DNA of 58,987 bases from Pseudomonadota bacterium. GTDB taxonomy: Bacteria > Desulfobacterota > Desulfobulbia > Desulfobulbales > Desulfocapsaceae. The stretch spans positions 1-58,987 of the forward strand of contig JAHJKP010000024.1 in NCBI GenBank assembly GCA_018821985.1, given 5' to 3'. Positions 1-58,987 of the stretch are shown piece by piece (within the stretch, counting starts at the first letter, position 1; each line of letters begins with the position of its first letter). Under the pieces are notes generated by a model that saw only the letters and a list, made by a program, of their open reading frames with translations, had not been told where the DNA came from and did not search any database. Position numbers and translations under genes: made by a program.

Positions 1-17
1 CTCTCAATTATGCATTG

Positions 18-461
18 TTATTCAATAAAGTCACCATCTTCCCAGTTGCCGCTCTTGCTTGTTCCGTCAGCGGCGGTGAGCGTCCCTTTGCCGTGCTGGA
101 GGCCATCCAGCCATTGACCCTCATATTTGCGGCCATCCATCCAGATCATCACCCCTTGGCCGTTCATGAGATCAGCAGCCCATTCGCCCTCATATTTACG
201 GCCATCGGGGAAACTCATCTTCCCCTTGCCATGGCGGCCACCACTTTTCATCTCTCCCGTGTACTCTCCCCCGTCGGCATAAAGCATCTTGCCACTACCC
301 TCAGGGGCCTTGTTTTTGATGGAACCAGTGTATGTCGTCCCGTCATCCCAGGCATAGGTACCCTGGCCATTCACGCAATCTCCTTCCACACAACCACCCC
401 AGGCTGTTAGAGGGGACAAAAGGGCAAAACAGACAGCAGCGATATAAAACGTCTTTTTCAT
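18..461 (-). CDS. secreted MORN-repeat protein
   Basis: A 147-residue protein. It opens with a clear signal peptide (MKKTFYIAAVCFALL, ending near a small-residue stretch at about 22-25), followed by about five MORN repeats of the YxGxW/YxGxxxxGxxxGxGxM type covering most of the rest (for example YTGEMKSGGRHGKGKM, YEGEWAADLMNGQGVM, YEGQWLDGLQHGKGTL). The start is placed at 461 because AAGGAG lies seven bases before this ATG; a longer in-frame start at 488 lacks such a site and would bury the signal peptide. MORN repeats form beta-hairpin sheets often linked to membrane or lipid contact, but no enzymatic function can be assigned. It stands alone; the next gene on this strand (gspF) is transcribed toward it after 324 bases. 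Confidence 0.8.
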   Translation of the reverse strand: MKKTFYIAAVCFALLSPLTAWGGCVEGDCVNGQGTYAWDDGTTYTGSIKNKAPEGSGKMLYADGGEYTGEMKSGGRHGKGKMSFPDGRKYEGEWAADLMNGQGVMIWMDGRKYEGQWLDGLQHGKGTLTAADGTSKSGNWEDGDFIE

Positions 462-753
462 GGCGTTATCTCCTTGTTGATCTGTCACTTTTTGGGCTGT
501 GACATAATGTTCACAATCTTCAAAAGGCCCAGTGCTGGGCTGACAGGAAATGGAATCCCGGCAGGCCTTGAATTAATCCATCAACCCGTTTCTTCTACAG
601 TATTTTCTTTCTTGGGCAAGATACCCGAATCCACGCCATCATGGAAATGAAAAATGATCCCAAATCCTCACTCTTTTTGATGTCTCAGTGGCAGGGGGGT
701 ATCAGCTATCGATGCAGAGTGGTAAATAATGAAAGGGGAAATCCCGGGAAAGG
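462..753. other. intergenic spacer without a supported gene
   Basis: The 324-base gap between the MORN gene and gspF holds the ribosome binding site of the MORN gene at its left edge and the gspF terminator at its right edge. Short reading frames across 641-874 have no ribosome binding site and overlap gspF in antisense, so no gene is called. Confidence 0.5.
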
Positions 754-781
754 GCTGCCCTCATTTGTTAATGAGGGCAGC
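754..781 (-). terminator. hairpin terminator after gspF
   Basis: A perfect 12-bp inverted repeat (GCTGCCCTCATT / AATGAGGGCAGC) with a four-base loop lies four bases beyond the gspF stop codon. On the minus strand it is followed by CCCTTTCCC rather than a long T run, so it is a strong hairpin but an imperfect intrinsic terminator. Confidence 0.65.
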
Positions 782-785
782 TATC

Positions 786-2012
786 TTATCCCACCATCTG
801 GTTCATCTCGAAGATGGGGAGCAGGATGGAGAGGACGACAAAGCCGACGGCCGCACCCATGGCCGCAATCATGATGGGTTCAATGAGCGAGGTCATCGCC
901 ATGATTGCCATGTCCACCTCACGTTCATAGGCATCAGAGATCTTGATCAGCATGGGCTCCAGGTTGCCGCTCTGTTCGCCGACGCTGATCATCTGCACAA
1001 AGATGGGCGGAAACCAGGGCGATGAGCCCAGGGCACTGGCCATGCTTTTACCCTTGCGGATTCGCTCAATGGCCTCTTCAATCACCTCGGCAATCAGGGA
1101 GTTGTTGACAATGGACTGGACGATCTGCATGGAGGTGACCAGAGGCACACTGCTGCCGAGCAGGCTAGCCATGGTAGACCCGAAGCGGGCGAGGATGATC
1201 TTCTGGTTGACCGAACCGATGATGGGCATTTTCAGTTTGAGCAGATCCCAGAGCTGACGGCCCTTGGGGCTTTGGATGAAAAGACGCAGGGAGAAGAAGG
1301 CGCCAATCATCAGGAGCAGCAGCAGCCACCAGTAACCCCGTAAAAAATTGCTTAACTGGATGAGAAGCCGGGTGGGCAGGGGCAGGGTGCGTTCCATGTC
1401 GGCAAAGACCTTGGTGATGTTGGGAACGATATAGGTGATGAGAATAAAGAGGATGGCGCTGCCGATAACGGCCATAAAGACCGGGTAGACCAGTGCGGCC
1501 TTCAGACGGCCCTGCATGGTCCTTTGTTTTTCACCAAAGTCCGCCAGCTTTTCGAGGACGATATCCAGCGAGCCGGAGGCCTCTCCGGCCCGAACCATAT
1601 TGATATAGATCCGGGAAAAGAGTTTGGGGTGTCGGGCAAGGGCGTTGGTCAGAGTATTACCCTCGTTGACGGCATCCTTGATCTGGGCCAGCACTTTTTT
1701 AAGTGCCGGATTCGCTGTCTGTGCAAGGAGGGAACTCAGGGCGCTGACAAGGGGGATGCCTGCGCCGAGCAGGGTCGCAAGTTGGCGGGTGAAGATGTGT
1801 ATCTCCACCGATTTGACTCGCTCAAAGACAAAGGACGATGTCAGTGCTGCTCTTCCAGCCTTGGTTGACTGGGAGAGGTTCTCTTTGAGCTCCACAGGAT
1901 ATTTCCCGGCAGCCCGGAGTTTACTACGGGCGCCAGCGTCGTTGTCGGCCTCGATGATACCCTTCTTGGATTTACCTTTCTGGTCAAATGCTTTGTATTC
2001 GTAGATGGGCAT
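786..2012 (-). CDS. gspF: type II secretion inner-membrane protein GspF
   Basis: A 408-residue GspF/PilC-family platform protein. The N-terminus MPIYEYKAFDQKGK is the family signature, and two T2SSF helical-bundle domains follow (about residues 70-195 and 275-398), each ending in long hydrophobic segments (around 165-200, 220-245 and 375-400). The repeated signatures MVRAGEASGSLDIVLEKLADF and MISVGEQSGNLEPMLIKISD mark the two copies. In the family it sits in the inner membrane and couples the GspE ATPase to pseudopilus assembly. Its length matches full GspF (about 400). PilC of type IV pili is the close alternative; gspA and gspB next door favour type II secretion. The other gsp genes are not in this window. 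Confidence 0.92.
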   Translation of the reverse strand: MPIYEYKAFDQKGKSKKGIIEADNDAGARSKLRAAGKYPVELKENLSQSTKAGRAALTSSFVFERVKSVEIHIFTRQLATLLGAGIPLVSALSSLLAQTANPALKKVLAQIKDAVNEGNTLTNALARHPKLFSRIYINMVRAGEASGSLDIVLEKLADFGEKQRTMQGRLKAALVYPVFMAVIGSAILFILITYIVPNITKVFADMERTLPLPTRLLIQLSNFLRGYWWLLLLLMIGAFFSLRLFIQSPKGRQLWDLLKLKMPIIGSVNQKIILARFGSTMASLLGSSVPLVTSMQIVQSIVNNSLIAEVIEEAIERIRKGKSMASALGSSPWFPPIFVQMISVGEQSGNLEPMLIKISDAYEREVDMAIMAMTSLIEPIMIAAMGAAVGFVVLSILLPIFEMNQMVG

Positions 2013-2227
2013 GGCGAACTATGATGGTAACCGGCTGATTGTTATTCTAGGGAGTATCCTTTGTTCTGGTATCGTAGCAGTATTTTAAAGAATTTCAACG
2101 AGAAACAAGAAAAAATGGAAACTGGCGCCAATATACCCTATAGTGGGTCAGGAAAGAACATTGGTTGAATGGATGCCAAACAGCCCCTTGTTATGGTCTC
2201 CTGTCTTTTATTGTCTGTTCCCTGATT
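2013..2227. promoter_or_regulatory. divergent promoter region between gspF and gspA
   Basis: This 215-base region separates two head-to-head genes of the same secretion system, so promoters for both should lie here. It is AT-rich around 2080-2115, but no confident -35/-10 pair or operator was recognised. Confidence 0.4.
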
Positions 2228-3247
2228 ATGTATACCCAATATTTCGGACTTAAAGAAAAACCCTTCTCCATTGCTCCTGATCCCCGCTATCTCTACATGA
2301 GTGCGTTGCATCAGGAGGCCCTTGCCCATTTGCTCTATGGTGTCAGTGGTGATGGCTGTTTTATCCTGCTGACCGGTGATGTGGGCGCGGGAAAAACAAC
2401 GGTGTGCCGATGTCTGCTGGAGCAGCTTCCGGAGAATACTGATCTGGCCCTGATTCTCAATCCAAAATTGAATAGTATGGAGCTGCTGGCATCGATCTGT
2501 GATGAACTTGAAATTGTCGTCACCGGCAAAAAAAACAGTGTCAAGACTTATGTCGATCACTTGAACCGCTACCTGCTTGCTGCCCATGCCCGGGGAAGAA
2601 TCACTGCGCTCCTCATTGATGAGGCCCAGAATCTGAGTGTGGATACCCTGGAACAGCTTCGTCTGCTCACCAATCTGGAAACGGCGAGGCAGAAATTATT
2701 GAAAATCATCCTGCTGGGGCAGCCGGAGTTGAAACATCTTCTTGATCATGAAGAGCTCTCCCAGCTCAATCAGAGAATCACTTCCCGTTATCATCTGCTC
2801 CCTTTGGCTCGTCAGGATGTTGCTGCCTATGTGGAACACCGCTTGGCGGTTGCGGGCGGGAGGAAAAGGTTGTTTTCTGAAGCGGCGGTGAGGCGTGTGG
2901 GGGAGCTGAGTCGTGGGATCCCCCGCTTGATCAATGTCCTTTGTGATCGAGCCTTGCTTGGGGCTTATGTGGAGGAAAAAGAACAGGTTGACCTGAAAAT
3001 TGTTAATCAGGCCGCGGGTGAAGTTATGGGACGGTCCGACAAGGGTGCGGGGCTCCGTTCCATGCTGCGAGGAATCTCCTTTAACGGATTGCTCTTAGGC
3101 CTGTTACTGTCTGTCCTGGCCATTCTGGCCGTATCCCTTTATTATGGTCACTGGGAGTTTGTCTCCCGGACAGACCAGGGGCAGGGGACGCAGGGATTGC
3201 AAGATGTTCCTGCCGACAAGAGTGTTTTCCTGCATCAAGAAAGATAA
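2228..3247 (+). CDS. gspA: ExeA/GspA-family AAA ATPase of type II secretion
   Basis: A 339-residue protein beginning MYTQYFGLKEKPFSIAPDP, the classic ExeA start. The Walker A is GDVGAGKT at residues 50-57 and the Walker B is ALLIDEAQNL near 130. The sensor region GQPELKHLL and the arginine-rich RGIPRLINVLCDRALL follow, as in AAA_22/ExeA proteins. A single membrane segment near 285-306 leads to a short C-terminal tail. Many relatives end in a peptidoglycan-binding domain, which is absent here. The ATG at 2228 is chosen because homologues begin at this methionine; an upstream alternative at 2165 adds an unrelated leader. In the family GspA works with GspB to help place the outer-membrane secretin. 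It is followed by gspB after 24 bases. Confidence 0.88.
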   Translation: MYTQYFGLKEKPFSIAPDPRYLYMSALHQEALAHLLYGVSGDGCFILLTGDVGAGKTTVCRCLLEQLPENTDLALILNPKLNSMELLASICDELEIVVTGKKNSVKTYVDHLNRYLLAAHARGRITALLIDEAQNLSVDTLEQLRLLTNLETARQKLLKIILLGQPELKHLLDHEELSQLNQRITSRYHLLPLARQDVAAYVEHRLAVAGGRKRLFSEAAVRRVGELSRGIPRLINVLCDRALLGAYVEEKEQVDLKIVNQAAGEVMGRSDKGAGLRSMLRGISFNGLLLGLLLSVLAILAVSLYYGHWEFVSRTDQGQGTQGLQDVPADKSVFLHQER

Positions 3248-3271
3248 AACTGTAGAGATGGGTGTGTGATT

Positions 3272-4036
3272 ATGTCCTATATTTTGGAGGCACTCAAGAA
3301 ATCAGACCGGGAACGCAAGCAGGGAGAGGTTCCGGACCTGCAAAGCGATCATGCGCTGCGATCCGGCCATGGAAAACGAGAAAAAAGATCCTCTTTTGGA
3401 CAATGGATTCTGCTTGGTGTGGTGGTTGTTCTGTTGGCTCTGGTGGTTTACTGGCGCATGCAGAGCAGCAGTGTTGCCTTACAGGAAAAAATTTCAGCCC
3501 TGGAAAAGAGTGTCGTACAATTAAAAGAGCAGCCTGTCCCTGAAGTTGTACATCCGCCTGCGATCACAGAAGAAGTTGTTCCGCAACCGCCGTCGGTAAT
3601 AGAGAAAGACGATGTCCCTGCGCTTGTCCAATCTTCAGCGCTTGGAGAACATGTCGCTTTAAAACCGTTTGTGATGGCGACAGAGGATGCTGAAAGAGCG
3701 GTGCCCGAAAATATTTCAGATTCTGGGATGAAAGAACAAACGGTAATCAAACCTGGAGATCTCCCCCCCCAAGTCCAGCAACAGGTCGATTCAGAGGCGG
3801 TAGAGGCCTTACCGCTTGTTCAGGACTTACCGCCCAGTGTACAGAGCATTCTGCCGCATCTGAAACTGGCCGGGCATGTCTATGCAAAAGATGCGGCCAA
3901 ACGGATGATTATTATTAATAACAGGATTTGTCGTGAGGGTGATCTGGTTGAGAATCAACTCTATCTGGAGCAGATCCTCTGGGAGGGCGTGGTGTTACGC
4001 TATCAGGATATCCGTTTTCGCATGAACCTTTTTTGA
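3272..4036 (+). CDS. gspB: type II secretion protein GspB
   Basis: A 254-residue protein starting MSYILEALKKSDRERKQGE, the typical cytoplasmic tail of GspB/ExeB. One membrane segment lies at about 44-61. A low-complexity periplasmic linker rich in Pro, Val and Glu (about 70-185) follows, then the C-terminal T2SSB domain (about 190-254) with the recognisable LKLAGHVYAKDAAKRMIIIN and FRMNLF end. The ATG at 3272 matches the conserved start. It follows gspA directly and precedes chrA by only 16 bases, so all three may share a transcript. The partner GspA should contact it in the inner membrane. Confidence 0.88.
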   Translation: MSYILEALKKSDRERKQGEVPDLQSDHALRSGHGKREKRSSFGQWILLGVVVVLLALVVYWRMQSSSVALQEKISALEKSVVQLKEQPVPEVVHPPAITEEVVPQPPSVIEKDDVPALVQSSALGEHVALKPFVMATEDAERAVPENISDSGMKEQTVIKPGDLPPQVQQQVDSEAVEALPLVQDLPPSVQSILPHLKLAGHVYAKDAAKRMIIINNRICREGDLVENQLYLEQILWEGVVLRYQDIRFRMNLF

Positions 4037-4052
4037 AAGGCGATAATCCTCC

Positions 4053-5228
4053 ATGAATGAGCCATTGCCTGCAATTGTGCCGACGCCGACTTTGTACCGT
4101 TTGTTTCTGGCTTTTTTACGGTTGGGCACAACCGCCTTTGGCGGCCCGGCCATGATTGCCTATATCCGTGATCTGGCTGTTGGGCGTGAGTGCTGGCTGG
4201 CAAAGGAGGCTTTTCAGGAAGGAGTAGCCCTCTGCCAGACGATTCCAGGGGCCACGGCTATGCAGGTTGCAGCCTATGTAGGTCTGCGGGTGCGGGGTGT
4301 ACGGGGGGCCATTGCGAGCTATGTGGGCTTTGGCCTGCCCGCTTTCCTGCTCATGCTATTACTCTCGACGTTGTATGCCCGTACCCATACGCTGCCCCTG
4401 GTTATGGCTGCGTTCAGTGGACTGCAGGCCCTTATTGTCGCAGTGGTTGCCAATGCCACTCTCTCTTTTGGTCGAAGCTCCTTGACCAGTTGGCAACATG
4501 GTGTCATTGCCCTGATGGCCGCAGCGCTTTTCTGGATGGTTGTCCATCCGGTCCTGATCCTTCTCCTGGCCGCATTGCTGGGCATGGCATTGCACAGCAG
4601 GCAGTCTTTGCAGATCACGGCCGGATCGAAGATACACATGCCAGCCCCTTTCCTGCCTCTTGTATGTCTGATTGCGACAAGCGCTGCCGGTTTTGCCCTG
4701 CTGGCTTATTTCAGTCCCGTACTTGCGCAACTGGCGATGCTCATGGCCAGGATTGACCTCATGGCCTTTGGTGGTGGCTTTGCCTCAGTGCCCCTTATGT
4801 TTCATGAGATCGTTGAGCTCCGTGGCTGGCTGGCTGGGACTGCCTTTCTTGACGGAATAGCCCTTGGCCAGTTTACCCCGGGCCCCATTGTGATCACGGC
4901 AACCTTTGTCGGCTATCTGCTTCATGGTTTTTTAGGGTCCTGCGTTGCCACCGTGGCCATGTTTCTTCCGTCCCTGCTCCTGGTGATCGGGTTCGCTCCC
5001 TATTTTTCCCGACTGCGCACCTCTCTCTGGTTCAGACGAGCCCTCTCCGGGGTACTCTGCTCCTTTGTCGGCCTGCTTTTTACGGTCACCATCCGTTTTG
5101 CCCTGCAGGTGCATTGGGACTGGATCCATCTCTTTCTTGGCCTTGCCGCCCTGGTGGCCTTGTTGAAAAAGATTGATATCCTCTGGGTGATTCTTGTGGG
5201 GGCGGCTGTTGCTATTCTCTTTGTGTAA
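4053..5228 (+). CDS. chrA: ChrA-family chromate transporter
   Basis: A 391-residue polytopic membrane protein with two homologous CHR halves (about 15-190 and 200-388). The first carries the family signature FLRLGTTAFGGPAMIAYIRD and GVALCQTIPGATAMQ; the second carries the matching MAFGGGFASVPLMFHEIVE and GIALGQFTPGPIVITATFVGY. Length and the FGGP and PGP motifs fit long-chain ChrA, which exports chromate in exchange for other ions in characterised members. It starts 16 bases after gspB and opens a run of transporters for anions (TSUP, fluoride channel). Substrate could be another oxyanion; the family is certain, the substrate is not. Confidence 0.9.
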   Translation: MNEPLPAIVPTPTLYRLFLAFLRLGTTAFGGPAMIAYIRDLAVGRECWLAKEAFQEGVALCQTIPGATAMQVAAYVGLRVRGVRGAIASYVGFGLPAFLLMLLLSTLYARTHTLPLVMAAFSGLQALIVAVVANATLSFGRSSLTSWQHGVIALMAAALFWMVVHPVLILLLAALLGMALHSRQSLQITAGSKIHMPAPFLPLVCLIATSAAGFALLAYFSPVLAQLAMLMARIDLMAFGGGFASVPLMFHEIVELRGWLAGTAFLDGIALGQFTPGPIVITATFVGYLLHGFLGSCVATVAMFLPSLLLVIGFAPYFSRLRTSLWFRRALSGVLCSFVGLLFTVTIRFALQVHWDWIHLFLGLAALVALLKKIDILWVILVGAAVAILFV

Positions 5229-5279
5229 CAATTTTAATCCGGCCAGAATTTTTCTGCCGCAAACCCTCTGGAGGAATTC

Positions 5280-5489
5280 ATGTCTCGTCTGATCTGTTAC
5301 TGTTTTGGTTATACTGAGGAAGATCTGTGCCAGGATGTCCTGCGACATGGCCGATCGCTGATCATGGAACGTATCCTTGCCGAGAGCAAAGACGGTCACT
5401 GCCGCTGCGCGGAGACAAACCCGTCTGGCCGCTGATGTCTGGGGCAGGTCCGCCAGGTGGTGGACGCGATTTTACAAACCATTGCTTAG
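5280..5489 (+). CDS. BFD-like [2Fe-2S] protein with in-frame UGA, probable selenoprotein
   Basis: A 69-residue reading frame with GGAGG six bases before its ATG. It starts MSRLICYCFGYTEEDLCQDV and resembles the small BFD/CopZ-N-type [2Fe-2S] proteins. Cysteines sit at positions 6 and 8 and at 41 and 43 (HCRCAETNPSGR). In the relatives I know, the sequence then reads CCLG; here the first of that cysteine pair is codon 52, a TGA at 5433-5435, followed in frame by CLGQVRQVVDAILQTIA and a TAG stop. Directly after the TGA lies a SECIS-like hairpin (5448-5465). Selenocysteine insertion is therefore the best reading. The alternative is a nonsense mutation giving a 51-residue product without the CLG end. 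It lies between chrA and a TSUP gene and may bring redox function to that operon. Confidence 0.8.
5448..5465 (+). promoter_or_regulatory. candidate bacterial SECIS element
   Basis: The sequence GTCCGCC-AGGT-GGTGGAC folds into a seven-pair stem (one G-U pair) with the loop AGGT. The loop starts 19 bases after the UGA at 5433-5435. In Escherichia coli fdhF the SelB-binding hairpin also exposes AGGU in its loop, at nearly the same distance downstream of the UGA. The fit in position, loop bases and stem is much better than expected for an accidental stop codon. It lies inside the coding sequence, as bacterial SECIS elements do. Confidence 0.75.
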
Positions 5490-5504
5490 CAAGAGGTACT
5501 TCTG

Positions 5505-6461
5505 ATGTATTTCCCCGTTGCCGGTGTTGAGGTCAACCCGCTGGTGCCACCACTGGTTGCCTTTGTGATTTCCCTGTTCACCTCCATGGGCGGGGTATCC
5601 GGGGCCTTTCTCTTGTTGCCCTTTCAGGTCAGCATGCTCGGCTTCACCAGTCCGGCGGTCAGTTCGACCAATCAGCTGTTCAATATCGTGGCTATTCCCA
5701 GCGGGGTATTCCGTTATATCAGGGAAGGCAGAATGGTCTGGCCCCTGACCTGGATTGTGATTATCGGCACCCTGCCGGGAGTGCTGGTCGGGGCCATCGT
5801 TCGCATCAGATACCTGCCCGACCCGAAGCACTTCAAACTGTTCGTCGGCTTTGTACTGCTCTATATCGGTGGAAAGTTATTAAAAGATCTGCTCCTCAAG
5901 AAAAAAGAAATCGGCCGCCCTTCGACAGAGGAGCGGTTTCAGCGACAACTCAAAAGACAAGTCCAGGCCAAAGAAACAAGTATCCCTGCCCCCGTTGAAC
6001 AACTCTCCCGCGTAACGGTTCAACAATGGACCTTCAGCCGGATTGTTTATGATTTCTGTGGGGAGACCTTTACCGTGAATGCCATTGGAGTCATGGCCCT
6101 CAGCCTGATTGTCGGTATGGTGGGCGGGGTGTATGGTATTGGCGGCGGCGCGATTATTGCCCCGTTTTTCGTTAGTTTCTTCGGACTACCGATCTATACG
6201 GTGGCCGGGGCCACGCTGATGGGCACCCTTGTTACCTCGGTGGCGGGAGTGATATTTTACCAGATGCTGGCGCCATATTACCCCGGGCTGGTGATTACTC
6301 CTGATTGGCTTTTAGGCCTTCTCTTTGGAGTGGGTGGCTTTGCGGGCATGTATTGCGGGGCGCGCTTGCAGAAGTTTGTACCGGCAAAATTCATCAAGTG
6401 GATTCTGGTGCTCTGCCTGCTCTCTACGGCTGGGAAGTATATTGGGCCCTTCCTCTTTTAA
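5505..6461 (+). CDS. TSUP-family (TauE/SafE) anion transporter
   Basis: A 318-residue polytopic membrane protein with the two-repeat TSUP arrangement: an N-terminal half (about 10-125) with VISLFTSMGGVSGAFLLLPFQ, a charged cytoplasmic loop (about 127-165, rich in Lys, Arg and Glu) and a C-terminal half (about 185-318) with IVGMVGGVYGIGGGAIIAPFF. The glycine-rich GGVSG and GIGGG signatures are those of sulfite/sulfoacetate exporters and related carriers. It begins 15 bases after the selenoprotein-like gene and ends 13 bases before the MFS gene, so it is surely in the same operon. Transport of a sulfur oxyanion or organosulfonate is likely from the family, but direction and substrate are not visible. 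Confidence 0.88.
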   Translation: MYFPVAGVEVNPLVPPLVAFVISLFTSMGGVSGAFLLLPFQVSMLGFTSPAVSSTNQLFNIVAIPSGVFRYIREGRMVWPLTWIVIIGTLPGVLVGAIVRIRYLPDPKHFKLFVGFVLLYIGGKLLKDLLLKKKEIGRPSTEERFQRQLKRQVQAKETSIPAPVEQLSRVTVQQWTFSRIVYDFCGETFTVNAIGVMALSLIVGMVGGVYGIGGGAIIAPFFVSFFGLPIYTVAGATLMGTLVTSVAGVIFYQMLAPYYPGLVITPDWLLGLLFGVGGFAGMYCGARLQKFVPAKFIKWILVLCLLSTAGKYIGPFLF

Positions 6462-6474
6462 TGGAGAAACGCTG

Positions 6475-7683
6475 ATGAGAAATGAGAAAACATTTTTCGG
6501 ATTCAGCAGGAATGTCTTTTTTACGGGGCTCGTCAGTTTTTTCATGGATATGAGTTCCGAGATGATCTATCCGCTAGTCCCGCTTTTTCTGACCAGCGTA
6601 CTGGGAATCAATATGTCCATGATCGGCCTGATTGAGGGTATTGCCGAATCAACGGCCAGTCTGCTCAAGGTCTTTTCCGGCTGGTTTTCCGACCGGACCC
6701 GGCAGCGTAAGAATCTGATGCTTGCCGGATATACCATCTCTACCCTGAGCCGGCCTATAATGGCTCTGGCTGGCTCCTGGCAGCAGGTCTTGTCTTCACG
6801 TCTCACTGATCGCTTGGGCAAGGGAATCCGCACTGCCCCACGGGATGCAATCATTGTTGAGTCCACTCAGACTACCCACCTGGGCCGCGCCTTCAGCTTT
6901 CATCGGGCCATGGACACCTTGGGAGCGGTGGTCGGCCCTGCTATAGCCTTTTTTCTCCTGGGGATTTTTAACAATGACTATCGGACGATTTTCTGGCTAT
7001 CCATGGTACCAGGGGTGATTGCGGTCATCTTGATTTTCCTCTTCATTGAGGAGAATAAAAAGCAGCCAACATCCCAGAATGAGCGGCTCAAGTTGACGTT
7101 CAAACATTTTGACTGGAAGGTGAAGTTTTTTATCGTCATTGCGACCCTGTTCGCCCTTGGCAATTCGAGCGATGCCTTTCTGATCCTGCGGGCGCAGCAG
7201 GTTGGTATTCCGGCGATTACGATTCCGGTGGTCTATCTTATGTTCAATCTTGTTTACTCCATGTCGGCTATTCCGGCCGGGATGGCGGCGGATAAATTTG
7301 GCAAGAAGAGGATCATTCTGCTGGGATTCGTTTTGTTTGCCGGACTTTATTATGGCTTCGCGGTTGCCAAAAATGTCTCCGCTATCTGGGTATTATTTGC
7401 TTTATACGGGTTGTTCATGGGGTTTACCGAGGGGATTCAAAAGGCATTTCTGGCAACCATCATACCTCCTGATTTTAAGGCAACTGCCTTTGGAGTCTAT
7501 GCCGCCGCTGTGGGCCTTGCCATGTTGCCGGCCAGCTTGATCGCCGGCTGGCTCTGGGATCATGTTTCTCCGGCCGCGACTTTTTATTTTGGTGCGGCAA
7601 CCGCGATCCTGTCGGCAATCCTCTTTGTCGTGCTGATCATTCTGAGCCGCTATTCGCCACCTTTGACAGTGCCTGCGTCTTAG
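6475..7683 (+). CDS. major facilitator superfamily transporter
   Basis: A 402-residue protein with about 12 hydrophobic segments. The MFS loop 2-3 motif appears as GWFSDRTRQRKNLM near 63-76, and a second-half version is GMAADKFGKKRII near 270. The stretch SRLTDRLGKGIRTAPRDAIIVE is characteristic of a drug/sugar-like MFS group widespread in anaerobes. The ATG at 6475 is used because it follows GGAGAAACGCTG; a longer frame reaching back into the TSUP gene is an artefact. Substrate cannot be told from sequence. Placement after a TSUP gene and before crcB suggests an efflux role. Confidence 0.85.
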   Translation: MRNEKTFFGFSRNVFFTGLVSFFMDMSSEMIYPLVPLFLTSVLGINMSMIGLIEGIAESTASLLKVFSGWFSDRTRQRKNLMLAGYTISTLSRPIMALAGSWQQVLSSRLTDRLGKGIRTAPRDAIIVESTQTTHLGRAFSFHRAMDTLGAVVGPAIAFFLLGIFNNDYRTIFWLSMVPGVIAVILIFLFIEENKKQPTSQNERLKLTFKHFDWKVKFFIVIATLFALGNSSDAFLILRAQQVGIPAITIPVVYLMFNLVYSMSAIPAGMAADKFGKKRIILLGFVLFAGLYYGFAVAKNVSAIWVLFALYGLFMGFTEGIQKAFLATIIPPDFKATAFGVYAAAVGLAMLPASLIAGWLWDHVSPAATFYFGAATAILSAILFVVLIILSRYSPPLTVPAS

Positions 7684-7728
7684 TTTCTGTTTATCGAAAA
7701 TTGGTAATGCTTTTTAAGGAGGAGCTTG

Positions 7729-8103
7729 ATGCAGGTGGTTTTACTTATTGCAGGTTGTGGGGCGCTAGGCTGCGTGGCCCGCTATTTGGTTTCAGGTTGG
7801 GTCTATGACCTGTTGGGGAGGAGTCTTCCTTATGGGACTTTTGTCGTCAATATCCTGGGGGCATTTCTGATCGGCCTGGTCATGGATCTCGGCATGCGGA
7901 GCACTCTGCTGCCGGTCAGTCTTCGTACCGGCATCACCATCGGTTTTCTTGGCGGCTTCACTACCTTTTCCACCTTCAGTTATGAGACGTTCAGGTTATT
8001 GGAGGAGGGGGATTTCGTTGTGGCTTCAGCTAATGTCCTGGTGAGCGTTACCGTCTGTCTTCTCTTTACCTGGCTTGGTATGTTGACGGCACGGCTTCTT
8101 TAA
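7729..8103 (+). CDS. crcB: fluoride channel CrcB/FluC
   Basis: A 124-residue four-helix membrane protein. It has the family hallmarks GCVARYLVSGWV at the N-terminus, the polar-track asparagine in VVNILGAFLIG and the GGFTTFSTFSYE motif that lines the fluoride pore. A strong AAGGAGGAG ribosome binding site precedes the ATG at 7729. FluC forms an antiparallel dimer that exports fluoride. No fluoride riboswitch is visible in the 45-base gap before it. The following gene is of the DUF190 family, a common neighbour or fusion partner of CrcB. Confidence 0.93.
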   Translation: MQVVLLIAGCGALGCVARYLVSGWVYDLLGRSLPYGTFVVNILGAFLIGLVMDLGMRSTLLPVSLRTGITIGFLGGFTTFSTFSYETFRLLEEGDFVVASANVLVSVTVCLLFTWLGMLTARLL

Positions 8104-8131
8104 AGAAACCATAAACAAAATAGGGGTGGTC

Positions 8132-8470
8132 ATGACACGATTCAGCGGTGAAAAGATATTGATGCGGATATTCCTGGGTGAGAACGACAAAATTGGCCAT
8201 CGTCCACTTTATGAGGTACTGGTTGAATTTTTCAGAACCGAAGGCTTTGCTGGGGCTACGGTTCTGCGGGGTATCGCCGGATTTGGCGCCCACAGTGTCT
8301 TTCATACCGACAAACTATTACGGCTTTCACTCGACCTTCCCATTATTATTGAAGTGGTCGAGAGCCAGGAAAAGATCGATGAGGTCATGCCCCGCATCGA
8401 TGAGATGATGAATGGAGGTATGATTACCTTGGAAAAGACCACGGTAGTTCGCTACAGTCACAAAAATTAA
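8132..8470 (+). CDS. DUF190 family protein
   Basis: A 112-residue cytoplasmic protein with the DUF190 pattern: LMRIFLGENDKIGHRPLYEVLVE, then RTEGFAGATVLRGIAGFGAHS and DLPIIIEVVES. DUF190 has a P-II-like ferredoxin fold and is repeatedly found next to crcB, which makes a regulatory or accessory role in fluoride export plausible. ATG at 8132 is preferred over a GTG six bases earlier because AGGGG is better spaced. It closes the operon that begins at gspA or chrA; an inverted repeat at 8525-8572 follows. Confidence 0.85.
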   Translation: MTRFSGEKILMRIFLGENDKIGHRPLYEVLVEFFRTEGFAGATVLRGIAGFGAHSVFHTDKLLRLSLDLPIIIEVVESQEKIDEVMPRIDEMMNGGMITLEKTTVVRYSHKN

Positions 8471-8524
8471 TTTCTATTTCAGTCACTGAAGTTGAAGTTT
8501 AGAGCTTCATAATTATTCCCTTTG

Positions 8525-8751
8525 TCACGATGGTAAGAAACAACTGCCGATTGAATATTGATCAAATCGTGATCGTTTTTCATAAAAAAAACTCATTCCA
8601 GCATCCGAGGCTGGGGGGCAAAACAGAAACTGGAATGAGAGGGACAAGACCCTTTTTTTAGAGGCTACACAAATTAAAAAAAAACCAGATCCAGCTTTCA
8701 CAACAAGGAGGGCGCTATGAAAACCGGACCTGGAGGGAAAATTCCCCTTTT
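8525..8751 (+). other. structured intergenic region with several hairpins
   Basis: This gap holds three separate foldable units on the plus strand. TCACGAT (8525-8531) pairs with ATCGTGA (8566-8572), just before TCGTTTTT. A perfect ten-base arm pair CTCATTCCAG / CTGGAATGAG spans 8592-8639. It is followed at once by a small intrinsic terminator, AGGG-acaaga-CCCT with seven T (8640-8659). At 8717 a 12-codon frame (MKTGPGGKIPLF) follows a very strong AAGGAGGG site and ends in a further GGGA/TCCC hairpin with six T. The first may terminate the crcB operon. The second, with its terminator, looks like an independent small RNA or attenuator. The 12-codon frame is not called as a gene. Confidence 0.5.
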
Positions 8752-9141
8752 TTAAAAGAGACCCAGCAACTTCGTGCCGAGAATAATCAAACCTGCACAG
8801 GCGACTCGTTTAACCATTACAGGACTCAATTTCTTGGCAATCTTTGGGCCGATGTAGCCGCCGAGTATGGCTGCCGGAAACATGACCAGAAAGAGAATCA
8901 GATCAAAATTGCCAAACTGATAATGGCGCATAGTGCCCATGGCGGTGTTGAAGAAGATTGCCAGCAGTGAACTGCCGACAACGATATACATGGGCAGCCG
9001 CAGTCCGAGTGTCATCAACGGCACCATGAATGGCCCGCCGCCAAATCCGAACATGGATGACATGATGGCAATGAGAAAACCCCCGATACAGCCAACAAAC
9101 ATATTGGCCTCAAATTCCTGACCCCAAAAATCTACTTTCAT
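8752..9141 (-). CDS. C-terminal half of a split TSUP transporter
   Basis: A 129-residue protein with about four membrane helices, equal to only one of the two repeats of a TSUP carrier. The family signature is present as MFVGCIGGFLIAIMSSMFGFGGGPFMVP, and the end GLIILGTKLLGLF matches the usual TSUP C-terminus. A clean GGAGGAATCC site precedes the ATG at 9141. It lies 27 bases after the 420-residue gene that holds the other repeat, so the two products probably assemble into one transporter. It is not a recent frameshift break: it has its own start, ribosome binding site and an N-terminal leader MKVDFWGQEFEANM. Confidence 0.82.
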   Translation of the reverse strand: MKVDFWGQEFEANMFVGCIGGFLIAIMSSMFGFGGGPFMVPLMTLGLRLPMYIVVGSSLLAIFFNTAMGTMRHYQFGNFDLILFLVMFPAAILGGYIGPKIAKKLSPVMVKRVACAGLIILGTKLLGLF

Positions 9142-9168
9142 AATGGATTCCTCCAGATAAGTTTCTGT

Positions 9169-10431
9169 TTAACCTTTTGCCTTAGCAGCTTCTGCTGCCC
9201 GTTTCTTGAACTCTTTCAAGATCGCCTGTTCTTTCTTGTTGTTAGCAAGATAGCCAGGAGTTGTCTGCCAGAACATTAAAGCAGCCAGTATCAGAAGAAC
9301 CCACCCGAAGAGAAATTTGAACTGATCCAAGGTGATCATCTCAGTCAGTTTCGGACCGATAAATCCACCCACCAGCATGGCGCAACCAATACTGCAGCCG
9401 AGTTTCCAGTTGATGAATTTAATCTTGGAGTAATTCATAATTCCTGTACCCTGAGCAAAAAGCACGGTGGGCATAACTGTTCCGGCCACGACGGTATGAG
9501 GCAGGGGGAAGAACATAATCAAGAGGGGGTTAAGAATAAATCCACCGCCTGCGCCCATCAGGACACCGAAAATAGTGACAGCCGATGCAAGGAGAAAGGG
9601 CCAGAGTATGTTGATGCTGGTACCGGCTGTACTTAGATAAACAGTGGGAAAAGCGATCTTGTTTTCAAAAGATGCCACTTCACTGGTGACTTTTTTGACC
9701 GTTTCCTTGTCTCCTTCTTTGATCCGCTCGGTGACGGCAGTTACTCTTGCACTGTATTTACCGGGCGCCAGGCCTGAACGAATACTGACCTTTGCCGAGT
9801 ACGAACCATCAGGGGCTGTTTCGACCTTGGCGGACAGCAGGTTGCCGACACTGACAAAGCGTGTTTTCACCAGCTTCATCGATTCACGCTTACTGGCTTT
9901 TTCGTCCATGGGAGGCAGCAAGGTGCCGCGTGATCCAAGAATACTGGCCATGATTGTGGCCTGATAATTGTCAATCTGAATCTTGGCCGGGACGGTGTAC
10001 GCTGCATCGGCACCGATTTCTTTCAGGACCTCAGAATATTTCCAACTTTTGCCTGCCGCCTTGGCCTTATCAATTGCCCCAGCCATTTCTACAGGAGCAA
10101 CAATTTTATAAAAAGCCGGCATGTCTTTGGTAATATAAAATTTATAGGGAATTATGCCTGTTTTAGGATCTTTTTTTCCATCAAATCGATTGGCCTTGAC
10201 GGTTTTTTCAGCAGACCAGAGTTCGATATAGACCTTGGAGCCAGCCGGGGCCTTTCCGGAAATGACAAAATCTCCACCGTTATCCAGGGAGGTTTTATCA
10301 AGGTTGATGGTTGGGGCATTGGCGTCGGCACCGGCAGCTTCAACTGCAGCTTGTTCGGCTCGCGTCGGCGGAGCGAAAAGTAAGACCATTGCCAGGGCCA
10401 TTATTGGTAATACACGAAACTTGATGTTCAT
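9169..10431 (-). CDS. periplasmic-domain fusion to the N-terminal half of a TSUP transporter
   Basis: A 420-residue protein in three parts. First comes a signal-anchor or cleaved signal peptide (about 1-27, ending near PTRAEQA). Then about 240 residues lie outside the membrane, with beta-rich Ig-like stretches such as GDFVISGKAPAGSKVYIELWS and DGSYSAKVSIRSGLAPGKYSAR. Last is a four-helix TSUP half (about 280-395) with GVLMGAGGGFILNPLL, followed by a Lys/Ala-rich cytoplasmic tail. The second ATG (10431) is chosen because GGAGG lies eight bases upstream; the first ATG (10440) is only three bases from it. The extracellular domain may bind or deliver the substrate. The partner half is the next gene. 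A sigma-54 promoter lies about 160 bases upstream. Confidence 0.82.
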   Translation of the reverse strand: MNIKFRVLPIMALAMVLLFAPPTRAEQAAVEAAGADANAPTINLDKTSLDNGGDFVISGKAPAGSKVYIELWSAEKTVKANRFDGKKDPKTGIIPYKFYITKDMPAFYKIVAPVEMAGAIDKAKAAGKSWKYSEVLKEIGADAAYTVPAKIQIDNYQATIMASILGSRGTLLPPMDEKASKRESMKLVKTRFVSVGNLLSAKVETAPDGSYSAKVSIRSGLAPGKYSARVTAVTERIKEGDKETVKKVTSEVASFENKIAFPTVYLSTAGTSINILWPFLLASAVTIFGVLMGAGGGFILNPLLIMFFPLPHTVVAGTVMPTVLFAQGTGIMNYSKIKFINWKLGCSIGCAMLVGGFIGPKLTEMITLDQFKFLFGWVLLILAALMFWQTTPGYLANNKKEQAILKEFKKRAAEAAKAKG

Positions 10432-10597
10432 ATCATCCACCTCCTGTCTAAAATGAGAGTGTCTTCGAAAGAAGACGGTGTTGTTTGAATTTCAATATAC
10501 TGACCCATTTGACCTCCTTTGTGGAACTTCACTATCTGACAAGCACAGCCGGTTTATAAATACAAAACATTAGTGCCTTATATGGTGTTGTTTTGAT

Positions 10598-10616
10598 TAA
10601 GCAATAATGGAGCCAA
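10598..10616 (-). promoter_or_regulatory. sigma-54 (-24/-12) promoter for the split TSUP operon
   Basis: On the minus strand the sequence reads TTGGCTCCATTATTGCTTA. It has the required GG and GC dinucleotides exactly ten bases apart and agrees well with TGGCAC-N5-TTGC. Transcription would start near 10590, leaving an untranslated leader of about 160 bases before the TSUP gene. Upstream, at 10647-10672, the hexamer TTGCTG is repeated 20 bp apart, each followed by a similar ATTCT stretch, which could be binding sites for an activator. Confidence 0.7.
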
Positions 10617-10993
10617 TTTGATATGAGAATATTTTATTTTATTATCTTGCTGTATTCTCGAATATTTTGCTGAATTCTGGGCGAAAACATGGAGAGGATG
10701 AAGCAAAAACGAGTTTTAAAAGTGCAGTAAAAACTATGCACCGCTGTTTTTTTGTTGCAGAGAATGGGTATGGCAGGGTTGTCTGGGAATAGAGATTGAT
10801 AGGGAAGTAAGGCTTCCAGAAGTTTTCTATCAATGACATTTGTCATGTCCAGGAACTGTGGGAAACTTTGGCTAAGATATACAGGGTAGAGTTAACTATT
10901 CCAGCCGTGGTGATTTTCTCAATGTTTTGTGCCGTTCCTCTCTGGAGAAGCTTTTCAAAAAGAATCCAGGAGGTCGGGGGCTGATAGCTCCTA
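10617..10993. promoter_or_regulatory. upstream region of the split TSUP operon
   Basis: About 380 bases without a believable gene. Visible elements are the direct repeat TTGCTG..ATTCT (10647-10660 and 10667-10678), a TGACA-tt-TGTCA palindrome at 10834-10845, and GTGCA / TGCAC arms around 10730. Two overlapping minus-strand frames here (about 65-70 codons) have no ribosome binding site and no family resemblance. Any of the repeats could be the enhancer site for the sigma-54 promoter at 10598. Confidence 0.35.
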
Positions 10994-11398
10994 TTATCTC
11001 TGGCTAACTAAGTTGTTTTTCAGGCATAGTCGAAATTGTTCCTGATTGAGGAGAAAGGCTTCAATGACCACCGGATCAAAGTGTTTGCCTGATTCGCGGC
11101 AGATAAGTTCAACGGCCTTTTCATGGAATGAGGGATCTTTATAGGGCCGTTTGCTGCGCAAGGCGTCATAGGCATCGGCCAGGGCGACGATGTGGGCCAA
11201 GAGGGGGATCGCTTCTCCTTTGAGCCTGGTAGGATACCCGGTCCCGTTCCATTTCTCATGATGATAGAAGGCGATATTACCCGCGAGAGCCAGAGAGGAG
11301 TCTTTACCAAATCGCTCCACAAAAATTTGGTTTCCCCGGTTGAGGGTATCCAGTGGTAACGAAATAGTTATAAAGAGCCAGTTATTTCGAATCGGCTT
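10994..11398 (-). pseudogene. truncated HD-GYP domain protein remnant
   Basis: The frame encodes only the C-terminal half of an HD-GYP phosphodiesterase: NRGNQIFVERFGKDSS, then the clear HHEKWNGTGYP signature, GEAIPLLAHIVALADAYDAL and SGKHFDPVVIEAF. The N-terminal half with the first HD residues is missing. The homologous frame can be read upstream without a start codon as far as the stop of the CBS gene, with which it is in frame. A GTG at 11320 could start translation but has no good ribosome binding site. HD-GYP enzymes hydrolyse cyclic di-GMP; without the missing metal ligands this copy should be inactive. It is best seen as a relic left by a deletion that joined it to the CBS gene. Confidence 0.7.
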
Positions 11399-11803
11399 CT
11401 AAAAAAGTTCATTGTCGAGAATTAACGAGGAAAGAGAGATCATGCCGACAATCTTTCCTTCCTCCTCGACCGGCGCCCGTCGTATACCGGCCCGGTAAAT
11501 CAGGCGGGCCACATAGCGGATGTCCATATCCGCCGGTACGGTGATGACCGGTTTGGTCATGATCTCATAGACATTCACCTCGTTGGGCGAACGACCCGGG
11601 ACCATAACCCCCCTGATAAAGTCCTGAACGACCACAATACCCCAGGCATCATCGTCATCCCGTTTTTTTATAAGCAGACAGGAAACCTTCTCAGAACGCA
11701 TCTTGGCGGCTGCCTCCCTGGCGGTGGCCATGCCGTCAATGGAGACAACCCCCTTGTGCATCACGTCTCTTGCCCGTATAATTTTTCTAGCGTCAGCTTC
11801 CAT
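11399..11803 (-). CDS. CBS-domain pair protein
   Basis: A 134-residue protein made of two CBS domains. The first (about 9-70) contains ARDVMHKGVVSIDGMATAREAA and SCLLIKKRDDDDAWGIVVVQDF; the second (about 76-132) contains VYEIMTKPVITVPADMDIRYVAR and GIRRAPVEEEGKIVGMISLSSLI. Such pairs bind adenine nucleotides and act as energy sensors. It is the last intact gene of a minus-strand run of two DUF1538 membrane proteins and a P-II-like protein, 33 bases after the latter. The context suggests it modulates the DUF1538 transporter in response to nucleotide levels. Confidence 0.85.
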   Translation of the reverse strand: MEADARKIIRARDVMHKGVVSIDGMATAREAAAKMRSEKVSCLLIKKRDDDDAWGIVVVQDFIRGVMVPGRSPNEVNVYEIMTKPVITVPADMDIRYVARLIYRAGIRRAPVEEEGKIVGMISLSSLILDNELF

Positions 11804-11836
11804 AATGTTCTTCCTCGCAGAAATAAATGTGGTTTG

Positions 11837-12184
11837 TTAAAAATAACTTTCCCGGACCTCTTCTTTAAATCGTTCCATCTGGCTTTCCAGCCCCACTACA
11901 TGTTCGACAGGGAGTACAAAGGCAATGCCGGTGCCTGGCTTATGAAATTCTCCCGCCTCTTTTATCGTATCAAGGATTTTGGTCACCAGATGCTCTTCGA
12001 GAAGAAACATGATAATGTCGGACTGTGCCTCCAGCGAGAGGCCAAAAAAGGTTTTGGCCTCTCGGATACCGGTACCTCGGGCCGGGATGATCGTGGCCCC
12101 TGTGGCTCCTGCTGCTTTGGCCGCATCCACAACACGATCGGTGATACCAGGCTTGACTGAAGATAAAATGAGTTTAAAGCGCAT
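11837..12184 (-). CDS. P-II-like signalling protein
   Basis: A 115-residue protein, MRFKLILSSVKPGITDRVVDAAKAAGATGATIIPARGTG, with the ferredoxin-like beta-alpha-beta layout of the P-II (GlnB/GlnK) superfamily and the glycine-rich GTGIAFVLPVEHVVGL second strand region. The canonical uridylylated T-loop tyrosine is not seen, so it is a P-II relative rather than GlnB. The start at 12184 follows CGGAGA; a longer frame to 12241 runs back into the DUF1538 gene. Lying between two membrane genes and a CBS gene, it probably gates the DUF1538 protein as GlnK gates AmtB, but the effector is unknown. Confidence 0.82.
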   Translation of the reverse strand: MRFKLILSSVKPGITDRVVDAAKAAGATGATIIPARGTGIREAKTFFGLSLEAQSDIIMFLLEEHLVTKILDTIKEAGEFHKPGTGIAFVLPVEHVVGLESQMERFKEEVRESYF

Positions 12185-12200
12185 TCTTTTTCTCCGTGAA

Positions 12201-12980
12201 TTATTTGTTGCGTTGACTAAGCCAGTGCATGAATTGGGCATAGCCCATGACGGTTATGATCGGAAAAAGACTGGCAAAGGCAATAAGGCCAAAGCCGTCC
12301 AAAGCGGGATTTCGTCCCGGCACGGTGGCGGACAGCCCAAGGCCAAGCGCCGCCACCAGAGGGACTGTGACTGTTGATGTGGTGACTCCGCCTGAATCGT
12401 AGGCCAGGGGAATGATGCTTTTGGGGGCAAAGAGGGTCTGGACAATGACAATCATGTAGCCGACAAGGATATAGAGATAGAGCGGGGTGCCGGTGACGAT
12501 GCGAAAGGTGCCCAGGCCTATGCCAAAGGCGACTCCCACGGCCACCGTGATTCTCAGGCCCCACTGGCTGATGGTTCCGGCGGAAACTTCGTTGGCTTTA
12601 TAGGCCACCGCAATGAGAGAGGGTTCGGCTATGGTGGTGGCAAAGCCGATCATGGCCGCAAAGAGATAGACCCAGCCATATGCCTTCCAGTCGGCCTGTA
12701 AGACAATGGTATCCGCGCCATAGATAAAGGCGGGATCAGAGAGTTGGGATGCCATGATCTTGCCCAAAGGGAAAAGCGCTTTCTCCAGTCCCGCCAGAAA
12801 GAGGGCCAGGCCGATGACGACATAGATGCCGCCGACCACAAGGCGGCGCAGATGGGGAATGGGCTGCCGCAAGACCAGGAGCTGAAAGCCGGTGATGAGG
12901 GCGATGATGGGCAGCACATCCCGGCAGGTCGAAAGCAGTATTTTGCTGAAGTCATGTATGAATTCCACGAAAAATGTCAT
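12201..12980 (-). CDS. DUF1538 membrane protein (copy 2)
   Basis: A 259-residue polytopic membrane protein of the DUF1538 family. It begins with about 20 soluble residues, then DVLPIIALITGFQLLVLRQPIP, GLALFLAGLEKALFPLGKIMA and the conserved IGFATTIAEPSLIAVA and [24 protein letters not shown] blocks. It is clearly paralogous to the upstream gene (12984-13718), from which it is separated by three bases, so the two probably form a hetero-oligomer. The family function is not established; the proline and glycine-rich repeats suggest an ion transporter. The stop lies 16 bases before the P-II-like gene start. Confidence 0.85.
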   Translation of the reverse strand: MTFFVEFIHDFSKILLSTCRDVLPIIALITGFQLLVLRQPIPHLRRLVVGGIYVVIGLALFLAGLEKALFPLGKIMASQLSDPAFIYGADTIVLQADWKAYGWVYLFAAMIGFATTIAEPSLIAVAYKANEVSAGTISQWGLRITVAVGVAFGIGLGTFRIVTGTPLYLYILVGYMIVIVQTLFAPKSIIPLAYDSGGVTTSTVTVPLVAALGLGLSATVPGRNPALDGFGLIAFASLFPIITVMGYAQFMHWLSQRNK

Positions 12981-12983
12981 TTC

Positions 12984-13718
12984 TTATCTGAAGATTATGA
13001 GTCCGTATCCCATGACAAAGATCATGGGAAGCAGGGATGCAAAGGCGATAAGTCCAAAGCCATCCAGAAGAGGACTCCGGCCGCGAATGGTTGAGGCCAG
13101 CCCCACACCCAGTGCCGCCACCAGTGGTACGGTGATGGTGGAGGTGGTAACCCCGCCGGCATCGTAGGCGATGCCGATGATCTCTGGCGGGGCAATGGTG
13201 GTCATCAGCATGACAAGCACATAGCCGCCGATGATCAGATAATGAATGGGCCATCCGCGGATGATGCGCATGACACCGATGAGGATGGCAAGCCCCACGG
13301 AGAAAGCGACAGACATGCGCAGGCCGAATGCGTATTGCTTCAGCGTCTCCTGGCTCGAATCGATAAGCCCCCCCGCGCTGGCAATCTCCGCTGCTTCGGC
13401 CGCAACGGCGATGAGGGCAGGCTCGGCCACGGTAGTTGAGAAACCGAGGGCAAAGGCAAAGCAGAGGAGCCAGAAGAGGCTGCCCTTCCTGGCCAGGGCG
13501 TGGGCCATTGTCTCACCGATGGGAAAGAGGCCCATCTCCAGTCCCTGGACAAAGAGGGTGAGGCCGACCACCACCAGAATGGCGCCGAAAAGGACTTGGC
13601 CCATTTGTGGTAATGGTTGTTTCAGGACAACAATCTGAAAGAAGGCGATGACCAGAATAATGGGCAGCAGATCAGTTACGGCCTGCTTGAGCTTTTTCAG
13701 GATGATGGAGATGATCAT
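12984..13718 (-). CDS. DUF1538 membrane protein (copy 1)
   Basis: A 244-residue polytopic protein, the first gene of its operon. It has the same blocks as its paralogue: [60 protein letters not shown] and [24 protein letters not shown], ending [21 protein letters not shown]. The near-identical [21 protein letters not shown] segment in both copies marks a likely substrate path. An extra insertion (about 95-120, with [16 protein letters not shown]) is longer than in copy 2. Family function is unknown. Association with P-II-like and CBS regulators is the main clue. Confidence 0.85.
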
Positions 13719-13935
13719 TGCTTTCCTTGCTGTTGCCCTTACCGCTTACAATAAATTCTGTCACGGATCTGCTGCTTTTTGTCTGGGCATTGAATGAGAT
13801 GACAAGTTAAGTTAAAGTTACTTGATTTTAGAGGTTTTTCCAAATTTTTTAAAAATGTCTCAGCTGAGGCCTGAGCAATCAACTGGAGGCTTTGGCGGAA
13901 ATTGTCAATGATGAAAAAACTTGGTGAGGGAATGC

Positions 13936-14352
13936 ATGAAATCGTATCGTAAAGAATTGTGGTTCAATGTACTGACACGGAGAGCATTTATTAATATTAC
14001 ACCTCAAGTGCAAGAATGTTTGTCCGAAAGTGGGATCTCTGAGGGATTGATACTTGTTAATGCCATGCATATCACGGCATCGGTCTTTATCAATGATAAT
14101 GAATCCGGTTTGCATCATGACTATGAGGTATGGCTTGAGAAGCTGGCTCCCCATGAACCGGTCAGTCACTATCATCATAACGTCGGTGAAGACAACGCAG
14201 ATGCCCATTTGAAGCGGCAGGTGATGGGAAGAGAGGTTGTTGTTGCTGTTACCGCTGGTCAACTTGATTTCGGGACATGGGAGCAGATATTCTATGGTGA
14301 GTTTGATGGCGGGCGCAAAAAAAGAGTTTTGGTGAAAATAATTGGTGAGTAA
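13936..14352 (+). CDS. YjbQ family protein (UPF0047)
   Basis: A 138-residue protein with the complete UPF0047 pattern: [27 protein letters not shown], then [47 protein letters not shown] and the [12 protein letters not shown] end. The conserved histidines that form the metal site are present. Members have weak thiamine-phosphate synthase activity in vitro, but the physiological role is unclear. The ATG at 13936 is used because GAGGGA is well spaced before it. It stands alone, divergent from the DUF1538 operon. Confidence 0.88.
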
Positions 14353-14459
14353 GAAATTCGGAGTTACAGAGACTCGTTAAGATTGTGAGCAGTTTCCTGG
14401 GTGCGTCCCTTTGATAATTTCCATAATAAACAGAGCAATGGCGGCTATCGGGCGCTTTC

Positions 14460-14945
14460 TCAAGGTCCACAGCACTTCTTGAATTTCCTGCCGCTGCCGC
14501 AATGACAGGGGTCATTGCGGCCAATCTTTGCCCCTCTTCTTTCGACAGGAAGGGCGTCATCCTTGATGTCGCCATCGACATAGAGCCATTGCCCATCTTC
14601 TTTCACAAAACGACTGACTTCGTGCAGTTTCCATGGTTTCTTCTGGATAAATGAGCTTGCCTTGAATTCGACCACACCTTCGCTGTCGCTCTCCATCCCC
14701 TTTTCAGTACGGACTATATGAAGGCCGCACCAGTCAGGGATGGTGGCAGGGTCGATCGTATCTGGTCTGGTCGAGGGATGCCATGATCTGAGAAGGTATG
14801 CGACGTCTCGGACCACATTAGCGGTGTAGCGTGAGCGCATCAAGGCTTCAGCCGTAGAGGCCATACGATCACCGGAAAGCAACGGCTCACAGCACTCAGC
14901 ATATGGTCGGTCAGAGGTGCAGGGGCAGGTAGCGGTAGCGATCAT
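14460..14945 (-). CDS. YchJ-like SEC-C motif protein
   Basis: A 161-residue protein with a zinc-binding SEC-C-like motif at both ends: CPCTSDRPYAECCEPLL near residues 7-23 and NDPCHCGSGRKFKKCCGP at the C-terminus. Between them is the NTF2-like YchJ middle domain (about 28-125) with AEALMRSRYTANVVRDVAYLLRSWHPSTRP and VEFKASSF. This is the UPF0225 arrangement. Function is not established; the SEC-C module binds zinc and nucleic-acid or ribosome-associated partners in other proteins. It converges with the YjbQ gene. Confidence 0.88.
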   Translation of the reverse strand: MIATATCPCTSDRPYAECCEPLLSGDRMASTAEALMRSRYTANVVRDVAYLLRSWHPSTRPDTIDPATIPDWCGLHIVRTEKGMESDSEGVVEFKASSFIQKKPWKLHEVSRFVKEDGQWLYVDGDIKDDALPVERRGAKIGRNDPCHCGSGRKFKKCCGP

Positions 14946-15102
14946 AGTAAAAGGAACGGATTGGTTTTTTGTATCTATCTTTTTTAGCAGAAAAATATCC
15001 GGGCATTATAAGCCAAAAATATTTTTCAGCCTTGGTCGGTGAGTATATATTGAGCATATGCCACCAAGCCCCAGAGGGGTGTGGCTGAAGAGAGCCATTA
15101 TC

Positions 15103-15600
15103 CTATTCGATCAGGGCTTCGGGTAGGATGACCTTATCGAACAACCATTTTTGCTCACCTTTGACCAGGGCAATCTCCACCTTGTGCATCTCTTCAATAG
15201 AGTCTGTCCCTGTTGTATCCCCGCGTCGGAGCCGAACCGTACTCTGCACTTCCGCCTGTCCCTTGGCTGGTATGTTGATAATTACATCTTCAAAGGCAAC
15301 GGCGAGGAGGGTGTAGCGATTACGGTGGTAGATGAGGTACTGGATAATCAGATCCTGTTCCAGTGCCTCGTGATAGGTTCTCTCCGGAATAGTCACCAGG
15401 CAGGTCTTTCCCAGCATATTCTTGACTTGGCGCATTTTCAGAGCCATCTGTATCGGCGACTCCTGTCCCTCCTTGCCAAGCTCTACAGCAAGGTCAGTAA
15501 GTTGGCGCTTAATCACCTCTTTATCGGAAAAATAGTAGGCGAGCCAGCCACCCAGAGCAATGACCAGCACCAGAGCAACGAGAACGATTTTTTTTACCAT
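15103..15600 (-). CDS. membrane-anchored protein of unknown function
   Basis: A 165-residue protein with one N-terminal membrane helix (MVKKIVLVALVLVIALGGWLAYYF) and a mixed alpha/beta extracytoplasmic domain. I do not recognise the family. The domain begins with an amphipathic helix (EVIKRQLTDLAVELG), and the strand-rich remainder (TLLAVAFEDVIINIPAKGQAEVQSTVRLRR, then KWLFDKVIL) has the look of an NTF2/Tim44-like fold. The start at 15600 is chosen because CAGGA lies before it; a longer frame lacks a good site. It lies between ychJ and the C39 operon, both separated by more than 150 bases. Confidence 0.6.
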   Translation of the reverse strand: MVKKIVLVALVLVIALGGWLAYYFSDKEVIKRQLTDLAVELGKEGQESPIQMALKMRQVKNMLGKTCLVTIPERTYHEALEQDLIIQYLIYHRNRYTLLAVAFEDVIINIPAKGQAEVQSTVRLRRGDTTGTDSIEEMHKVEIALVKGEQKWLFDKVILPEALIE

Positions 15601-15947
15601 AGAGATTCCTGTATAAAATTCAGTTTCGCGGCAACAGTATAGTTTATGGCCAGACGATAGGGGTTGGCTCATTATTGTCTGTTCTGTTGCTATTTAATTC
15701 TCATTACTCTACACTTATTCATAAGTGTACTTGTTTTGTTAAAAAGAGATCAAGATAATTTGTTGATATGAGAAGTGAACTTTGTCGCAGGTATCTTCCA
15801 TTTCGTGGAAAATGGTTTTAGAGTTTGGTGCTGTTTCTATCCGGTATTTTTCCTTTGAAATATTTTTCTTTTCCTCTGGATTCTTTTGGCAGGATCTAAG
15901 TATGACCTGTGAATGCCAGAAGGATATTGCATACCAGGAGCATCCCT

Positions 15948-16670
15948 ATGGAATCCCGCTTTGCACTGGATATACTTTCGCAACCTGATGATACAACCTG
16001 TGGTCCCACCTGTCTGCATGCTGTCTACAGGTATTATGGTGACGAGATCTCATTAAATCAGGTTGTTTCCGAGGCCCATCCGCTTGAAGGTGGCGGCACC
16101 CTCGAAGTCCTCCTTGCCTGTCATGCACTGCGACGCGGCTACCGGGCCACGATTTACACCTACAACCTGCAGGTCTTTGATCCCACCTGGTTTGAAGGCC
16201 CCGACATTGATCTCAGTGCAAAGCTCAAGCAGCAGGTCAAGGTCAAGACCAGTAAAAAACTGAAGGTTGCCACCAAGGCCTATCTGGAATTTCTGGCTCT
16301 GGGTGGGAAACTGCGATTCCAGGATCTTACCACCGCCCTTCTTCGTAAATACCTCAAACAAGACAAACCCATTCTCTGCGGTCTTTCCTCCACCTATCTG
16401 TACCATTGCGCCCGTGAGTTCGGCCCCACCCTTGACTCTGATGATATCCGGGGAGTGGCCACCGGCCATTTTGTGATCCTCTGCGGTTATGATCTCCATA
16501 ACCGCCATGTCTTCGTTGCGGACCCCCTGAAGCATCCTTCGGGGAAGGGCCAGTTATACGAGGTCGATATCGACCGTCTCGTGGGTTCCATCCTCCTGGG
16601 CATCCTCACCTACGATGCCAACCTGCTCATCATTGAGCCCCCATCAGGGAATGGCAAGGTGGCAAAATGA
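15948..16670 (+). CDS. C39-like papain-fold peptidase
   Basis: A 240-residue soluble protein. QPDDTTCGPTCLHAVYRYYG places a candidate catalytic cysteine at residue 18. GVATGHFVILCGYDLHNRHVFVADPLKH supplies the following histidine and aspartate in the order expected of C39 peptidases. There is no transporter domain, and no signal peptide is evident. AGGAG precedes the ATG at 15948 by eight bases. It overlaps the next gene by four bases (ATGA) and opens an operon with a RimK-like ATP-grasp ligase, a GCS2 ligase and an N-formylglutamate amidohydrolase. A processing or amide-cleaving role on the peptide-like product of the ligases is the natural guess. Confidence 0.85.
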   Translation: MESRFALDILSQPDDTTCGPTCLHAVYRYYGDEISLNQVVSEAHPLEGGGTLEVLLACHALRRGYRATIYTYNLQVFDPTWFEGPDIDLSAKLKQQVKVKTSKKLKVATKAYLEFLALGGKLRFQDLTTALLRKYLKQDKPILCGLSSTYLYHCAREFGPTLDSDDIRGVATGHFVILCGYDLHNRHVFVADPLKHPSGKGQLYEVDIDRLVGSILLGILTYDANLLIIEPPSGNGKVAK

Positions 16671-18136
16671 GCACATTGATCGTTGTCGACAACCCCAAGA
16701 GCTGGCCCCTGGATCTGCAAGGGGTGGAGATCATCTCAGCCCGCGCCTACCTGACCGATCCCTATTTCAACAGCCTGCGACGCACCAAGGTTTTCAATAT
16801 GTGCAAGTCGTACCGGTATCAGGCCGCCGGTTATTATGTCTCGCTCCTTGCCGAGGCCAGGGGCCACAAACCCATTCCGTCAATATGGACCATTCAGGAC
16901 ATGAAGCTGCCCTCCATCATCCGCTTCGTCTCGGCAGACCTGGATGAGCTGATCCAGAACAGCCTTGCCCCGCTCCAGTCGGATCGCTTCGTCCTTTCCA
17001 TCTATTTCGGCAAGAACCTGGCCAAGCGCTATGACCGCCTGAGCTCCCGGCTGTTCAACATGTTTTATGCTCCCTTCCTCAGGGCCGATTTTGTCTTTCA
17101 TAAAAAATGGATCCTCCAGAATATCTCACCCATTGCCGGCAACGACATTCCGGACAGCCACCTTCCCTTTGTCATGGAGGTGGCCAATGCTTTTTTTGCC
17201 AGACAGCATTACAGCCTTCCCAAAAAAAACGACAACCGATTCGATCTGGCCATTCTCTACAACCCGGAAGAAAAGGACGCGCCCTCCAACGAACGGGCCC
17301 TGAAAAAATTCATCAAGGCCGCAGCTGCCCTGAGCATTGAGGCGGAACTGATCAGGAAGGAGGATTATGGCAGGCTCTCCGAATTTGACGCCCTCTTCAT
17401 CCGCGAGACCACAAACGTCAATCACCACACCTACAGATTCGCCCGGCGTGCCGCTGCAGAGGGCTTGGTGGTGCTCGATGATCCCGAATCAATCCTGCGC
17501 TGCACCAACAAGGTTTTTCTGGCCGAGCTCCTTGAACGCCACAAAATTCCCACGCCGAAGACCATGATTGTCCACCGCGACAACCTGGCTCAGGTTGAAC
17601 AGGAACTTGGCCTGCCCTGCATCCTCAAAAAGCCTGACAGCTCCTTTTCCCAGGGGGTCAGCAAGGCAGAAACCAGGGAAGAACTCATGCACTATGGCCG
17701 GGAGCTCCTCAAGGATTCAGAATTGATCGTAGCCCAGCAGTTCCTGCCCACTCCCTTTGACTGGCGTATCGGGGTTCTGGACAAGAAGCCACTTTTTGCC
17801 TGCAAATATTTCATGGCCAATAACCACTGGCAGATTATCCAGCGGGATGCCGACGGCACCAAGAAAGAGGGCCTCACCGAAACATTCCGCCTTGAAGATG
17901 TGCCTGAAAAAGTGCTCGGTACCGCCGTCAAGGCGGCCAATCTCATCGGCGACGGTCTCTACGGAGTTGACCTCAAAGAGATCGGCAGCAAGGTTTACCT
18001 CATTGAGATAAACGACAATCCCAATCTCGATGCCGGCAATGAGGACGCGCAGTTGAAGGATGAACTGTACACCCGAGTAATGGCATCCTTCCTGGCCCGC
18101 ATTGAACGCAGAAAGAGGCTGCGTGACCAGGGATGA
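16667..18136 (+). CDS. RimK-like ATP-grasp ligase with N-terminal RLAN-type domain
   Basis: A 489-residue protein. The N-terminal third (about 1-150) carries KSYRYQAAGYYVSLLAEARGHKPIPS, the signature of the RimK-like ATP-grasp N-terminal domain. The C-terminal half (about 280-480) is an ATP-grasp fold: HKIPTPKTMIV, LPCILKKPDSSFSQGV, VAQQFLPTPFDWRIGVLDKKPLFACKY and the metal-binding KVYLIEINDNPNLDAG. Such ligases join an amino acid to a carboxylate using ATP. Start and stop each share ATGA with the flanking genes, showing strict coupling. The nature of the acceptor (protein, peptide or glutamate-containing metabolite) is not visible. Confidence 0.88.
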   Translation: MSTLIVVDNPKSWPLDLQGVEIISARAYLTDPYFNSLRRTKVFNMCKSYRYQAAGYYVSLLAEARGHKPIPSIWTIQDMKLPSIIRFVSADLDELIQNSLAPLQSDRFVLSIYFGKNLAKRYDRLSSRLFNMFYAPFLRADFVFHKKWILQNISPIAGNDIPDSHLPFVMEVANAFFARQHYSLPKKNDNRFDLAILYNPEEKDAPSNERALKKFIKAAAALSIEAELIRKEDYGRLSEFDALFIRETTNVNHHTYRFARRAAAEGLVVLDDPESILRCTNKVFLAELLERHKIPTPKTMIVHRDNLAQVEQELGLPCILKKPDSSFSQGVSKAETREELMHYGRELLKDSELIVAQQFLPTPFDWRIGVLDKKPLFACKYFMANNHWQIIQRDADGTKKEGLTETFRLEDVPEKVLGTAVKAANLIGDGLYGVDLKEIGSKVYLIEINDNPNLDAGNEDAQLKDELYTRVMASFLARIERRKRLRDQG

Positions 18137-19377
18137 CAAGCCACGAACCCCTGCACCTATTCGGCGCCAGCGGCGTCGAGCTGGAATACATGATCGTCGA
18201 CGCCGACACCCTCGACGTGAAGCCTTTGACCGACGAGGTTTTGAAGGCGGTCAATGGTTGCTACAATGAAAATTATACTAAGCCTGGGGTGTGTTGGTCC
18301 AATGAGCTGGCCCTGCACGTCATAGAGTTGAAAACCGGCGAGCCGACGCCGTCTCTTGCTGATTTTATCAGCCTTTTTCAGCAGGATGTCGGTCGGATCA
18401 ATACCATCCTCAAGGATTTCAAGGCCAGATTGATGCCCAGCGGCGCCCATCCCTGGATGGATCCCTTCCGGGAAACCAGACTGTGGCCCCACCATCATAG
18501 CGCCATCTACGAGGCCTATAACAAAATATTCGACTGCCGCGGCCATGGCTGGTCTAATCTGCAGAGCGCCCATCTGAATCTGCCATTTACAGGCGACGAA
18601 GAGTTCGGCCGACTCCACGCCGCGATCCGCGTGCTGCTCCCCATTTTACCGGCCCTGGCTGCCAGCACTCCCATTGTCGATGGCCACCTCCAGGACTTTC
18701 TCGATTATCGGATGGAGGTGTACCGGACCAATTCCACAAAGCTTCCCTCTTTGACCGGGGATGTCATTCCGGAGCCTGTTTTTACCAGGGCGGATTATGA
18801 CAGCCAGATCTTCCAGCGTATCTATCGCGATATCAAGCCTTATGATCCGGAGACTGTTTTACAGGATGAATGGCTCAATTCCAGGGGGGCAATTGCCCGT
18901 TTTGATCGTTCCGCCATCGAAATCCGCATCCTTGATGTGCAGGAATGTCCTCTGGCCGATCTGGCCGTGGCCTCGCTGATCATCCATACGCTGAAGGCCC
19001 TGGTTGACGGCCTGTGGTCCGATCCTGCAGAGTTACCACAGTGGCGGACCGATGCCCTGGCCGACATCCTTTTTAAGACCGTCAAGAGTGCGGAGAACCA
19101 CAGGATCAGCAATGGTGATTATTTAAATATTTTCGGCCTGCAGGAGAGGGGGGAGCTAACGGCCGGAGATCTTTGGGGCCATATTCTCCAGGAAATAAAA
19201 GGCCGCTATCCGTTGCCGGAGGTTTTTCTTGAACCACTGCGAATCATTACCCAGCAGGGCACTTTGGCGAGCCGGATTGTCAGGCAGCTTAATAATGATA
19301 TGTCCCGACCCGCCCTGAATCAGGTTTATGGCCGCCTTTGTGACTGCCTGGCCCAAGGCGTCATGTTCACCAATTAA
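18133..19377 (+). CDS. GCS2-type glutamate-cysteine ligase family protein
   Basis: A 414-residue protein of the GCS2 (YbdK/EgtA-like) carboxylate-amine ligase family: GVELEYMIVDADTLDVKPL near residues 12-32, the ELKTGEP block, AHPWMDPFRETRLWPHHHSAIYEAYNKIFDCRGHGWSN and a C-terminal DVQECPLADLAVASLIIHTLKALV. Family members activate a glutamate carboxyl with ATP and condense it with an amine. Together with the ATP-grasp gene it implies stepwise synthesis of a glutamate-containing small peptide or conjugate. It is translationally coupled to the preceding gene (four-base overlap). Confidence 0.85.
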   Translation: MTSHEPLHLFGASGVELEYMIVDADTLDVKPLTDEVLKAVNGCYNENYTKPGVCWSNELALHVIELKTGEPTPSLADFISLFQQDVGRINTILKDFKARLMPSGAHPWMDPFRETRLWPHHHSAIYEAYNKIFDCRGHGWSNLQSAHLNLPFTGDEEFGRLHAAIRVLLPILPALAASTPIVDGHLQDFLDYRMEVYRTNSTKLPSLTGDVIPEPVFTRADYDSQIFQRIYRDIKPYDPETVLQDEWLNSRGAIARFDRSAIEIRILDVQECPLADLAVASLIIHTLKALVDGLWSDPAELPQWRTDALADILFKTVKSAENHRISNGDYLNIFGLQERGELTAGDLWGHILQEIKGRYPLPEVFLEPLRIITQQGTLASRIVRQLNNDMSRPALNQVYGRLCDCLAQGVMFTN

Positions 19378-19465
19378 GAGAATGGATAGTTCTCCGCCTC
19401 AAAAGCTCGCCGCGGCAGGCCCGAAATCAGCTCATCTATATACCCGTGATGGAAAGGACTCGACG

Positions 19466-20179
19466 ATGACCAGACAGAGACCCCCGACTCTCATTCTCAG
19501 CTGCGAACACGCCACCAATGATCTTCCAGACCGATACCGCCCGCTTCTTGCTGGCTGTATCGACCAACTCGACACTCATAAGGGATACGACCCTGGAGCC
19601 CTCGAATTTGCGCGCCTGCTTGCCGCCAGGCTTTCATCTTCCCTGTTTGCCGGAAGCGTCTCCCGCCTGCTGGTGGATTTAAATCGTTCTCTGACCAATC
19701 ACCGCTCACCCGTGATACACCACCCCAGGAACGATCTTCCCTTTGCCCTGAAAGAAGACATTCTAGCTCGTTATTATCTCCCTTATCGTCGCCAGGTCGA
19801 AGAGGCCATTGAAGACAATCTCAGAAAAGAGAAAACCGTTCTCCATCTGTCCATCCATTCCTTTACCCCAGTGCTGGATGGGGTGCAAAGGACAGCGGAT
19901 GTCGGATTTCTCTATGATCCAAGCCGCGCCAAGGAAAAAGAGTTTTGCCGGAAATGGCGCGCCGGTCTTGCTGCCAGAGATGCGGGATGGCGCTTGCGGA
20001 GAAATTATCCGTATCGGGGAACCAGCGATGGATTCGTCACCGCTCTGCGTAAAAAATTCCCGGGGCAATGCTATCTTGGCATCGAGCTGGAAATAAACCA
20101 GATCTACCCACTTGACCGGAAGACGGATTGGCTGAGATTGCAACACCAACTGTTGGAGAGTTTCGTGGAAGTCCTGTAG
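19466..20179 (+). CDS. N-formylglutamate amidohydrolase family protein
   Basis: A 237-residue protein with the FGase/N-formylglutamate amidohydrolase pattern: LILSCEHATNDLPDRYRPLL, TLDTHKGYDPGALEFARLLA-like sequence, RLLVDLNRSLTNHRSP, LHLSIHSFTPVLDG and the C-terminal YLGIELEINQIY. The SCEHA and HSF blocks hold probable zinc ligands. The start at 19466 follows AAGGA; the frame is open further back, to 19382, where a second ATG follows GAGA. It is the fourth gene of the C39 / ATP-grasp / GCS2 operon and probably hydrolyses an amide or formyl group from its product. An inverted flow, degrading a conjugate, is equally possible. Confidence 0.85.
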   Translation: MTRQRPPTLILSCEHATNDLPDRYRPLLAGCIDQLDTHKGYDPGALEFARLLAARLSSSLFAGSVSRLLVDLNRSLTNHRSPVIHHPRNDLPFALKEDILARYYLPYRRQVEEAIEDNLRKEKTVLHLSIHSFTPVLDGVQRTADVGFLYDPSRAKEKEFCRKWRAGLAARDAGWRLRRNYPYRGTSDGFVTALRKKFPGQCYLGIELEINQIYPLDRKTDWLRLQHQLLESFVEVL

Positions 20180-20442
20180 ATGGAGGACAAGTGACACTTC
20201 CTCTTTCTTTTATCGGTGAGAATGGCCATAATGCGACTCCAGCTTACTTCTTTTTTCGATAGAGAAGAGTTGTTCTTGCAAGTTGAATTCAGGATTTGCA
20301 GATGAATAATGTTTTTTTTGAAATTCTTGTTTGAATAGAAAAGTGAAATATGCTAAAAAGAAAAAGTTTTAAAAAAAATTACAAATTAATGTCTCGCTAT
20401 ATATCCTATACAAATACGTTATGTTACAGGGAGGGGAATTAA
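20180..20442. other. AT-rich spacer before a small membrane-protein gene
   Basis: A 263-base, strongly AT-rich gap. It ends in GGGAGGGG, the ribosome binding site of the following 37-codon gene. No hairpin terminator with a T run or standard promoter was recognised. Confidence 0.4.
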
Positions 20443-20556
20443 ATGGATGGTGTATCTGAAAATATTGGTTTGGTAGCTTTGGCTATAGTTGGCTTTATGG
20501 CGGTCAGTATCGCAGGCCAGTTGGTCAAAAGCCTGCTGAAGATCCAGAAGAAGTAG
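20443..20556 (+). CDS. 37-residue single-span membrane peptide
   Basis: A small frame with an excellent GGGAGGGG site seven bases before its ATG. The product has a short polar start (MDGVSENIG), one hydrophobic helix of about 18 residues (LVALAIVGFMAVSIAG) and a basic C-terminus (KSLLKIQKK), which predicts an N-out, C-in membrane peptide. No family is recognised. It lies alone between the amidohydrolase operon and the IS remnants, and codon choice and ribosome site make it more credible than most frames this short. Toxin-like or membrane-partner roles are possible but not shown. Confidence 0.6.
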   Translation: MDGVSENIGLVALAIVGFMAVSIAGQLVKSLLKIQKK

Positions 20557-20579
20557 GCAGTGATATCTACAGAGGTGCT

Positions 20580-21050
20580 TCCGTTCGTTTGACCAGTTTT
20601 TTAAGTGGGTCCTCTGTTTTTTGACGCTGCCTGTTCAACAGGCGGCAAGCATCACGATATACGCCTCGAGCAGGATGTCGACCGCATGACATGACTCCAA
20701 GGTGATCACGATCAATGCGGTCGGAACTTTCCTACTGCCCTAATCAACTGCCGTCCTAAGATAGACAAAGCCTTTGGCCAGGGATATAGGTCGTTCCTGT
20801 GCCCATTTTGGAGATCCCGCTTTCTAAAAAATCGTTTTCAAGCGTCAGTTGACCAAGCTTGGCATGCATGGCCTTCACATCAGTAACGGCGCTCTGTAGC
20901 CCCCCCGTCAATTACCACGGCAGCATCTTCACTCAGTTGCCGTTTCCACTCGTTATCTGGGTGGGATGCCCTGCAAACTGCTGAGCCAACCAAATTGGCC
21001 AGTATCTTGTCTCCAGCAATCGCTACCAGAGCCACTTGCACCTTGAATGC
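20580..21050 (-). pseudogene. IS3-family transposase orfA remnant with start of orfB
   Basis: Reading the minus strand from 21050 gives AFKVQVALVAIAGDKILANL, then a degraded HPDNEWKRQLSEDAAVV. This matches IS3-type OrfA, where the usual text is FKAQVALAALKGEKT and HPNQITQWKRQL. Further on, HAKLGQLTLENDFLESGISK is the OrfA leucine-zipper end, and RIDRDHLGVMSCGRHPARGVY resembles the beginning of OrfB. Stops and frame changes interrupt it throughout, so it is dead. The remainder of an OrfB lies on the opposite strand at 21686-21960, which implies rearrangement after insertion. Confidence 0.6.
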
Positions 21051-21276
21051 TGATGCATATTTCCGTCTCGTTCCTTATGCCTTATGCCTTATGCTCCATG
21101 ATTTAGCCTCCATTAGAGGACATTATTTGCAGCAGATTTTCCACTTAACGGCTTATTCAAATTTCCGGAGGCCACTTCTGTTAGTATTTTCGATTATTCA
21201 TATGTTTTGTATGAACTTGAAGAAACCACTGAAGAAAATCGAACGAATGCTTGCTTCACACTAAGGGAGTCGCTCT
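21051..21276. other. spacer between IS remnant and lipoprotein relic
   Basis: No gene is supported here. A frame running through it (20995-21264) begins in the antisense of the orfA relic, has no ribosome binding site and resembles nothing known. An IS end could lie here but no inverted terminal repeat was identified. Confidence 0.35.
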
Positions 21277-21669
21277 TTGCAATCACGTAAAAATCACAAT
21301 AAATTAAATTCACATTTCGCCATGTTTGCTGCCATGGCATTGACAGCGGCTTCATTGTTCCTCAGCGGGTGTGAATACTTGCCATTCAGTTACGTTACCA
21401 TCTCTGACATTGTCGCCAACCCGGCATGATACGAGGGCAAGACCATCTTGGTACGAGGGAGTGTCTCTGCCGTCACCAAGATTCCTTTTGTAGGCATCCG
21501 ATATTACTACATTATCACTGACAATAGCTCCTCTTTAATTGTAATTCCCAAAAAAACACTTCCCGCAATCCAAGCAAAAGTCACTGTCATCGGGGTACTA
21601 GAAAACATCTCCATTATCGAGAATCAGGGTTTTGGATTTCATATCAAAGAAATCAACCGGATTGACTAA
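21277..21669 (+). pseudogene. small lipoprotein (OB-fold-like) interrupted by TGA
   Basis: From a TTG at 21277 (after AGGGAG) or the ATG at 21322 the frame encodes a lipoprotein signal, MFAAMALTAASLFLSGC, with a lipobox cysteine. It continues to SDIVANPA, hits a TGA at 21427-21429, and goes on in the same frame with YEGKTILVRGSVSAVTKIPFVGIRYYYIITDNSSS and a tail ending IKEINRID. The part after the stop has the beta-strand pattern of small OB-fold proteins (xGKxVxVRGxV). The position of the TGA is one where related proteins have varied residues, not a conserved cysteine. It is flanked by IS debris, so a nonsense mutation (for instance CGA to TGA) is more likely than selenocysteine. Confidence 0.6.
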
Positions 21670-21685
21670 AGTGTCCTGCTTGGGG

Positions 21686-21960
21686 CATTCAATCGCCACA
21701 GCACACCGGAGATCATCAACACCGATCAGGGCAGCCAGTTTACCGCTTAAGAGTTCTTGAAAGTCGTCAAGGATAGGGGCTGCAAGGTCAGTATGGACGG
21801 CCGAGGAGCTTGGTGGAATTATTTTTTCATTGAACGGTTATGGAAATCGGTGAAATACTCAAAGGCTATTTGCATGCCTATGATTCGGTCAACGAAGCTC
21901 GCAAGTCGATCATGCAATATCTGGACTGGCATAACCGATTCAGGCCACATTCAAAATTAG
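21686..21960 (+). pseudogene. IS3-family transposase orfB C-terminal remnant
   Basis: The plus strand reads FNRHSTPEIINTDQGSQFTA, stop, EFLKVVKDRGCKVSMDGRGAWWNYFFIERLWKSVKY, then after a frame change GYLHAYDSVNEARKSIMQYLDWHNRFRPHSKL. This is the DDE catalytic core end of IS3/IS2-type OrfB: TDQGSQF contains the second aspartate and FIERLWKSVKYE the region of the catalytic glutamate. One stop codon and at least one frameshift make it non-functional. Only the last third of the gene remains. Together with the reversed orfA relic it shows an IS copy broken by inversion or deletion. Confidence 0.75.
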
Positions 21961-22233
21961 GTAAAAAACACCTGGCGAGGCATATATTGTGATGCCGCCG
22001 ACAGTTGAACAGGCAGCGTAAAATCAGGCAGAGTAAAAAACGTAATATGTTCAAACGATCGGGGCCACCTCTTAGATGAAGGAAGGGAACTGGCGAGCGC
22101 CTGTCTCTTTGAGTGTGTCGATAATACCGGATGTAGCCTTGTGCTAGGTTTCAATCCACGCGCAAACTGGTTTCAAACCTCGCGCAAGGCTGCAGTATAT
22201 ACAGGAGATGTATAAAATGAAAACAAAAACAAA

Positions 22234-22264
22234 AAGCACCTAACTCGTAAAGAGCTAAGTGCTT
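22234..22264 (-). terminator. hairpin left of the displaced tRNA-Arg fragment
   Basis: AAGCAC (22234-22239) pairs with GTGCTT (22259-22264), with further pairing inside. On the minus strand it is followed by GGTGCTTTTTGTTTTTG, a good T run. It is probably the original terminator of the tRNA-Arg gene before the element inserted, now separated from it by 7.6 kb. Confidence 0.55.
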
Positions 22265-22267
22265 GTA

Positions 22268-22318
22268 TTTATTGGTGCGCCCGGCTGGATTCGAACCAGC
22301 GGCCTACGGATTAGAAGT
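22268..22318. repeat. attL: left 51-bp direct repeat (tRNA-Arg 3' half)
   Basis: The sequence is identical to 29822-29872. It covers the 3' end, acceptor and T arms and the variable region of tRNA-Arg up to one base past the anticodon triplet. After it the sequence departs from the tRNA (TTTGTAAATT instead of CCGTTGCTC), so this is a fragment, not a second tRNA gene. Confidence 0.92.
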
Positions 22319-22431
22319 TTGTAAATTGGCCTTTTTGGGCTTCTTTCCTGTTCTGCCAAATTATACATATCCTTGACATTCAATCAGTTACCCCCTACAC
22401 TGTTCTATACAGTTTCTTTGTGTTTCCCCTA

Positions 22432-22457
22432 AAGTGTTACCCATGTGTTACCCAGCA
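22432..22457. repeat. 26-bp internal repeat, left copy (integrase arm-type site candidate)
   Basis: This contains GTGTTACCC twice in tandem, 11 bp apart, and is repeated without change at 29747-29772 just inside the right end of the element. A third single copy, AAGTGTTACCCAT, is at 22508-22520. Tandem short repeats inside both att ends are what tyrosine integrases use as arm-binding sites, so that role is inferred. An excisionase-binding role is an alternative. Confidence 0.7.
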
Positions 22458-22507
22458 AGCGGCCTGTAAACCGCTTACGGATTGATGATTTTTAAAAAAT
22501 TCCTTCC

Positions 22508-22520
22508 AAGTGTTACCCAT
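22508..22520. repeat. third copy of the GTGTTACCC repeat
   Basis: AAGTGTTACCCAT lies 51 bases after the left 26-bp repeat and 36 bases before the integrase start codon. It could be an additional arm site, or an operator by which the integrase represses its own gene. Confidence 0.55.
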
Positions 22521-22555
22521 AGACGATCTTTTTGCCAATATCTTGAGGTGAGACC

Positions 22556-23962
22556 ATGCCAATAATCCATATTACCAAGACGAAAGTTGAGAGCTTGCCC
22601 CTTCTTGAGAGTGGCCGGGTTGATTATTTTGATGATGTCTTGAAAGGTTTTGGTGTTCGAGTCTCGACAACCTGCAAAACTTATTTCACGATGCGGCGCG
22701 TCAATGGCAAGCAGGTAAGGACAAAGATTGATACCGCTGACAAGATCACGGTAGAGATGGCACGAAAGCAGGCAGAGGGAATACTTGCCGACATGGGGAG
22801 AGGCGTTGACCCGAACGAAGAGAAACGGCAGGCCCGGCAGCAAGCGAAAGAAGAAAACAGGCAGGGCATTTCCTTGCAGGCGGCACTTGACGAATATCTG
22901 CAAAAGGGGAAGCTGAAACCCCGAACCATTGAAACTTATAGGAACCTTTGCCGGTTATACCTAGCCGACTGGTTAGAGCGACCGGCGGCAGAGATCACAC
23001 GCGACATGGTAAAGACCCGTCACCTGGCGATAGCAAGTGGTAAGCGGGAACGGCAAAGGCTGACAAAGAAAGTCACTCCTACAGGGGATAAGGAGATTGC
23101 CCCACCATTACGAAGAGAGGCGGCGGCTGACAACTGCATGAGAACCTTGAGGGCTGTTCTGAATTATGCCTTTGAAGATGAAGAGGGCGGCACTCCATAC
23201 ATGAACCCGGTCAATATCCTTTCAAGCCGGAAAAGAAAGGCATGGTATCAGGTTGAGCGGCGGCGAACCCTTATCAGAAACAGCGACTTGCCTGCATGGT
23301 ACAAGGCCGTTTCTGGGCTGGATAATACCATCATGCGGGACTATCTGCTTTTCTTGCTCTTCACCGGATTGAGGCGGCAGGAGGCGGCAACACTCCAATG
23401 GAAACAAGTGGATTTTCAGGAAGGCTGTTTTACCATTGTTGAAACCAAGAACAGCGACCCGCACACCTTACCATTGAGCGATTACCTGCAAGCACTCCTG
23501 ACCGACCGCAAAGCAGGATTGAAGACAGAACTGACCGAGGCGAAAGCGGCCCTGGCTGCTGCTGGTAAACTACCATTGAAACAACAACAGGCAGTTATTA
23601 ACCGTGTTGCCCTGGCAGAGTCCCGGCTTGCCTCACAATATGTTTTTCCCGGTGAAGGGAAGACCGGCTATATCGTGGAACCGAGGCGCGCTATTGGCGA
23701 AGTGACAGAAACAACCGGAATCAAGTTTTCATGTCACGATCTACGGAGAACCTTTGCCACCCTTGCCGAAAGTCAGGACTTATCCAGCTACACTGTGAAG
23801 GCACTCTTGAACCATAAACAACAGCTTGGCGATGTTACGGGCGGCTATATCATCCTGAATGTTGACCGCCTGCGTGAACCCATGCAGAAAATTACCGATG
23901 CCATACAGGAACGAATCAAGAAACAACATGGGCAGATTGTTCAGATGCAAGCGAAGGCATAG
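22556..23962 (+). CDS. int: tyrosine-recombinase integrase
   Basis: A 468-residue integrase of the kind that targets tRNA genes. The N-terminal arm-binding domain (about 1-90: ITKTKVESLPLL, FDDVLKGFGVRVS, KIDTADKITVEMARKQAEGILADMGRGVDPNEEKR) is of the DUF4102/P4-integrase type. A core-binding SAM-like domain follows (about 105-210), then the catalytic domain (about 230-445). The active-site residues are visible: Arg in TGLRRQEAATL, His and Arg in CHDLRRTFATL, His in LNHKQQ and the Tyr in GGYIIL. GAGGTGAG precedes the ATG. It lies next to attL and is followed by a 51-bp repeat. It should catalyse integration and excision of the element at tRNA-Arg. Confidence 0.93.
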   Translation: MPIIHITKTKVESLPLLESGRVDYFDDVLKGFGVRVSTTCKTYFTMRRVNGKQVRTKIDTADKITVEMARKQAEGILADMGRGVDPNEEKRQARQQAKEENRQGISLQAALDEYLQKGKLKPRTIETYRNLCRLYLADWLERPAAEITRDMVKTRHLAIASGKRERQRLTKKVTPTGDKEIAPPLRREAAADNCMRTLRAVLNYAFEDEEGGTPYMNPVNILSSRKRKAWYQVERRRTLIRNSDLPAWYKAVSGLDNTIMRDYLLFLLFTGLRRQEAATLQWKQVDFQEGCFTIVETKNSDPHTLPLSDYLQALLTDRKAGLKTELTEAKAALAAAGKLPLKQQQAVINRVALAESRLASQYVFPGEGKTGYIVEPRRAIGEVTETTGIKFSCHDLRRTFATLAESQDLSSYTVKALLNHKQQLGDVTGGYIILNVDRLREPMQKITDAIQERIKKQHGQIVQMQAKA

Positions 23963-23966
23963 AGCG

Positions 23967-24017
23967 TTTTCAAACTGGATAGGGTAGCTCCCGAAAAGCC
24001 GTTACCTTGACGGCCTG
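23967..24017. repeat. 51-bp internal repeat, left copy
   Basis: This repeat starts four bases after the integrase stop and is matched at 28466-28516 in the same orientation with three mismatches. It includes a small hairpin, GCCGT-TACCTTG-ACGGC. The two copies bracket the whole replication module. There is no T run, so it is not a plain terminator; a replication, packaging or recombination site is possible. Confidence 0.7.
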
Positions 24018-24062
24018 CCAGTTTGATTTTTATCAAGGACAACCATAAGGAGGTTGTGAAAT

Positions 24063-24686
24063 ATGTTTTTTTTTACATTGATTGAACTTGCAAAGAGATG
24101 GGGCAAGACAGAGAGCGAACTTCTACATGCGGCGGCGGCGGGATTTATCCCCCTGTCTTTTTGGTATGAGGGCCCTATTTTATCCGTAAAGCCTAAAAAG
24201 TTTTATGCCAGCTATAGAGGTCATGGGAAAGCCCTGTCTTATGCGATATATACAGCTCTTGTTCAGGGCTATGATTATGCGTACGTGTATGAATTTTATT
24301 ATGGTGACAATCATTATCTTATAGAAAAAGATCCGTTCCTTGGTTTACCCGCTCACCCTAAGTTGTGTATAGATTTACTTAAAGGTTTCGTTGTTTTGGC
24401 TGAAGATGTGGCCAAAATAGAAAAAGACCGCCCAGCGATACTGTTTGGAGATGCGCCCGATCTTTTACCTCAGGAACAATCTTTAATGAGATCAAGAGAG
24501 CCAGAAAAGCCCCTGCAAACTATAAAGGGGATTGCGGAATATTGCAAAAAGCACGAAGACACAATCAAAAGATGGCGAAAAGAATACAAAGATTTTCCCG
24601 CGACACCCCTTGGCAGTGGCACAGTTACAGCATTGCCGTCTGCGCTAAATGCCTGGATGATACTAAGGGGGAAAAAAAAATCATGA
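24063..24686 (+). CDS. putative helix-turn-helix protein of the element
   Basis: A 207-residue protein with no family I can name. Both ends look like DNA-binding or recognition helices: an N-terminal LIELAKRWGKTESELLHAAAAG, which resembles the first helices of phage regulators, and a C-terminal IAEYCKKHEDTIKRWRKEYKDFPATPLGSG, a typical AlpA/MerR-like helix-turn-helix with a wing. The middle (about 45-130) is rich in Tyr and Phe. A very strong AAGGAGG site precedes the ATG. It follows the integrase at 100 bases and precedes the AlpA-like gene. A regulator or terminase-small-subunit-like role is plausible but unproven. Confidence 0.6.
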   Translation: MFFFTLIELAKRWGKTESELLHAAAAGFIPLSFWYEGPILSVKPKKFYASYRGHGKALSYAIYTALVQGYDYAYVYEFYYGDNHYLIEKDPFLGLPAHPKLCIDLLKGFVVLAEDVAKIEKDRPAILFGDAPDLLPQEQSLMRSREPEKPLQTIKGIAEYCKKHEDTIKRWRKEYKDFPATPLGSGTVTALPSALNAWMILRGKKKS

Positions 24687-24863
24687 CCCACTTTTTACCC
24701 CTGCTTTACCCATAAAAGACCCCTGCTTCACCCCTGTTTCACCCCCATATTACCCCCGTTTGCGTCTCTGCAAGCCCCATAGAACCCTGTTACCTTAGAA
24801 AAATAAGGAACGGGGTTTTCCTGTTTCTGTCACACAGAAAAGCACAGAGAAAAGGAGTGAATC
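24687..24863. other. short intergenic region before the AlpA-like gene
   Basis: The sequence contains tandem ACCCCTG/ACCCCCAT-like pyrimidine-rich stretches (24690-24760) reminiscent of the TTACCC repeats at the element's ends. The GAAAAGGAG ribosome binding site of the next gene lies at the right edge. No gene is seen. Confidence 0.35.
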
Positions 24864-25064
24864 ATGGGTGAGAACTTGAAGACAGAAGAAGCGGCAGCAT
24901 TTTTACAGGTAAAGCCTGCAACATTGGAGCAATGGAGATGGAGCGGTAAAGGCCCCCGGTTCATTAAGTTGAATCGGGCAGTGCGGTATCGGAAAGAAGA
25001 CCTTGTTGCATTCATTGAAGCGCGGGTTTTCGGCAGCACAACAGAAGCACAGGCGGGGGCATAA
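24864..25064 (+). CDS. AlpA/excisionase-like helix-turn-helix protein
   Basis: A 66-residue protein, LKTEEAAAFLQVKPATLEQWRWSGKGPRFIKLNRAVRYRKEDLVAFIE. It is a textbook winged helix-turn-helix of the AlpA/HTH_17 family, in which TEEAAAFLQV is the first helix and TLEQWRWSGKGP the recognition helix. Such proteins activate integrase expression or serve as excisionase (Xis). AAGGAG precedes the ATG. It begins a run of closely spaced genes: a 43-codon frame three bases after it and then the PrimPol gene. A short Ala/Gly-rich tail follows the domain. Confidence 0.85.
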   Translation: MGENLKTEEAAAFLQVKPATLEQWRWSGKGPRFIKLNRAVRYRKEDLVAFIEARVFGSTTEAQAGA

Positions 25065-25067
25065 CCA

Positions 25068-25199
25068 ATGACCGCCAACAACAAAACCTCTTTACCCGAT
25101 CTGCCCGATCATATGGATAAAGAGGTTTCACAATTACAGGGCCATAATACCACAAGACCCGCACCAATTCAACAATATCGGCAGGAGGGGCGAGATTGA
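25068..25199 (+). CDS. 43-residue protein coupled to the replication gene
   Basis: A small frame from an ATG three bases after the AlpA-like stop to a TGA that overlaps the TTG start of the PrimPol gene (TTGA). The product, MTANNKTSLPDLPDHM to the end QEGRD, is polar and probably disordered; no domain is seen. No strong ribosome site precedes it, so translation would depend on coupling. Its perfect fit between two genes is the main support. It could simply be a spacer that keeps ribosomes moving to the weak TTG start. Confidence 0.45.
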   Translation: MTANNKTSLPDLPDHMDKEVSQLQGHNTTRPAPIQQYRQEGRD

Positions 25200-27577
25200 A
25201 TAAACTTTATGACGCGGCCATAACCCTTCTGGAAAATCGCTTTTCAGTTATCCCATGCGGGGCTGACAAGAAATGTAGCCTTTCAACATGGAAGCCCTAC
25301 CAGGACGAACTAATGACCGCCACCTTTGCCGGGCAATGTTTTGCCAAAGCTCAAAGGCTGGCAGTTATTGGCGGCAAGGTATCTGGAAATCTTGAATGTT
25401 TGGATTTTGATGATCCCGCCACCTACGAGCCATTTTTTGAACTGTTGGAGGTGAGATCCCCTGGCCTACCTGCAAGGCTCCTGAAACGTCAAACACCTTC
25501 AGGCGGGTATCATCTTATTTACCGTTGTTCTGAGCCAGTGGCAGGCAATCTGAAACTTGCCATGAAACCAGTTGTCAAGCCTGATGGCAAACCCGGCGAA
25601 GAAGTGAGGATCGAGACCAGGGGGGAAGGCGGATATTTTCTTTCTGCACCTTCTGAAGGGTATAAGGTCATTTCTGGCAGCATGACGAATTGCCCCACCC
25701 TGACACCTGAAGAAGTGGAAGCGATCCACAGCACAGCCAAAGCCTTTGATCTGAGGCAATCAAAAGACAAATCAACTACCACTACGAATCAGAAAAACAA
25801 TGGCGATTCACCCGGGAGCCGATTCAACCAGGCGCACAGTGGGGGGGATATACTGTTGGCGAATGGTTGGAAGGAAGACAGACGCACCACGGCGGGTACT
25901 GGCTGGACGCGTCCCGGCAAAGATTCTGGAACGTCTGGCGTATTGTTGGAGAATGGCAACTTTTACAACTTCAGCGCAAACGCCTATCCGCTGGAGGTTG
26001 AAGAATCTTATACTCCTTTCGGCCTGTTCACCATGTACCACCATGGCGGCGATTTTTCAGCGGCAGCGCGGGAACTGGAACGAGTAACACCAAAGGCCAC
26101 AAGTGAGGAATGGGCGGAGCCTTTACCGCTGACCACACATCAACAGGCAGTCCCGTACCCATTGAACGCACTGCCCGGCATTATCGGCGAAGCAGTCAAA
26201 GAATCAGTGGAGTTTGTTCAATGCCCGGTTGCTCTTGGCGCGTGTTCTGCCCTGGCCGTTGTCTCTACCGTAGCACAAGGGCTGGTTGATGTGCGGCGAG
26301 CTAACAAACTTGATGGCCCTACAAGTCTTTTCCTTTTGGCAGTAGCAGATTCAGGGGAACGGAAAACGACCGTTGATGGTTTCTTTTCAAAGCCAGTCAA
26401 ACAATGGGAGGCCGAACAGATGGAAGCGGCGAAACCTGACCTTGAAAAATTTGCGGCAGAATTAGCAGTCTGGGAAGCAAAAAAAAGCGGATTGTTGGCG
26501 GCTGTCACTATCGCAAGCAAAAGCGGGAAGTCCACCGACGATCTGAAAAGGCAGGTTATTGACCTTGAATCAGATAAACCCGAACAGCCCCAAATTCCCC
26601 AATTGTTGTTTGGTGATTCAACACCCGAAGAAACAGCGTATAGGCTGGCTCATAAGTGGCCCGTAGGTGGCGTTCTGTCTTCTGAGGCTGGGATTGTGTT
26701 TGGCGGTCATGCCATGGGTAAAGAATCCGCCATGCGAAATATGGCACTTTTAAACGGGCTTTGGGATGCGGAAACTTTGAGAATCGACCGACGATCCGGC
26801 CCGTCTTACACTGTACGCGGCGTGAGGTTGACCATGGGGCTTGCTGTTCAGGCCGAAACCGTAAAAGCCTTTCTTGATTCTTTAAAAGGGTTGGCCCGTG
26901 GTATCGGTTTTCTTGCCCGGTTCTTGGTTGCCTGGCCTGAAAGTACACAGGGCTGCAGAATGTTTCAAGACCCGCCGGAACACTGGCCGCAACTGGCTAA
27001 ATTCCACAGGCGGCTTGGTACTCTTCTTGATAATCCTTTGGCGTTCAATGAAAATGGAGAACTGACCCCGGCCATGCTGGAACTGTCACCAGATGCAAAG
27101 AAGGTATGGGTGGCTTTTCATGATGATGTTGAAGCAGAGCTAAGACCTGGGCGAGATATGGCCGAAACAAGGGACGTTGCCAGCAAAGCGGCTGATAATG
27201 CGGCGCGGTTGGCGGCGTTGTTTCACCTATTCGAGAATGGAATAGAAGGAGCCATTGGGCCAGACCATATGAAATCGGCGGCGGCGGTTGCCGGGTGGCA
27301 CTTGTACGAGGCCCGGCGTTTCATGGGTGAGATTGCCCTTGATGCTGGCGTGAGTAATGCGGTCAAGCTGGATGCCTGGCTGATAGGGTACTGCAAAAAA
27401 AATAAAGTTGTGGAGGTATCGACAAGGGATATTCAAAGAGAGGGGCCAAACTGTACCAGGACAAAGGCCATTCTTGATGTAGCACTGGAAGAACTGACCG
27501 AATGCGGGCGCGTCCGAGTTGTAAAAGACAAACAGCGCAAAAATGTTGAAATCAATCCTGCATTATTGGAGGGTTGA
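25196..27577 (+). CDS. PrimPol / DUF3987 replication protein
   Basis: A 793-residue protein. The N-terminal region (about 1-170) is a bifunctional primase-polymerase domain: FSVIPCGADKKCSLSTWKPYQD, the metal-binding LECLDFDDP, TPSGGYHLIYRC and RIETRGEGGYFLSAPSEGY. A linker follows, and from about 320 the DUF3987 helicase-like domain, with ALGACSALAVVSTVAQGLVDV, the Walker A-like LAVADSGERKTTVDGFF, LLFGDSTPEE, SSEAGIVFGGHAMGKESAM and IGFLARFLVAWPEST. The start is a TTG after GGAGGGG. This architecture replicates small integrated elements such as P4-like satellites. Iteron-like repeats lie 450 bases after its end. It may unwind and prime at that origin. Confidence 0.88.
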   Translation: MNKLYDAAITLLENRFSVIPCGADKKCSLSTWKPYQDELMTATFAGQCFAKAQRLAVIGGKVSGNLECLDFDDPATYEPFFELLEVRSPGLPARLLKRQTPSGGYHLIYRCSEPVAGNLKLAMKPVVKPDGKPGEEVRIETRGEGGYFLSAPSEGYKVISGSMTNCPTLTPEEVEAIHSTAKAFDLRQSKDKSTTTTNQKNNGDSPGSRFNQAHSGGDILLANGWKEDRRTTAGTGWTRPGKDSGTSGVLLENGNFYNFSANAYPLEVEESYTPFGLFTMYHHGGDFSAAARELERVTPKATSEEWAEPLPLTTHQQAVPYPLNALPGIIGEAVKESVEFVQCPVALGACSALAVVSTVAQGLVDVRRANKLDGPTSLFLLAVADSGERKTTVDGFFSKPVKQWEAEQMEAAKPDLEKFAAELAVWEAKKSGLLAAVTIASKSGKSTDDLKRQVIDLESDKPEQPQIPQLLFGDSTPEETAYRLAHKWPVGGVLSSEAGIVFGGHAMGKESAMRNMALLNGLWDAETLRIDRRSGPSYTVRGVRLTMGLAVQAETVKAFLDSLKGLARGIGFLARFLVAWPESTQGCRMFQDPPEHWPQLAKFHRRLGTLLDNPLAFNENGELTPAMLELSPDAKKVWVAFHDDVEAELRPGRDMAETRDVASKAADNAARLAALFHLFENGIEGAIGPDHMKSAAAVAGWHLYEARRFMGEIALDAGVSNAVKLDAWLIGYCKKNKVVEVSTRDIQREGPNCTRTKAILDVALEELTECGRVRVVKDKQRKNVEINPALLEG

Positions 27578-27579
27578 CC

Positions 27580-28023
27580 ATGGGCCTGCGTGACTGGATT
27601 ATTGATTCTGGACAAGTTGCGACAACGACACCTGCGACTTCTGCGACACATGAGACCAAAAGCTTGCGAACAGTCGCAACTGTCGCAACTGTCACTGTCG
27701 CAAGTAGTGAAAAAACAGAAAAGACGGCCATGGATGCACCTACCCCTTGCAAGAAAAGAGTCCTACCTTCACCCGTTGCCTTAACCTGGCTGAGGGATCA
27801 CCGGCAAGCATTAAAGGCGGCAGGCTGGACAATGCGGGAGCTCTACCGGCGCAACAGGTCACGGGGTATCTGCTGGTGTTCGCTATGGGACAAACCATTC
27901 TTCAAGGCATATCTGCATGATGATAGCGTCATAGAAATGGAATGTGTAATTGCTGGCAGGGATATAATCCAAACGGCAAGACCTGATTCATTATGGCAGA
28001 AATCAAACAAAACTGACTTGTAA
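27580..28023 (+). CDS. element protein with repeat-rich N-terminus
   Basis: A 147-residue protein starting three bases after the PrimPol stop, with GGAGGG inside that gene's end. Residues 12-43 are low-complexity Thr/Val/Ala (VATTTPATSATHETKS, TVATVATVTVASS), encoded by tandem GTCGCAACT-like DNA repeats near 27670-27710. The C-terminal half (about 62-140: PSPVALTWLRDHRQALKAAGWTMRELYRRNRSRGICWCSLWDKPFF) looks like a helix-turn-helix or small-domain DNA-binding region. I do not recognise the family. Position in the operon suggests a replication accessory role. Confidence 0.6.
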   Translation: MGLRDWIIDSGQVATTTPATSATHETKSLRTVATVATVTVASSEKTEKTAMDAPTPCKKRVLPSPVALTWLRDHRQALKAAGWTMRELYRRNRSRGICWCSLWDKPFFKAYLHDDSVIEMECVIAGRDIIQTARPDSLWQKSNKTDL

Positions 28024-28147
28024 AGTCGCCACCAAAGTCGCCACAAAAAAATCCCCTGGCTACCTTGCAAAGTGGCAGAGAAAGAGGCAGGCTTGGTTGC
28101 AGGGTGCACCTTTACAAAGTTGCCGTCAAAGTTGCAGCCAAAGTTTC
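28022..28147. repeat. iteron-like 12-bp repeats, candidate replication origin
   Basis: Two tandem pairs follow the AAAGTYGCCRYC pattern: AAAGTCGCCACC and AAAGTCGCCACA at 28022-28045, then AAAGTTGCCGTC and AAAGTTGCAGCC at 28116-28139, with a partial AAAGTTTC after. The spacing is exactly 12 bp within each pair. They follow the PrimPol and accessory genes, and an AT-rich stretch continues to 28470, a common origin layout. The role is inferred. Confidence 0.6.
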
Positions 28148-28465
28148 ATGGTGCAACCATAAAAAAGAGTTAGTGGCAAACGCTACTGGTTGTGAAAACC
28201 TGAGAAAACCTGAGATTTACAATGAAATTCAGGAAGGGAAAACTACTTGTGAAAACTTGTGTTTTCAAACGAAATTCAAAAAGCAAAATATTGTCAAAAG
28301 TTGACATTCAGCAACTACAGAAAACTACAGGTTCAACCGGAATCAATTACTAGGGAAAACTCACGTCTCCAATGAAACCAGAAGGGGAAAACATGTTAAC
28401 AAAAGTTAACATTTCAAATGAAATCGAAAAAGACAAAACCAAACAAAACCTAATATTTTTTTATT
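28148..28465. other. AT-rich non-coding stretch with short direct repeats
   Basis: About 320 bases with many A-rich repeats such as GTGAAAACCTGAG/AAAACCTGAG and GAAATTC, GAAAACT and AAAACTAC variants, running toward the second 51-bp repeat. A 79-codon frame (28065-28304) lacks a ribosome site and spans the iterons, so it is not called. The region could be the unwinding zone of the origin. Confidence 0.4.
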
Positions 28466-28516
28466 TTTTCAAACTGGATAGGATGGCCCCCGAAAAGCCG
28501 TTACCTTGACGGCCTG
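28466..28516. repeat. 51-bp internal repeat, right copy
   Basis: This copy is in the same orientation as 23967-24017, with three mismatches clustered in its first half (around positions 18-24 of the repeat). The conserved part, GAAAAGCCGTTACCTTGACG, includes the small hairpin. It marks the right boundary of the replication module. Confidence 0.7.
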
Positions 28517-28690
28517 GAGAAAAGAAGTCCAGAGTTTGAATCCATGATTTTGTTTATTTGCGATGACAGCAATGACGAAACTTCAAAAAGTTGCAATGAA
28601 TAGTTAATGTTTGCGCCCCTTGTCGGTCAAGTCTCTCCAGGTCAACAGCGTACTTACAGCACACAGAGAGCCAGACAAATAAAGATTTTG

Positions 28691-28752
28691 CCGGGTGATC
28701 CTGATTCGATGGCGGATCAGGAAACAATATTTACTCCCTGGATGTCACCCGG
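28691..28752 (+). ncRNA. candidate structured RNA
   Basis: An outer stem CCGGGTGA (28691-28698) / TCACCCGG (28745-28752) is perfect and eight pairs long. Directly inside its 5' arm is a second perfect stem TCCTGAT (28699-28705) / ATCAGGA (28716-28722). The fold is followed within seven bases by an intrinsic terminator (28759-28793). Stacked stems next to a terminator in a non-coding stretch of the element suggest a small regulatory or incompatibility-type RNA, or a protein-binding DNA hairpin. The strand choice rests on the terminator direction. The promoter is not identified. Confidence 0.45.
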
Positions 28753-28758
28753 TGATTG

Positions 28759-28793
28759 ACCGCTTCCCCTGTTTTGGGGCGGCGGTTTTTTTT
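28759..28793 (+). terminator. intrinsic terminator after the folded RNA candidate
   Basis: ACCGC pairs with GCGGT, and CCCC with GGGG around the TGTTTT loop; eight T follow at 28786-28793. It would end transcripts coming from the left, including the folded RNA at 28691. Confidence 0.75.
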
Positions 28794-28921
28794 ATTTGCA
28801 TTGACAGAAACCACCTCAATAGCAGAGAATAAAAAGACTTTACTTGTTTTTATTAAGGTGATTCAAGCCCGCCCCGGTGTGATGTGGTGGAGGGGTAGAA
28901 AATATTGAGAGAGGTAGAAAA

Positions 28922-29662
28922 ATGGCACTTGGTCAATGTAGAGAATGCGGGAAAGAGGTCAGTGATAGTGCAAAAGTTTGTCCAAATTGCGGCATTAAAA
29001 CGCCAATAAGAAAATCTGTTACGCTTATTCAAGCTGTTATTGTAATCATTGTTGGGGCCTGGATTATAAGCAAGATGGGTGGAATGTTGGGTGTTGAACA
29101 TACGGCCAGCACTACTACAGCGTCCGTAACCCCTAAAGTTTCATCAATTTCAGTTGATTCACTCTATGTTAACGGTAAAGAGATACAGATTGGTGATACT
29201 GATGATCAGGTTTTTAAATTGTTAACGAAAGATCAAATGGTAAGTCAAACAGAGGAAAAAGATCCAAACAATGCTTTAAGTTTATTGGTTATAAAGCACA
29301 TTCAAGTAAATGGGGAAAAATTTGCTGTTTATTTTTCACGGGCACAAGACCCAGGACCATACAAAGTGACAAAAATTTTAGAAAATACAGAGTCAGTAAC
29401 CTCTTCAGTAACCTCTAAGGTTTCATCAATTCCAAATGTACCAAAAAAAGATGGAACCTATGACGCAAGAACGAATGATCTTGAAGAGTTGTGCCGTGAT
29501 TATATTTTTTTCCGTAATAGAATTATCAAATATGCAAGAGAGGGTGACGAGAAAGCGGCAAATAAGGCAAGGGCTAATTTTCAGCAGACAAACCGATGGC
29601 TTGAGGCTTATAATGAAAAAGATATGAACGACATGTTTACCAGGATAGGGGATACAAAATGA
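28922..29662 (+). CDS. zinc-ribbon membrane-anchored protein (element cargo)
   Basis: A 246-residue protein. Its N-terminus is a treble-clef zinc ribbon with two CxxC knuckles, CRECGKEVSDSAKVCPNCG (residues 6-24). A single membrane helix follows (about 34-56: LIQAVIVIIVGAWIISKMG), then an extracytoplasmic region in which ISVDSLYVNGKEIQIGDTDDQVFKLL resembles a small SmpA/OmlA-like beta domain. The last third (about 175-240) is helical and charged. Codon use is AT-richer than that of the host genes. It is the only cargo gene near attR and faces the tRNA. Roles in membrane sensing or phage defence are conceivable but nothing specific is visible. Confidence 0.75.
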   Translation: MALGQCRECGKEVSDSAKVCPNCGIKTPIRKSVTLIQAVIVIIVGAWIISKMGGMLGVEHTASTTTASVTPKVSSISVDSLYVNGKEIQIGDTDDQVFKLLTKDQMVSQTEEKDPNNALSLLVIKHIQVNGEKFAVYFSRAQDPGPYKVTKILENTESVTSSVTSKVSSIPNVPKKDGTYDARTNDLEELCRDYIFFRNRIIKYAREGDEKAANKARANFQQTNRWLEAYNEKDMNDMFTRIGDTK

Positions 29663-29746
29663 CGCTTCTTTCTTTCGAGAAGGAGGCGGTTTTTTATTTC
29701 CCTGGCTGGAGTTATTCGGAGTGTCAAAAATGGTGGCTTTCTCTTC

Positions 29747-29772
29747 AAGTGTTACCCATGTGTTACCCAGCA
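29747..29772. repeat. 26-bp internal repeat, right copy (integrase arm-type site candidate)
   Basis: This is identical to 22432-22457 and in the same orientation, and lies 49 bases inside attR. It again holds two GTGTTACCC units 11 bp apart. Confidence 0.7.
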
Positions 29773-29788
29773 CGAAAAATAAACAAAA

Positions 29789-29818
29789 AAGGGGCAAGCC
29801 GTGGCGGCTTAACCCCTT
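29789..29818 (-). terminator. terminator of tRNA-Arg supplied by the element
   Basis: AAGGGG / CCCCTT with inner AAGCC / GGCTT pairing form a strong hairpin 9 bases beyond the tRNA 3' end. On the minus strand it is followed by TTTTTTGTTTATTTTT. It replaces the host terminator now stranded at 22234. Confidence 0.75.
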
Positions 29819-29821
29819 GAT

Positions 29822-29903
<82 letters not shown>

Positions 29904-30002
29904 ATATCTTTTTGAGAACAAGCTATTTTAATCGAATGGGGGCAAAAAGCAACTGCATTCTCTCTCTCGTGTTCAACCTCAAACTTTCCCCTTGGGGTCG
30001 GA

Positions 30003-33000
30003 TCAGTTTTCTTTGATCAGATCCAGTAGATCTTCAGTGCTCATCTTGGCGCTGATATCGCTTCCTTCCAGTAAGCTTCCTGCCAGATCTCGTTTTTCTT
30101 GATGGAGCTTGACAATTTTTTCTTCAATGCTGTTTTTACAGATCAGTCTGTAGATAGTGACAGGCCGTGTCTGGCCGATGCGATGGGCTCGGTCAGATGC
30201 CTGATCCTCAATGGCGGGGTTCCACCAGGGGTCCATGTGGATGACATAATCGGCGGCAGTCAGGTTCAGTCCGAGCCCGCCGGCCTTGAGACTGATGAGG
30301 AAGAGATCACTTTCGCCTGATTGGAATTCATCAACTTGTTGTTTGCGTTTGGCGCTATTGGTTGAGCCGTCCAGATATTTGTAGGCAATTCCCTTTCCAT
30401 CCAGGTATTCTCGCAAAATTTGCAGATGACCGATAAATTGGCTGAACACCAGGGCCTTATGGCGACCACCCAGCAGTTCCTCAACAACGGCAGCGAAGAC
30501 TTCGAGTTTCGCGCTGGGAAGATTGGTGTCAGGGGCAATAAGGCGGGGATGGCAACAGGCCTGACGTAATTTCATGATCTCTGTCAGGATCTGCAGATGC
30601 CTTCCCTTTTTCTCCTGATTGTTCTCCAGTGCCTGCAGCGCATTCTGCCGCAGTGCTTCATAGAAATGGCTTTCTTCCTTGCTCATGGCCACATGGAGGG
30701 TGATTTCTGTCCGTGGAGGCAGCTCTTCCAGTACTTCAGATTTTATTCGTCGCAGGATAAAGGGACGAATGAGTTTTTTCAGTTTCAGCCGGGCCTCACG
30801 ATCGTGGTAGCGTTCGATGGGAATGGCAAAGCGTTCATTGAAACGATTAAGTGATCCCAGCAGGCCCGGATTGATAAAGTGAAAGAGGTTCCATAGTTCT
30901 CCAAGGTGATTTTCGATAGGAGTACCGGTGGTGAGGAGTTTGAATCTGGCCTGAAGCGCCATGGCGGCCTTGGAGCGTTTTGTCGCTGCATTTTTTATAG
31001 CCTGGGCTTCATCGAGAATAACGGCCTGCCATTTAACCTGAGAAAGAAGCTCGTTTTCTTGTTGGAGCAGGGTATAGGTGGTGATCAGGAGATCAAATTT
31101 CCCCAATTCCTTAATGGTTTTTTTACGATCTTTTCCAGTCAACGATTTGATGTTGAGAGTGGGGGCAAAGCGATTCACCTCTGATTCCCAGTTGGTGGAG
31201 ACTGAGGTCGGGGCGATGACCAGAGATGGACCTTCTGGCGAGAGTTCCAGGAGGATGGCCAGGGACTGGATGGTCTTGCCCAGCCCCATGTCATCGGCCA
31301 GACAGCCACCAACGCCCCAATGCACAAGGCGCGAGAGCCAATTATAGCCTTCGAGTTGATAATCACGTAATTCTGCCTGGAGAGTGGATGGCAGCTGGGG
31401 GGTGAAGGATTGAATATCCTTGAGTCTGTCTCGCTGTGCGTCCCAGCCGGCATCGGTATTGGTCTTTGCCTGTTCGATCAGTTGTTCAAGGGGAATGACA
31501 GCCAGGGGGTGAAGAAGGATCTCGTCTCCCCCGTCTGGATCAATCCCTTCCGAGTAGGTGTTCAGCTCTTCAAGTCGTTTTTTAAATTCCTGGGTCAGTG
31601 CCAGAAACTGTCCTTCCCCAATCTGCACAAAACGGCTTGAGGCCCCTTTGACCTTGCTGAGAAGTTCACGCAGGTCAATGACGGTATTCTGGTCAAGTTC
31701 TACGTGTCCGGACAGGCTAAACCAGTTCTGACGATTGGTTCGTATCTTCAGATTGAGATTTTTTAGCGAAGCCTGATGGGTGATCGCCAGTTTTTCACCT
31801 TCAGGCCATTCAATGATGACCTTATCATGAATGGCCTGCAATTCCAACAGGGCCTGGAGGCAGTCATCTGGATCCTGCAGGTGCCATTCCCGATCATTCT
31901 CCTGCTCGATATCAATGGCCAGGTCAAGGATGGGACAGGATTCTTCAATCTCTCTGGCATTTTCCTCTTCGAGTGCGAGATTACGACGGGTCTGCAGGCG
32001 TTTACCCCGCACCTCAGCCATGATATTCTCAACGCCCTGACCTGGTTTCAGGTAATGAGTGCCTTCAACAAAGGGTTTGACGAACATCTCCAGCCGAAAA
32101 CCAGTGCCAAAGGGGAGGAGGTGGATGTAAATGGATGGGTCTGCCTCGACAAATACTATATTGGTATTGCTTGAGGCGTCGGCGGCAATTGCCGAATGGA
32201 CCGTCATATAGGAAGAGATATTGCCAATGGCGGTGAGTACTTGTTCGCTCGCCTCAATAGGGACGCTGAGGCCGTCGGGACCGGTAATCTGGGCAATGCG
32301 GCGATGATTGTCGTTAATGGCAATGATCTTGAAACGGTTGGGAGTCTCCTGAAAAACGGTAATGGAGTCTTTGGTCACTGCCTGGGCGAAGCGGATGTGG
32401 AGCTGCCCGCCTCGTTCTTCTACCAGAAGCTCCGGTTCTCCGGCAACAAATTCCACTGCGGCATTGGGTGACTTGGTCAGGAAAAGGAGAGGATGGCCAA
32501 TCATGGCGAGCAGGGCCTTGTCCATGTCAAACTGATAACTTATCCCATGGGTCTCGGGGTGCTGTATTTTTTTGATGGCCGCACATATCTTACGATCCTG
32601 GATGGTCAGGTAGGGAAGCATCTCGCCGGAATAGAGACGGGAAAGTGATATGGGCCTGCCTTTACTCCATTGTCCCCCGGGGGAGATCTTCTGTTCTTTC
32701 GGGCTGATGGTAATGGCGTCATTTTTGTAGTCGATGAGCCAGACCATTCTGATGGTCTGATCCTTGGCAGAGGGGTGCTGGATGGTAGTGGCCTGGATCA
32801 GTGCCTGCAGGCTTCGTTTCCATGGTTCTTCAGGTTCGAGAATGGAGACCAGGGAGAGTTGCCCTGTTCTTTCCTGGACACTCTGAATGGTTGTCAAATA
32901 TTCCACGTTGTCTGTGGAGGTCTTGGCCAGAATGTCCGCCAGAGTCAGGGTGAAAAAGTGATATTGGTAGGCCAGGGACTGCTGGTACAAGGCCTGGATT

Positions 33001-34169
33001 CTGTTTTCCGTATCAGGAGTCAGGGAGCTGTTCAGCCAGTAGCCGCAAAGTCCGGCAAAAAGGATGGTTAAGCTATGTGGTTTTTCTTCATGGAACAGAG
33101 AGAACTCTTCCTCTGAGAGTTTACTGGTGTTCTGGGCGCTGAGCAAGGCAGCAAGAAAATGGTATGCCTTTTCTTCGGCTGTCCCGCTAAAGAGTGACAG
33201 GGTGATACCGATACGGTGGGCCACGGTCTGGTTTCGGTCAGACGTGTCTTCCTGGAGGCAGGCCAGAAGATGAAAGAGTCCCTGTGGGCCAAAAAAGGCC
33301 ACCTGGTCATTACCACTGAGTTGCTGGAGGGTCAGGAGGTCGTCAGCAAAAGATTGCCGTGCTTGGCGGTATCTCCCGCGTAGAAAATAGAGAGAACCTA
33401 CGGCTCCAGTTCCGATGAAGCTCTCTGGCTGTTCTGTGAGCAGTTGCTCTGCACTATCAAGCTCTCCCTGCAGGAGGAGTTGGTTGAAAAGCAGTCGCTG
33501 GAAAGGAAGTCTCTCATCGTTGTTGAGATGCTGAAAATTTTTCTTGTCTTGAAGAAAGAGGAGAATCTCTGGAAAGGACAATAATTCGGACTGGGCAAAG
33601 CGCAGGGTCTTGTCCAGTAAGAAAAATTGAAATGAAGGGGCAAGAGTTCGAAACCAGACAGGATCAAAGGGAGTGGTGATAATCTGGACAGTGGGTGGCA
33701 GGGCAGAAAAAAACTCTTTGCACTGACCACCTATAAAATCAAGGGCATCGTCGATAAGATCAAACTGCTGGGTATAAATACCAATACGAAGCTCACGCAC
33801 GGCCCGCCAGCAGCGAGTTGTCCATTTGCCGTAATAATAAGAGACAGGGGCCTCTTTGCGGATCACCTTGGCAAAAGAGGGAAACGTTCCTGCGGCCACC
33901 GAGAACCGGCTTAATATCTCAGTGATCTCTGGTGCGCATTGCCTTTCTTTGGTTACGAGGCCGAGCTTCTGGAATTTGTTGAAATAATGGGTGAGGTTGG
34001 CTGCCGTTGGGCAGGTGCCCCGGGGACTGCGCATGTCCAGTTTGGTAAGGCAGTTAACCAATAAAGTGATATGGGGTGGTTCGTAAACAATGGACAGAAA
34101 TTGAAGAAAGGTCTGCTCAAAGGTGTTGAGCTTCTCATAGTGCTGCAAAAGGGGGTGTGAATTTGTCAT
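30003..34169 (-). CDS. SNF2-family DEAD/DEAH helicase
   Basis: A 1388-residue protein. The last 480 residues are a Swi2/Snf2 ATPase: CLADDMGLGKTIQSLAIL (Walker A GLGKT), SLVIAPTSVSTNWESE, VILDEAQAIKN (motif II DEAQ), LLTTGTPIENHLGELW, then the second RecA lobe with KALVFSQFIGHLQIL, LISLKAGGLGLNLTAADYVIHMDPWWNPAIEDQASDRAHRIGQ. The first 800 residues are helical, tetratricopeptide-like and beta-rich, without a zinc-finger SWIM motif. Bacterial proteins of this size act as chromatin-like remodellers or RapA-like factors, and some sit in defence islands, but there is no partner methylase or nuclease here. It stands alone beside the tRNA-Arg and begins 200 bases from the PpiD-like gene. Confidence 0.88.
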   Translation of the reverse strand: MTNSHPLLQHYEKLNTFEQTFLQFLSIVYEPPHITLLVNCLTKLDMRSPRGTCPTAANLTHYFNKFQKLGLVTKERQCAPEITEILSRFSVAAGTFPSFAKVIRKEAPVSYYYGKWTTRCWRAVRELRIGIYTQQFDLIDDALDFIGGQCKEFFSALPPTVQIITTPFDPVWFRTLAPSFQFFLLDKTLRFAQSELLSFPEILLFLQDKKNFQHLNNDERLPFQRLLFNQLLLQGELDSAEQLLTEQPESFIGTGAVGSLYFLRGRYRQARQSFADDLLTLQQLSGNDQVAFFGPQGLFHLLACLQEDTSDRNQTVAHRIGITLSLFSGTAEEKAYHFLAALLSAQNTSKLSEEEFSLFHEEKPHSLTILFAGLCGYWLNSSLTPDTENRIQALYQQSLAYQYHFFTLTLADILAKTSTDNVEYLTTIQSVQERTGQLSLVSILEPEEPWKRSLQALIQATTIQHPSAKDQTIRMVWLIDYKNDAITISPKEQKISPGGQWSKGRPISLSRLYSGEMLPYLTIQDRKICAAIKKIQHPETHGISYQFDMDKALLAMIGHPLLFLTKSPNAAVEFVAGEPELLVEERGGQLHIRFAQAVTKDSITVFQETPNRFKIIAINDNHRRIAQITGPDGLSVPIEASEQVLTAIGNISSYMTVHSAIAADASSNTNIVFVEADPSIYIHLLPFGTGFRLEMFVKPFVEGTHYLKPGQGVENIMAEVRGKRLQTRRNLALEEENAREIEESCPILDLAIDIEQENDREWHLQDPDDCLQALLELQAIHDKVIIEWPEGEKLAITHQASLKNLNLKIRTNRQNWFSLSGHVELDQNTVIDLRELLSKVKGASSRFVQIGEGQFLALTQEFKKRLEELNTYSEGIDPDGGDEILLHPLAVIPLEQLIEQAKTNTDAGWDAQRDRLKDIQSFTPQLPSTLQAELRDYQLEGYNWLSRLVHWGVGGCLADDMGLGKTIQSLAILLELSPEGPSLVIAPTSVSTNWESEVNRFAPTLNIKSLTGKDRKKTIKELGKFDLLITTYTLLQQENELLSQVKWQAVILDEAQAIKNAATKRSKAAMALQARFKLLTTGTPIENHLGELWNLFHFINPGLLGSLNRFNERFAIPIERYHDREARLKLKKLIRPFILRRIKSEVLEELPPRTEITLHVAMSKEESHFYEALRQNALQALENNQEKKGRHLQILTEIMKLRQACCHPRLIAPDTNLPSAKLEVFAAVVEELLGGRHKALVFSQFIGHLQILREYLDGKGIAYKYLDGSTNSAKRKQQVDEFQSGESDLFLISLKAGGLGLNLTAADYVIHMDPWWNPAIEDQASDRAHRIGQTRPVTIYRLICKNSIEEKIVKLHQEKRDLAGSLLEGSDISAKMSTEDLLDLIKEN

Positions 34170-34368
34170 AATAAATGCGCCCTTGTCCTGATCGAAACGA
34201 TCATGGGGATTGAAAAGAAAATAGGAATCGATTTACAACGAAGAATAATCAATGAACCCTGGTGTCAGGCGCCACGACATGGAAGCGGATTCAGGAAAGG
34301 AGTGTAAGAACAACCATAGCCGGACTGGTAAGCCCAGATATGATTGTTCTTTGTGGAGCCATTCAGTC
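34170..34368. other. spacer upstream of the SNF2 gene
   Basis: About 200 bases separating the SNF2 gene from the end of the PpiD-like gene. It should hold the SNF2 promoter on the minus strand, but no clear -35/-10 boxes were identified. Frames here on the plus strand are not convincing. Confidence 0.4.
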
Positions 34369-36267
34369 TCAGATATTCTTGCTGGTGAATATCTTGGCAT
34401 TTTTTTCCTGGTGTTTCAGCCAGGAGCCAAGTAGCCGATCTTGTTTTTGTTTGAGCAGGGTGGCAGTGTAATTTTGTTTGGTGGTGTCATCCAATTTGCT
34501 GATTTCAGGTAAGGTTCTTTCAACAAACTGCAAGATGTAAAAATCATCTCCGACTGCCAGGGCCTCTGGTGGAAAGGGGCTCTTGGCACCTAGTCGCAAA
34601 GCCTGATCAACGAGAGATGCCGGCAGAGCAGGGTCAGGGGCAGGATTGTTTTTACGGACAGGACCTGAATTGATGGTCTGTAATTTTTCCTCCTTGGCAC
34701 TTGTCTCAAGATCAGCTCCTCCCTTTACTTTGGCCAAGAGAGCTGTCGCTGTTTCCTTGGCCATTTCTTTGGCCTTGGCAAGCTTGAAATCTTTGGTTAC
34801 CTGTTCTTTAACCGCCTCAAGTTTGGGTGGGGCAGGTTCTTGAATGTCTTCAGCAAAAAGGATGAAATAGCCGGATGGATCTTCAACCAGCGAACTGAGT
34901 TCCCCTTTTTTCAGGGAAAAGATGGTGTCCATAAATTTGGGATCATGGCTCAGGTCAGCTGGGGGGGTGGTACGACTGAAAAAATCGGTCGGTATAACTG
35001 TTTTTTCAGGATGTTTTTTTGCATAGGCCTGCAGGCTGCCGGCGGCAATAATACCTTCATAGGCCTCGTTGGCCATTTGAAAAGTGGCGGGTCTTGCCTG
35101 CTCGGTCTGCAGTTTTGTCACAATGGCGGCACGCACTTCCTCCAGGGGTTGGGTTACTGCGGGCAGGATCTTCTCGAGTTTGATGATATGATAGCCGAAT
35201 TTTGTTTTTATGATATCACTGATGGTGTTTGGCTGCATGGAGAACACTGCATCGTCAAACTCCTTGATCATGCGTCCTCTGGCAAATGTGCCAAGATCTC
35301 CGCCTGTTGCCTTGGCCTGATCTTCTGAGTAGGTCTTGGCCAGTGTGGAAAAATCTTCACCGGCACGTGCTCTGGCCAGAATTTCTTCTGCTTTTTTCAG
35401 TTGTGCGGCCTGTTTTTGGGAAGAGCTGTTCTCTTCTGTTTTGAACAGGATATGTCTGGCATGTCGTTTTTCTGGGACCTGGTAAGCAGCCTTGTCTTTT
35501 TCATATTGGGCCCGAACCTGCTCCTCGCTGATGGTTATATTCTCTTGCTGGGCATTGTAGGGAAAACTCAGGTATTGCACTTTGATTTTCTGCTCTGTCT
35601 TGTAAGTATCCTTTTTGGTCTCAAACCAGGCAGCAAGGTCTTGTGGATTTATCACTATTTTGTCATTGAAGAGAGCAGGTGAGATCTTGACAACCTTCAC
35701 GGTAACCGTTTCCTGGTCACGTTGATATATCTCATTGATCTCAGCATCACTTACTGTGGTGGCGAAGTTATTGATAAAGGTGACGCCTTTCTCGCTAAGG
35801 AGATCTCGGCCGATGGAATCTTCGAATTTGTGGGGGGTCAGGCGGTTGGCGCTCAGGATCGCCTGGTAGGCATCCAGGTTGAAGCTGCTTTCTCTCTGGA
35901 ATTGGGGCATTTTCTCGATGGCAGTCTGGATTTCGACAGGAGTTACCATGATGCCCATGGCGTTGAGACCCTGACGCAGGAGTGTGATTTGGGTCAGCTG
36001 ATTGACAACCTGCTGTTTCACCCCGAGACCTTTGAGGAGTTCGTCGGAGATGGCATCGCCAAATTGCTGTCGGTAGTTGGCTATTGCCTGCTCGTAGCTC
36101 CTTTGAAATTCCTGGAAGGATATCTCTTCGTTGTTTATGGAGATGGCGGCATCTCGACTGTTCTTCATGTTGGTGCCTACGCCCCAGAAGATAAAAACCA
36201 GAGCGATAATCAGGATAAGGGCCTGGATAACGACGGATTGTGCTTTGTTACGAAGGAGCTGCAGCAT
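34369..36267 (-). CDS. PpiD/SurA-like peptidylprolyl isomerase
   Basis: A 632-residue periplasmic folding factor. It has a short cytoplasmic start and one membrane anchor (about 14-33: VVIQALILIIALVFIFWGVG), a SurA_N/PpiD chaperone region (about 40-210: NNEEISFQEFQRSYEQAIANYRQQFGDAI), then a parvulin rotamase domain (about 265-360: RHARHILFKTEENSS, AKTYSEDQAKATGGDLGTFARGRMIKEFDDAVFSM, FGYHIIKLE). A second, degenerate rotamase-like section and a C-terminal chaperone part follow. Architecture and size match PpiD (about 620). The start at 36267 is used because homologues begin MLQLLRNKAQ; a longer frame adds an unrelated basic leader. It helps fold proteins leaving the Sec channel. Confidence 0.88.
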   Translation of the reverse strand: MLQLLRNKAQSVVIQALILIIALVFIFWGVGTNMKNSRDAAISINNEEISFQEFQRSYEQAIANYRQQFGDAISDELLKGLGVKQQVVNQLTQITLLRQGLNAMGIMVTPVEIQTAIEKMPQFQRESSFNLDAYQAILSANRLTPHKFEDSIGRDLLSEKGVTFINNFATTVSDAEINEIYQRDQETVTVKVVKISPALFNDKIVINPQDLAAWFETKKDTYKTEQKIKVQYLSFPYNAQQENITISEEQVRAQYEKDKAAYQVPEKRHARHILFKTEENSSSQKQAAQLKKAEEILARARAGEDFSTLAKTYSEDQAKATGGDLGTFARGRMIKEFDDAVFSMQPNTISDIIKTKFGYHIIKLEKILPAVTQPLEEVRAAIVTKLQTEQARPATFQMANEAYEGIIAAGSLQAYAKKHPEKTVIPTDFFSRTTPPADLSHDPKFMDTIFSLKKGELSSLVEDPSGYFILFAEDIQEPAPPKLEAVKEQVTKDFKLAKAKEMAKETATALLAKVKGGADLETSAKEEKLQTINSGPVRKNNPAPDPALPASLVDQALRLGAKSPFPPEALAVGDDFYILQFVERTLPEISKLDDTTKQNYTATLLKQKQDRLLGSWLKHQEKNAKIFTSKNI

Positions 36268-36839
36268 GGGATACTCAGTGAAAATGAATGGTTGTTCCTG
36301 CCTGGTTGCAGAAAGGAAGGATTGTGTGTCATAAACCGTTGGAGCAACAGAACCTTGCCATTTGAAATGACAAGAACGGCATAGAGAGCCGTAGCGTCTT
36401 CTAACATAACGGAATGTTATAGATTTACTCTTTTTTGCCTTTATCTGCAAGGAAAAAGGGCTGAAGGTCTGGTTTCCACATCGAAGAATCGTGGTTGGAA
36501 TGAATAATCTCTACCTGAAAAATCTCTCTGATCGGTACTTGTGACCAGTACAGATTCTGCTTATCTAGGTATTCCAGTAAACAGGGTAATGATCAGCGCG
36601 ACTCCATAGCAGAACAGGGCCTTGACCCAACCTGGACAGGGAGCCTTGCTCTCTGTCGGGTGACTGGTTGGAGACCGGTCGTTGTCCTGAATGTTATCGC
36701 TGGGTTCCGGGGTGAACAGCCAGAGAATGATGCGGTTTGTTTTCTCTTGGAGCAGTATGACATGTTCTGGTATGCTGGTACAGATACAGATTGTTGATAA
36801 AGTATACAGAACAGATGGAAGAGGTTCAGGGAGGAAACG
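36268..36839. other. intergenic region between ppiD-like gene and MocR relic
   Basis: About 570 bases. It includes TAACAT-aacgga-ATGTTA near 36403-36420. Just before the MocR relic, around 36770-36812, are GTACAGATACAG and GTATACAGAACAG, TACAG-type repeats of the kind that MocR/GntR proteins bind. A minus-strand frame ending at 36561 could encode a short C-terminal membrane helix, but its start is in antisense to the MocR promoter and no ribosome site is seen, so it is not called. Confidence 0.4.
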
Positions 36840-37669
36840 GTGGAATTCCACTATATTCGCTTGGCAAATGAGATTGAGGGTAAAGTGGCGTCTGGTCATA
36901 TTGCCATCGGTGAACGATTACCTTCCCTGCGTAGGGTTCAGGAGCAAAAAGGTTTGTCGCTGTCCACAGTGTATCAGGCCTATGTTGAGCTGGAAAATCG
37001 TGGAGTGATTGAAGCCCGGAACAGATCGGGTTGCTGGAGAAAAAAACGGGAAATGGTCCGCATGATTTGCGGACGGGGAATCCCGCTCATTGAGGATGAT
37101 ATCTATGGGGATCTTTATTTTGGCGAGACCAGACCGACAACCCTGAAAGAGTACGATGAACAGGGGCTTGTCCTTTACTGCTCCTCCTTTTCCAAGACCG
37201 TGCTTCCGGATCTGCGCGTTGGATGGGTTGTGCCTGGCCGATTCAAGGAAAAGGTTAAACGTTTGAAGTTCAATGCCCTGATCGCTACGCCCAAGTTGAA
37301 TCAAATGATTATGGCCGGGTTCATGGAGACGGGCGCGTATGAGAGGCATCTGCGGAAAATGCGTAATACCCTTAAAGTCCAGGTCGGCAATATGACCAGG
37401 GCTGTGGCCAATGCCTTTCCTGGTGATACCAGGATGTCATCTCCTGAAGGGGGCTTGTCTTGTGGGTGGAACTCAATCGCGGCATTGACAGTCTGCAGCT
37501 TTTCACCAGGGCTGCAGAGGTTGGAATTTCTATTTTGCCAGGGGCTGTCTGTTCAAGCTCCGGTCAATATCAGCACTGTATCCGTCTGAATTGCGGGGTT
37601 GCCTGGAGTCCGGCAGTAAAATCTGCCATTGAAACCCTCGGACGGTTAATTACGGAGCTAATGGCCTAA
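36840..37669 (+). pseudogene. MocR-type (GntR-aminotransferase) regulator, decayed
   Basis: The first 65 residues are an intact GntR winged helix (YIRLANEIEGKVASGHIAIGERLPSLRRVQEQKGLSLSTVYQAYVELENRGVIEAR), preceded by GGAGG. The sequence then jumps straight to the late part of the aminotransferase domain (IPLIEDDIYGDLYFGETRPTTLKEYDEQGLVLYCSSFSKTVLPDLRVGW, which includes the pyridoxal-binding lysine of SSFSKT). About 170 residues of that domain are missing. Near 37450 a frameshift follows RMSSPEGG; the proper ending (VELNRGIDSLQLFTRAAEVGISILPG to RLITELMA) continues in another frame to 37669. Both lesions make a functional MocR protein unlikely. The DNA-binding domain alone might still be made. 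Confidence 0.82.
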
Positions 37670-37887
37670 AGGATTGTCTTGCATTTTGGGCCCGGATTGT
37701 TCAGCGTTGATGAGAAAAAGTGCTGCTGGAGATTGCAGGGGCTTTCCTGACCCATAGTTTCATGATAAGGTTGATATACTGTTTTAAAGGAATGATGATA
37801 ATCTCGGTGCGTCAATATGTCGTGCCGCTCATGCCAAAGTCTCTGGTTCGGGAATAGCCGGGTAGAAGAGAGGAAAAGGGAAAAAGA

Positions 37888-40800
37888 ATGGGATCTATGG
37901 TAACGCAGTTGTATCGCAGGATTGATGAGAACCGGGCATATTGTTTCAATGTGGAGTCTTCCCGGCCGCTGACAGACAGGGAGAGGGAGTGTCTGCGGCT
38001 GGTGCTGGCCGATGGCTTTCTCCTCGAGACTGTGTCGCTCTCGCCCGTGCTCCAGGGAGAGCGGGTGGTGGAGGTGGGGCCGCGCTTGAATTTCGCCACT
38101 GCCTGGTCGTCAAATATGGTCTCCATCTGCCGGGCCACCGGCATTGACTGTGTGACCAGGGTGGAGCGTTCGCGCCGCTATCTGGTGCCGGATGACCAGG
38201 AGGTGCAGGCCTTTATTGCCGGCCACCATGACCGGATGACCGAGTGTCCTTATCCCGAACCCCTGCACACCTTTGAGACCGGGATCGTGCCGGAGGCGGT
38301 CTATGATGTGGACCTCAAAAGCGGCGGACCCGACGCCCTGCTGGGCATCCCCGGCATCTCCATGGACGAGTGGGACCGCAATTTTTATTATGACTATTTT
38401 GTCACCAAGCATAAGCGGAATCCGACCATTGTCGAGATCATGGATCTGAACAATGCCAATTCCGAGCATTCCCGTCACGGTTTTTTCAAGGGCAAGCAGA
38501 TTATCGACGGCGTCGAACAGGAGGAGACCCTCTTTGAGCTGGTCATCGACACCCTGACTGCCAGCCCCAAGGGTTCGCTGATTGCCTTCAAGGACAACTC
38601 CAGCGTGGTTGAGGGCTATGATATCAAGACCCTGCATCCTGCCAATCCGGGAGCCCCCTCCGCCTTTAGGGAGAGCGGTGTCCGCTATCATCCCCTGCTG
38701 ACCGCCGAGACCCATAACTTCCCCACCGGTGTGGCCCCCTTCCCCGGCGCCGAGACCGGGACCGGCGGCAGGATCCGTGATGTCCAGGGTACCGGCAAGG
38801 GTGGTTTTGTGATTGCCGGTACTACCGGCTATTGCGTGGGCAATCTCCATATCCCCGGCTATGGAATGAGCTGGGAAAATCACTATCCCTGTCCCGATAA
38901 TCTGGCCTCCGCCCTGCAGATTGAGATCGATGCCAGCAATGGCGCCTCGGACTACGGCAATAAATTCGGCGAGCCTCTGATCCAGGGATTTACCCGTTCC
39001 TTCGATCTGCGTCTTGTTAGCGGTGAGCGTTGGGGCTATCTGAAACCGATTATGTTCACCGCCGGTGTGGGCCAGATTGACGACCGTCATACCAAAAAGG
39101 AGAAAGAGCAGAAGGGCATGTTCATTGTCCAGGTGGGCGGGCCGGCCTATCGGGTCGGCTTTGGCGGCGGCGCTGCTTCCAGCATGCTGCAGGGGGAGAA
39201 TGCCTCGGAGCTGGATTTTAACGCAGTTCAGCGTGGCGATGCCGAGATGGAACAGAAGATGAACCGGGTCATCCGCGCCTGCAACGAGATGGGTGATAAG
39301 ACCCTGATTGATGTTATCCATGATCAGGGCGCGGGGGGCCCAGCCAATGTGCTGAAGGAGCTGGTGGAAAAATCAGGGGGCAGGGTGGAGATCCGCAACA
39401 TCCGGGTGGGCGATCCCACCATGTCGGTGCTGGAGATCTATGTGGCCGAATACCAGGAGCGTAACGGCTTCCTGATCCGGTCGGAAAATATCGAGCAGTT
39501 TCAGGCCATCTGTGCTCGCGAAAAGGTGGGTTGCGAGGTGCTGGGTGAGGTTACCGGCGACCTGCGATTTGTCCTTCATGATGCGGCCGATGACAGCACG
39601 CCGGTGGATATCGAGCTCGATGTCCTGCTCGGTAATATCCCCCAGAAGACCTTTAGCGACGAGCGGCGTGATCCTGGCCTGCAAGCCCTGGCCTTGCCGC
39701 CGGATCTGAGTGTGGCCTCTGCCCTGCATGATGTGCTGCGTCTGTTGTCGGTGGGTTCCAAGCGTTTTCTCACTAATAAGGTGGACCGCGCGGTCTCCGG
39801 ACTCATTGTCCGGCAGCAGTGTTGCGGCCCGCTCCAGCTCACGGTCAGTGATGTGGCTGTGGTGGCCCAGAGTCATTTCGGCCTGACCGGAGTGGCAACA
39901 GCCATTGGCGAGCAGCCGATCAAGATGCTGGTTGATCCGGCAGCAGGCGCGCGGATGGCCGTGGGCGAGGCCCTGACCAATCTGGTCTGGGCAGGGATCC
40001 GCGACCTGGAACAGGTGAAGTGCTCGGCCAACTGGATGTGGGCCCCCAAACTGCCGGGTGAGGGCGCGGCCATCTATGACGCGGCCCGGGCCATGCGCGA
40101 TGCCATGGTCACCATCGGTATTGCAGTGGACGGCGGCAAGGACAGTCTGTCCATGGCCACCATGGTGGCTGGAGAGACGGTGAAGTCCCCCCGGCAGCTG
40201 GTCATTTCGGTCTATGCGGCGGTGCCGGATATCCGGCAGGTGATCAGTCCGGATATCAAGGAACCCGGCAGTGTGCTGCTCTTCATTGATCTGGCCAAGG
40301 GGAAAAACAGGCTGGGCGGCACGGCCCTGGCCCAGGTGCAGGGGCAGCTTGGCAATGAGAGTCCCGACATGGACGATCCCCGTCAGTTCAAGCAGGCCTT
40401 TGGCGCGGTGCAGGAGCTGATCCGGCGCGGCCTGATCCTGGCCGGTCATGATCGCAGTGACGGCGGTCTGATCACCACCCTGCTGGAGATGGCCTTCAGC
40501 GGCAACTGCGGTCTGGAGATTGATCTTGCCAGCAGCGATTCACCCCTGGCCACACTCTTTTCAGAGGAGCTGGGGCTGGTCGTCGAGTGCAGGCAGGGTG
40601 ATCTCGATGTAATTGCGGCCCTGCTGGTTGCCAGCGATATCCCCCATGTTGTCATCGGCCGGAGTACTTCCAACAAGCAAATCCGGGTCCGCTGCAATGG
40701 TGCATTGGTTCTCGATGAAAAGATGCAGACCCTCCGCCAGTGGTGGGAGGAGACCAGTTATCAGCTCGAACGGCTGCAGATGAATCCTGTCTGCGCCAAA

Positions 40801-41691
40801 GAGGAAAAGGAGAATGTCGCGGATCGTCCGGGGGCGACCTATCATCTGAGTTTTACGCCGGAACCGACTCCTGCCCACATCCTTACGAAAAAGGAGAAGC
40901 CGAGGGTGGCCATCCTTCGCGATGAGGGCTCCAACTCAGACCGGGAAATGACCTCCGCCTTTTACGCCGCCGGGTTTGAGCCCTGGGATATCTGCATGAA
41001 CGACCTGCTGGCCGGTCGGATCACCCTCGACGGTTTTCGGGGCCTGGCGGCAGTGGGCGGATTCTCCTATGCCGATGTCCCCGAGTCGGCCAAGGGCTGG
41101 GCTGCCACCATCCTCTTTAATGAGCAGCTCAAGACCATGTTCAATGAATTTTATAACCGGCCTGACACCTTTACCCTGGGGATCTGCAACGGCTGTCAGC
41201 TCTTCGGTCTCCTGGGCTGGGTGCCCTGGCAGGGGATAGAGCCATCCAGTCAGCCCCGATTTGCTCATAATACCTCCGGCCGCTTCGAATCGCGCTGGGT
41301 GACGGTCAAGGTCCAGCCATCGACGGCGATCATGCTCAAGGGGATGGAGGATCTGGTCTTCGGTATCCATCTGGATCATGGTGAGGGCAGGCTCCATTTT
41401 CCTGATGCCGCCATACGGCAGCGGGTGGAAGCCGGCAATATGACCCCCATGGTCTATGTGGACGATCACGGGCAGGCCACCGAGGCCTACCCCTTTAATC
41501 CCAACGGTTCGCCTGACGGCCTGGCCGCCCTCTGTTCGCCTGATGGCCGCCACCTGGCCCTGATGCCCCATCCAGAACGGGCCTTTCTGCCCTGGCAGCT
41601 CCATTATCTGCCGGAGTCCATGCAGGATATCCAGGCCTCACCCTGGCTGAAGATGTTTCAGAATGCCTATACATGGTGTGTGGGGGAATAA
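37888..41691 (+). CDS. purL: phosphoribosylformylglycinamidine synthase (fused PurL)
   Basis: A 1267-residue enzyme of the large single-chain type. N-terminal PurS-like part (about 1-150), FGAM synthase core with HEFNNANSEHSRHGFFKGK-like text (MDLNNANSEHSRHGFFKGK), TAETHNFPTGVAPFPGAETGTGGRIRDVQGTGKG and HDQGAGGPANVLKEL, a second PurM-like half (CSANWMWAP, GGKDSLSMAT, HDRSDGGLITTLLEMAF) and a C-terminal glutamine amidotransferase (about 1010-1267) with the nucleophile cysteine in LGICNGCQLFGLLGW and the His-Glu pair in MPHPERAF. It converts FGAR, ATP and glutamine to FGAM in purine synthesis. It is unlinked to other pur genes here. Confidence 0.95.
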   Translation: MGSMVTQLYRRIDENRAYCFNVESSRPLTDRERECLRLVLADGFLLETVSLSPVLQGERVVEVGPRLNFATAWSSNMVSICRATGIDCVTRVERSRRYLVPDDQEVQAFIAGHHDRMTECPYPEPLHTFETGIVPEAVYDVDLKSGGPDALLGIPGISMDEWDRNFYYDYFVTKHKRNPTIVEIMDLNNANSEHSRHGFFKGKQIIDGVEQEETLFELVIDTLTASPKGSLIAFKDNSSVVEGYDIKTLHPANPGAPSAFRESGVRYHPLLTAETHNFPTGVAPFPGAETGTGGRIRDVQGTGKGGFVIAGTTGYCVGNLHIPGYGMSWENHYPCPDNLASALQIEIDASNGASDYGNKFGEPLIQGFTRSFDLRLVSGERWGYLKPIMFTAGVGQIDDRHTKKEKEQKGMFIVQVGGPAYRVGFGGGAASSMLQGENASELDFNAVQRGDAEMEQKMNRVIRACNEMGDKTLIDVIHDQGAGGPANVLKELVEKSGGRVEIRNIRVGDPTMSVLEIYVAEYQERNGFLIRSENIEQFQAICAREKVGCEVLGEVTGDLRFVLHDAADDSTPVDIELDVLLGNIPQKTFSDERRDPGLQALALPPDLSVASALHDVLRLLSVGSKRFLTNKVDRAVSGLIVRQQCCGPLQLTVSDVAVVAQSHFGLTGVATAIGEQPIKMLVDPAAGARMAVGEALTNLVWAGIRDLEQVKCSANWMWAPKLPGEGAAIYDAARAMRDAMVTIGIAVDGGKDSLSMATMVAGETVKSPRQLVISVYAAVPDIRQVISPDIKEPGSVLLFIDLAKGKNRLGGTALAQVQGQLGNESPDMDDPRQFKQAFGAVQELIRRGLILAGHDRSDGGLITTLLEMAFSGNCGLEIDLASSDSPLATLFSEELGLVVECRQGDLDVIAALLVASDIPHVVIGRSTSNKQIRVRCNGALVLDEKMQTLRQWWEETSYQLERLQMNPVCAKEEKENVADRPGATYHLSFTPEPTPAHILTKKEKPRVAILRDEGSNSDREMTSAFYAAGFEPWDICMNDLLAGRITLDGFRGLAAVGGFSYADVPESAKGWAATILFNEQLKTMFNEFYNRPDTFTLGICNGCQLFGLLGWVPWQGIEPSSQPRFAHNTSGRFESRWVTVKVQPSTAIMLKGMEDLVFGIHLDHGEGRLHFPDAAIRQRVEAGNMTPMVYVDDHGQATEAYPFNPNGSPDGLAALCSPDGRHLALMPHPERAFLPWQLHYLPESMQDIQASPWLKMFQNAYTWCVGE

Positions 41692-41741
41692 AATCGAGAG
41701 TTCAGGAGTGATTGTGACTTTGGCTGATGGGGTTTGCAGGT

Positions 41742-42623
41742 ATGACCAGAATCGAGATGTTTACCGGAAAAGGCGGGGTCGGGAAAACGACGATGGCGGT
41801 TGCGACTGCCTTAAAATATGCCCAATCCGGTAGAACGCTGCTGATCTCGACAGACCCTTCCGGTTCTCTCTCGGCGATCTTTTCCCAGCCGTTAGACCAG
41901 CGGGTGACCGAAGTTGCAAGTAATCTTGATGTTGTTGAGTTGACCCGGCAACTGGTTCTTGATTTATGGCGAGCGAAATTTGCAGATGAGATTTATACGG
42001 TGTTATCATCTTTTTTGCCGGTTGGACGAGAGATTATCGATTATATTGAAGGGGCTCCTGGGGTTGAGGAAGAGTTTATGCTCGACTATCTGCTGGCAAA
42101 AGCACAAAGCAATATTTACCAGACGATTGTCTGGGATACGGCACCGACGGTAACTACTCTGAACCTGCTCTTTATTCAGCAGCTTTTTTATACCCATCTG
42201 ACTCAGGCCCAGAAGGTTTATTTGAAGGTAAAAGGTGTTTTCACCGGGGTTGACCCGCTTTCTTTGATTAATAGCTGGCGGCAGTTGACAGCGCAGATCA
42301 TAGAGATGCTGCAGACGGAAACGACAGCCTGGGTGGTTGCCAACCCCGAGCGTTTGCCTGTAGAACAGGCGCTCAACATTGCTGCTTCGCTCACCGCCTT
42401 TGGCATTCAGGTGAATGGCTTTATCTTGAATAAATTGCTGCCGCCTGAGCTGTGTTGCACCCATCCTTTCTGGCAGGCAAAGTTCGAGTCACAACAACGC
42501 TGGCGGCAGAGGATGTTACAGTCGGCTGATGGTCAGAGGCTGAAAGAGATTCCCGAACTTTCCGGTGAGCAGATGGTTGACGGTTTCCTGGCAGAGGTGT
42601 CGGAACTTCTGGGGAAACCGTGA
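41742..42623 (+). CDS. ArsA-like anion-transporting ATPase family protein
   Basis: A 293-residue single-domain P-loop ATPase starting MTRIEMFTGKGGVGKTTMAVATALKY, with the deviant Walker A GKGGVGKTT at residues 9-17 and a switch-like TDPSGSLSAIF. The second metal-loop motif is VWDTAPTVTTLNLL near 140. This is the ArsA/GET3 family, but the arsenite-binding cysteines of true ArsA are not seen; a pair of cysteines (ELCCTHPF) lies near 247. An upstream ATG at 41727 adds five residues. It lies 50 bases after purL and before a Sel1 gene. The role (arsenite pump, tail-anchor targeting, or metal insertion) cannot be decided. Confidence 0.82.
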   Translation: MTRIEMFTGKGGVGKTTMAVATALKYAQSGRTLLISTDPSGSLSAIFSQPLDQRVTEVASNLDVVELTRQLVLDLWRAKFADEIYTVLSSFLPVGREIIDYIEGAPGVEEEFMLDYLLAKAQSNIYQTIVWDTAPTVTTLNLLFIQQLFYTHLTQAQKVYLKVKGVFTGVDPLSLINSWRQLTAQIIEMLQTETTAWVVANPERLPVEQALNIAASLTAFGIQVNGFILNKLLPPELCCTHPFWQAKFESQQRWRQRMLQSADGQRLKEIPELSGEQMVDGFLAEVSELLGKP

Positions 42624-42727
42624 TGGCTTGTTGTTTGAATGAAATTTTGTAGAATATATTTTAATTTTTGACAACTTGAGTATTGTTCAGCATTGTATGG
42701 CGATGGACTCAAGTGGGGGAGGAAAGT

Positions 42728-43258
42728 ATGCGTTTATTACGATTGTATCTGATCTCAGTTTCTGTTTTTCTTTTTGTCATTTGCACAGTTACGTCTCAGG
42801 GAGTTGCCGGAGTTGCCGGAAGTCCCGAGAGCTTTCTTCGTAGGGCGGAACATGGAGATTGTAATGCACAATGTTATCTTGGTCATTTATATCTTTCAGG
42901 GAAAGGAGTGACGCAAGACTTTGAGAAAGCCAAATATTGGTACGGGAAAGTAATTGATAATGAGGGGGCGGATGCCAAGATTATCGCCCATGCCAATTTT
43001 GTCATGGGACGCTTGTATGCCTCGGGCAAGGGTGGCATCCAGGATTATAAAACTGCACTGCAATGTTTCAAGATTGCTGCGAAACAGGGTTATACTGATG
43101 CCCATATTAATATCGGTCTGTTGTATGCGAAAGGGTTGGGGGTCAGCAAAGATTACCAGCAGGCACTTTTTTGGTGGGAGCTTGCAGCATTAAAGGGACA
43201 TCCTACCGCTCCCGGATACGTGCGCCAACTGAAAAAGAAAATTGAGGCAGCAGGATAG
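42728..43258 (+). CDS. secreted Sel1-repeat protein
   Basis: A 176-residue protein with a signal peptide (MRLLRLYLISVSVFLFVICTVTSQG) followed by three Sel1/TPR-like repeats: NAQCYLGHLYLSGKGVTQDFEKAKYWY, FVMGRLYASGKGGIQDYKTALQCF and DAHINIGLLYAKGLGVSKDYQQALFWWELAA. The repeats form a helical solenoid used in protein contacts. GGAGGAAAG precedes the ATG at 42728. Sel1 proteins often work as secreted adaptors. Here it is followed by a DsrE-family gene 73 bases on. Confidence 0.85.
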   Translation: MRLLRLYLISVSVFLFVICTVTSQGVAGVAGSPESFLRRAEHGDCNAQCYLGHLYLSGKGVTQDFEKAKYWYGKVIDNEGADAKIIAHANFVMGRLYASGKGGIQDYKTALQCFKIAAKQGYTDAHINIGLLYAKGLGVSKDYQQALFWWELAALKGHPTAPGYVRQLKKKIEAAG

Positions 43259-43331
43259 TTCTTCTTCTGAGGAAGATGGAGAGTTTTGCCAAGCTGTGAT
43301 TCTCTTAAAATTTAAAGAAAGAGGAGTTGTC

Positions 43332-43682
43332 ATGCACTACAAGGCGGTTTTTCATGTTGATCAGAATGATGAACAGGTCTTTAATCTGGCCCTCAATAAT
43401 GTCATCAATCTCTTGAATGCCATTCCCGGTCAGGAGCATGAGCTGATTGTGTTGTTGAATGGTCCGGCTGTCAGCCTGGTAACCAGAGAGGCTGCTGTCT
43501 CTTTTCTGGAGAGGATTCAAGGACTTTCGGCCCAAGGCGTCCGTTTTCAGGTCTGCGAGAATGCCTTGAAACGTTTTGAGGTCAGTCGTGACAGCCTGAT
43601 TGCGGAATCCCAGGTCATTCCCGCGGGGATTGTGGCGCTCATTGATCTGCAGAATGAGGGCTTTGCCTATATCAAACCTTAA
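43332..43682 (+). CDS. DsrE-family protein
   Basis: A 116-residue soluble protein with the DsrE/DsrF/TusD-like fold: YKAVFHVDQNDEQVFNLALNNVINLLNAIPGQEHELIVLLNGPAVSLV, then a helix region and VRFQVCENALKRFEVSRDSL, with one conserved cysteine at ICEN-like position (QVCEN), and a closing AGIVALIDLQNEGFAYIKP. Members carry persulfide sulfur or bind sulfur-relay partners. The AGAGGAG site supports the ATG at 43332. It overlaps the end of folA by 11 bases in a convergent arrangement. In a sulfur bacterium a sulfur-transfer role is plausible. Confidence 0.82.
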   Translation: MHYKAVFHVDQNDEQVFNLALNNVINLLNAIPGQEHELIVLLNGPAVSLVTREAAVSFLERIQGLSAQGVRFQVCENALKRFEVSRDSLIAESQVIPAGIVALIDLQNEGFAYIKP

Positions 43683-44166
43683 GGGCTGATGTTTTATTGC
43701 GTTGGTAGGTGATGCGGGTGTATGGGATTGGGCCTGGCACAGCTGTTCGTGTTGTCTCGGTAAATTCCTCTTCTGGAACAGGGGGAAAAAAGGTGTCTCC
43801 AGCAACCTCTTGATCGAGGACGCTGAGGATGATGGTGTCAGCCAAGGGAAGGGCCAGGGTGTAGATCTGAGCTCCCCCGGCAATGAAGACCTTCTCGCGC
43901 CCAGCGCACAGGTCCAGGGCCTGGTTCAGGCTCTGGACCGTGGTGCATCCCGGGAAACAATAGTTTTTATTGCGGCTGATGATAATGGTGCTGCGGCCGG
44001 GCAGGGGGCGACCAATGGACTCATGGGTCTTGCGGCCCATGATCAAGGTATGGCCCATGGTTGTGGCCTTGAACCATTGCAGCTCCTCCGGGATGTGCCA
44101 GGGGATGGTGTTTTCCCTGCCGATAACCCGGTTGGCAACCATTGCCGCGATGATAATGACTTCCAC
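43672..44166 (-). CDS. folA: dihydrofolate reductase
   Basis: A 164-residue enzyme with all family landmarks: VIIIAAMVANRVIGRENTIPWHIPEELQWFKATTMGHTLIMGRKTHESIGRPLPGRSTIIIS. The substrate-binding acid is Glu (IPEEL) instead of the Asp of enterobacterial enzymes. The NADPH-binding KVFIAGGAQIYTLALPLAD follows at about 92-110, and the C-terminal strand TRITYQRN ends the fold. It reduces dihydrofolate to tetrahydrofolate. It reads toward the DsrE gene and is followed upstream on the same strand by the DEAD-box helicase gene, 28 bases away, so both may be cotranscribed. Confidence 0.95.
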   Translation of the reverse strand: MEVIIIAAMVANRVIGRENTIPWHIPEELQWFKATTMGHTLIMGRKTHESIGRPLPGRSTIIISRNKNYCFPGCTTVQSLNQALDLCAGREKVFIAGGAQIYTLALPLADTIILSVLDQEVAGDTFFPPVPEEEFTETTRTAVPGPIPYTRITYQRNKTSALKV

Positions 44167-44194
44167 AATGCCCCTGCTCTTTGCTTGGTCGTTT

Positions 44195-46123
44195 CTACTC
44201 TTTAACTCTTTTTTTCCTGGCCGCTACTGATGCCGGGCTCATCTGGCCCCGTCTTCTGGCGCGTCCCATGGCTGTTTCTCTTCTCTCGGTCTTCTCCTCG
44301 GTCTTTCGCACCACTTGCGCTGGTGGATTGTGGGCTTGGACCTTTGATTCATCCAGTCGGCTGATCTTGAGCTGTTTATCTGCTACCTTGACTTTTTTAA
44401 GGAGGGTCAGGGTATCCTGGGGTAACCCGGCCGGCAGATCCACGGTGCTGTGATCATCAAAGATCGAGATCCTGCCGATGTGCTTGCTGCTGAGATCGGC
44501 CTCATTGGCAATGGCCCCGACAATGTTCCCCGGCTTAACTCCCTGGTTGAGACCCACCTCAATGCGAAAACGTTCCATGCCATGATCAGGTACGGTGGAA
44601 GGTCTCGGTTCCCTTGCTTCTCGTGGCTCCCTGAACTTTTTAGGATCACGGTATTCTTTAAATTCCCTGGCCTCTCTAAACTCTCTTGGTTCTTCTTTTC
44701 TCTCCCTGAAAGATGGCCGGTCTGATTTTTCAAACCTCCGGCCTCCTCTTGCCGACCGATCATAAGGAATGGACCGTTCCGGCTTGGGAGTGGGCAGATC
44801 CTTCAGCAGCAACGGCGTGTCACCCTGGGACAGACTGGCCAGGGCAGCGGCCACCATGTCGGCGGGAACGTCATGCTCTCCAAGATATTCCTCGATCAGG
44901 CGCTGAAAAAAATCAAGATTGTCGGCGGTAAGGGCATCGGTGATCCGCTGCTTGAACTCCATGATTCGTTTATCATTGATGGCCTCAGTGGAGGGGAGTT
45001 TCATCAATTCAATCTTCTGCCGGGTGGCCCGCTCAATGGTACCCACCATCTGCCGTTCCCGGGTGGTGACAAAGAGAATGGCCTCACCGCTGCGTCCAGC
45101 CCTGCCGGTTCGGCCAATGCGGTGGATGTAAGATTCGGTGTCATAGGGAATGTCAAAATTGAGTACATGGCTGATGCGCTCTACGTCCAGTCCCCTGGCC
45201 GCCACATCGGTGGCTACCAGGATATCCAGCTTGCCGCTTTTGAGCTGTTCCACGGTCCGTTGTCGCTGATTCTGCGGTATGTCGCCGTTGAGTGGGGCCA
45301 CGGAGTAACCTCGGGCCGCCAGCTTTTCGGCCAGTTCCACGGTCTGATTCTTGGTGCGGACAAAGATCAGCATTCCTTCAAAGGATTCTGCCTCCAGGAC
45401 TCTGGTGAGGGAGTCGAGCTTATGAAAACCGCTGGTGACGAGAAAGCGTTGACGGATATTCTGGGCGGTGCTGGTTTTACCCTTGATGGTAATCTCTTGT
45501 GGATTATGGAGGTATTTCTGGGCGATGCGGCGGATACTGACGGGCATGGTGGCCGAGAAGAGGGCGATCTGCCGGCTCTCCGGGGTTTGCTCCAGGATCC
45601 ATTCAACATCATCGATGAAACCCATGCGTAGCATCTCATCGGCTTCATCGAGTACCAGGCAGTCAAGTTCATCCAGGATCAGGGTCTTACGGCGGATGTG
45701 GTCCATGACCCGGCCCGGGGTGCCGACCACAACGTGAACGCCGCGCTCAAGTTGCCTGAGCTGGATCTTATAATCCTGACCGCCATAGATGGGTACCACC
45801 TGAAACCCTTTCATATGGGTGGCGTAACTATGAAAGGCCTCGGCCACCTGAATGGCCAGCTCCCGGGTGGGGGCCAGTACCAGGACCTGCGGCTTTCTTT
45901 TATTCAGGTCAAGGCGAGAAAGAAGCGGCAAGGCAAAGGCCGCTGTCTTGCCGGTACCGGTTTGGGCCTGACCCACCACATCCATTCCTGCCAGTACATG
46001 GGGGATGATTGTGGATTGAATCGGAGTGGGAGATTCATAGCCCAATTCATCGATGGCTTTGAGGATGGCTGGGCTGAATGCGAAGTCAGAAAATGTGGTT
46101 TGGGACTGATCGTCAAAAGACAT
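44195..46123 (-). CDS. deaD: DEAD-box RNA helicase (DeaD/CsdA type)
   Basis: A 642-residue helicase. Motif Q is FAFSPAILKAIDELGYESPTPIQ, the Walker A is AQTGTGKT, and APTRELA, VLDEADEMLRMG (DEAD), SATMP and HRIGRTGRAG mark the helicase core (about 1-370). A charged linker (about 455-535: RERKEEPREFREAREFKEY) follows. A C-terminal DbpA/CsdA RNA-binding domain (about 545-615: RFRIEVGLNQGVKPGNIVGAIANEADLSSKHIGRISIFDDHSTVDLP) and a basic tail complete it. This is the DeaD plan, a ribosome-assembly and cold-response helicase. The next promoter should lie in the 46124-46620 gap. Confidence 0.93.
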   Translation of the reverse strand: MSFDDQSQTTFSDFAFSPAILKAIDELGYESPTPIQSTIIPHVLAGMDVVGQAQTGTGKTAAFALPLLSRLDLNKRKPQVLVLAPTRELAIQVAEAFHSYATHMKGFQVVPIYGGQDYKIQLRQLERGVHVVVGTPGRVMDHIRRKTLILDELDCLVLDEADEMLRMGFIDDVEWILEQTPESRQIALFSATMPVSIRRIAQKYLHNPQEITIKGKTSTAQNIRQRFLVTSGFHKLDSLTRVLEAESFEGMLIFVRTKNQTVELAEKLAARGYSVAPLNGDIPQNQRQRTVEQLKSGKLDILVATDVAARGLDVERISHVLNFDIPYDTESYIHRIGRTGRAGRSGEAILFVTTRERQMVGTIERATRQKIELMKLPSTEAINDKRIMEFKQRITDALTADNLDFFQRLIEEYLGEHDVPADMVAAALASLSQGDTPLLLKDLPTPKPERSIPYDRSARGGRRFEKSDRPSFRERKEEPREFREAREFKEYRDPKKFREPREAREPRPSTVPDHGMERFRIEVGLNQGVKPGNIVGAIANEADLSSKHIGRISIFDDHSTVDLPAGLPQDTLTLLKKVKVADKQLKISRLDESKVQAHNPPAQVVRKTEEKTERRETAMGRARRRGQMSPASVAARKKRVKE

Positions 46124-46620
46124 GGTGGATCCTTGTGTGAAAAAAGGGATAAACCCTGAAAAGCAGACGTGCTGCGGGTGATTGTATGGAAAAAAACCTG
46201 AGAAATTGCGTGATACTGTCAGCGGGAACTGTTGAGAATTCCATGAAAAAATGTTTTTTTGCTGCGTGAGATGGTCTGAGCTTTCAACGAGTTCTGCGTT
46301 GCTCGCAAAGTCTTATCGCCGGAACATTAAGCTGTTGCACCCCAAGGGCACTTCCTTTGGGCCGTCTAAGGTAAATTTTTTGCGTGCCTTGAAGGGAGGA
46401 AAAAATCCTGATTTTTCAATGTAGCTTTTAGATAAAAGAGAGGGCTTAAAGTGCTGGTCAATGCCTCTGGTATGGAAAGCTACTTTTGGAGACAGAATAC
46501 AATATATTTGAGGTAAAGACAAGGGGGGCGAAAAACACCCTGCCACGCAGTGCTTTAAAGGGCATTTTGTCCAGGGTGTTCGCTGGCTGTGCCAAGGCAC
46601 GATGAAGATCTATATTCTGG
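46124..46620. other. intergenic region upstream of deaD
   Basis: About 500 bases with no believable gene. It probably holds a long deaD leader on the minus strand, as is usual for cold-shock helicases. A CCCAAGG-gcactt-CCTTTGGG hairpin lies near 46334-46354. Frames such as 46313-46600 have no ribosome site. Confidence 0.4.
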
Positions 46621-46902
46621 CTATTTGTAGAGGCAGAGGTATGCAGTTTCAGTCTCTATTCGCACACCAAACTTTATGTTGGCTGCCACTTCAAAGCTTT
46701 CCTTTGCCTTAATACTTTGCCACTTATCGTTTCCTGGCAGTCTGACTTCCATGGCCCCTGAAATCACTGACATGATTTCGACAGAGCTGGTGCCGAATTC
46801 ATACTCTCCCGGTGCCATGACTCCTATGGTGGCGGGGCCCTCAAGACTGGTAAAGGCGATGGATTTCACCTTGCCTTCAAAATACTCATTTACTTTGAAC
46901 AT
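46621..46902 (-). CDS. ppnP: pyrimidine/purine nucleoside phosphorylase PpnP
   Basis: A 93-residue cupin-fold protein (old name UPF0345/YaiE): [57 protein letters not shown], then [27 protein letters not shown]. It matches the family over its whole length. PpnP cleaves several nucleosides with phosphate. GGAGAATAC precedes the ATG. It stands alone between deaD and the TSUP locus. Confidence 0.92.
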
Positions 46903-47061
46903 TTGTATTCTCCTGAAGTGATAGAAGTAATGAAAGGTAGTTGTCAGAGTATGCCATATTAAGGATAAACTTACGACACATTATATGTGGATATTGATTC
47001 AAGGATATCTACATCGGGACGTTGGGTGTGGGCTGACAGTAGAAAATCATGTGAAAAAAAC

Positions 47062-47076
47062 GTTGCAAAGTGCATC
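47062..47076. promoter_or_regulatory. GTTGC-N5-GCATC activator-site candidate
   Basis: GTTGC-AAAGT-GCATC, an imperfect dyad, one of a set shared by two operons around the histidine kinase / activator pair. Its centre is 49 bp from the next copy. Confidence 0.45.
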
Positions 47077-47110
47077 GTAACCTTTTGTTTATGCATCATT
47101 TTTCTTTGGT

Positions 47111-47125
47111 GTTGCATAGTGCAAT
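47111..47125. promoter_or_regulatory. GTTGC-N5-GCAAT activator-site candidate
   Basis: GTTGC-ATAGT-GCAAT, a nearly perfect dyad about 320 bases before the TSUP start codon. It matches the palindromes at 52109 and 52197 across the locus. Confidence 0.55.
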
Positions 47126-47441
47126 GTGGTCGTTTCAGATGGTAACAGTTTTTTCTTGACAGGGGTTTTTGTGAGTAGTAATCATGCCAGCAATTTCAAT
47201 ATCCGCATGGTCGTATCAAGTTGTCGTATAAAAATATTTCCTAACACTTGAATGCGATGACCGGCATGAGGAGTTGTGTGAAATGGTCAGATCTAAGGGG
47301 TTTTTGCTAACGGTACTTAAGATGAGAGGGACGGAAGAGGGTTGGCCCAGATGATGAAAGAACACGCCGTGTGTTTTTATCTTTCATGGTGCCCTTATAT
47401 GTCGGTTTATTTTTTAGGAAGTCAACAAGGAGGAAAGAAGA

Positions 47442-48497
47442 ATGCAAATGAATATCAAGGAAAAGGCGGCGGGAGTATTGGCTACTCTCGTGTGTACGAT
47501 CATGTTGAGTCCGCTTTGGGCACTGGCTGAGGAAGCGGTGGCCATGAGCCCGGTGCCGGTGGCCAATCCCGAAGACTGGTGGAAATGGCCGTTGATCCTG
47601 TTGGGAGTCACCTTTGTTATGGGAATTATTGCGGTGTTGGGTGGTGTTGGTGGCGGTGTGCTTTATGTGCCGATCATGAGCGGGTTCTTCCCCTTCCACA
47701 TTGACTTTGTCCGCGGCACCGGCCTGTTGGTAGCCCTCTGTGGGGCACTGGCCGCTGGCCCCGGCCTGCTCAAGGCCAATCTGGCCAGCCTCCGTCTGGC
47801 CCTGCCGGTGGCCCTGATCGCCTCAACCATGGCCATTGTCGGCGCTATGGTCGGCCTGGCCATGCCGCCCCATATCGTCCAGCTTTCTCTGGGCGGTACT
47901 ATCCTGGCTATCGTCGCTATCATGCTTTCAGCCAAAAAATCAGCGATACCCGATGTCCCGGCAGCAGATGCCCTCTCATCCGCCCTGCGGATCTGTGGTG
48001 TCTATCATGATTATGCGATGAAGCAGGATATCAACTGGAAGATCCACCGCACCATTCCCGGTCTGATGCTTTTTGTCATCATCGGTTTCATGGCCGGTAT
48101 GTTCGGTCTGGGCGCCGGCTGGGCCAATGTACCGGTGCTCAATCTGCTCATGGGGGCGCCGCTCAAGATTTCGGTGGCCACTTCCAAATTCCTTCTTTCC
48201 ATCACCGATACTTCAGCTGCCTGGATCTATTTCAATCAGGGCTGTATCATCCCGATGATGGTGGTGCCCTCGCTGATTGGCATCATGCTTGGCTCCTTTG
48301 TCGGCGTGCGTCTGCTCAAGGTGGCCAAGCCGGGTTTTATCCGCTGGATGGTTATCTTTGTTCTCCTTTTTTCAGGCGGTAAGGCGATCCAGAAGGGTTA
48401 CTCTGAATATCAGAAGGTGAATGATCATAAACCGGCAGTAACTCAGCAGGTTGACCATGCCGCGCCAGCGCCTGCTGCTGGAATGGTTCATCAGTAA
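47442..48497 (+). CDS. TSUP-family transporter
   Basis: A 351-residue protein with an N-terminal signal/anchor (about 1-30: IKEKAAGVLATLVCTIMLSPLWALA), then eight or more helices in two TSUP repeats (about 45-165 and 205-320). Signatures are GIIAVLGGVGGGVLYVPIMSGFFPF in the first half and GFMAGMFGLGAGWANVPVLNLLMGAPLK in the second. A soluble tail rich in His, Pro and Ala (KVNDHKPAVTQQVDHAAPAPAAG) ends it. GGAGGAAAG precedes the ATG. It is followed 58 bases later by a small membrane partner. Like the family, it probably moves a sulfur-containing anion. Its regulation by the adjacent two-component pair is inferred from the shared dyads. Confidence 0.88.
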   Translation: MQMNIKEKAAGVLATLVCTIMLSPLWALAEEAVAMSPVPVANPEDWWKWPLILLGVTFVMGIIAVLGGVGGGVLYVPIMSGFFPFHIDFVRGTGLLVALCGALAAGPGLLKANLASLRLALPVALIASTMAIVGAMVGLAMPPHIVQLSLGGTILAIVAIMLSAKKSAIPDVPAADALSSALRICGVYHDYAMKQDINWKIHRTIPGLMLFVIIGFMAGMFGLGAGWANVPVLNLLMGAPLKISVATSKFLLSITDTSAAWIYFNQGCIIPMMVVPSLIGIMLGSFVGVRLLKVAKPGFIRWMVIFVLLFSGGKAIQKGYSEYQKVNDHKPAVTQQVDHAAPAPAAGMVHQ

Positions 48498-48555
48498 AAG
48501 CAATGTTCTGTGATTAATTATGTGAGGGCACTGTGTGCCCAAGGAGAAATAGATT

Positions 48556-49092
48556 ATGGCGACAACAAATGTACCAACCAAAGAAGCATCACATGAGCAG
48601 ATTCAATATGCCAAGATCCTGGAAAAAGGGATGTTTACCGGGCTGCTCCTGATGTGCATCACCTTTGTCCTGTATGTGTTCGGGCTGATGCAACCTCTTA
48701 TTCCCCTGCATGACATTCCCACCCTCTGGTCTACAAAATCAGGGGTGTACTTGACGACCGTTGAAAACAATTATATTCCGGAGGGGCATTCCCTCAAGGT
48801 TAAGGTCCAAGCCCAGCAAGAGGCTGCAGTCTCTGTGGCGCAGCAAGGGCATGAGGCTAAGGCGGGCCAGCACGTGCTCAGTGGCTGGTCGTGGGCAACG
48901 CTGCTGGGATATTCCGATTTTCTCAATTTCCTGCCGGTAGCTATCCTGGCCGGGATTACCATCCTCTGTTACGGTGTTATCATTCCGGGCCTCTTTGCCC
49001 GTGGTGATAAGGCCATGGGGATCATGGCCATTGTAGAGATCGGCATTCTGGTTCTTGCGGCCAGCGGCATCCTTAGGGTAGGTGGCCATTAA
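48556..49092 (+). CDS. DUF1634-like membrane protein, TSUP partner
   Basis: A 178-residue protein with three membrane helices: about 26-48 (GMFTGLLLMCITFVLYVFGLMQP), 123-143 (FLNFLPVAILAGITILCYGVIIPG) and 155-175 (IMAIVEIGILVLAASGIL). An extracytoplasmic loop of about 70 residues lies between the first two. DUF1634 proteins are common companions of TSUP genes and have a similar three-helix plan; the match is by arrangement rather than a strong motif. GGAGAAATAG precedes the ATG. It ends at the 49115 hairpin, facing the activator gene. Confidence 0.65.
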   Translation: MATTNVPTKEASHEQIQYAKILEKGMFTGLLLMCITFVLYVFGLMQPLIPLHDIPTLWSTKSGVYLTTVENNYIPEGHSLKVKVQAQQEAAVSVAQQGHEAKAGQHVLSGWSWATLLGYSDFLNFLPVAILAGITILCYGVIIPGLFARGDKAMGIMAIVEIGILVLAASGILRVGGH

Positions 49093-49114
49093 TTCAAGGC
49101 AGCGCTTCTCTCCA

Positions 49115-49157
49115 GAGTATCTTTGCAGACAGTTTTTTGCTGCCTGTGAAGATACTC
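49115..49157. terminator. bidirectional hairpin between convergent genes
   Basis: GAGTATCTT (49115-49123) pairs with AAGATACTC (49149-49157), with extra pairing inside (GCAGACAG with CTGCCTGTG). It lies between the DUF1634-like gene and the activator gene and includes a TTTTTT run in the loop side, so it may end transcripts from both sides. Confidence 0.6.
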
Positions 49158-49164
49158 TCTCTCT

Positions 49165-50526
49165 TTATTCCCCCACCTCGTATTTCTTGATCTTGCGCCA
49201 CAGCGAGACCCGGTCAATTCCCAAGGCCTGGGCGGCCAGACTCTTGTTGTCCCCGTGCTCCTTTAATACCCATTCAATATAGGCCCGTTCCTGATCGGCA
49301 AGGCTGGGGATGCCGCCGCTTTTTCGCCGGAAGGTTTGAAAACAGGTACCCCGGAGGTCTTCGGGCAGATGGCTGATCTCAATGGTATCGCCGCTGGCGA
49401 GGGCCACTCCTCGCTCGATGATGTTTTCCAGTTCCCGCACATTTCCCGGAAAATCATAGCGGAGCAGGATGTCAACCACCTCTGGGTCGATATTGATGAC
49501 ATCCTTATGCATTAATGTCCCGTATTTTTTGATGAAATACTGAATAAGCAGGGGGAGGTCATCCTTGCGTTCGGCAAGAGGGGGAATATTGAGGGTGACA
49601 ACATTGATTCTGAAAAAAAGATCCTGACGGAAATGGCCCTGTTTAACTTCTTCCGCCAGGATCCTGTTCGTGGCTGCCAGAAATCGTACATTGACCTTAA
49701 TCGGTGTAACGCCGCCAAGATGCATCACCTCTCTTTCCTGAATCACCCGCAGAAGCTTTACCTGCATGGCAAGAGACATCTCGGTGATCTCATCGAGAAA
49801 AAGGGTACCGCCATCGGCCATCTCCACCAGCCCTTTTTTGGTTTCTAGGGCGCCGGTAAAAGCCCCTTTTTCATGGCCGAAGAGTTCATTGGCCAGCAGT
49901 TCCTCCTGAAAGGCCCCGCAATTTACCGATAAGAGGGGACCTTCCCGGCGGTTGCTGCAGGCGTGGACGAAACGGGCCAGCAGTTCCTTGCCGGTGCCGG
50001 ATTCCCCGCAGATCACGACATTGCTGTCGGAGGTGGCCACCTGACCGGCCATGGCCAGCAATTTTTTCATCCCTTGATTGTCGGTAATCAGGCGCGCCTC
50101 CCCCTGGAAGACCTTCAGGGATTCACGTAATCTGCTGTTCTCCTGTTTGAGTCTGATCTTTTCCAGGGCCTCCCGCACGACCTTCCGTGCCTCATCCAGT
50201 TTGTAGGGCTTGGCAATATAGTGATAGGCGCCGGCCTTCATTGCCTCGATGGCTGAGTCCACTGTGGCATAACCGGTAATCATGATGACCTCGGTGTCGG
50301 GATAAAGCTCTCTGACCCGCTTTAAAATCTGCATGCCGTCAACCTTTTCCATTTTCAGATCTGTCAGGACAAGATCGTAGCTGTGTTCTTCCAGTAACTG
50401 GAGAGCCCGCTGGCCGCTTTGCGAGGCTGTCACCTCATACCCTTCTTTTTTCAGGATATGTTTGAGGTTGTGCAGGGCTATCTCCTCATCGTCAATGACG
50501 AGTATCTTTGCAGTTTCATTATTCAT
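49165..50526 (-). CDS. sigma-54-dependent response regulator (NtrC type)
   Basis: A 453-residue enhancer-binding protein. The receiver domain (about 7-120: [18 protein letters not shown], phosphorylation Asp in LVLTDLKM, Thr in [11 protein letters not shown] and Lys in [10 protein letters not shown]) is followed by the AAA+ sigma-54 domain (about 145-375: [15 protein letters not shown] Walker [11 protein letters not shown] with the sigma-54 contact loop, [10 protein letters not shown] Walker [36 protein letters not shown]). A Fis-type HTH_8 ends it (about 410-450: [23 protein letters not shown]). It begins one base after the kinase stop, with AGGA before the ATG. It probably binds the GTTGC-N5-GCAAC dyads and drives the sigma-54 promoter at 52279. 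Confidence 0.94.
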
Positions 50527-50527
50527 A

Positions 50528-52000
50528 TTAACATTCCTGTTGTGTTCCAGGTAACCAGATGATGAAGGTGGTGCCCAGGCCGGGTCTACTGTCCACGGTG
50601 ATGTTTCCTCCGTGCCATTCAATAATATCATGTACGATAAACAGACCAAGGCCGGAACCCTTTCCTACATCCTTGGTGGTAAAAAAGGGGTCAAAGATCT
50701 TTTTGACATGTTCGGTCTCAATCCCTGGCCCGTCATCTTCTATCAATATCTCTACACCATTATAGCTGGAAAAGGAGCCCGTATCTGAGGCGGAAATCCA
50801 GATATGACCATCACCCTGCATTGCATCGATCGCGTTCTTGATCAAATTAAGAAGAACTTGCTGTACTCGCTGCTTGTCAGCAAGGATGGTGAGATCTTCC
50901 GGAATCTCTTCGGCGATGCTGACATCGTGGGGGGTATGTCCGCGCACGAGAAGGATCGTCTCGTCCACCAGCTTTTTGAGGAGGAGAGTCTCTTTTTTGA
51001 ATTCTTTGATCCGGGAAAATTCGAGAAGGGTTTTAACAATATCCCTGGCCTTGTCGGACTGGGTCACGATCTGGCTGATAAGATTTCTTTTAAATTCCAT
51101 GTCCTCATCTTCAAGCTCTTCACCCAGGATCTGTGCGGAAGTTGATATATTGGACAGGGGGTTGTTCAGTTCATGAGCCACGCCGGAGAGCAGGGTGCCG
51201 AGGGCTGCCAGTTTTTCCGATTGCACCAGCTGATGCTGCCGGGTCTGTAATTCTTTGGTCATTCGGTTGAAGGCGGTGAGCAGCGAGCGCACTTCATGTT
51301 CTCCTTTACCCACGGTGATCTCAACAAAATCACCCTGAGAAATGATTTTGGTATATCCTTCCAGCATCTTCAGTGAGCTTACCACTCTGCTCCCTAAAAA
51401 AGCGGCGATGGCTACGGCAGCGACAAAGAGGCATGCCATGGAGGCCAGAAGAATATTCTGGGTTGTTTTCAGGAGAGTTTTGACCTTTTGTTTGACGATG
51501 GTCCGGGTCTTTTCTCCAAACTCAGTGAGTTCCTTGCCGGTGGATCTGACCTGCTCTTCCAGATGCTCCAAGGTGTGGGGCGGAATGCTGGAGTTGGCGC
51601 CAGATTCATCTTTTTGTTCAATCTGCTGTTTCAATTTATGAAACTGCCCCATATTCTCATTATAGGCGGTAATGACGTTGGCTAATTGTTGAATATCTGC
51701 CGAAGGGACAATCAGTTTCAGGGCGACAGAGTTATTCTCAAAGATATCCCGTGCCTTCAGCCAGTAGTGCTGATTTTCCTGAAAGTCTTTGTCCTGATGG
51801 TACAGGAAATAATTTTTTTCAAACCGGCGGGCTTCCAGGGTGGTATTAAAAAAATCTTCAACAACCTCTCCGAAGGCAACCTGTCCTTCCACCCGTTTGA
51901 CGATGACATAGGTCAATACGGCAGAACTCACCGTGATGATGAGCAAGAGGTAAAAGCCATAAGTGATTTTTTTACGAATGCCAAATTGAAACATAATCAT
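50528..52000 (-). CDS. sensor histidine kinase
   Basis: A 490-residue membrane kinase. TM1 lies at about 12-34 (ITYGFYLLLIITVSSAVLTYVIV). A periplasmic helical sensor of about 150 residues with charged residues (EARRFEKNYFLYHQDKDFQENQHYWLKARDIF) resembles methyl-accepting-like four-helix sensors. TM2 is at about 188-210, then a HAMP region, then HisKA (about 265-330, phospho-His in LSGVAHELNNPLSNIST) and HATPase (NLIKNAIDAMQ, EDDGPGIETEHVKKIFDPFFTTKDVGKGSGLGLFIV). It is one base from the activator gene and transcribed away from the Usp/TSUP operon. The signal is unknown; a sulfur anion or envelope stress would fit the neighbours. Confidence 0.92.
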   Translation of the reverse strand: MIMFQFGIRKKITYGFYLLLIITVSSAVLTYVIVKRVEGQVAFGEVVEDFFNTTLEARRFEKNYFLYHQDKDFQENQHYWLKARDIFENNSVALKLIVPSADIQQLANVITAYNENMGQFHKLKQQIEQKDESGANSSIPPHTLEHLEEQVRSTGKELTEFGEKTRTIVKQKVKTLLKTTQNILLASMACLFVAAVAIAAFLGSRVVSSLKMLEGYTKIISQGDFVEITVGKGEHEVRSLLTAFNRMTKELQTRQHQLVQSEKLAALGTLLSGVAHELNNPLSNISTSAQILGEELEDEDMEFKRNLISQIVTQSDKARDIVKTLLEFSRIKEFKKETLLLKKLVDETILLVRGHTPHDVSIAEEIPEDLTILADKQRVQQVLLNLIKNAIDAMQGDGHIWISASDTGSFSSYNGVEILIEDDGPGIETEHVKKIFDPFFTTKDVGKGSGLGLFIVHDIIEWHGGNITVDSRPGLGTTFIIWLPGTQQEC

Positions 52001-52108
52001 GTTTTTTTAATCAAAAGGTTTGCAGCAATCAGCGGTAAAAACAGAAAAAATTTTTGTATGTATTTTATTTTAATATACCATACTCTCAGTCCCGGACAAA
52101 GTCTATAG

Positions 52109-52123
52109 GTTGCATTTAGCAAC
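52109..52123. promoter_or_regulatory. perfect palindrome GTTGC-N5-GCAAC
   Basis: GTTGC-ATTTA-GCAAC. It is the copy nearest to the kinase start and may serve autoregulation as well as activation of the operon to the right. Confidence 0.65.
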
Positions 52124-52195
52124 AGTGAGTTTTTTATTGTAACAATATCATATCAAGCTGGATTTGCAGGAGTTATTTTTTTTGTTCGTGTTTTG

Positions 52196-52213
52196 TGTTG
52201 CGAAGTAGCAACA
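52196..52213. promoter_or_regulatory. perfect palindrome TGTTGC-N6-GCAACA
   Basis: TGTTGC-GAAGTA-GCAACA, with a spacer one base longer than in the other copies. It lies about 100 bases upstream of the start expected from the sigma-54 promoter. Confidence 0.65.
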
Positions 52214-52278
52214 AGTGTTAAAAAAGTGAACATTGTGCAATGTCTTGAATTAAATCGAAAAAGCTGATGTGTCTCGGA

Positions 52279-52295
52279 TGGCATGATTGTTGCTA
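52279..52295 (+). promoter_or_regulatory. sigma-54 promoter of the Usp/TSUP operon
   Basis: TGGCATGATTGTTGCTA has GG at 52280-52281 and GC at 52292-52293, exactly ten bases apart, and matches TGGCAC-N5-TTGC at nearly all positions. The start of transcription would be near 52304, just ahead of the first gene. With an NtrC-type gene next door and palindromes upstream, control by that pair is very likely. Confidence 0.8.
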
Positions 52296-52315
52296 AATGA
52301 AACAGCGAAATAGGG

Positions 52316-52891
52316 ATGTCATTGAAAATCGTCTTTAAAAATATTCTTTTACCGAAAAACAGTTTCATGAGTCTTCTGGCAAAAATTCTTGAGAATCTTG
52401 AAAAGTCCATGGCTGCGGTAAGTTTCGCCGAGGCAGGGGAGGTGGAGACCGCCCGTCAGTTTTTCAAACCGCACAAAAATGCCCATAAGCGTGTGCTGCT
52501 TGCAACTGACCGGGGGGATATCAATCCCAAGACCCTTGATTATGCCATGCGGCTCTGCCAGTCCATTGGTGGTAGTTTAGAGATCTGTCATGTGCTTCAT
52601 TCTTCTGAAGAGAGCGTGGCGGGAGAAGCTGGACAAAAAAACAGATTAGTAAAGGCGATTAGAAGTCTTTTAAGGGAAAAGGGTATTATTTATCAGCTGG
52701 TCATGGGGCAGGAGTGTCTGGCGGAGGAGGTCCTCAATTTTACAAAAAACAGGCGTGATCTCCTCTGTGTGATCTTTGATGCCATGGAGGCTGGGAATTC
52801 AACTTGTCAGCAGGCAAGGGAAAAAATGCTGGCAAAATTTCATGTATTGCACTGCCCGGTGGTGGTTTATGCTGAACAATCGATGGCGTGA
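52316..52891 (+). CDS. Usp-like protein with N-terminal FAEAGE motif
   Basis: A protein of 191 residues from 52316, or 174 if translation begins at the ATG at 52367; neither has a strong ribosome site. The part from the second methionine reads MSLLAKILENLEKSMAAVSF, then AEAGEVETARQFF. Its SMAAVSFAEAGE block is shared with the 79-residue protein at 55597. The rest (about 58-188) is a universal-stress-like domain: RVLLATDRGDINPKTLDYAMRLCQSIGGSLEICHVL, ending HVLHCPVVVYAE. The Usp nucleotide signature (G-2x-G-9x-G) is not obvious. It is the first gene after the sigma-54 promoter and precedes a small membrane protein and a TSUP gene. Confidence 0.78.
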   Translation: MSLKIVFKNILLPKNSFMSLLAKILENLEKSMAAVSFAEAGEVETARQFFKPHKNAHKRVLLATDRGDINPKTLDYAMRLCQSIGGSLEICHVLHSSEESVAGEAGQKNRLVKAIRSLLREKGIIYQLVMGQECLAEEVLNFTKNRRDLLCVIFDAMEAGNSTCQQAREKMLAKFHVLHCPVVVYAEQSMA

Positions 52892-52929
52892 ATACGTCTA
52901 GTACATTTAACAAAAAAGGGGGAAGTACA

Positions 52930-53199
52930 ATGGAGGCAACAAGTCATAACAAAAACATGCCGGCAGCATCGGGTCCGGCAAAAAGCAAGCCCTATCTGAA
53001 GACGCTTATTTTCGGGGCCATTTCGATTTCTGCTTATGTCCTGCTGTTTAATAATGAACAACTGGTCACTGATACCTATACCATGGGTGGCTGGCACTGG
53101 GTCTTTCCTGTGGGCACGGTTTTTTTCTTTTCTTTCAGCCATGGGGCCTTTGCCAGTAATCTGTTAAGCGTCCTGGGTCTTGAAGCTAAAAAAAAATAA
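52930..53199 (+). CDS. small membrane protein in the Usp/TSUP operon
   Basis: An 89-residue protein. A polar N-terminal part (about 1-25) is followed by a hydrophobic helix (about 27-40: LKTLIFGAISISAYVLLF), a short loop with NNEQLVTDTYTMGGWHW and a second helix (about 54-72: VFPVGTVFFFSFSHGAFASNLL). The GGGGGAAG site supports the ATG at 52930. No family name is recognised. Placement between a Usp-like gene and a TSUP gene, like the three-helix partner beside the TSUP gene at 47442, suggests it is a transporter accessory. Confidence 0.7.
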   Translation: MEATSHNKNMPAASGPAKSKPYLKTLIFGAISISAYVLLFNNEQLVTDTYTMGGWHWVFPVGTVFFFSFSHGAFASNLLSVLGLEAKKK

Positions 53200-53243
53200 T
53201 TGTCAGCTAACTACTACGTTTGCATAAAGGAGATGTGCCTAAC

Positions 53244-54581
53244 ATGAAGAAGTTATTATTAATATGTATGTTTGTCCTTGCCATTCTGCCGGTGTTGACC
53301 CGGTCAGCCATTGCTGCCGGCGGTCCTCCTGCGGATATCCTTAAAGGCGTGATTACGGAAGTGAATGCCGCAGATCGTACCGTTGTCTTCGAGAAGGGTG
53401 CCACCAAGGAGCGCTTGACCCTCGCCCTGCCCGCGGAGATGAAGCCCGAGGAGGTAAGGCTGCACAAGAAGGTCCTGGTCAACCTCGATAAACATGCCTC
53501 CGCGCCTAATGTGATCAAGGATATCTCCATTATGTTCATGGATATGACCCTGAGCAAGCTTCTGGCCTTGCTGGCCATTGGCGGCATCGGCGGATTGCTG
53601 AGCGGCTTCATCGGTTCAGGAGGCGCCTTTGTCATGACTCCGGCCATGATGTCCTTAGGTGTACCAGGTGCGGTGGCGGTGGCCAGTAACATGTGCCACA
53701 AGTTTCCCAAGGCCATGGTCGGCGCCTATAAGCGCTGGAAATACGGGCAGGCGGATGTCAAGCTTGGTCTGGTCATGGCCGCTACCGCCATTATCGGTGT
53801 GCAGATCGGGATCACGATCCAGAAGTATATTCTGAAGATGTTTGGCGGTGCGGGCTCGAACCTCTATATCAGTGCTGTTTTCATGTTTGTCCTTGTCTTT
53901 GTCGGCGGTTATGTTTTCCTGGATGCCTTGAAACTGGCCAAGGGTGGTGGTGAGGCCAAGGTGGGGAAACTGGCCCTGCGTATGCAGAAGATCAATATCC
54001 CACCCATGATACACTTCAAGACTGCCAATGTCACCATCTCTGCCTGGGTCACTGTTCCCGTTGGTGTCCTTACCGGCATGCTGGCAGCCACAATCGCCGT
54101 GGGTGGCTTTGTTGGTGTCCCCGGCATGATCTATGTAGTGGGTGTCTCGGCTGTAGTGGCCAGCGCCACGGAGCTGATCATCGCCTTTGTCATGGGCGCC
54201 TGGGGTTCTGTCCAGTGGGGGCTCAGCGGTTTGATTGATATCCGCCTGTCTCTGCTGCTCCTGGCCACCTCCCTCATCGGCGTGCAGCTCGGCGCCCTGG
54301 GTACTACCTATGTTAAAGATTATATTATTAAAGTAGTTATGGCCACCACCATGCTTATTGTGGCGGTCAGCCGTGGCGTGAAGGTTCCCGGTTATCTTGC
54401 TGATCTTGAACTGATTCAACCGATTGCCCCAAGCACCATCGCCGTGCTGGAAAGCATCAGCTTCTGGTCCCTGCTTCTTGCCCTTGGTTCTGCTGGTCTG
54501 ATTATTGTTGTGGCCATGATTAAGGGGATGAGCGCTGACCGGAGAAGTAAAAGCACAGTTACGGGAGTCCAACATGGCTAA
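53244..54581 (+). CDS. TSUP-family transporter with N-terminal extracytoplasmic domain
   Basis: A 445-residue protein. A signal peptide (about 1-26: KKLLLICMFVLAILPVLTRSAIA) is followed by a small strand-rich domain (about 30-95: ADILKGVITEVNAADRTVVFEKGATKERLTLALP), then about eight TSUP helices (about 105-430) with IGGIGGLLSGFIGSGGAFVMTPAMMSLG and GVLTGMLAATIAVGGFVGVPGMIYV. The added domain is reminiscent of the periplasmic domain on the split TSUP gene at 9169 in concept, not in sequence. It overlaps the tandem Usp gene by eight bases, which shows tight coupling. Transport of a sulfur anion is likely; direction is unknown. Confidence 0.86.
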   Translation: MKKLLLICMFVLAILPVLTRSAIAAGGPPADILKGVITEVNAADRTVVFEKGATKERLTLALPAEMKPEEVRLHKKVLVNLDKHASAPNVIKDISIMFMDMTLSKLLALLAIGGIGGLLSGFIGSGGAFVMTPAMMSLGVPGAVAVASNMCHKFPKAMVGAYKRWKYGQADVKLGLVMAATAIIGVQIGITIQKYILKMFGGAGSNLYISAVFMFVLVFVGGYVFLDALKLAKGGGEAKVGKLALRMQKINIPPMIHFKTANVTISAWVTVPVGVLTGMLAATIAVGGFVGVPGMIYVVGVSAVVASATELIIAFVMGAWGSVQWGLSGLIDIRLSLLLLATSLIGVQLGALGTTYVKDYIIKVVMATTMLIVAVSRGVKVPGYLADLELIQPIAPSTIAVLESISFWSLLLALGSAGLIIVVAMIKGMSADRRSKSTVTGVQHG

Positions 54582-55425
54582 ATATCGGAAGATCCTGGTG
54601 GCCTATGACGGGTCGCCCTCTGCTAAAAATGCCCTGTCCCTGGCAGGGAAACTTGCCAGGGATGACAAGAGCTGGATCAAGGTGCTGGCTGTGGTGCCAA
54701 GGTATGAGGGCGATCTTGATCTAATCGGTGTCTCCAATATCCAAGAGACGATTGCCGGACCGGGCGAGCGTTTGTTGGAGGAGGCCCGGCAGATTGCTGA
54801 CAGTGAAGATCTCCATATTCTGACCAATCTGCAACAGGGCGAGCCGTATGAGCAGATCGTACATGTCGCAGATGATGAAAATTGTGACCTGATTATCATG
54901 GGCCGCCGGGGCATCAACAATTTGGACCGTGAACTCATGGGCAGTGTCACCGCGAGGGTTATCGGGCATACGAGCAGAGATGTCCTGGTGATTCCCGAAG
55001 AGAATACTCTGGACTGGGGAAATATCATGCTGGCAACGGATGGGTCGGTGTCCTGTGATAATGCACTGGCCAGGTCACTGGAGATTGCGCAGGAGCGAGG
55101 CTCAAAACTTGCTGCCGTTTCTGTGGTCTATACCAATGATGAGTTTTATGCCTTGGGCCAGACGGTTGTGCAAAGTATGTATCAGGAAGCAGACAAGGTG
55201 CTGGCCAAGGTGAAGAGCTGGGCCGGTGATCTTGGGGTGCAGGCGGAGCTGTTTGTCAGAGATGGCGAGCCTCATCAGGCCATTGTGAATCTGGCAACGG
55301 AACGTGCTACTGATCTTATAGTTATCGGTTCCCATGGGCGGAAGGGCTTGACCCGACTGCTCATGGGCAGTGTCACTGAACGGGTGATTGGCTATGCCAA
55401 TTGTCCGGTTCTGGTCTGTCATTAA
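54574..55425 (+). CDS. universal stress protein with two Usp domains
   Basis: A 283-residue tandem Usp protein. The first domain (about 1-140) starts KYRKILVAYDGSPSAKNALSLAGKLA and contains IIMGRRGINNLDRELMGSVTARVIGHTSRDVLVIP. The second (about 148-283) starts NIMLATDGSVSCDNALARSLEIA and ends LIVIGSHGRKGLTRLLMGSVTERVIGYANCPVLVCH. Both carry the ATP-binding G-x2-G-x9-G(S/T) signature (GRRGINNLDRELMGS and GSHGRKGLTRLLMGS). It is translationally coupled to the TSUP gene and probably senses or buffers nucleotide or stress signals for that transporter. It is followed by a long inverted repeat. Confidence 0.9.
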   Translation: MAKYRKILVAYDGSPSAKNALSLAGKLARDDKSWIKVLAVVPRYEGDLDLIGVSNIQETIAGPGERLLEEARQIADSEDLHILTNLQQGEPYEQIVHVADDENCDLIIMGRRGINNLDRELMGSVTARVIGHTSRDVLVIPEENTLDWGNIMLATDGSVSCDNALARSLEIAQERGSKLAAVSVVYTNDEFYALGQTVVQSMYQEADKVLAKVKSWAGDLGVQAELFVRDGEPHQAIVNLATERATDLIVIGSHGRKGLTRLLMGSVTERVIGYANCPVLVCH

Positions 55426-55477
55426 TGGCAGTGTAAGTTCAATATTCTTTTGTTTGAATTTTTTTGTTGTCTGCGAA

Positions 55478-55536
55478 AAGACGCAACAGCCCGTTTCGTT
55501 CTCCATCTGGAGCATCGAAACGGGCTGTTGCGTCTT
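55478..55536. terminator. 21-bp perfect inverted repeat between convergent genes
   Basis: The arms 55478-55498 and 55516-55536 are exact reverse complements over 21 bases (they begin AAGACGCAACAGCCCG). The 17-base loop itself contains CTCCA-TC-TGGAG. It is unusually long for a simple terminator. It lies between the tandem Usp gene and the minus-strand 79-residue gene and is probably a shared transcription stop, or possibly the relic of a small mobile repeat. Confidence 0.75.
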
Positions 55537-55596
55537 GTATCTGTCTCAGGCAGACAGCGTCTCTCTTTCCCCTTCCACGAATCGGATCTGGACAGC

Positions 55597-55836
55597 TTAT
55601 TTGTTTGTTCTGTCAGTTTCGATGGGGCATGGTTCCCCTGCCTCAGCAAAAGCGCTGCAGGCCATAGTGTTTTCGATCGACTCCAGCGTTGACTTCCCCT
55701 GCCCTTCAGCAGCCTCTGATGAGGTGGGTTCTTTGTCAATGTTAGTGATGGGGCATGGTTCGCCTGCCTCGGCAAAGGCGATGCAGGCCATAGTATCTTC
55801 CACTTTGTCATTCAATGTTTTTTTTGTTTCACTCAT
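55597..55836 (-). CDS. 79-residue protein with two FAEAGE repeats
   Basis: A small acidic protein with an AGGAG site eight bases before its ATG. It is built from a twice-repeated unit, VEDTMACIAFAEAGEPCPI (about 12-30) and IENTMACSAFAEAGEPCPI (about 54-72), joined by a polar linker. No membrane helix or signal is present. The unit is shared, with fewer identical residues, with the N-terminus of the Usp-like protein at 52316 (LEKSMAAVSFAEAGEVETA). Two cysteines per repeat (MAC and PCP) could bind a metal or form disulfides. I do not recognise the family. It sits at the far end of the TSUP / two-component locus and reads toward it. Confidence 0.72.
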   Translation of the reverse strand: MSETKKTLNDKVEDTMACIAFAEAGEPCPITNIDKEPTSSEAAEGQGKSTLESIENTMACSAFAEAGEPCPIETDRTNK

Positions 55837-56106
55837 GGCTCTCTCTCCTGTGCAGTTGATGTGCTACGTCTTTTCCCCTCTTTCGATCAACCATTCACTC
55901 CAGTGTCCCTCTTCTTCTTTTTTGGAATCTGACTTAGATTATAATAAAGCATAGCATTTAAAATTAAGAAAAGACAATGCTGTTCTTCTGTTGTTTTTGA
56001 TGGAGATTGGTGTACAATTGGGTAGTGAGTTTGTGGTAGAAATATATTGTAATAATTGTATGTTATGTCGTTTTTTTTATTGATAAATAAAGGATGATTC
56101 TATTTC
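55837..56106. promoter_or_regulatory. divergent region upstream of the carbonic anhydrase gene
   Basis: This 270-base region should hold promoters for the FAEAGE protein (leftward) and the carbonic anhydrase (rightward). It becomes very AT-rich from 55950 on. No sigma-54 element or GTTGC dyad is present here. Confidence 0.4.
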
Positions 56107-56736
56107 ATGAAAGTGCTTAAAAATCTTTTCGACAACAATAAAATATGGGCCGCCACTATTAAAAAGTCTGATCCTGAGTTCTTCACCAAACTGGCCAGGC
56201 AGCAGCGTCCGGAATACTTATGGATTGGCTGTGCCGACAGTCGGGTTCCTGCCAATGAGATTGTCAATATGTTGCCGGGCGAGATCTTTGTGCATCGCAA
56301 TATTGCCAATGTGGTGGTGCATACCGATCTGAATTGTTTGTCGGTGATTCAGTATGCGGTGGAGGTGCTGAAAGTGAAACATATCATTGTCTGCGGCCAT
56401 TACGATTGCGGCGGCATAACTGCTGCCATGGAAAACTGCGAGCATGGTCTTATTGACAACTGGCTGCGTCATATCAAGGATGTGTACCGGTTTCACAAAA
56501 AAGAGGTTGACGCCGTGGCGAATGAAAAAGACAGGCTTGATCTCCTATGTGAACTCAACGTCATAGAACAGGTCGCCAATGTCTGCCATACCACCATGGT
56601 TCAGAATGTTTGGGCCTCAGGCAGGGACCTGGCCGTCCATGGCTGGATTTACCGGGTCAGCGACGGTATTCTGAAAGATCTTGGCGTCTGTACCACCGCT
56701 ATTCATGAAATCTCGAAGATCCAGCGCATTGTCTGA
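56107..56736 (+). CDS. can: beta-class carbonic anhydrase
   Basis: A 209-residue zinc enzyme: RPEYLWIGCADSRVPANEIVNMLPGEIFVHRNIANVV carries the first zinc cysteine and the Asp-Arg dyad (CADSR), and HIIVCGHYDCGGITAAM the zinc His and second Cys. The C-terminal WIYRVSDGILKDLGV closes the usual Can fold. It is of the E. coli Can type (about 220 residues). It interconverts CO2 and bicarbonate, which may serve carbon fixation or the neighbouring hydrogenase/formate complex. It stands alone and converges with the HyfB-like gene. Confidence 0.94.
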   Translation: MKVLKNLFDNNKIWAATIKKSDPEFFTKLARQQRPEYLWIGCADSRVPANEIVNMLPGEIFVHRNIANVVVHTDLNCLSVIQYAVEVLKVKHIIVCGHYDCGGITAAMENCEHGLIDNWLRHIKDVYRFHKKEVDAVANEKDRLDLLCELNVIEQVANVCHTTMVQNVWASGRDLAVHGWIYRVSDGILKDLGVCTTAIHEISKIQRIV

Positions 56737-56777
56737 TTCTTCTACTTCAGGAGAATGAAGCCGATTGGTACGTTTTT

Positions 56778-58814
56778 TTATAGCAACCAGATCAGCAGCA
56801 GACAGAGGGTCAGGGCGCAATAGAGCAGATAGACATGCATCCGGCCCTGGTGGAAAAGGGCACGGATCCAGAAGGCCGCCCTGGTCAGGGTGCGGCAGGT
56901 GGGATAGATCAAACGATCAAGGATAAGATCAGGGGTATGATCAGTAAAATGAGTTAGCGTTGGGAAAAAACCAATGGCCCGTCCTTCGGAGACACTGCTC
57001 CATAAGCCCCAGCGGAAGAGGCGGACAAGCTGTTCGGCAAAGGAGGCGGCAGTGTATTGCATCCTGGCTGTCCCTTTGATATAGCCGCAACTCCAGGTAA
57101 CGGGACGCTGCTGATAGTGATCTTCCCGAAAGGATCTTTGCCAGTACCAAACTGCCCCGCAGGTTCCCAGCAACAGGAGAGCACCGAGACTGATCCAGGT
57201 CACCGGCACCAGGGTGGTGATCAATGATGCGTGAGCGGATACCGCTCCGAGCCAGGAGTCAACTCCTTCCTGTAACAGGGGGACAATGGCCCAGGGCATC
57301 AGGCCGATGGCCAGACAAATCAGGAAAATCACCGCCATAGGCAGGAGCATGGTGGAAGGCGCTTCCTGCGGCGGGATCGGGAAATCCTGGCGTGCAGTTC
57401 CTAAAAAAGTGATGCCGAAGGCCTTGACAAAACAGGCCAGGGCCAGGGTTCCGGTCATGGCCAGGGCCGGGACAGCCAGCACTGCCAGGGAAAACGGAAA
57501 AATCGCACCGACCGTCTGGCTGTGCAGCAGACCCAAGTAAATCAACCATTCACTGACAAAACCGTTAAGCGGCGGCAGCCCGCAGATGGCCATCGCCCCG
57601 CCCAGAAAGAAAAAGGCGGTGTACGGCATGGTCCGCAATAGCCCCCCGTACTGATCGATCATTCTCGTGCCGGTGGCATGGATCACCGAACCTGCACCGA
57701 AAAAAAGCAGGGACTTGAACAGGCCATGGTTGACGACATGGAGCAGAGCCCCGGCCAGACCAAGGGCCATCAGAGCCGGGTGGTGAGAACTCCGCCCCAG
57801 CAGGGAGCAACCGAGACCAATGAGGATAATGCCGATATTTTCAACGCTGTGATAGGCGAGCAGACGCTTGATATCATGCTGGGCCAAGGCAAAGACCACC
57901 CCCATGATGGCCGAAATCACCCCCAGCGCCAGGATGAGCCACCCCCACCAGGCAGGCGGGATGAGGTAAAAACTGGTGATGCGCACCAGACCGTAAATCC
58001 CCATCTTGATCATCACGCCACTCATAAAGGCGGAGACATGGCTGGGGGCATTGGCATGGGCGGCCGGCAGCCAGAAGTGGAGCGGCATCATCCCCGCCTT
58101 CATCCCGAAACCAAACAGACCGAGGAGGAAGACCGCGCCGGCGTTGACCGTTGCCCCCTGCAAGGTCGAGGCTCGCGGGAAATCCAGGCTGCCATTGCTG
58201 TCCGCCAGCAGGATGAACATGGCAAAGAGGGCCAGGGTCCCGGCATGGGTGGCCACCAGATAGACGTAGGCGGCGCGGCGAGATGACTCTTCTTTTTGTT
58301 CGGTGAGGATCAGGAAAAAACAGCTGAGGGCCATGATCTCCCAGGCCATCAGGAAGAGGAGACCATTGCGGGAGACCGGCACGAGGAGAATGGAGGCACC
58401 GAGCAGACCGTAGAAGAAACGCACCCTGCCCGCTTTGGTGCCAGCTTTGGCCTGGGGCATATAGCCAAGGCCGTAGATACCCCCCATGCCCAAAATGACC
58501 AGGGCCGGCAGGAGAAAGATTACGGCAATCCCATCCAGTTCCAGGACAAACTGACCGGCGGGATGGGCCCATTCCAGGACCAGCAGGGGCGAAGGCGACT
58601 GCCAGACAGCGGCCAGCGTAGCGACCAGGGCCAGAGTGACCCCCGACAAGAGCAGGATGAGCGAAGACATCTCGCCCCACCGGCCCCGGCAGTCGCTGCC
58701 CCGAGACGGCCCGGTGTCGTCCGGCCCGGGGAGAGATGATGAGCAACCGCAGGCCAGGGCCGGTAGGCCGGAACAGGATATCAGGATAAGGGCAGCAAGA
58801 AAAAGTTCAGCCAT
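56778..58814 (-). CDS. hydrogenase-4 / formate hydrogenlyase membrane subunit (HyfB/HycC-like)
   Basis: A 678-residue polytopic protein with about 16 helices of the NuoL/MrpA-like antiporter family. GMKAGMMPLHFWLPAAHANAPSHVSAFMSGVMIKMGIYGLVRI contains the conserved proton-channel lysine and histidines, and HDIKRLLAYHSVENIGIILIGLG the second signature. The long C-terminal extension (about 530-678), with SFAEQLVRLFRWGLWSSV and two final helices, is typical of HyfB/HycC rather than NuoL. In the family it couples a [NiFe] hydrogenase or formate oxidation to ion transport. GGAGGGGG precedes the ATG. The gene upstream (58833-) is the electron-transfer small subunit. Confidence 0.88.
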   Translation of the reverse strand: MAELFLAALILISCSGLPALACGCSSSLPGPDDTGPSRGSDCRGRWGEMSSLILLLSGVTLALVATLAAVWQSPSPLLVLEWAHPAGQFVLELDGIAVIFLLPALVILGMGGIYGLGYMPQAKAGTKAGRVRFFYGLLGASILLVPVSRNGLLFLMAWEIMALSCFFLILTEQKEESSRRAAYVYLVATHAGTLALFAMFILLADSNGSLDFPRASTLQGATVNAGAVFLLGLFGFGMKAGMMPLHFWLPAAHANAPSHVSAFMSGVMIKMGIYGLVRITSFYLIPPAWWGWLILALGVISAIMGVVFALAQHDIKRLLAYHSVENIGIILIGLGCSLLGRSSHHPALMALGLAGALLHVVNHGLFKSLLFFGAGSVIHATGTRMIDQYGGLLRTMPYTAFFFLGGAMAICGLPPLNGFVSEWLIYLGLLHSQTVGAIFPFSLAVLAVPALAMTGTLALACFVKAFGITFLGTARQDFPIPPQEAPSTMLLPMAVIFLICLAIGLMPWAIVPLLQEGVDSWLGAVSAHASLITTLVPVTWISLGALLLLGTCGAVWYWQRSFREDHYQQRPVTWSCGYIKGTARMQYTAASFAEQLVRLFRWGLWSSVSEGRAIGFFPTLTHFTDHTPDLILDRLIYPTCRTLTRAAFWIRALFHQGRMHVYLLYCALTLCLLLIWLL

Positions 58815-58832
58815 ATCCTCAGCCCCCTCCGT

Positions 58833-58987
58833 TACCTTCTGCCGAGCAGGCGCAGCAGGCCATCAAGGATGGTGTAGGGATGCGGCGGACAGCCGGGGAC
58901 ATAGAGGTCCACCGGCAGCAGGGTGTCAACCCCCTGATTGATTTCGCTGCTGTCGACAAAAGGGCCGCCGTTGACCCCGCAGGCCCC
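58833..58987 (-). CDS. NuoB/HycG-like [4Fe-4S] small subunit (3' end only)
   Basis: The last 51 codons of a gene that runs off the right edge. They read [20 protein letters not shown], then [31 protein letters not shown] and stop. The [12 protein letters not shown] block, with a [4Fe-4S] cysteine, is diagnostic of NuoB and hydrogenase small subunits of the group-4 type. It is 18 bases upstream of the HyfB-like gene on the same strand, so the two belong to one complex I-like hydrogenase operon. The N-terminal two-thirds lie outside the window. Confidence 0.88.

Follow-up and report, generated by a model that had tools for sequence, protein, structure and literature searches.

Two reviews list selenoproteins that carry a CopZ-like [2Fe-2S] domain. 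A CopZ-family [2Fe-2S] selenoprotein is tabulated as form 1 in PMC13188914 (cd10141, motif GxUC, WP_245779778.1) and is listed without a motif in PMC9312934. The gene at positions 5280–5489 of the window, which is the whole stretch of 58,987 nucleotides analysed here, encodes a predicted protein that shares this domain and the motif in the form GRUC. Since the table of PMC13188914 already contains the GxUC selenoprotein, the gene fits the form 1 entry by motif and description and is no new family, which removes the novelty implied by an earlier note on this DNA. The form 1 rows of both tables carry no operon, SECIS or fusion data, and the likeness was judged from description and motif.

As proxies for cd10141 we used the NCBIfam model NF047645 (CopZ_Nterm_CC), which the protein matched with 54 bits (E 2e-14; below the cut-off of 100 and over model positions 86–137 of 138 only), and 2hu9, the N-terminal domain of Archaeoglobus fulgidus CopZ, which was the one solved structure with clear sequence similarity (E 5.6e-4; 0.0025 with a profile). 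Form 2 of PMC13188914, the Csac_0668 family CopZ_Nterm_CU (NF045877), has a homologous domain in which Sec takes one place of the Cys pair. The table gives the motif of this form as CU, which makes Sec the second residue of the pair, whereas Sec comes first in the window protein; the match to this model reached 32.9 bits (cut-off 190) and covered model positions 98–160 of 161 only. With 12.8 bits (E 0.16), Pfam Fer2_BFD stayed below its gathering threshold of 26.

A. fulgidus CopZ and NF047645 have the TNPSGRCC/TNPSGRUC region and the CYC motif in common with the window protein. They differ from it by Cys in place of Sec and by an extra N-terminal part, which in A. fulgidus CopZ presumably contains a zinc site; the window protein corresponds to the iron-sulfur half only. 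An AlphaFold model of the 69-residue protein (mean pLDDT 93.8) gave eight Foldseek matches, all with E >1. 2hu9 was not among these eight; the top three were Bfd ferredoxins (probability 0.63–0.66), and the predicted fold resembled that of Bfd (6e6r, 4e6k) with TM-scores to the target of 0.68–0.70 at 16–18% identity. The ligand pattern of Bfd is CxC...CxxC, unlike that predicted for the window protein. A viral structure library returned nothing below E 2.6. The named model NF045683, a MerT/CopZ fusion-like heavy metal transport selenoprotein, joins CopZ-type and mercury-type parts; it was not among the matches of the window protein and matched a plasmid protein weakly (54.3 of 375 bits).

The main text of PMC2398784 (2008), which PMC13188914 cites for the CopZ-type family, makes no mention of CopZ, copper chaperone, 2Fe-2S, BFD or Fe-S. 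PMC5029168 and PMC12013277 contained none of the terms sought, and PMC5322559 contained one unrelated CopZ passage. Literature searches for selenoprotein with BFD-like and 2Fe-2S, and for MerA joined with mercuric reductase and BFD-like, found no paper; where selenoprotein, mercuric reductase and 2Fe-2S were combined, the reviews PMC13188914 and PMC9312934 were the sole results.

Reading frame and gene neighbourhood

The frame starts with ATG and runs through 51 codons, a single in-frame TGA and 17 sense codons to a TAG, as the earlier note had described. The C-terminus of the predicted read-through product is GRUCLGQVRQVVDAILQTIA. Read with the plain genetic code of table 11, the gene would stop at 51 residues. 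The features of the locus are the following.

5280..5489, plus strand: predicted stand-alone CopZ/BFD-like [2Fe-2S] selenoprotein gene, 69 residues, Sec52, ending in TAG
5270..5274, plus strand: Shine-Dalgarno-like GGAGG, 5 nt ahead of the ATG, from sequence
5433..5435, plus strand: predicted Sec codon UGA, codon 52, first position of the Cys-Cys pair, from the frame and homologue comparison
5448..5465, plus strand: predicted bSECIS hairpin, 7 bp, AGGU loop starting 19 nt after the UGA
4053..5228, plus strand: chromate transporter ChrA (Pfam 264.6 bits; TIGR00937 309.9 bits, above cut-off)
5505..6461, plus strand: TauE/SafE-family permease, context gene; relatives lie within 4 kb at 23 of the 70 places surveyed, of which the window is one
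6475..7683, plus strand: MFS transporter, context gene
7726..8103, plus strand: CrcB-like protein, context gene
8126..8470, plus strand: DUF190 protein, context gene

The gene order is thus chrA, selenoprotein gene, tauE, MFS gene, crcB and DUF190. This agrees with the transporter operon setting proposed earlier, with chrA upstream and the other four genes downstream. On the minus strand at 8752–10440, two adjacent ORFs match opposite halves of the TauE family, one of them with a long N-terminal extension, and are possibly a split permease. An int-alpA RNA at 23972–24038 (Rfam RF02996, 56.4 bits) suggests an integrated element.

Codon 52, the hairpin and the selenocysteine machinery

A homologue scan with one genome per species yielded 69 loci. 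At codon 52, 65 of them had an in-frame TGA and three had Cys (L080, L086 and L087); in L083 the TGA lay behind a frame break. The search patterns carried Cys at this codon, so that any bias would favour Cys. The earlier note had placed the TGA at the first Cys of an expected Cys-Cys pair and had proposed an alignment of homologues at this codon as a check; the three Cys loci and the 65 TGA loci bear out this assignment. A survey of the same class covered 257 genomes, and 116 of them gave 125 matches in all. Exactly one stop, a TGA, was present in 118 of the matches, spread over 111 genomes, and the Sec form hence dominates this CopZ-type family in the searched class. Ten of the 118, the window's own gene included, were positioned, and all ten had the TGA at codon 52. 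The seven matches without a stop comprised four that end before codon 52 and three weak ones (31.6–35.5 bits). Plasmid relatives detected by tblastn numbered 13, all below 60% identity, and the four that were opened had Cys-Cys at the place of codon 52.

Downstream of the UGA, nucleotides 5448–5454 and 5459–5465 can form a stem of seven base pairs closed by an AGGU loop 19 nt past the UGA, with a calculated energy of −11.0 kcal/mol. The hairpin satisfies all bSECIS rules printed in PMC13188914, which are a loop of 3–9 nt, at least 4 bp, a G within the first two loop bases, a spacing of 16–37 nt and an energy of −7.5 or lower. The seven-pair stem and loop reported in the earlier note are therefore present, and their position is conserved in homologues. 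The SECIS search suggested there had a divided outcome: the bSECIS rules apply, and an Rfam search at the site gave no SECIS family match, its one match (3.6 bits) being chance. As a single sequence, the window had an ordinary folding energy in comparison with shuffles (z −0.50, −1.17 and −0.55 for three stretches).

Comparison across the 66 UGA sequences (window and 65 loci) revealed a hairpin with at least 4 bp and a G as first or second loop base at a spacing of 18 or 19 in 65 of them, L061 being the exception. None of the three Cys homologues had a qualifying hairpin at this spacing. The best hairpin at a spacing of 16–37 reached −7.5 kcal/mol in 51 of the 66 sequences, with 3.3 expected from synonymous recoding, and for 53 of the 66 the recodings were equally stable in fewer than 5% of draws; this control drew 500 synonymous recodings per peptide from the codon frequencies of three genes in the window, not from each species' own. 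Among 59 distinct rows, 91.5% of the stem cells were paired, compared with 31–60% in slid controls and 89.4% in column shuffles, so that the pairing mostly reflects conservation. Double-changed stem cells numbered 7 versus 1.0 in shuffles (reached by 0 of 500), and stem pairs with double changes 3 versus 0.9 (reached by 29 of 500); the loop-closing pair was absent in 23 of the 59 rows. Synonymous divergence between the window and 18 relatives fell to a pS of 0.024 over the stem, compared with 0.499 upstream of the UGA. In the same comparison, pN/pS was 0.43 behind the UGA and 0.20 upstream; the tail is under looser constraint, with a ratio that nonetheless stays below 1. Proof of the predicted selenoprotein gene is thus comparative and does not lie in the folding of the single sequence. 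Two UGA-bearing copies per genome occur in one strain (L038 and L039) and in one MAG (L056 and L061), where L056 retains the standard hairpin that L061 lacks.

The genome of the window (3.34 Mb, 99.85% complete) contains selA (628.5 bits), selB (391.5), tRNA-Sec (58.7) and selD (380), all above cut-off, in line with the check for selA, selB, selC and selD proposed earlier. The selD match itself holds one in-frame TGA. Of 14 control genomes, 5 also passed the cut-off of the tRNA-Sec model. The score alone is therefore no proof, and the anticodon loop, CUUCAAA, which fits the reading of UGA, carries weight. ARAGORN did not call the tRNA-Sec that the Rfam model called. Across the class, selA (E 1e-60) was detected in 211 of 257 genomes: 99 of these belong to the 111 that bear a TGA, and 112 to the 146 without a TGA match; the association (Fisher p 0.013) is weak because selA is common throughout the class, and the species are related and not independent. 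At this threshold, selA was missing from 12 TGA-bearing genomes. Repeating the search at E 1e-3 in eight of the 12 gave nothing in seven and a 54-bit fragment in G107. Six of these eight had selB and six had tRNA-Sec; in G156, selA, selB and tRNA-Sec were all not found. SepSecS as a substitute for selA was found in none of six genomes (five selA-less ones and the window's own). In G170, the relative of the gene beside selA begins at a contig end, and in two other selA-less genomes the stretch near the relative of the selA-adjacent gene reads N. Some of the missing sel genes may thus reflect contig ends or masked stretches, and we draw no conclusion from the selA absences.

One might read the TGA as a real stop that yields a 51-residue product, or the gene as decaying, and the unexceptional hairpin of the single window sequence would be in keeping with either. 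Both are contradicted by the fact that 65 of 69 loci retain the TGA, followed by the peptide and the hairpin, by the low pS over the stem, by the sel genes of the window's genome and by the single TGA in nearly all class matches; we reject this explanation as having hardly any probability. Decoding of the UGA as Sec is confirmed comparatively, and 5280–5489 very probably functions as a gene for a CopZ-family [2Fe-2S] selenoprotein of the GxUC form. The BFD-like [2Fe-2S] selenoprotein predicted by the earlier note is therefore supported by homologues and sel genes.

Sec52 and metal(loid) genes near the relatives

In an alignment of 67 rows, which omits L025, L083 and L085 of the 69 loci, the invariant positions include Cys6, Cys8, Cys43, Sec/Cys52 and Cys53, and Cys41 is conserved in at least 90%. 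Alignment with 2hu9 matches TNPSGRUC to TNPSGRCC and pairs Sec52 with chain position 118 and Cys53 with position 119. The cluster ligands of A. fulgidus CopZ, which we take to be Cys75, Cys77, Cys109 and Cys119, would put Sec next to a ligand, and Sec52 may be a neighbour of the cluster instead of one of its ligands. Sec as a [2Fe-2S] ligand, a possibility raised in the earlier note, is doubtful for this reason.

Neighbouring genes were surveyed by tblastn (E 1e-6, within 4 kb) at 70 places, namely the window and 69 loci, some of them cut by contig ends. Relatives of TauE were found near 23 places, of CrcB and DUF190 near 18 each, of ArsR near 14, of MFS transporters near 13, of a DsbD-like membrane protein near 10, of ACR3 and ArsP near 9 each, of ChrA, ArsC and thioredoxin near 7 each, of HgcA and MerT near 3 each and of MerA near 2. 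These counts are raw, with queries picked from clusters in the same neighbourhoods and without a baseline of random stretches, and closely related loci supply most of those of TauE, CrcB and ChrA, which are not independent. A relative of the arsenic/mercury type (Ars, ACR3, ArsP, Mer or HgcA) lay near 20 of the 70 places, ChrA, TauE or CrcB near 24 and both near 3; neither group occurred within 4 kb in 29 places. One representative each was named by profile, with ACR3 (462.4 bits), HgcA (381.2) and MerA (568.9) above cut-off; ArsP_1 scored 262.5 and MerT 53.9.

The MerA named by profile is part of a fusion. At L040:1806-3476, on one contig of one MAG labelled Myxococcales, the frame of the UGA domain stays open for 504 codons into MerA until a stop is reached. 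In MerA, the place ahead of the catalytic core is normally taken by the NmerA metal-binding domain. Among the plasmid relatives with Cys-Cys, the one from Stanieria adjoins MerF, that from Peribacillus an Hg(II)-responsive MerR and that from Deinococcus a MerR-family gene. A Planctomycetes plasmid relative annotated as MerA consists by profile of CopZ, MerT-like and HMA-type parts, of which only the CopZ model scored above cut-off. This operon and fusion evidence ties the CopZ-type selenoprotein family to metal(loid) handling and is absent from the table rows of PMC13188914 and PMC9312934.

From the ars, mer, hgcA and chrA/tauE/crcB neighbours and the one in-frame MerA fusion we infer a small cytosolic metal(loid) reductase or chaperone, a role to which we give slightly less than an even chance. 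A reductase of this kind would act by one-electron steps, with Sec as an outer soft-metal or redox residue. SelB and Sec-tRNA would decode the UGA at 5433 via the hairpin 5448–5465 and thereby produce the 69-residue BFD-like protein. Cys6, Cys8, Cys43 and Cys53 would hold the [2Fe-2S] cluster. Sec52 would provide an outer selenol and, perhaps aided by Cys41, would bind a soft metal or metalloid ion or reduce it. The cluster would feed electrons to Sec52, and a neighbouring exporter or reductase would then take over the ion. In A. fulgidus CopZ, the cluster domain has been described as mediating Cu(II) reduction (PMC7558416). An outer redox Sec beside a [2Fe-2S] cluster, if this is what Sec52 is, would be directly testable. 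A broader role is tentative and on balance unlikely. In it, the stand-alone Sec-[2Fe-2S] domain would be a general module that uses selenium to capture metal(loid)s and to reduce them by one electron; anaerobic sulfate reducers and Nitrospirae would employ it in the service of their ars, mer, hgcA and chrA/tauE/crcB gene sets, and in L040 it would be built into mercuric reductase ahead of the catalytic core.

Two other roles were weighed against metal(loid) reduction. The protein could be a plain electron-transfer ferredoxin with Sec52 itself as a cluster ligand, as the BFD-like fold of the AlphaFold model in Foldseek and the presence of Sec or Cys at position 52, adjacent to Cys53, in all 67 aligned rows would allow. 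There are, however, five invariant Sec/Cys positions (6, 8, 43, 52 and 53) for four ligands, and the homologous position 118 of A. fulgidus CopZ is presumably no ligand. Moreover, the metal-gene context and the MerA fusion suggest more than electron transfer, so that we regard the ferredoxin as improbable. A selenoprotein engaged in disulfide or peroxide redox chemistry instead of metal handling appears no more probable to us. The DsbD-like and thioredoxin genes counted above, and an MsrA/MsrB protein beside L050, speak for such chemistry. On the other hand, no thioredoxin-like fold appeared among the structure matches, and the places with arsenic or mercury genes are often the same loci as those with DsbD and thioredoxin. 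Metal(loid) reduction or chaperoning, with Sec outside the cluster, is therefore the role we prefer.

HgcA-type genes were noted at three loci. In L084, the selenoprotein gene is closely followed, after ArsR/ACR3 genes, by an HgcA-type mercury methylation corrinoid gene identified by profile (L084:5153-6394), and tblastn located an HgcA-type gene likewise downstream in L066 and L068. The HgcA frame of L084 appears to start with an extra Cys-rich stretch.
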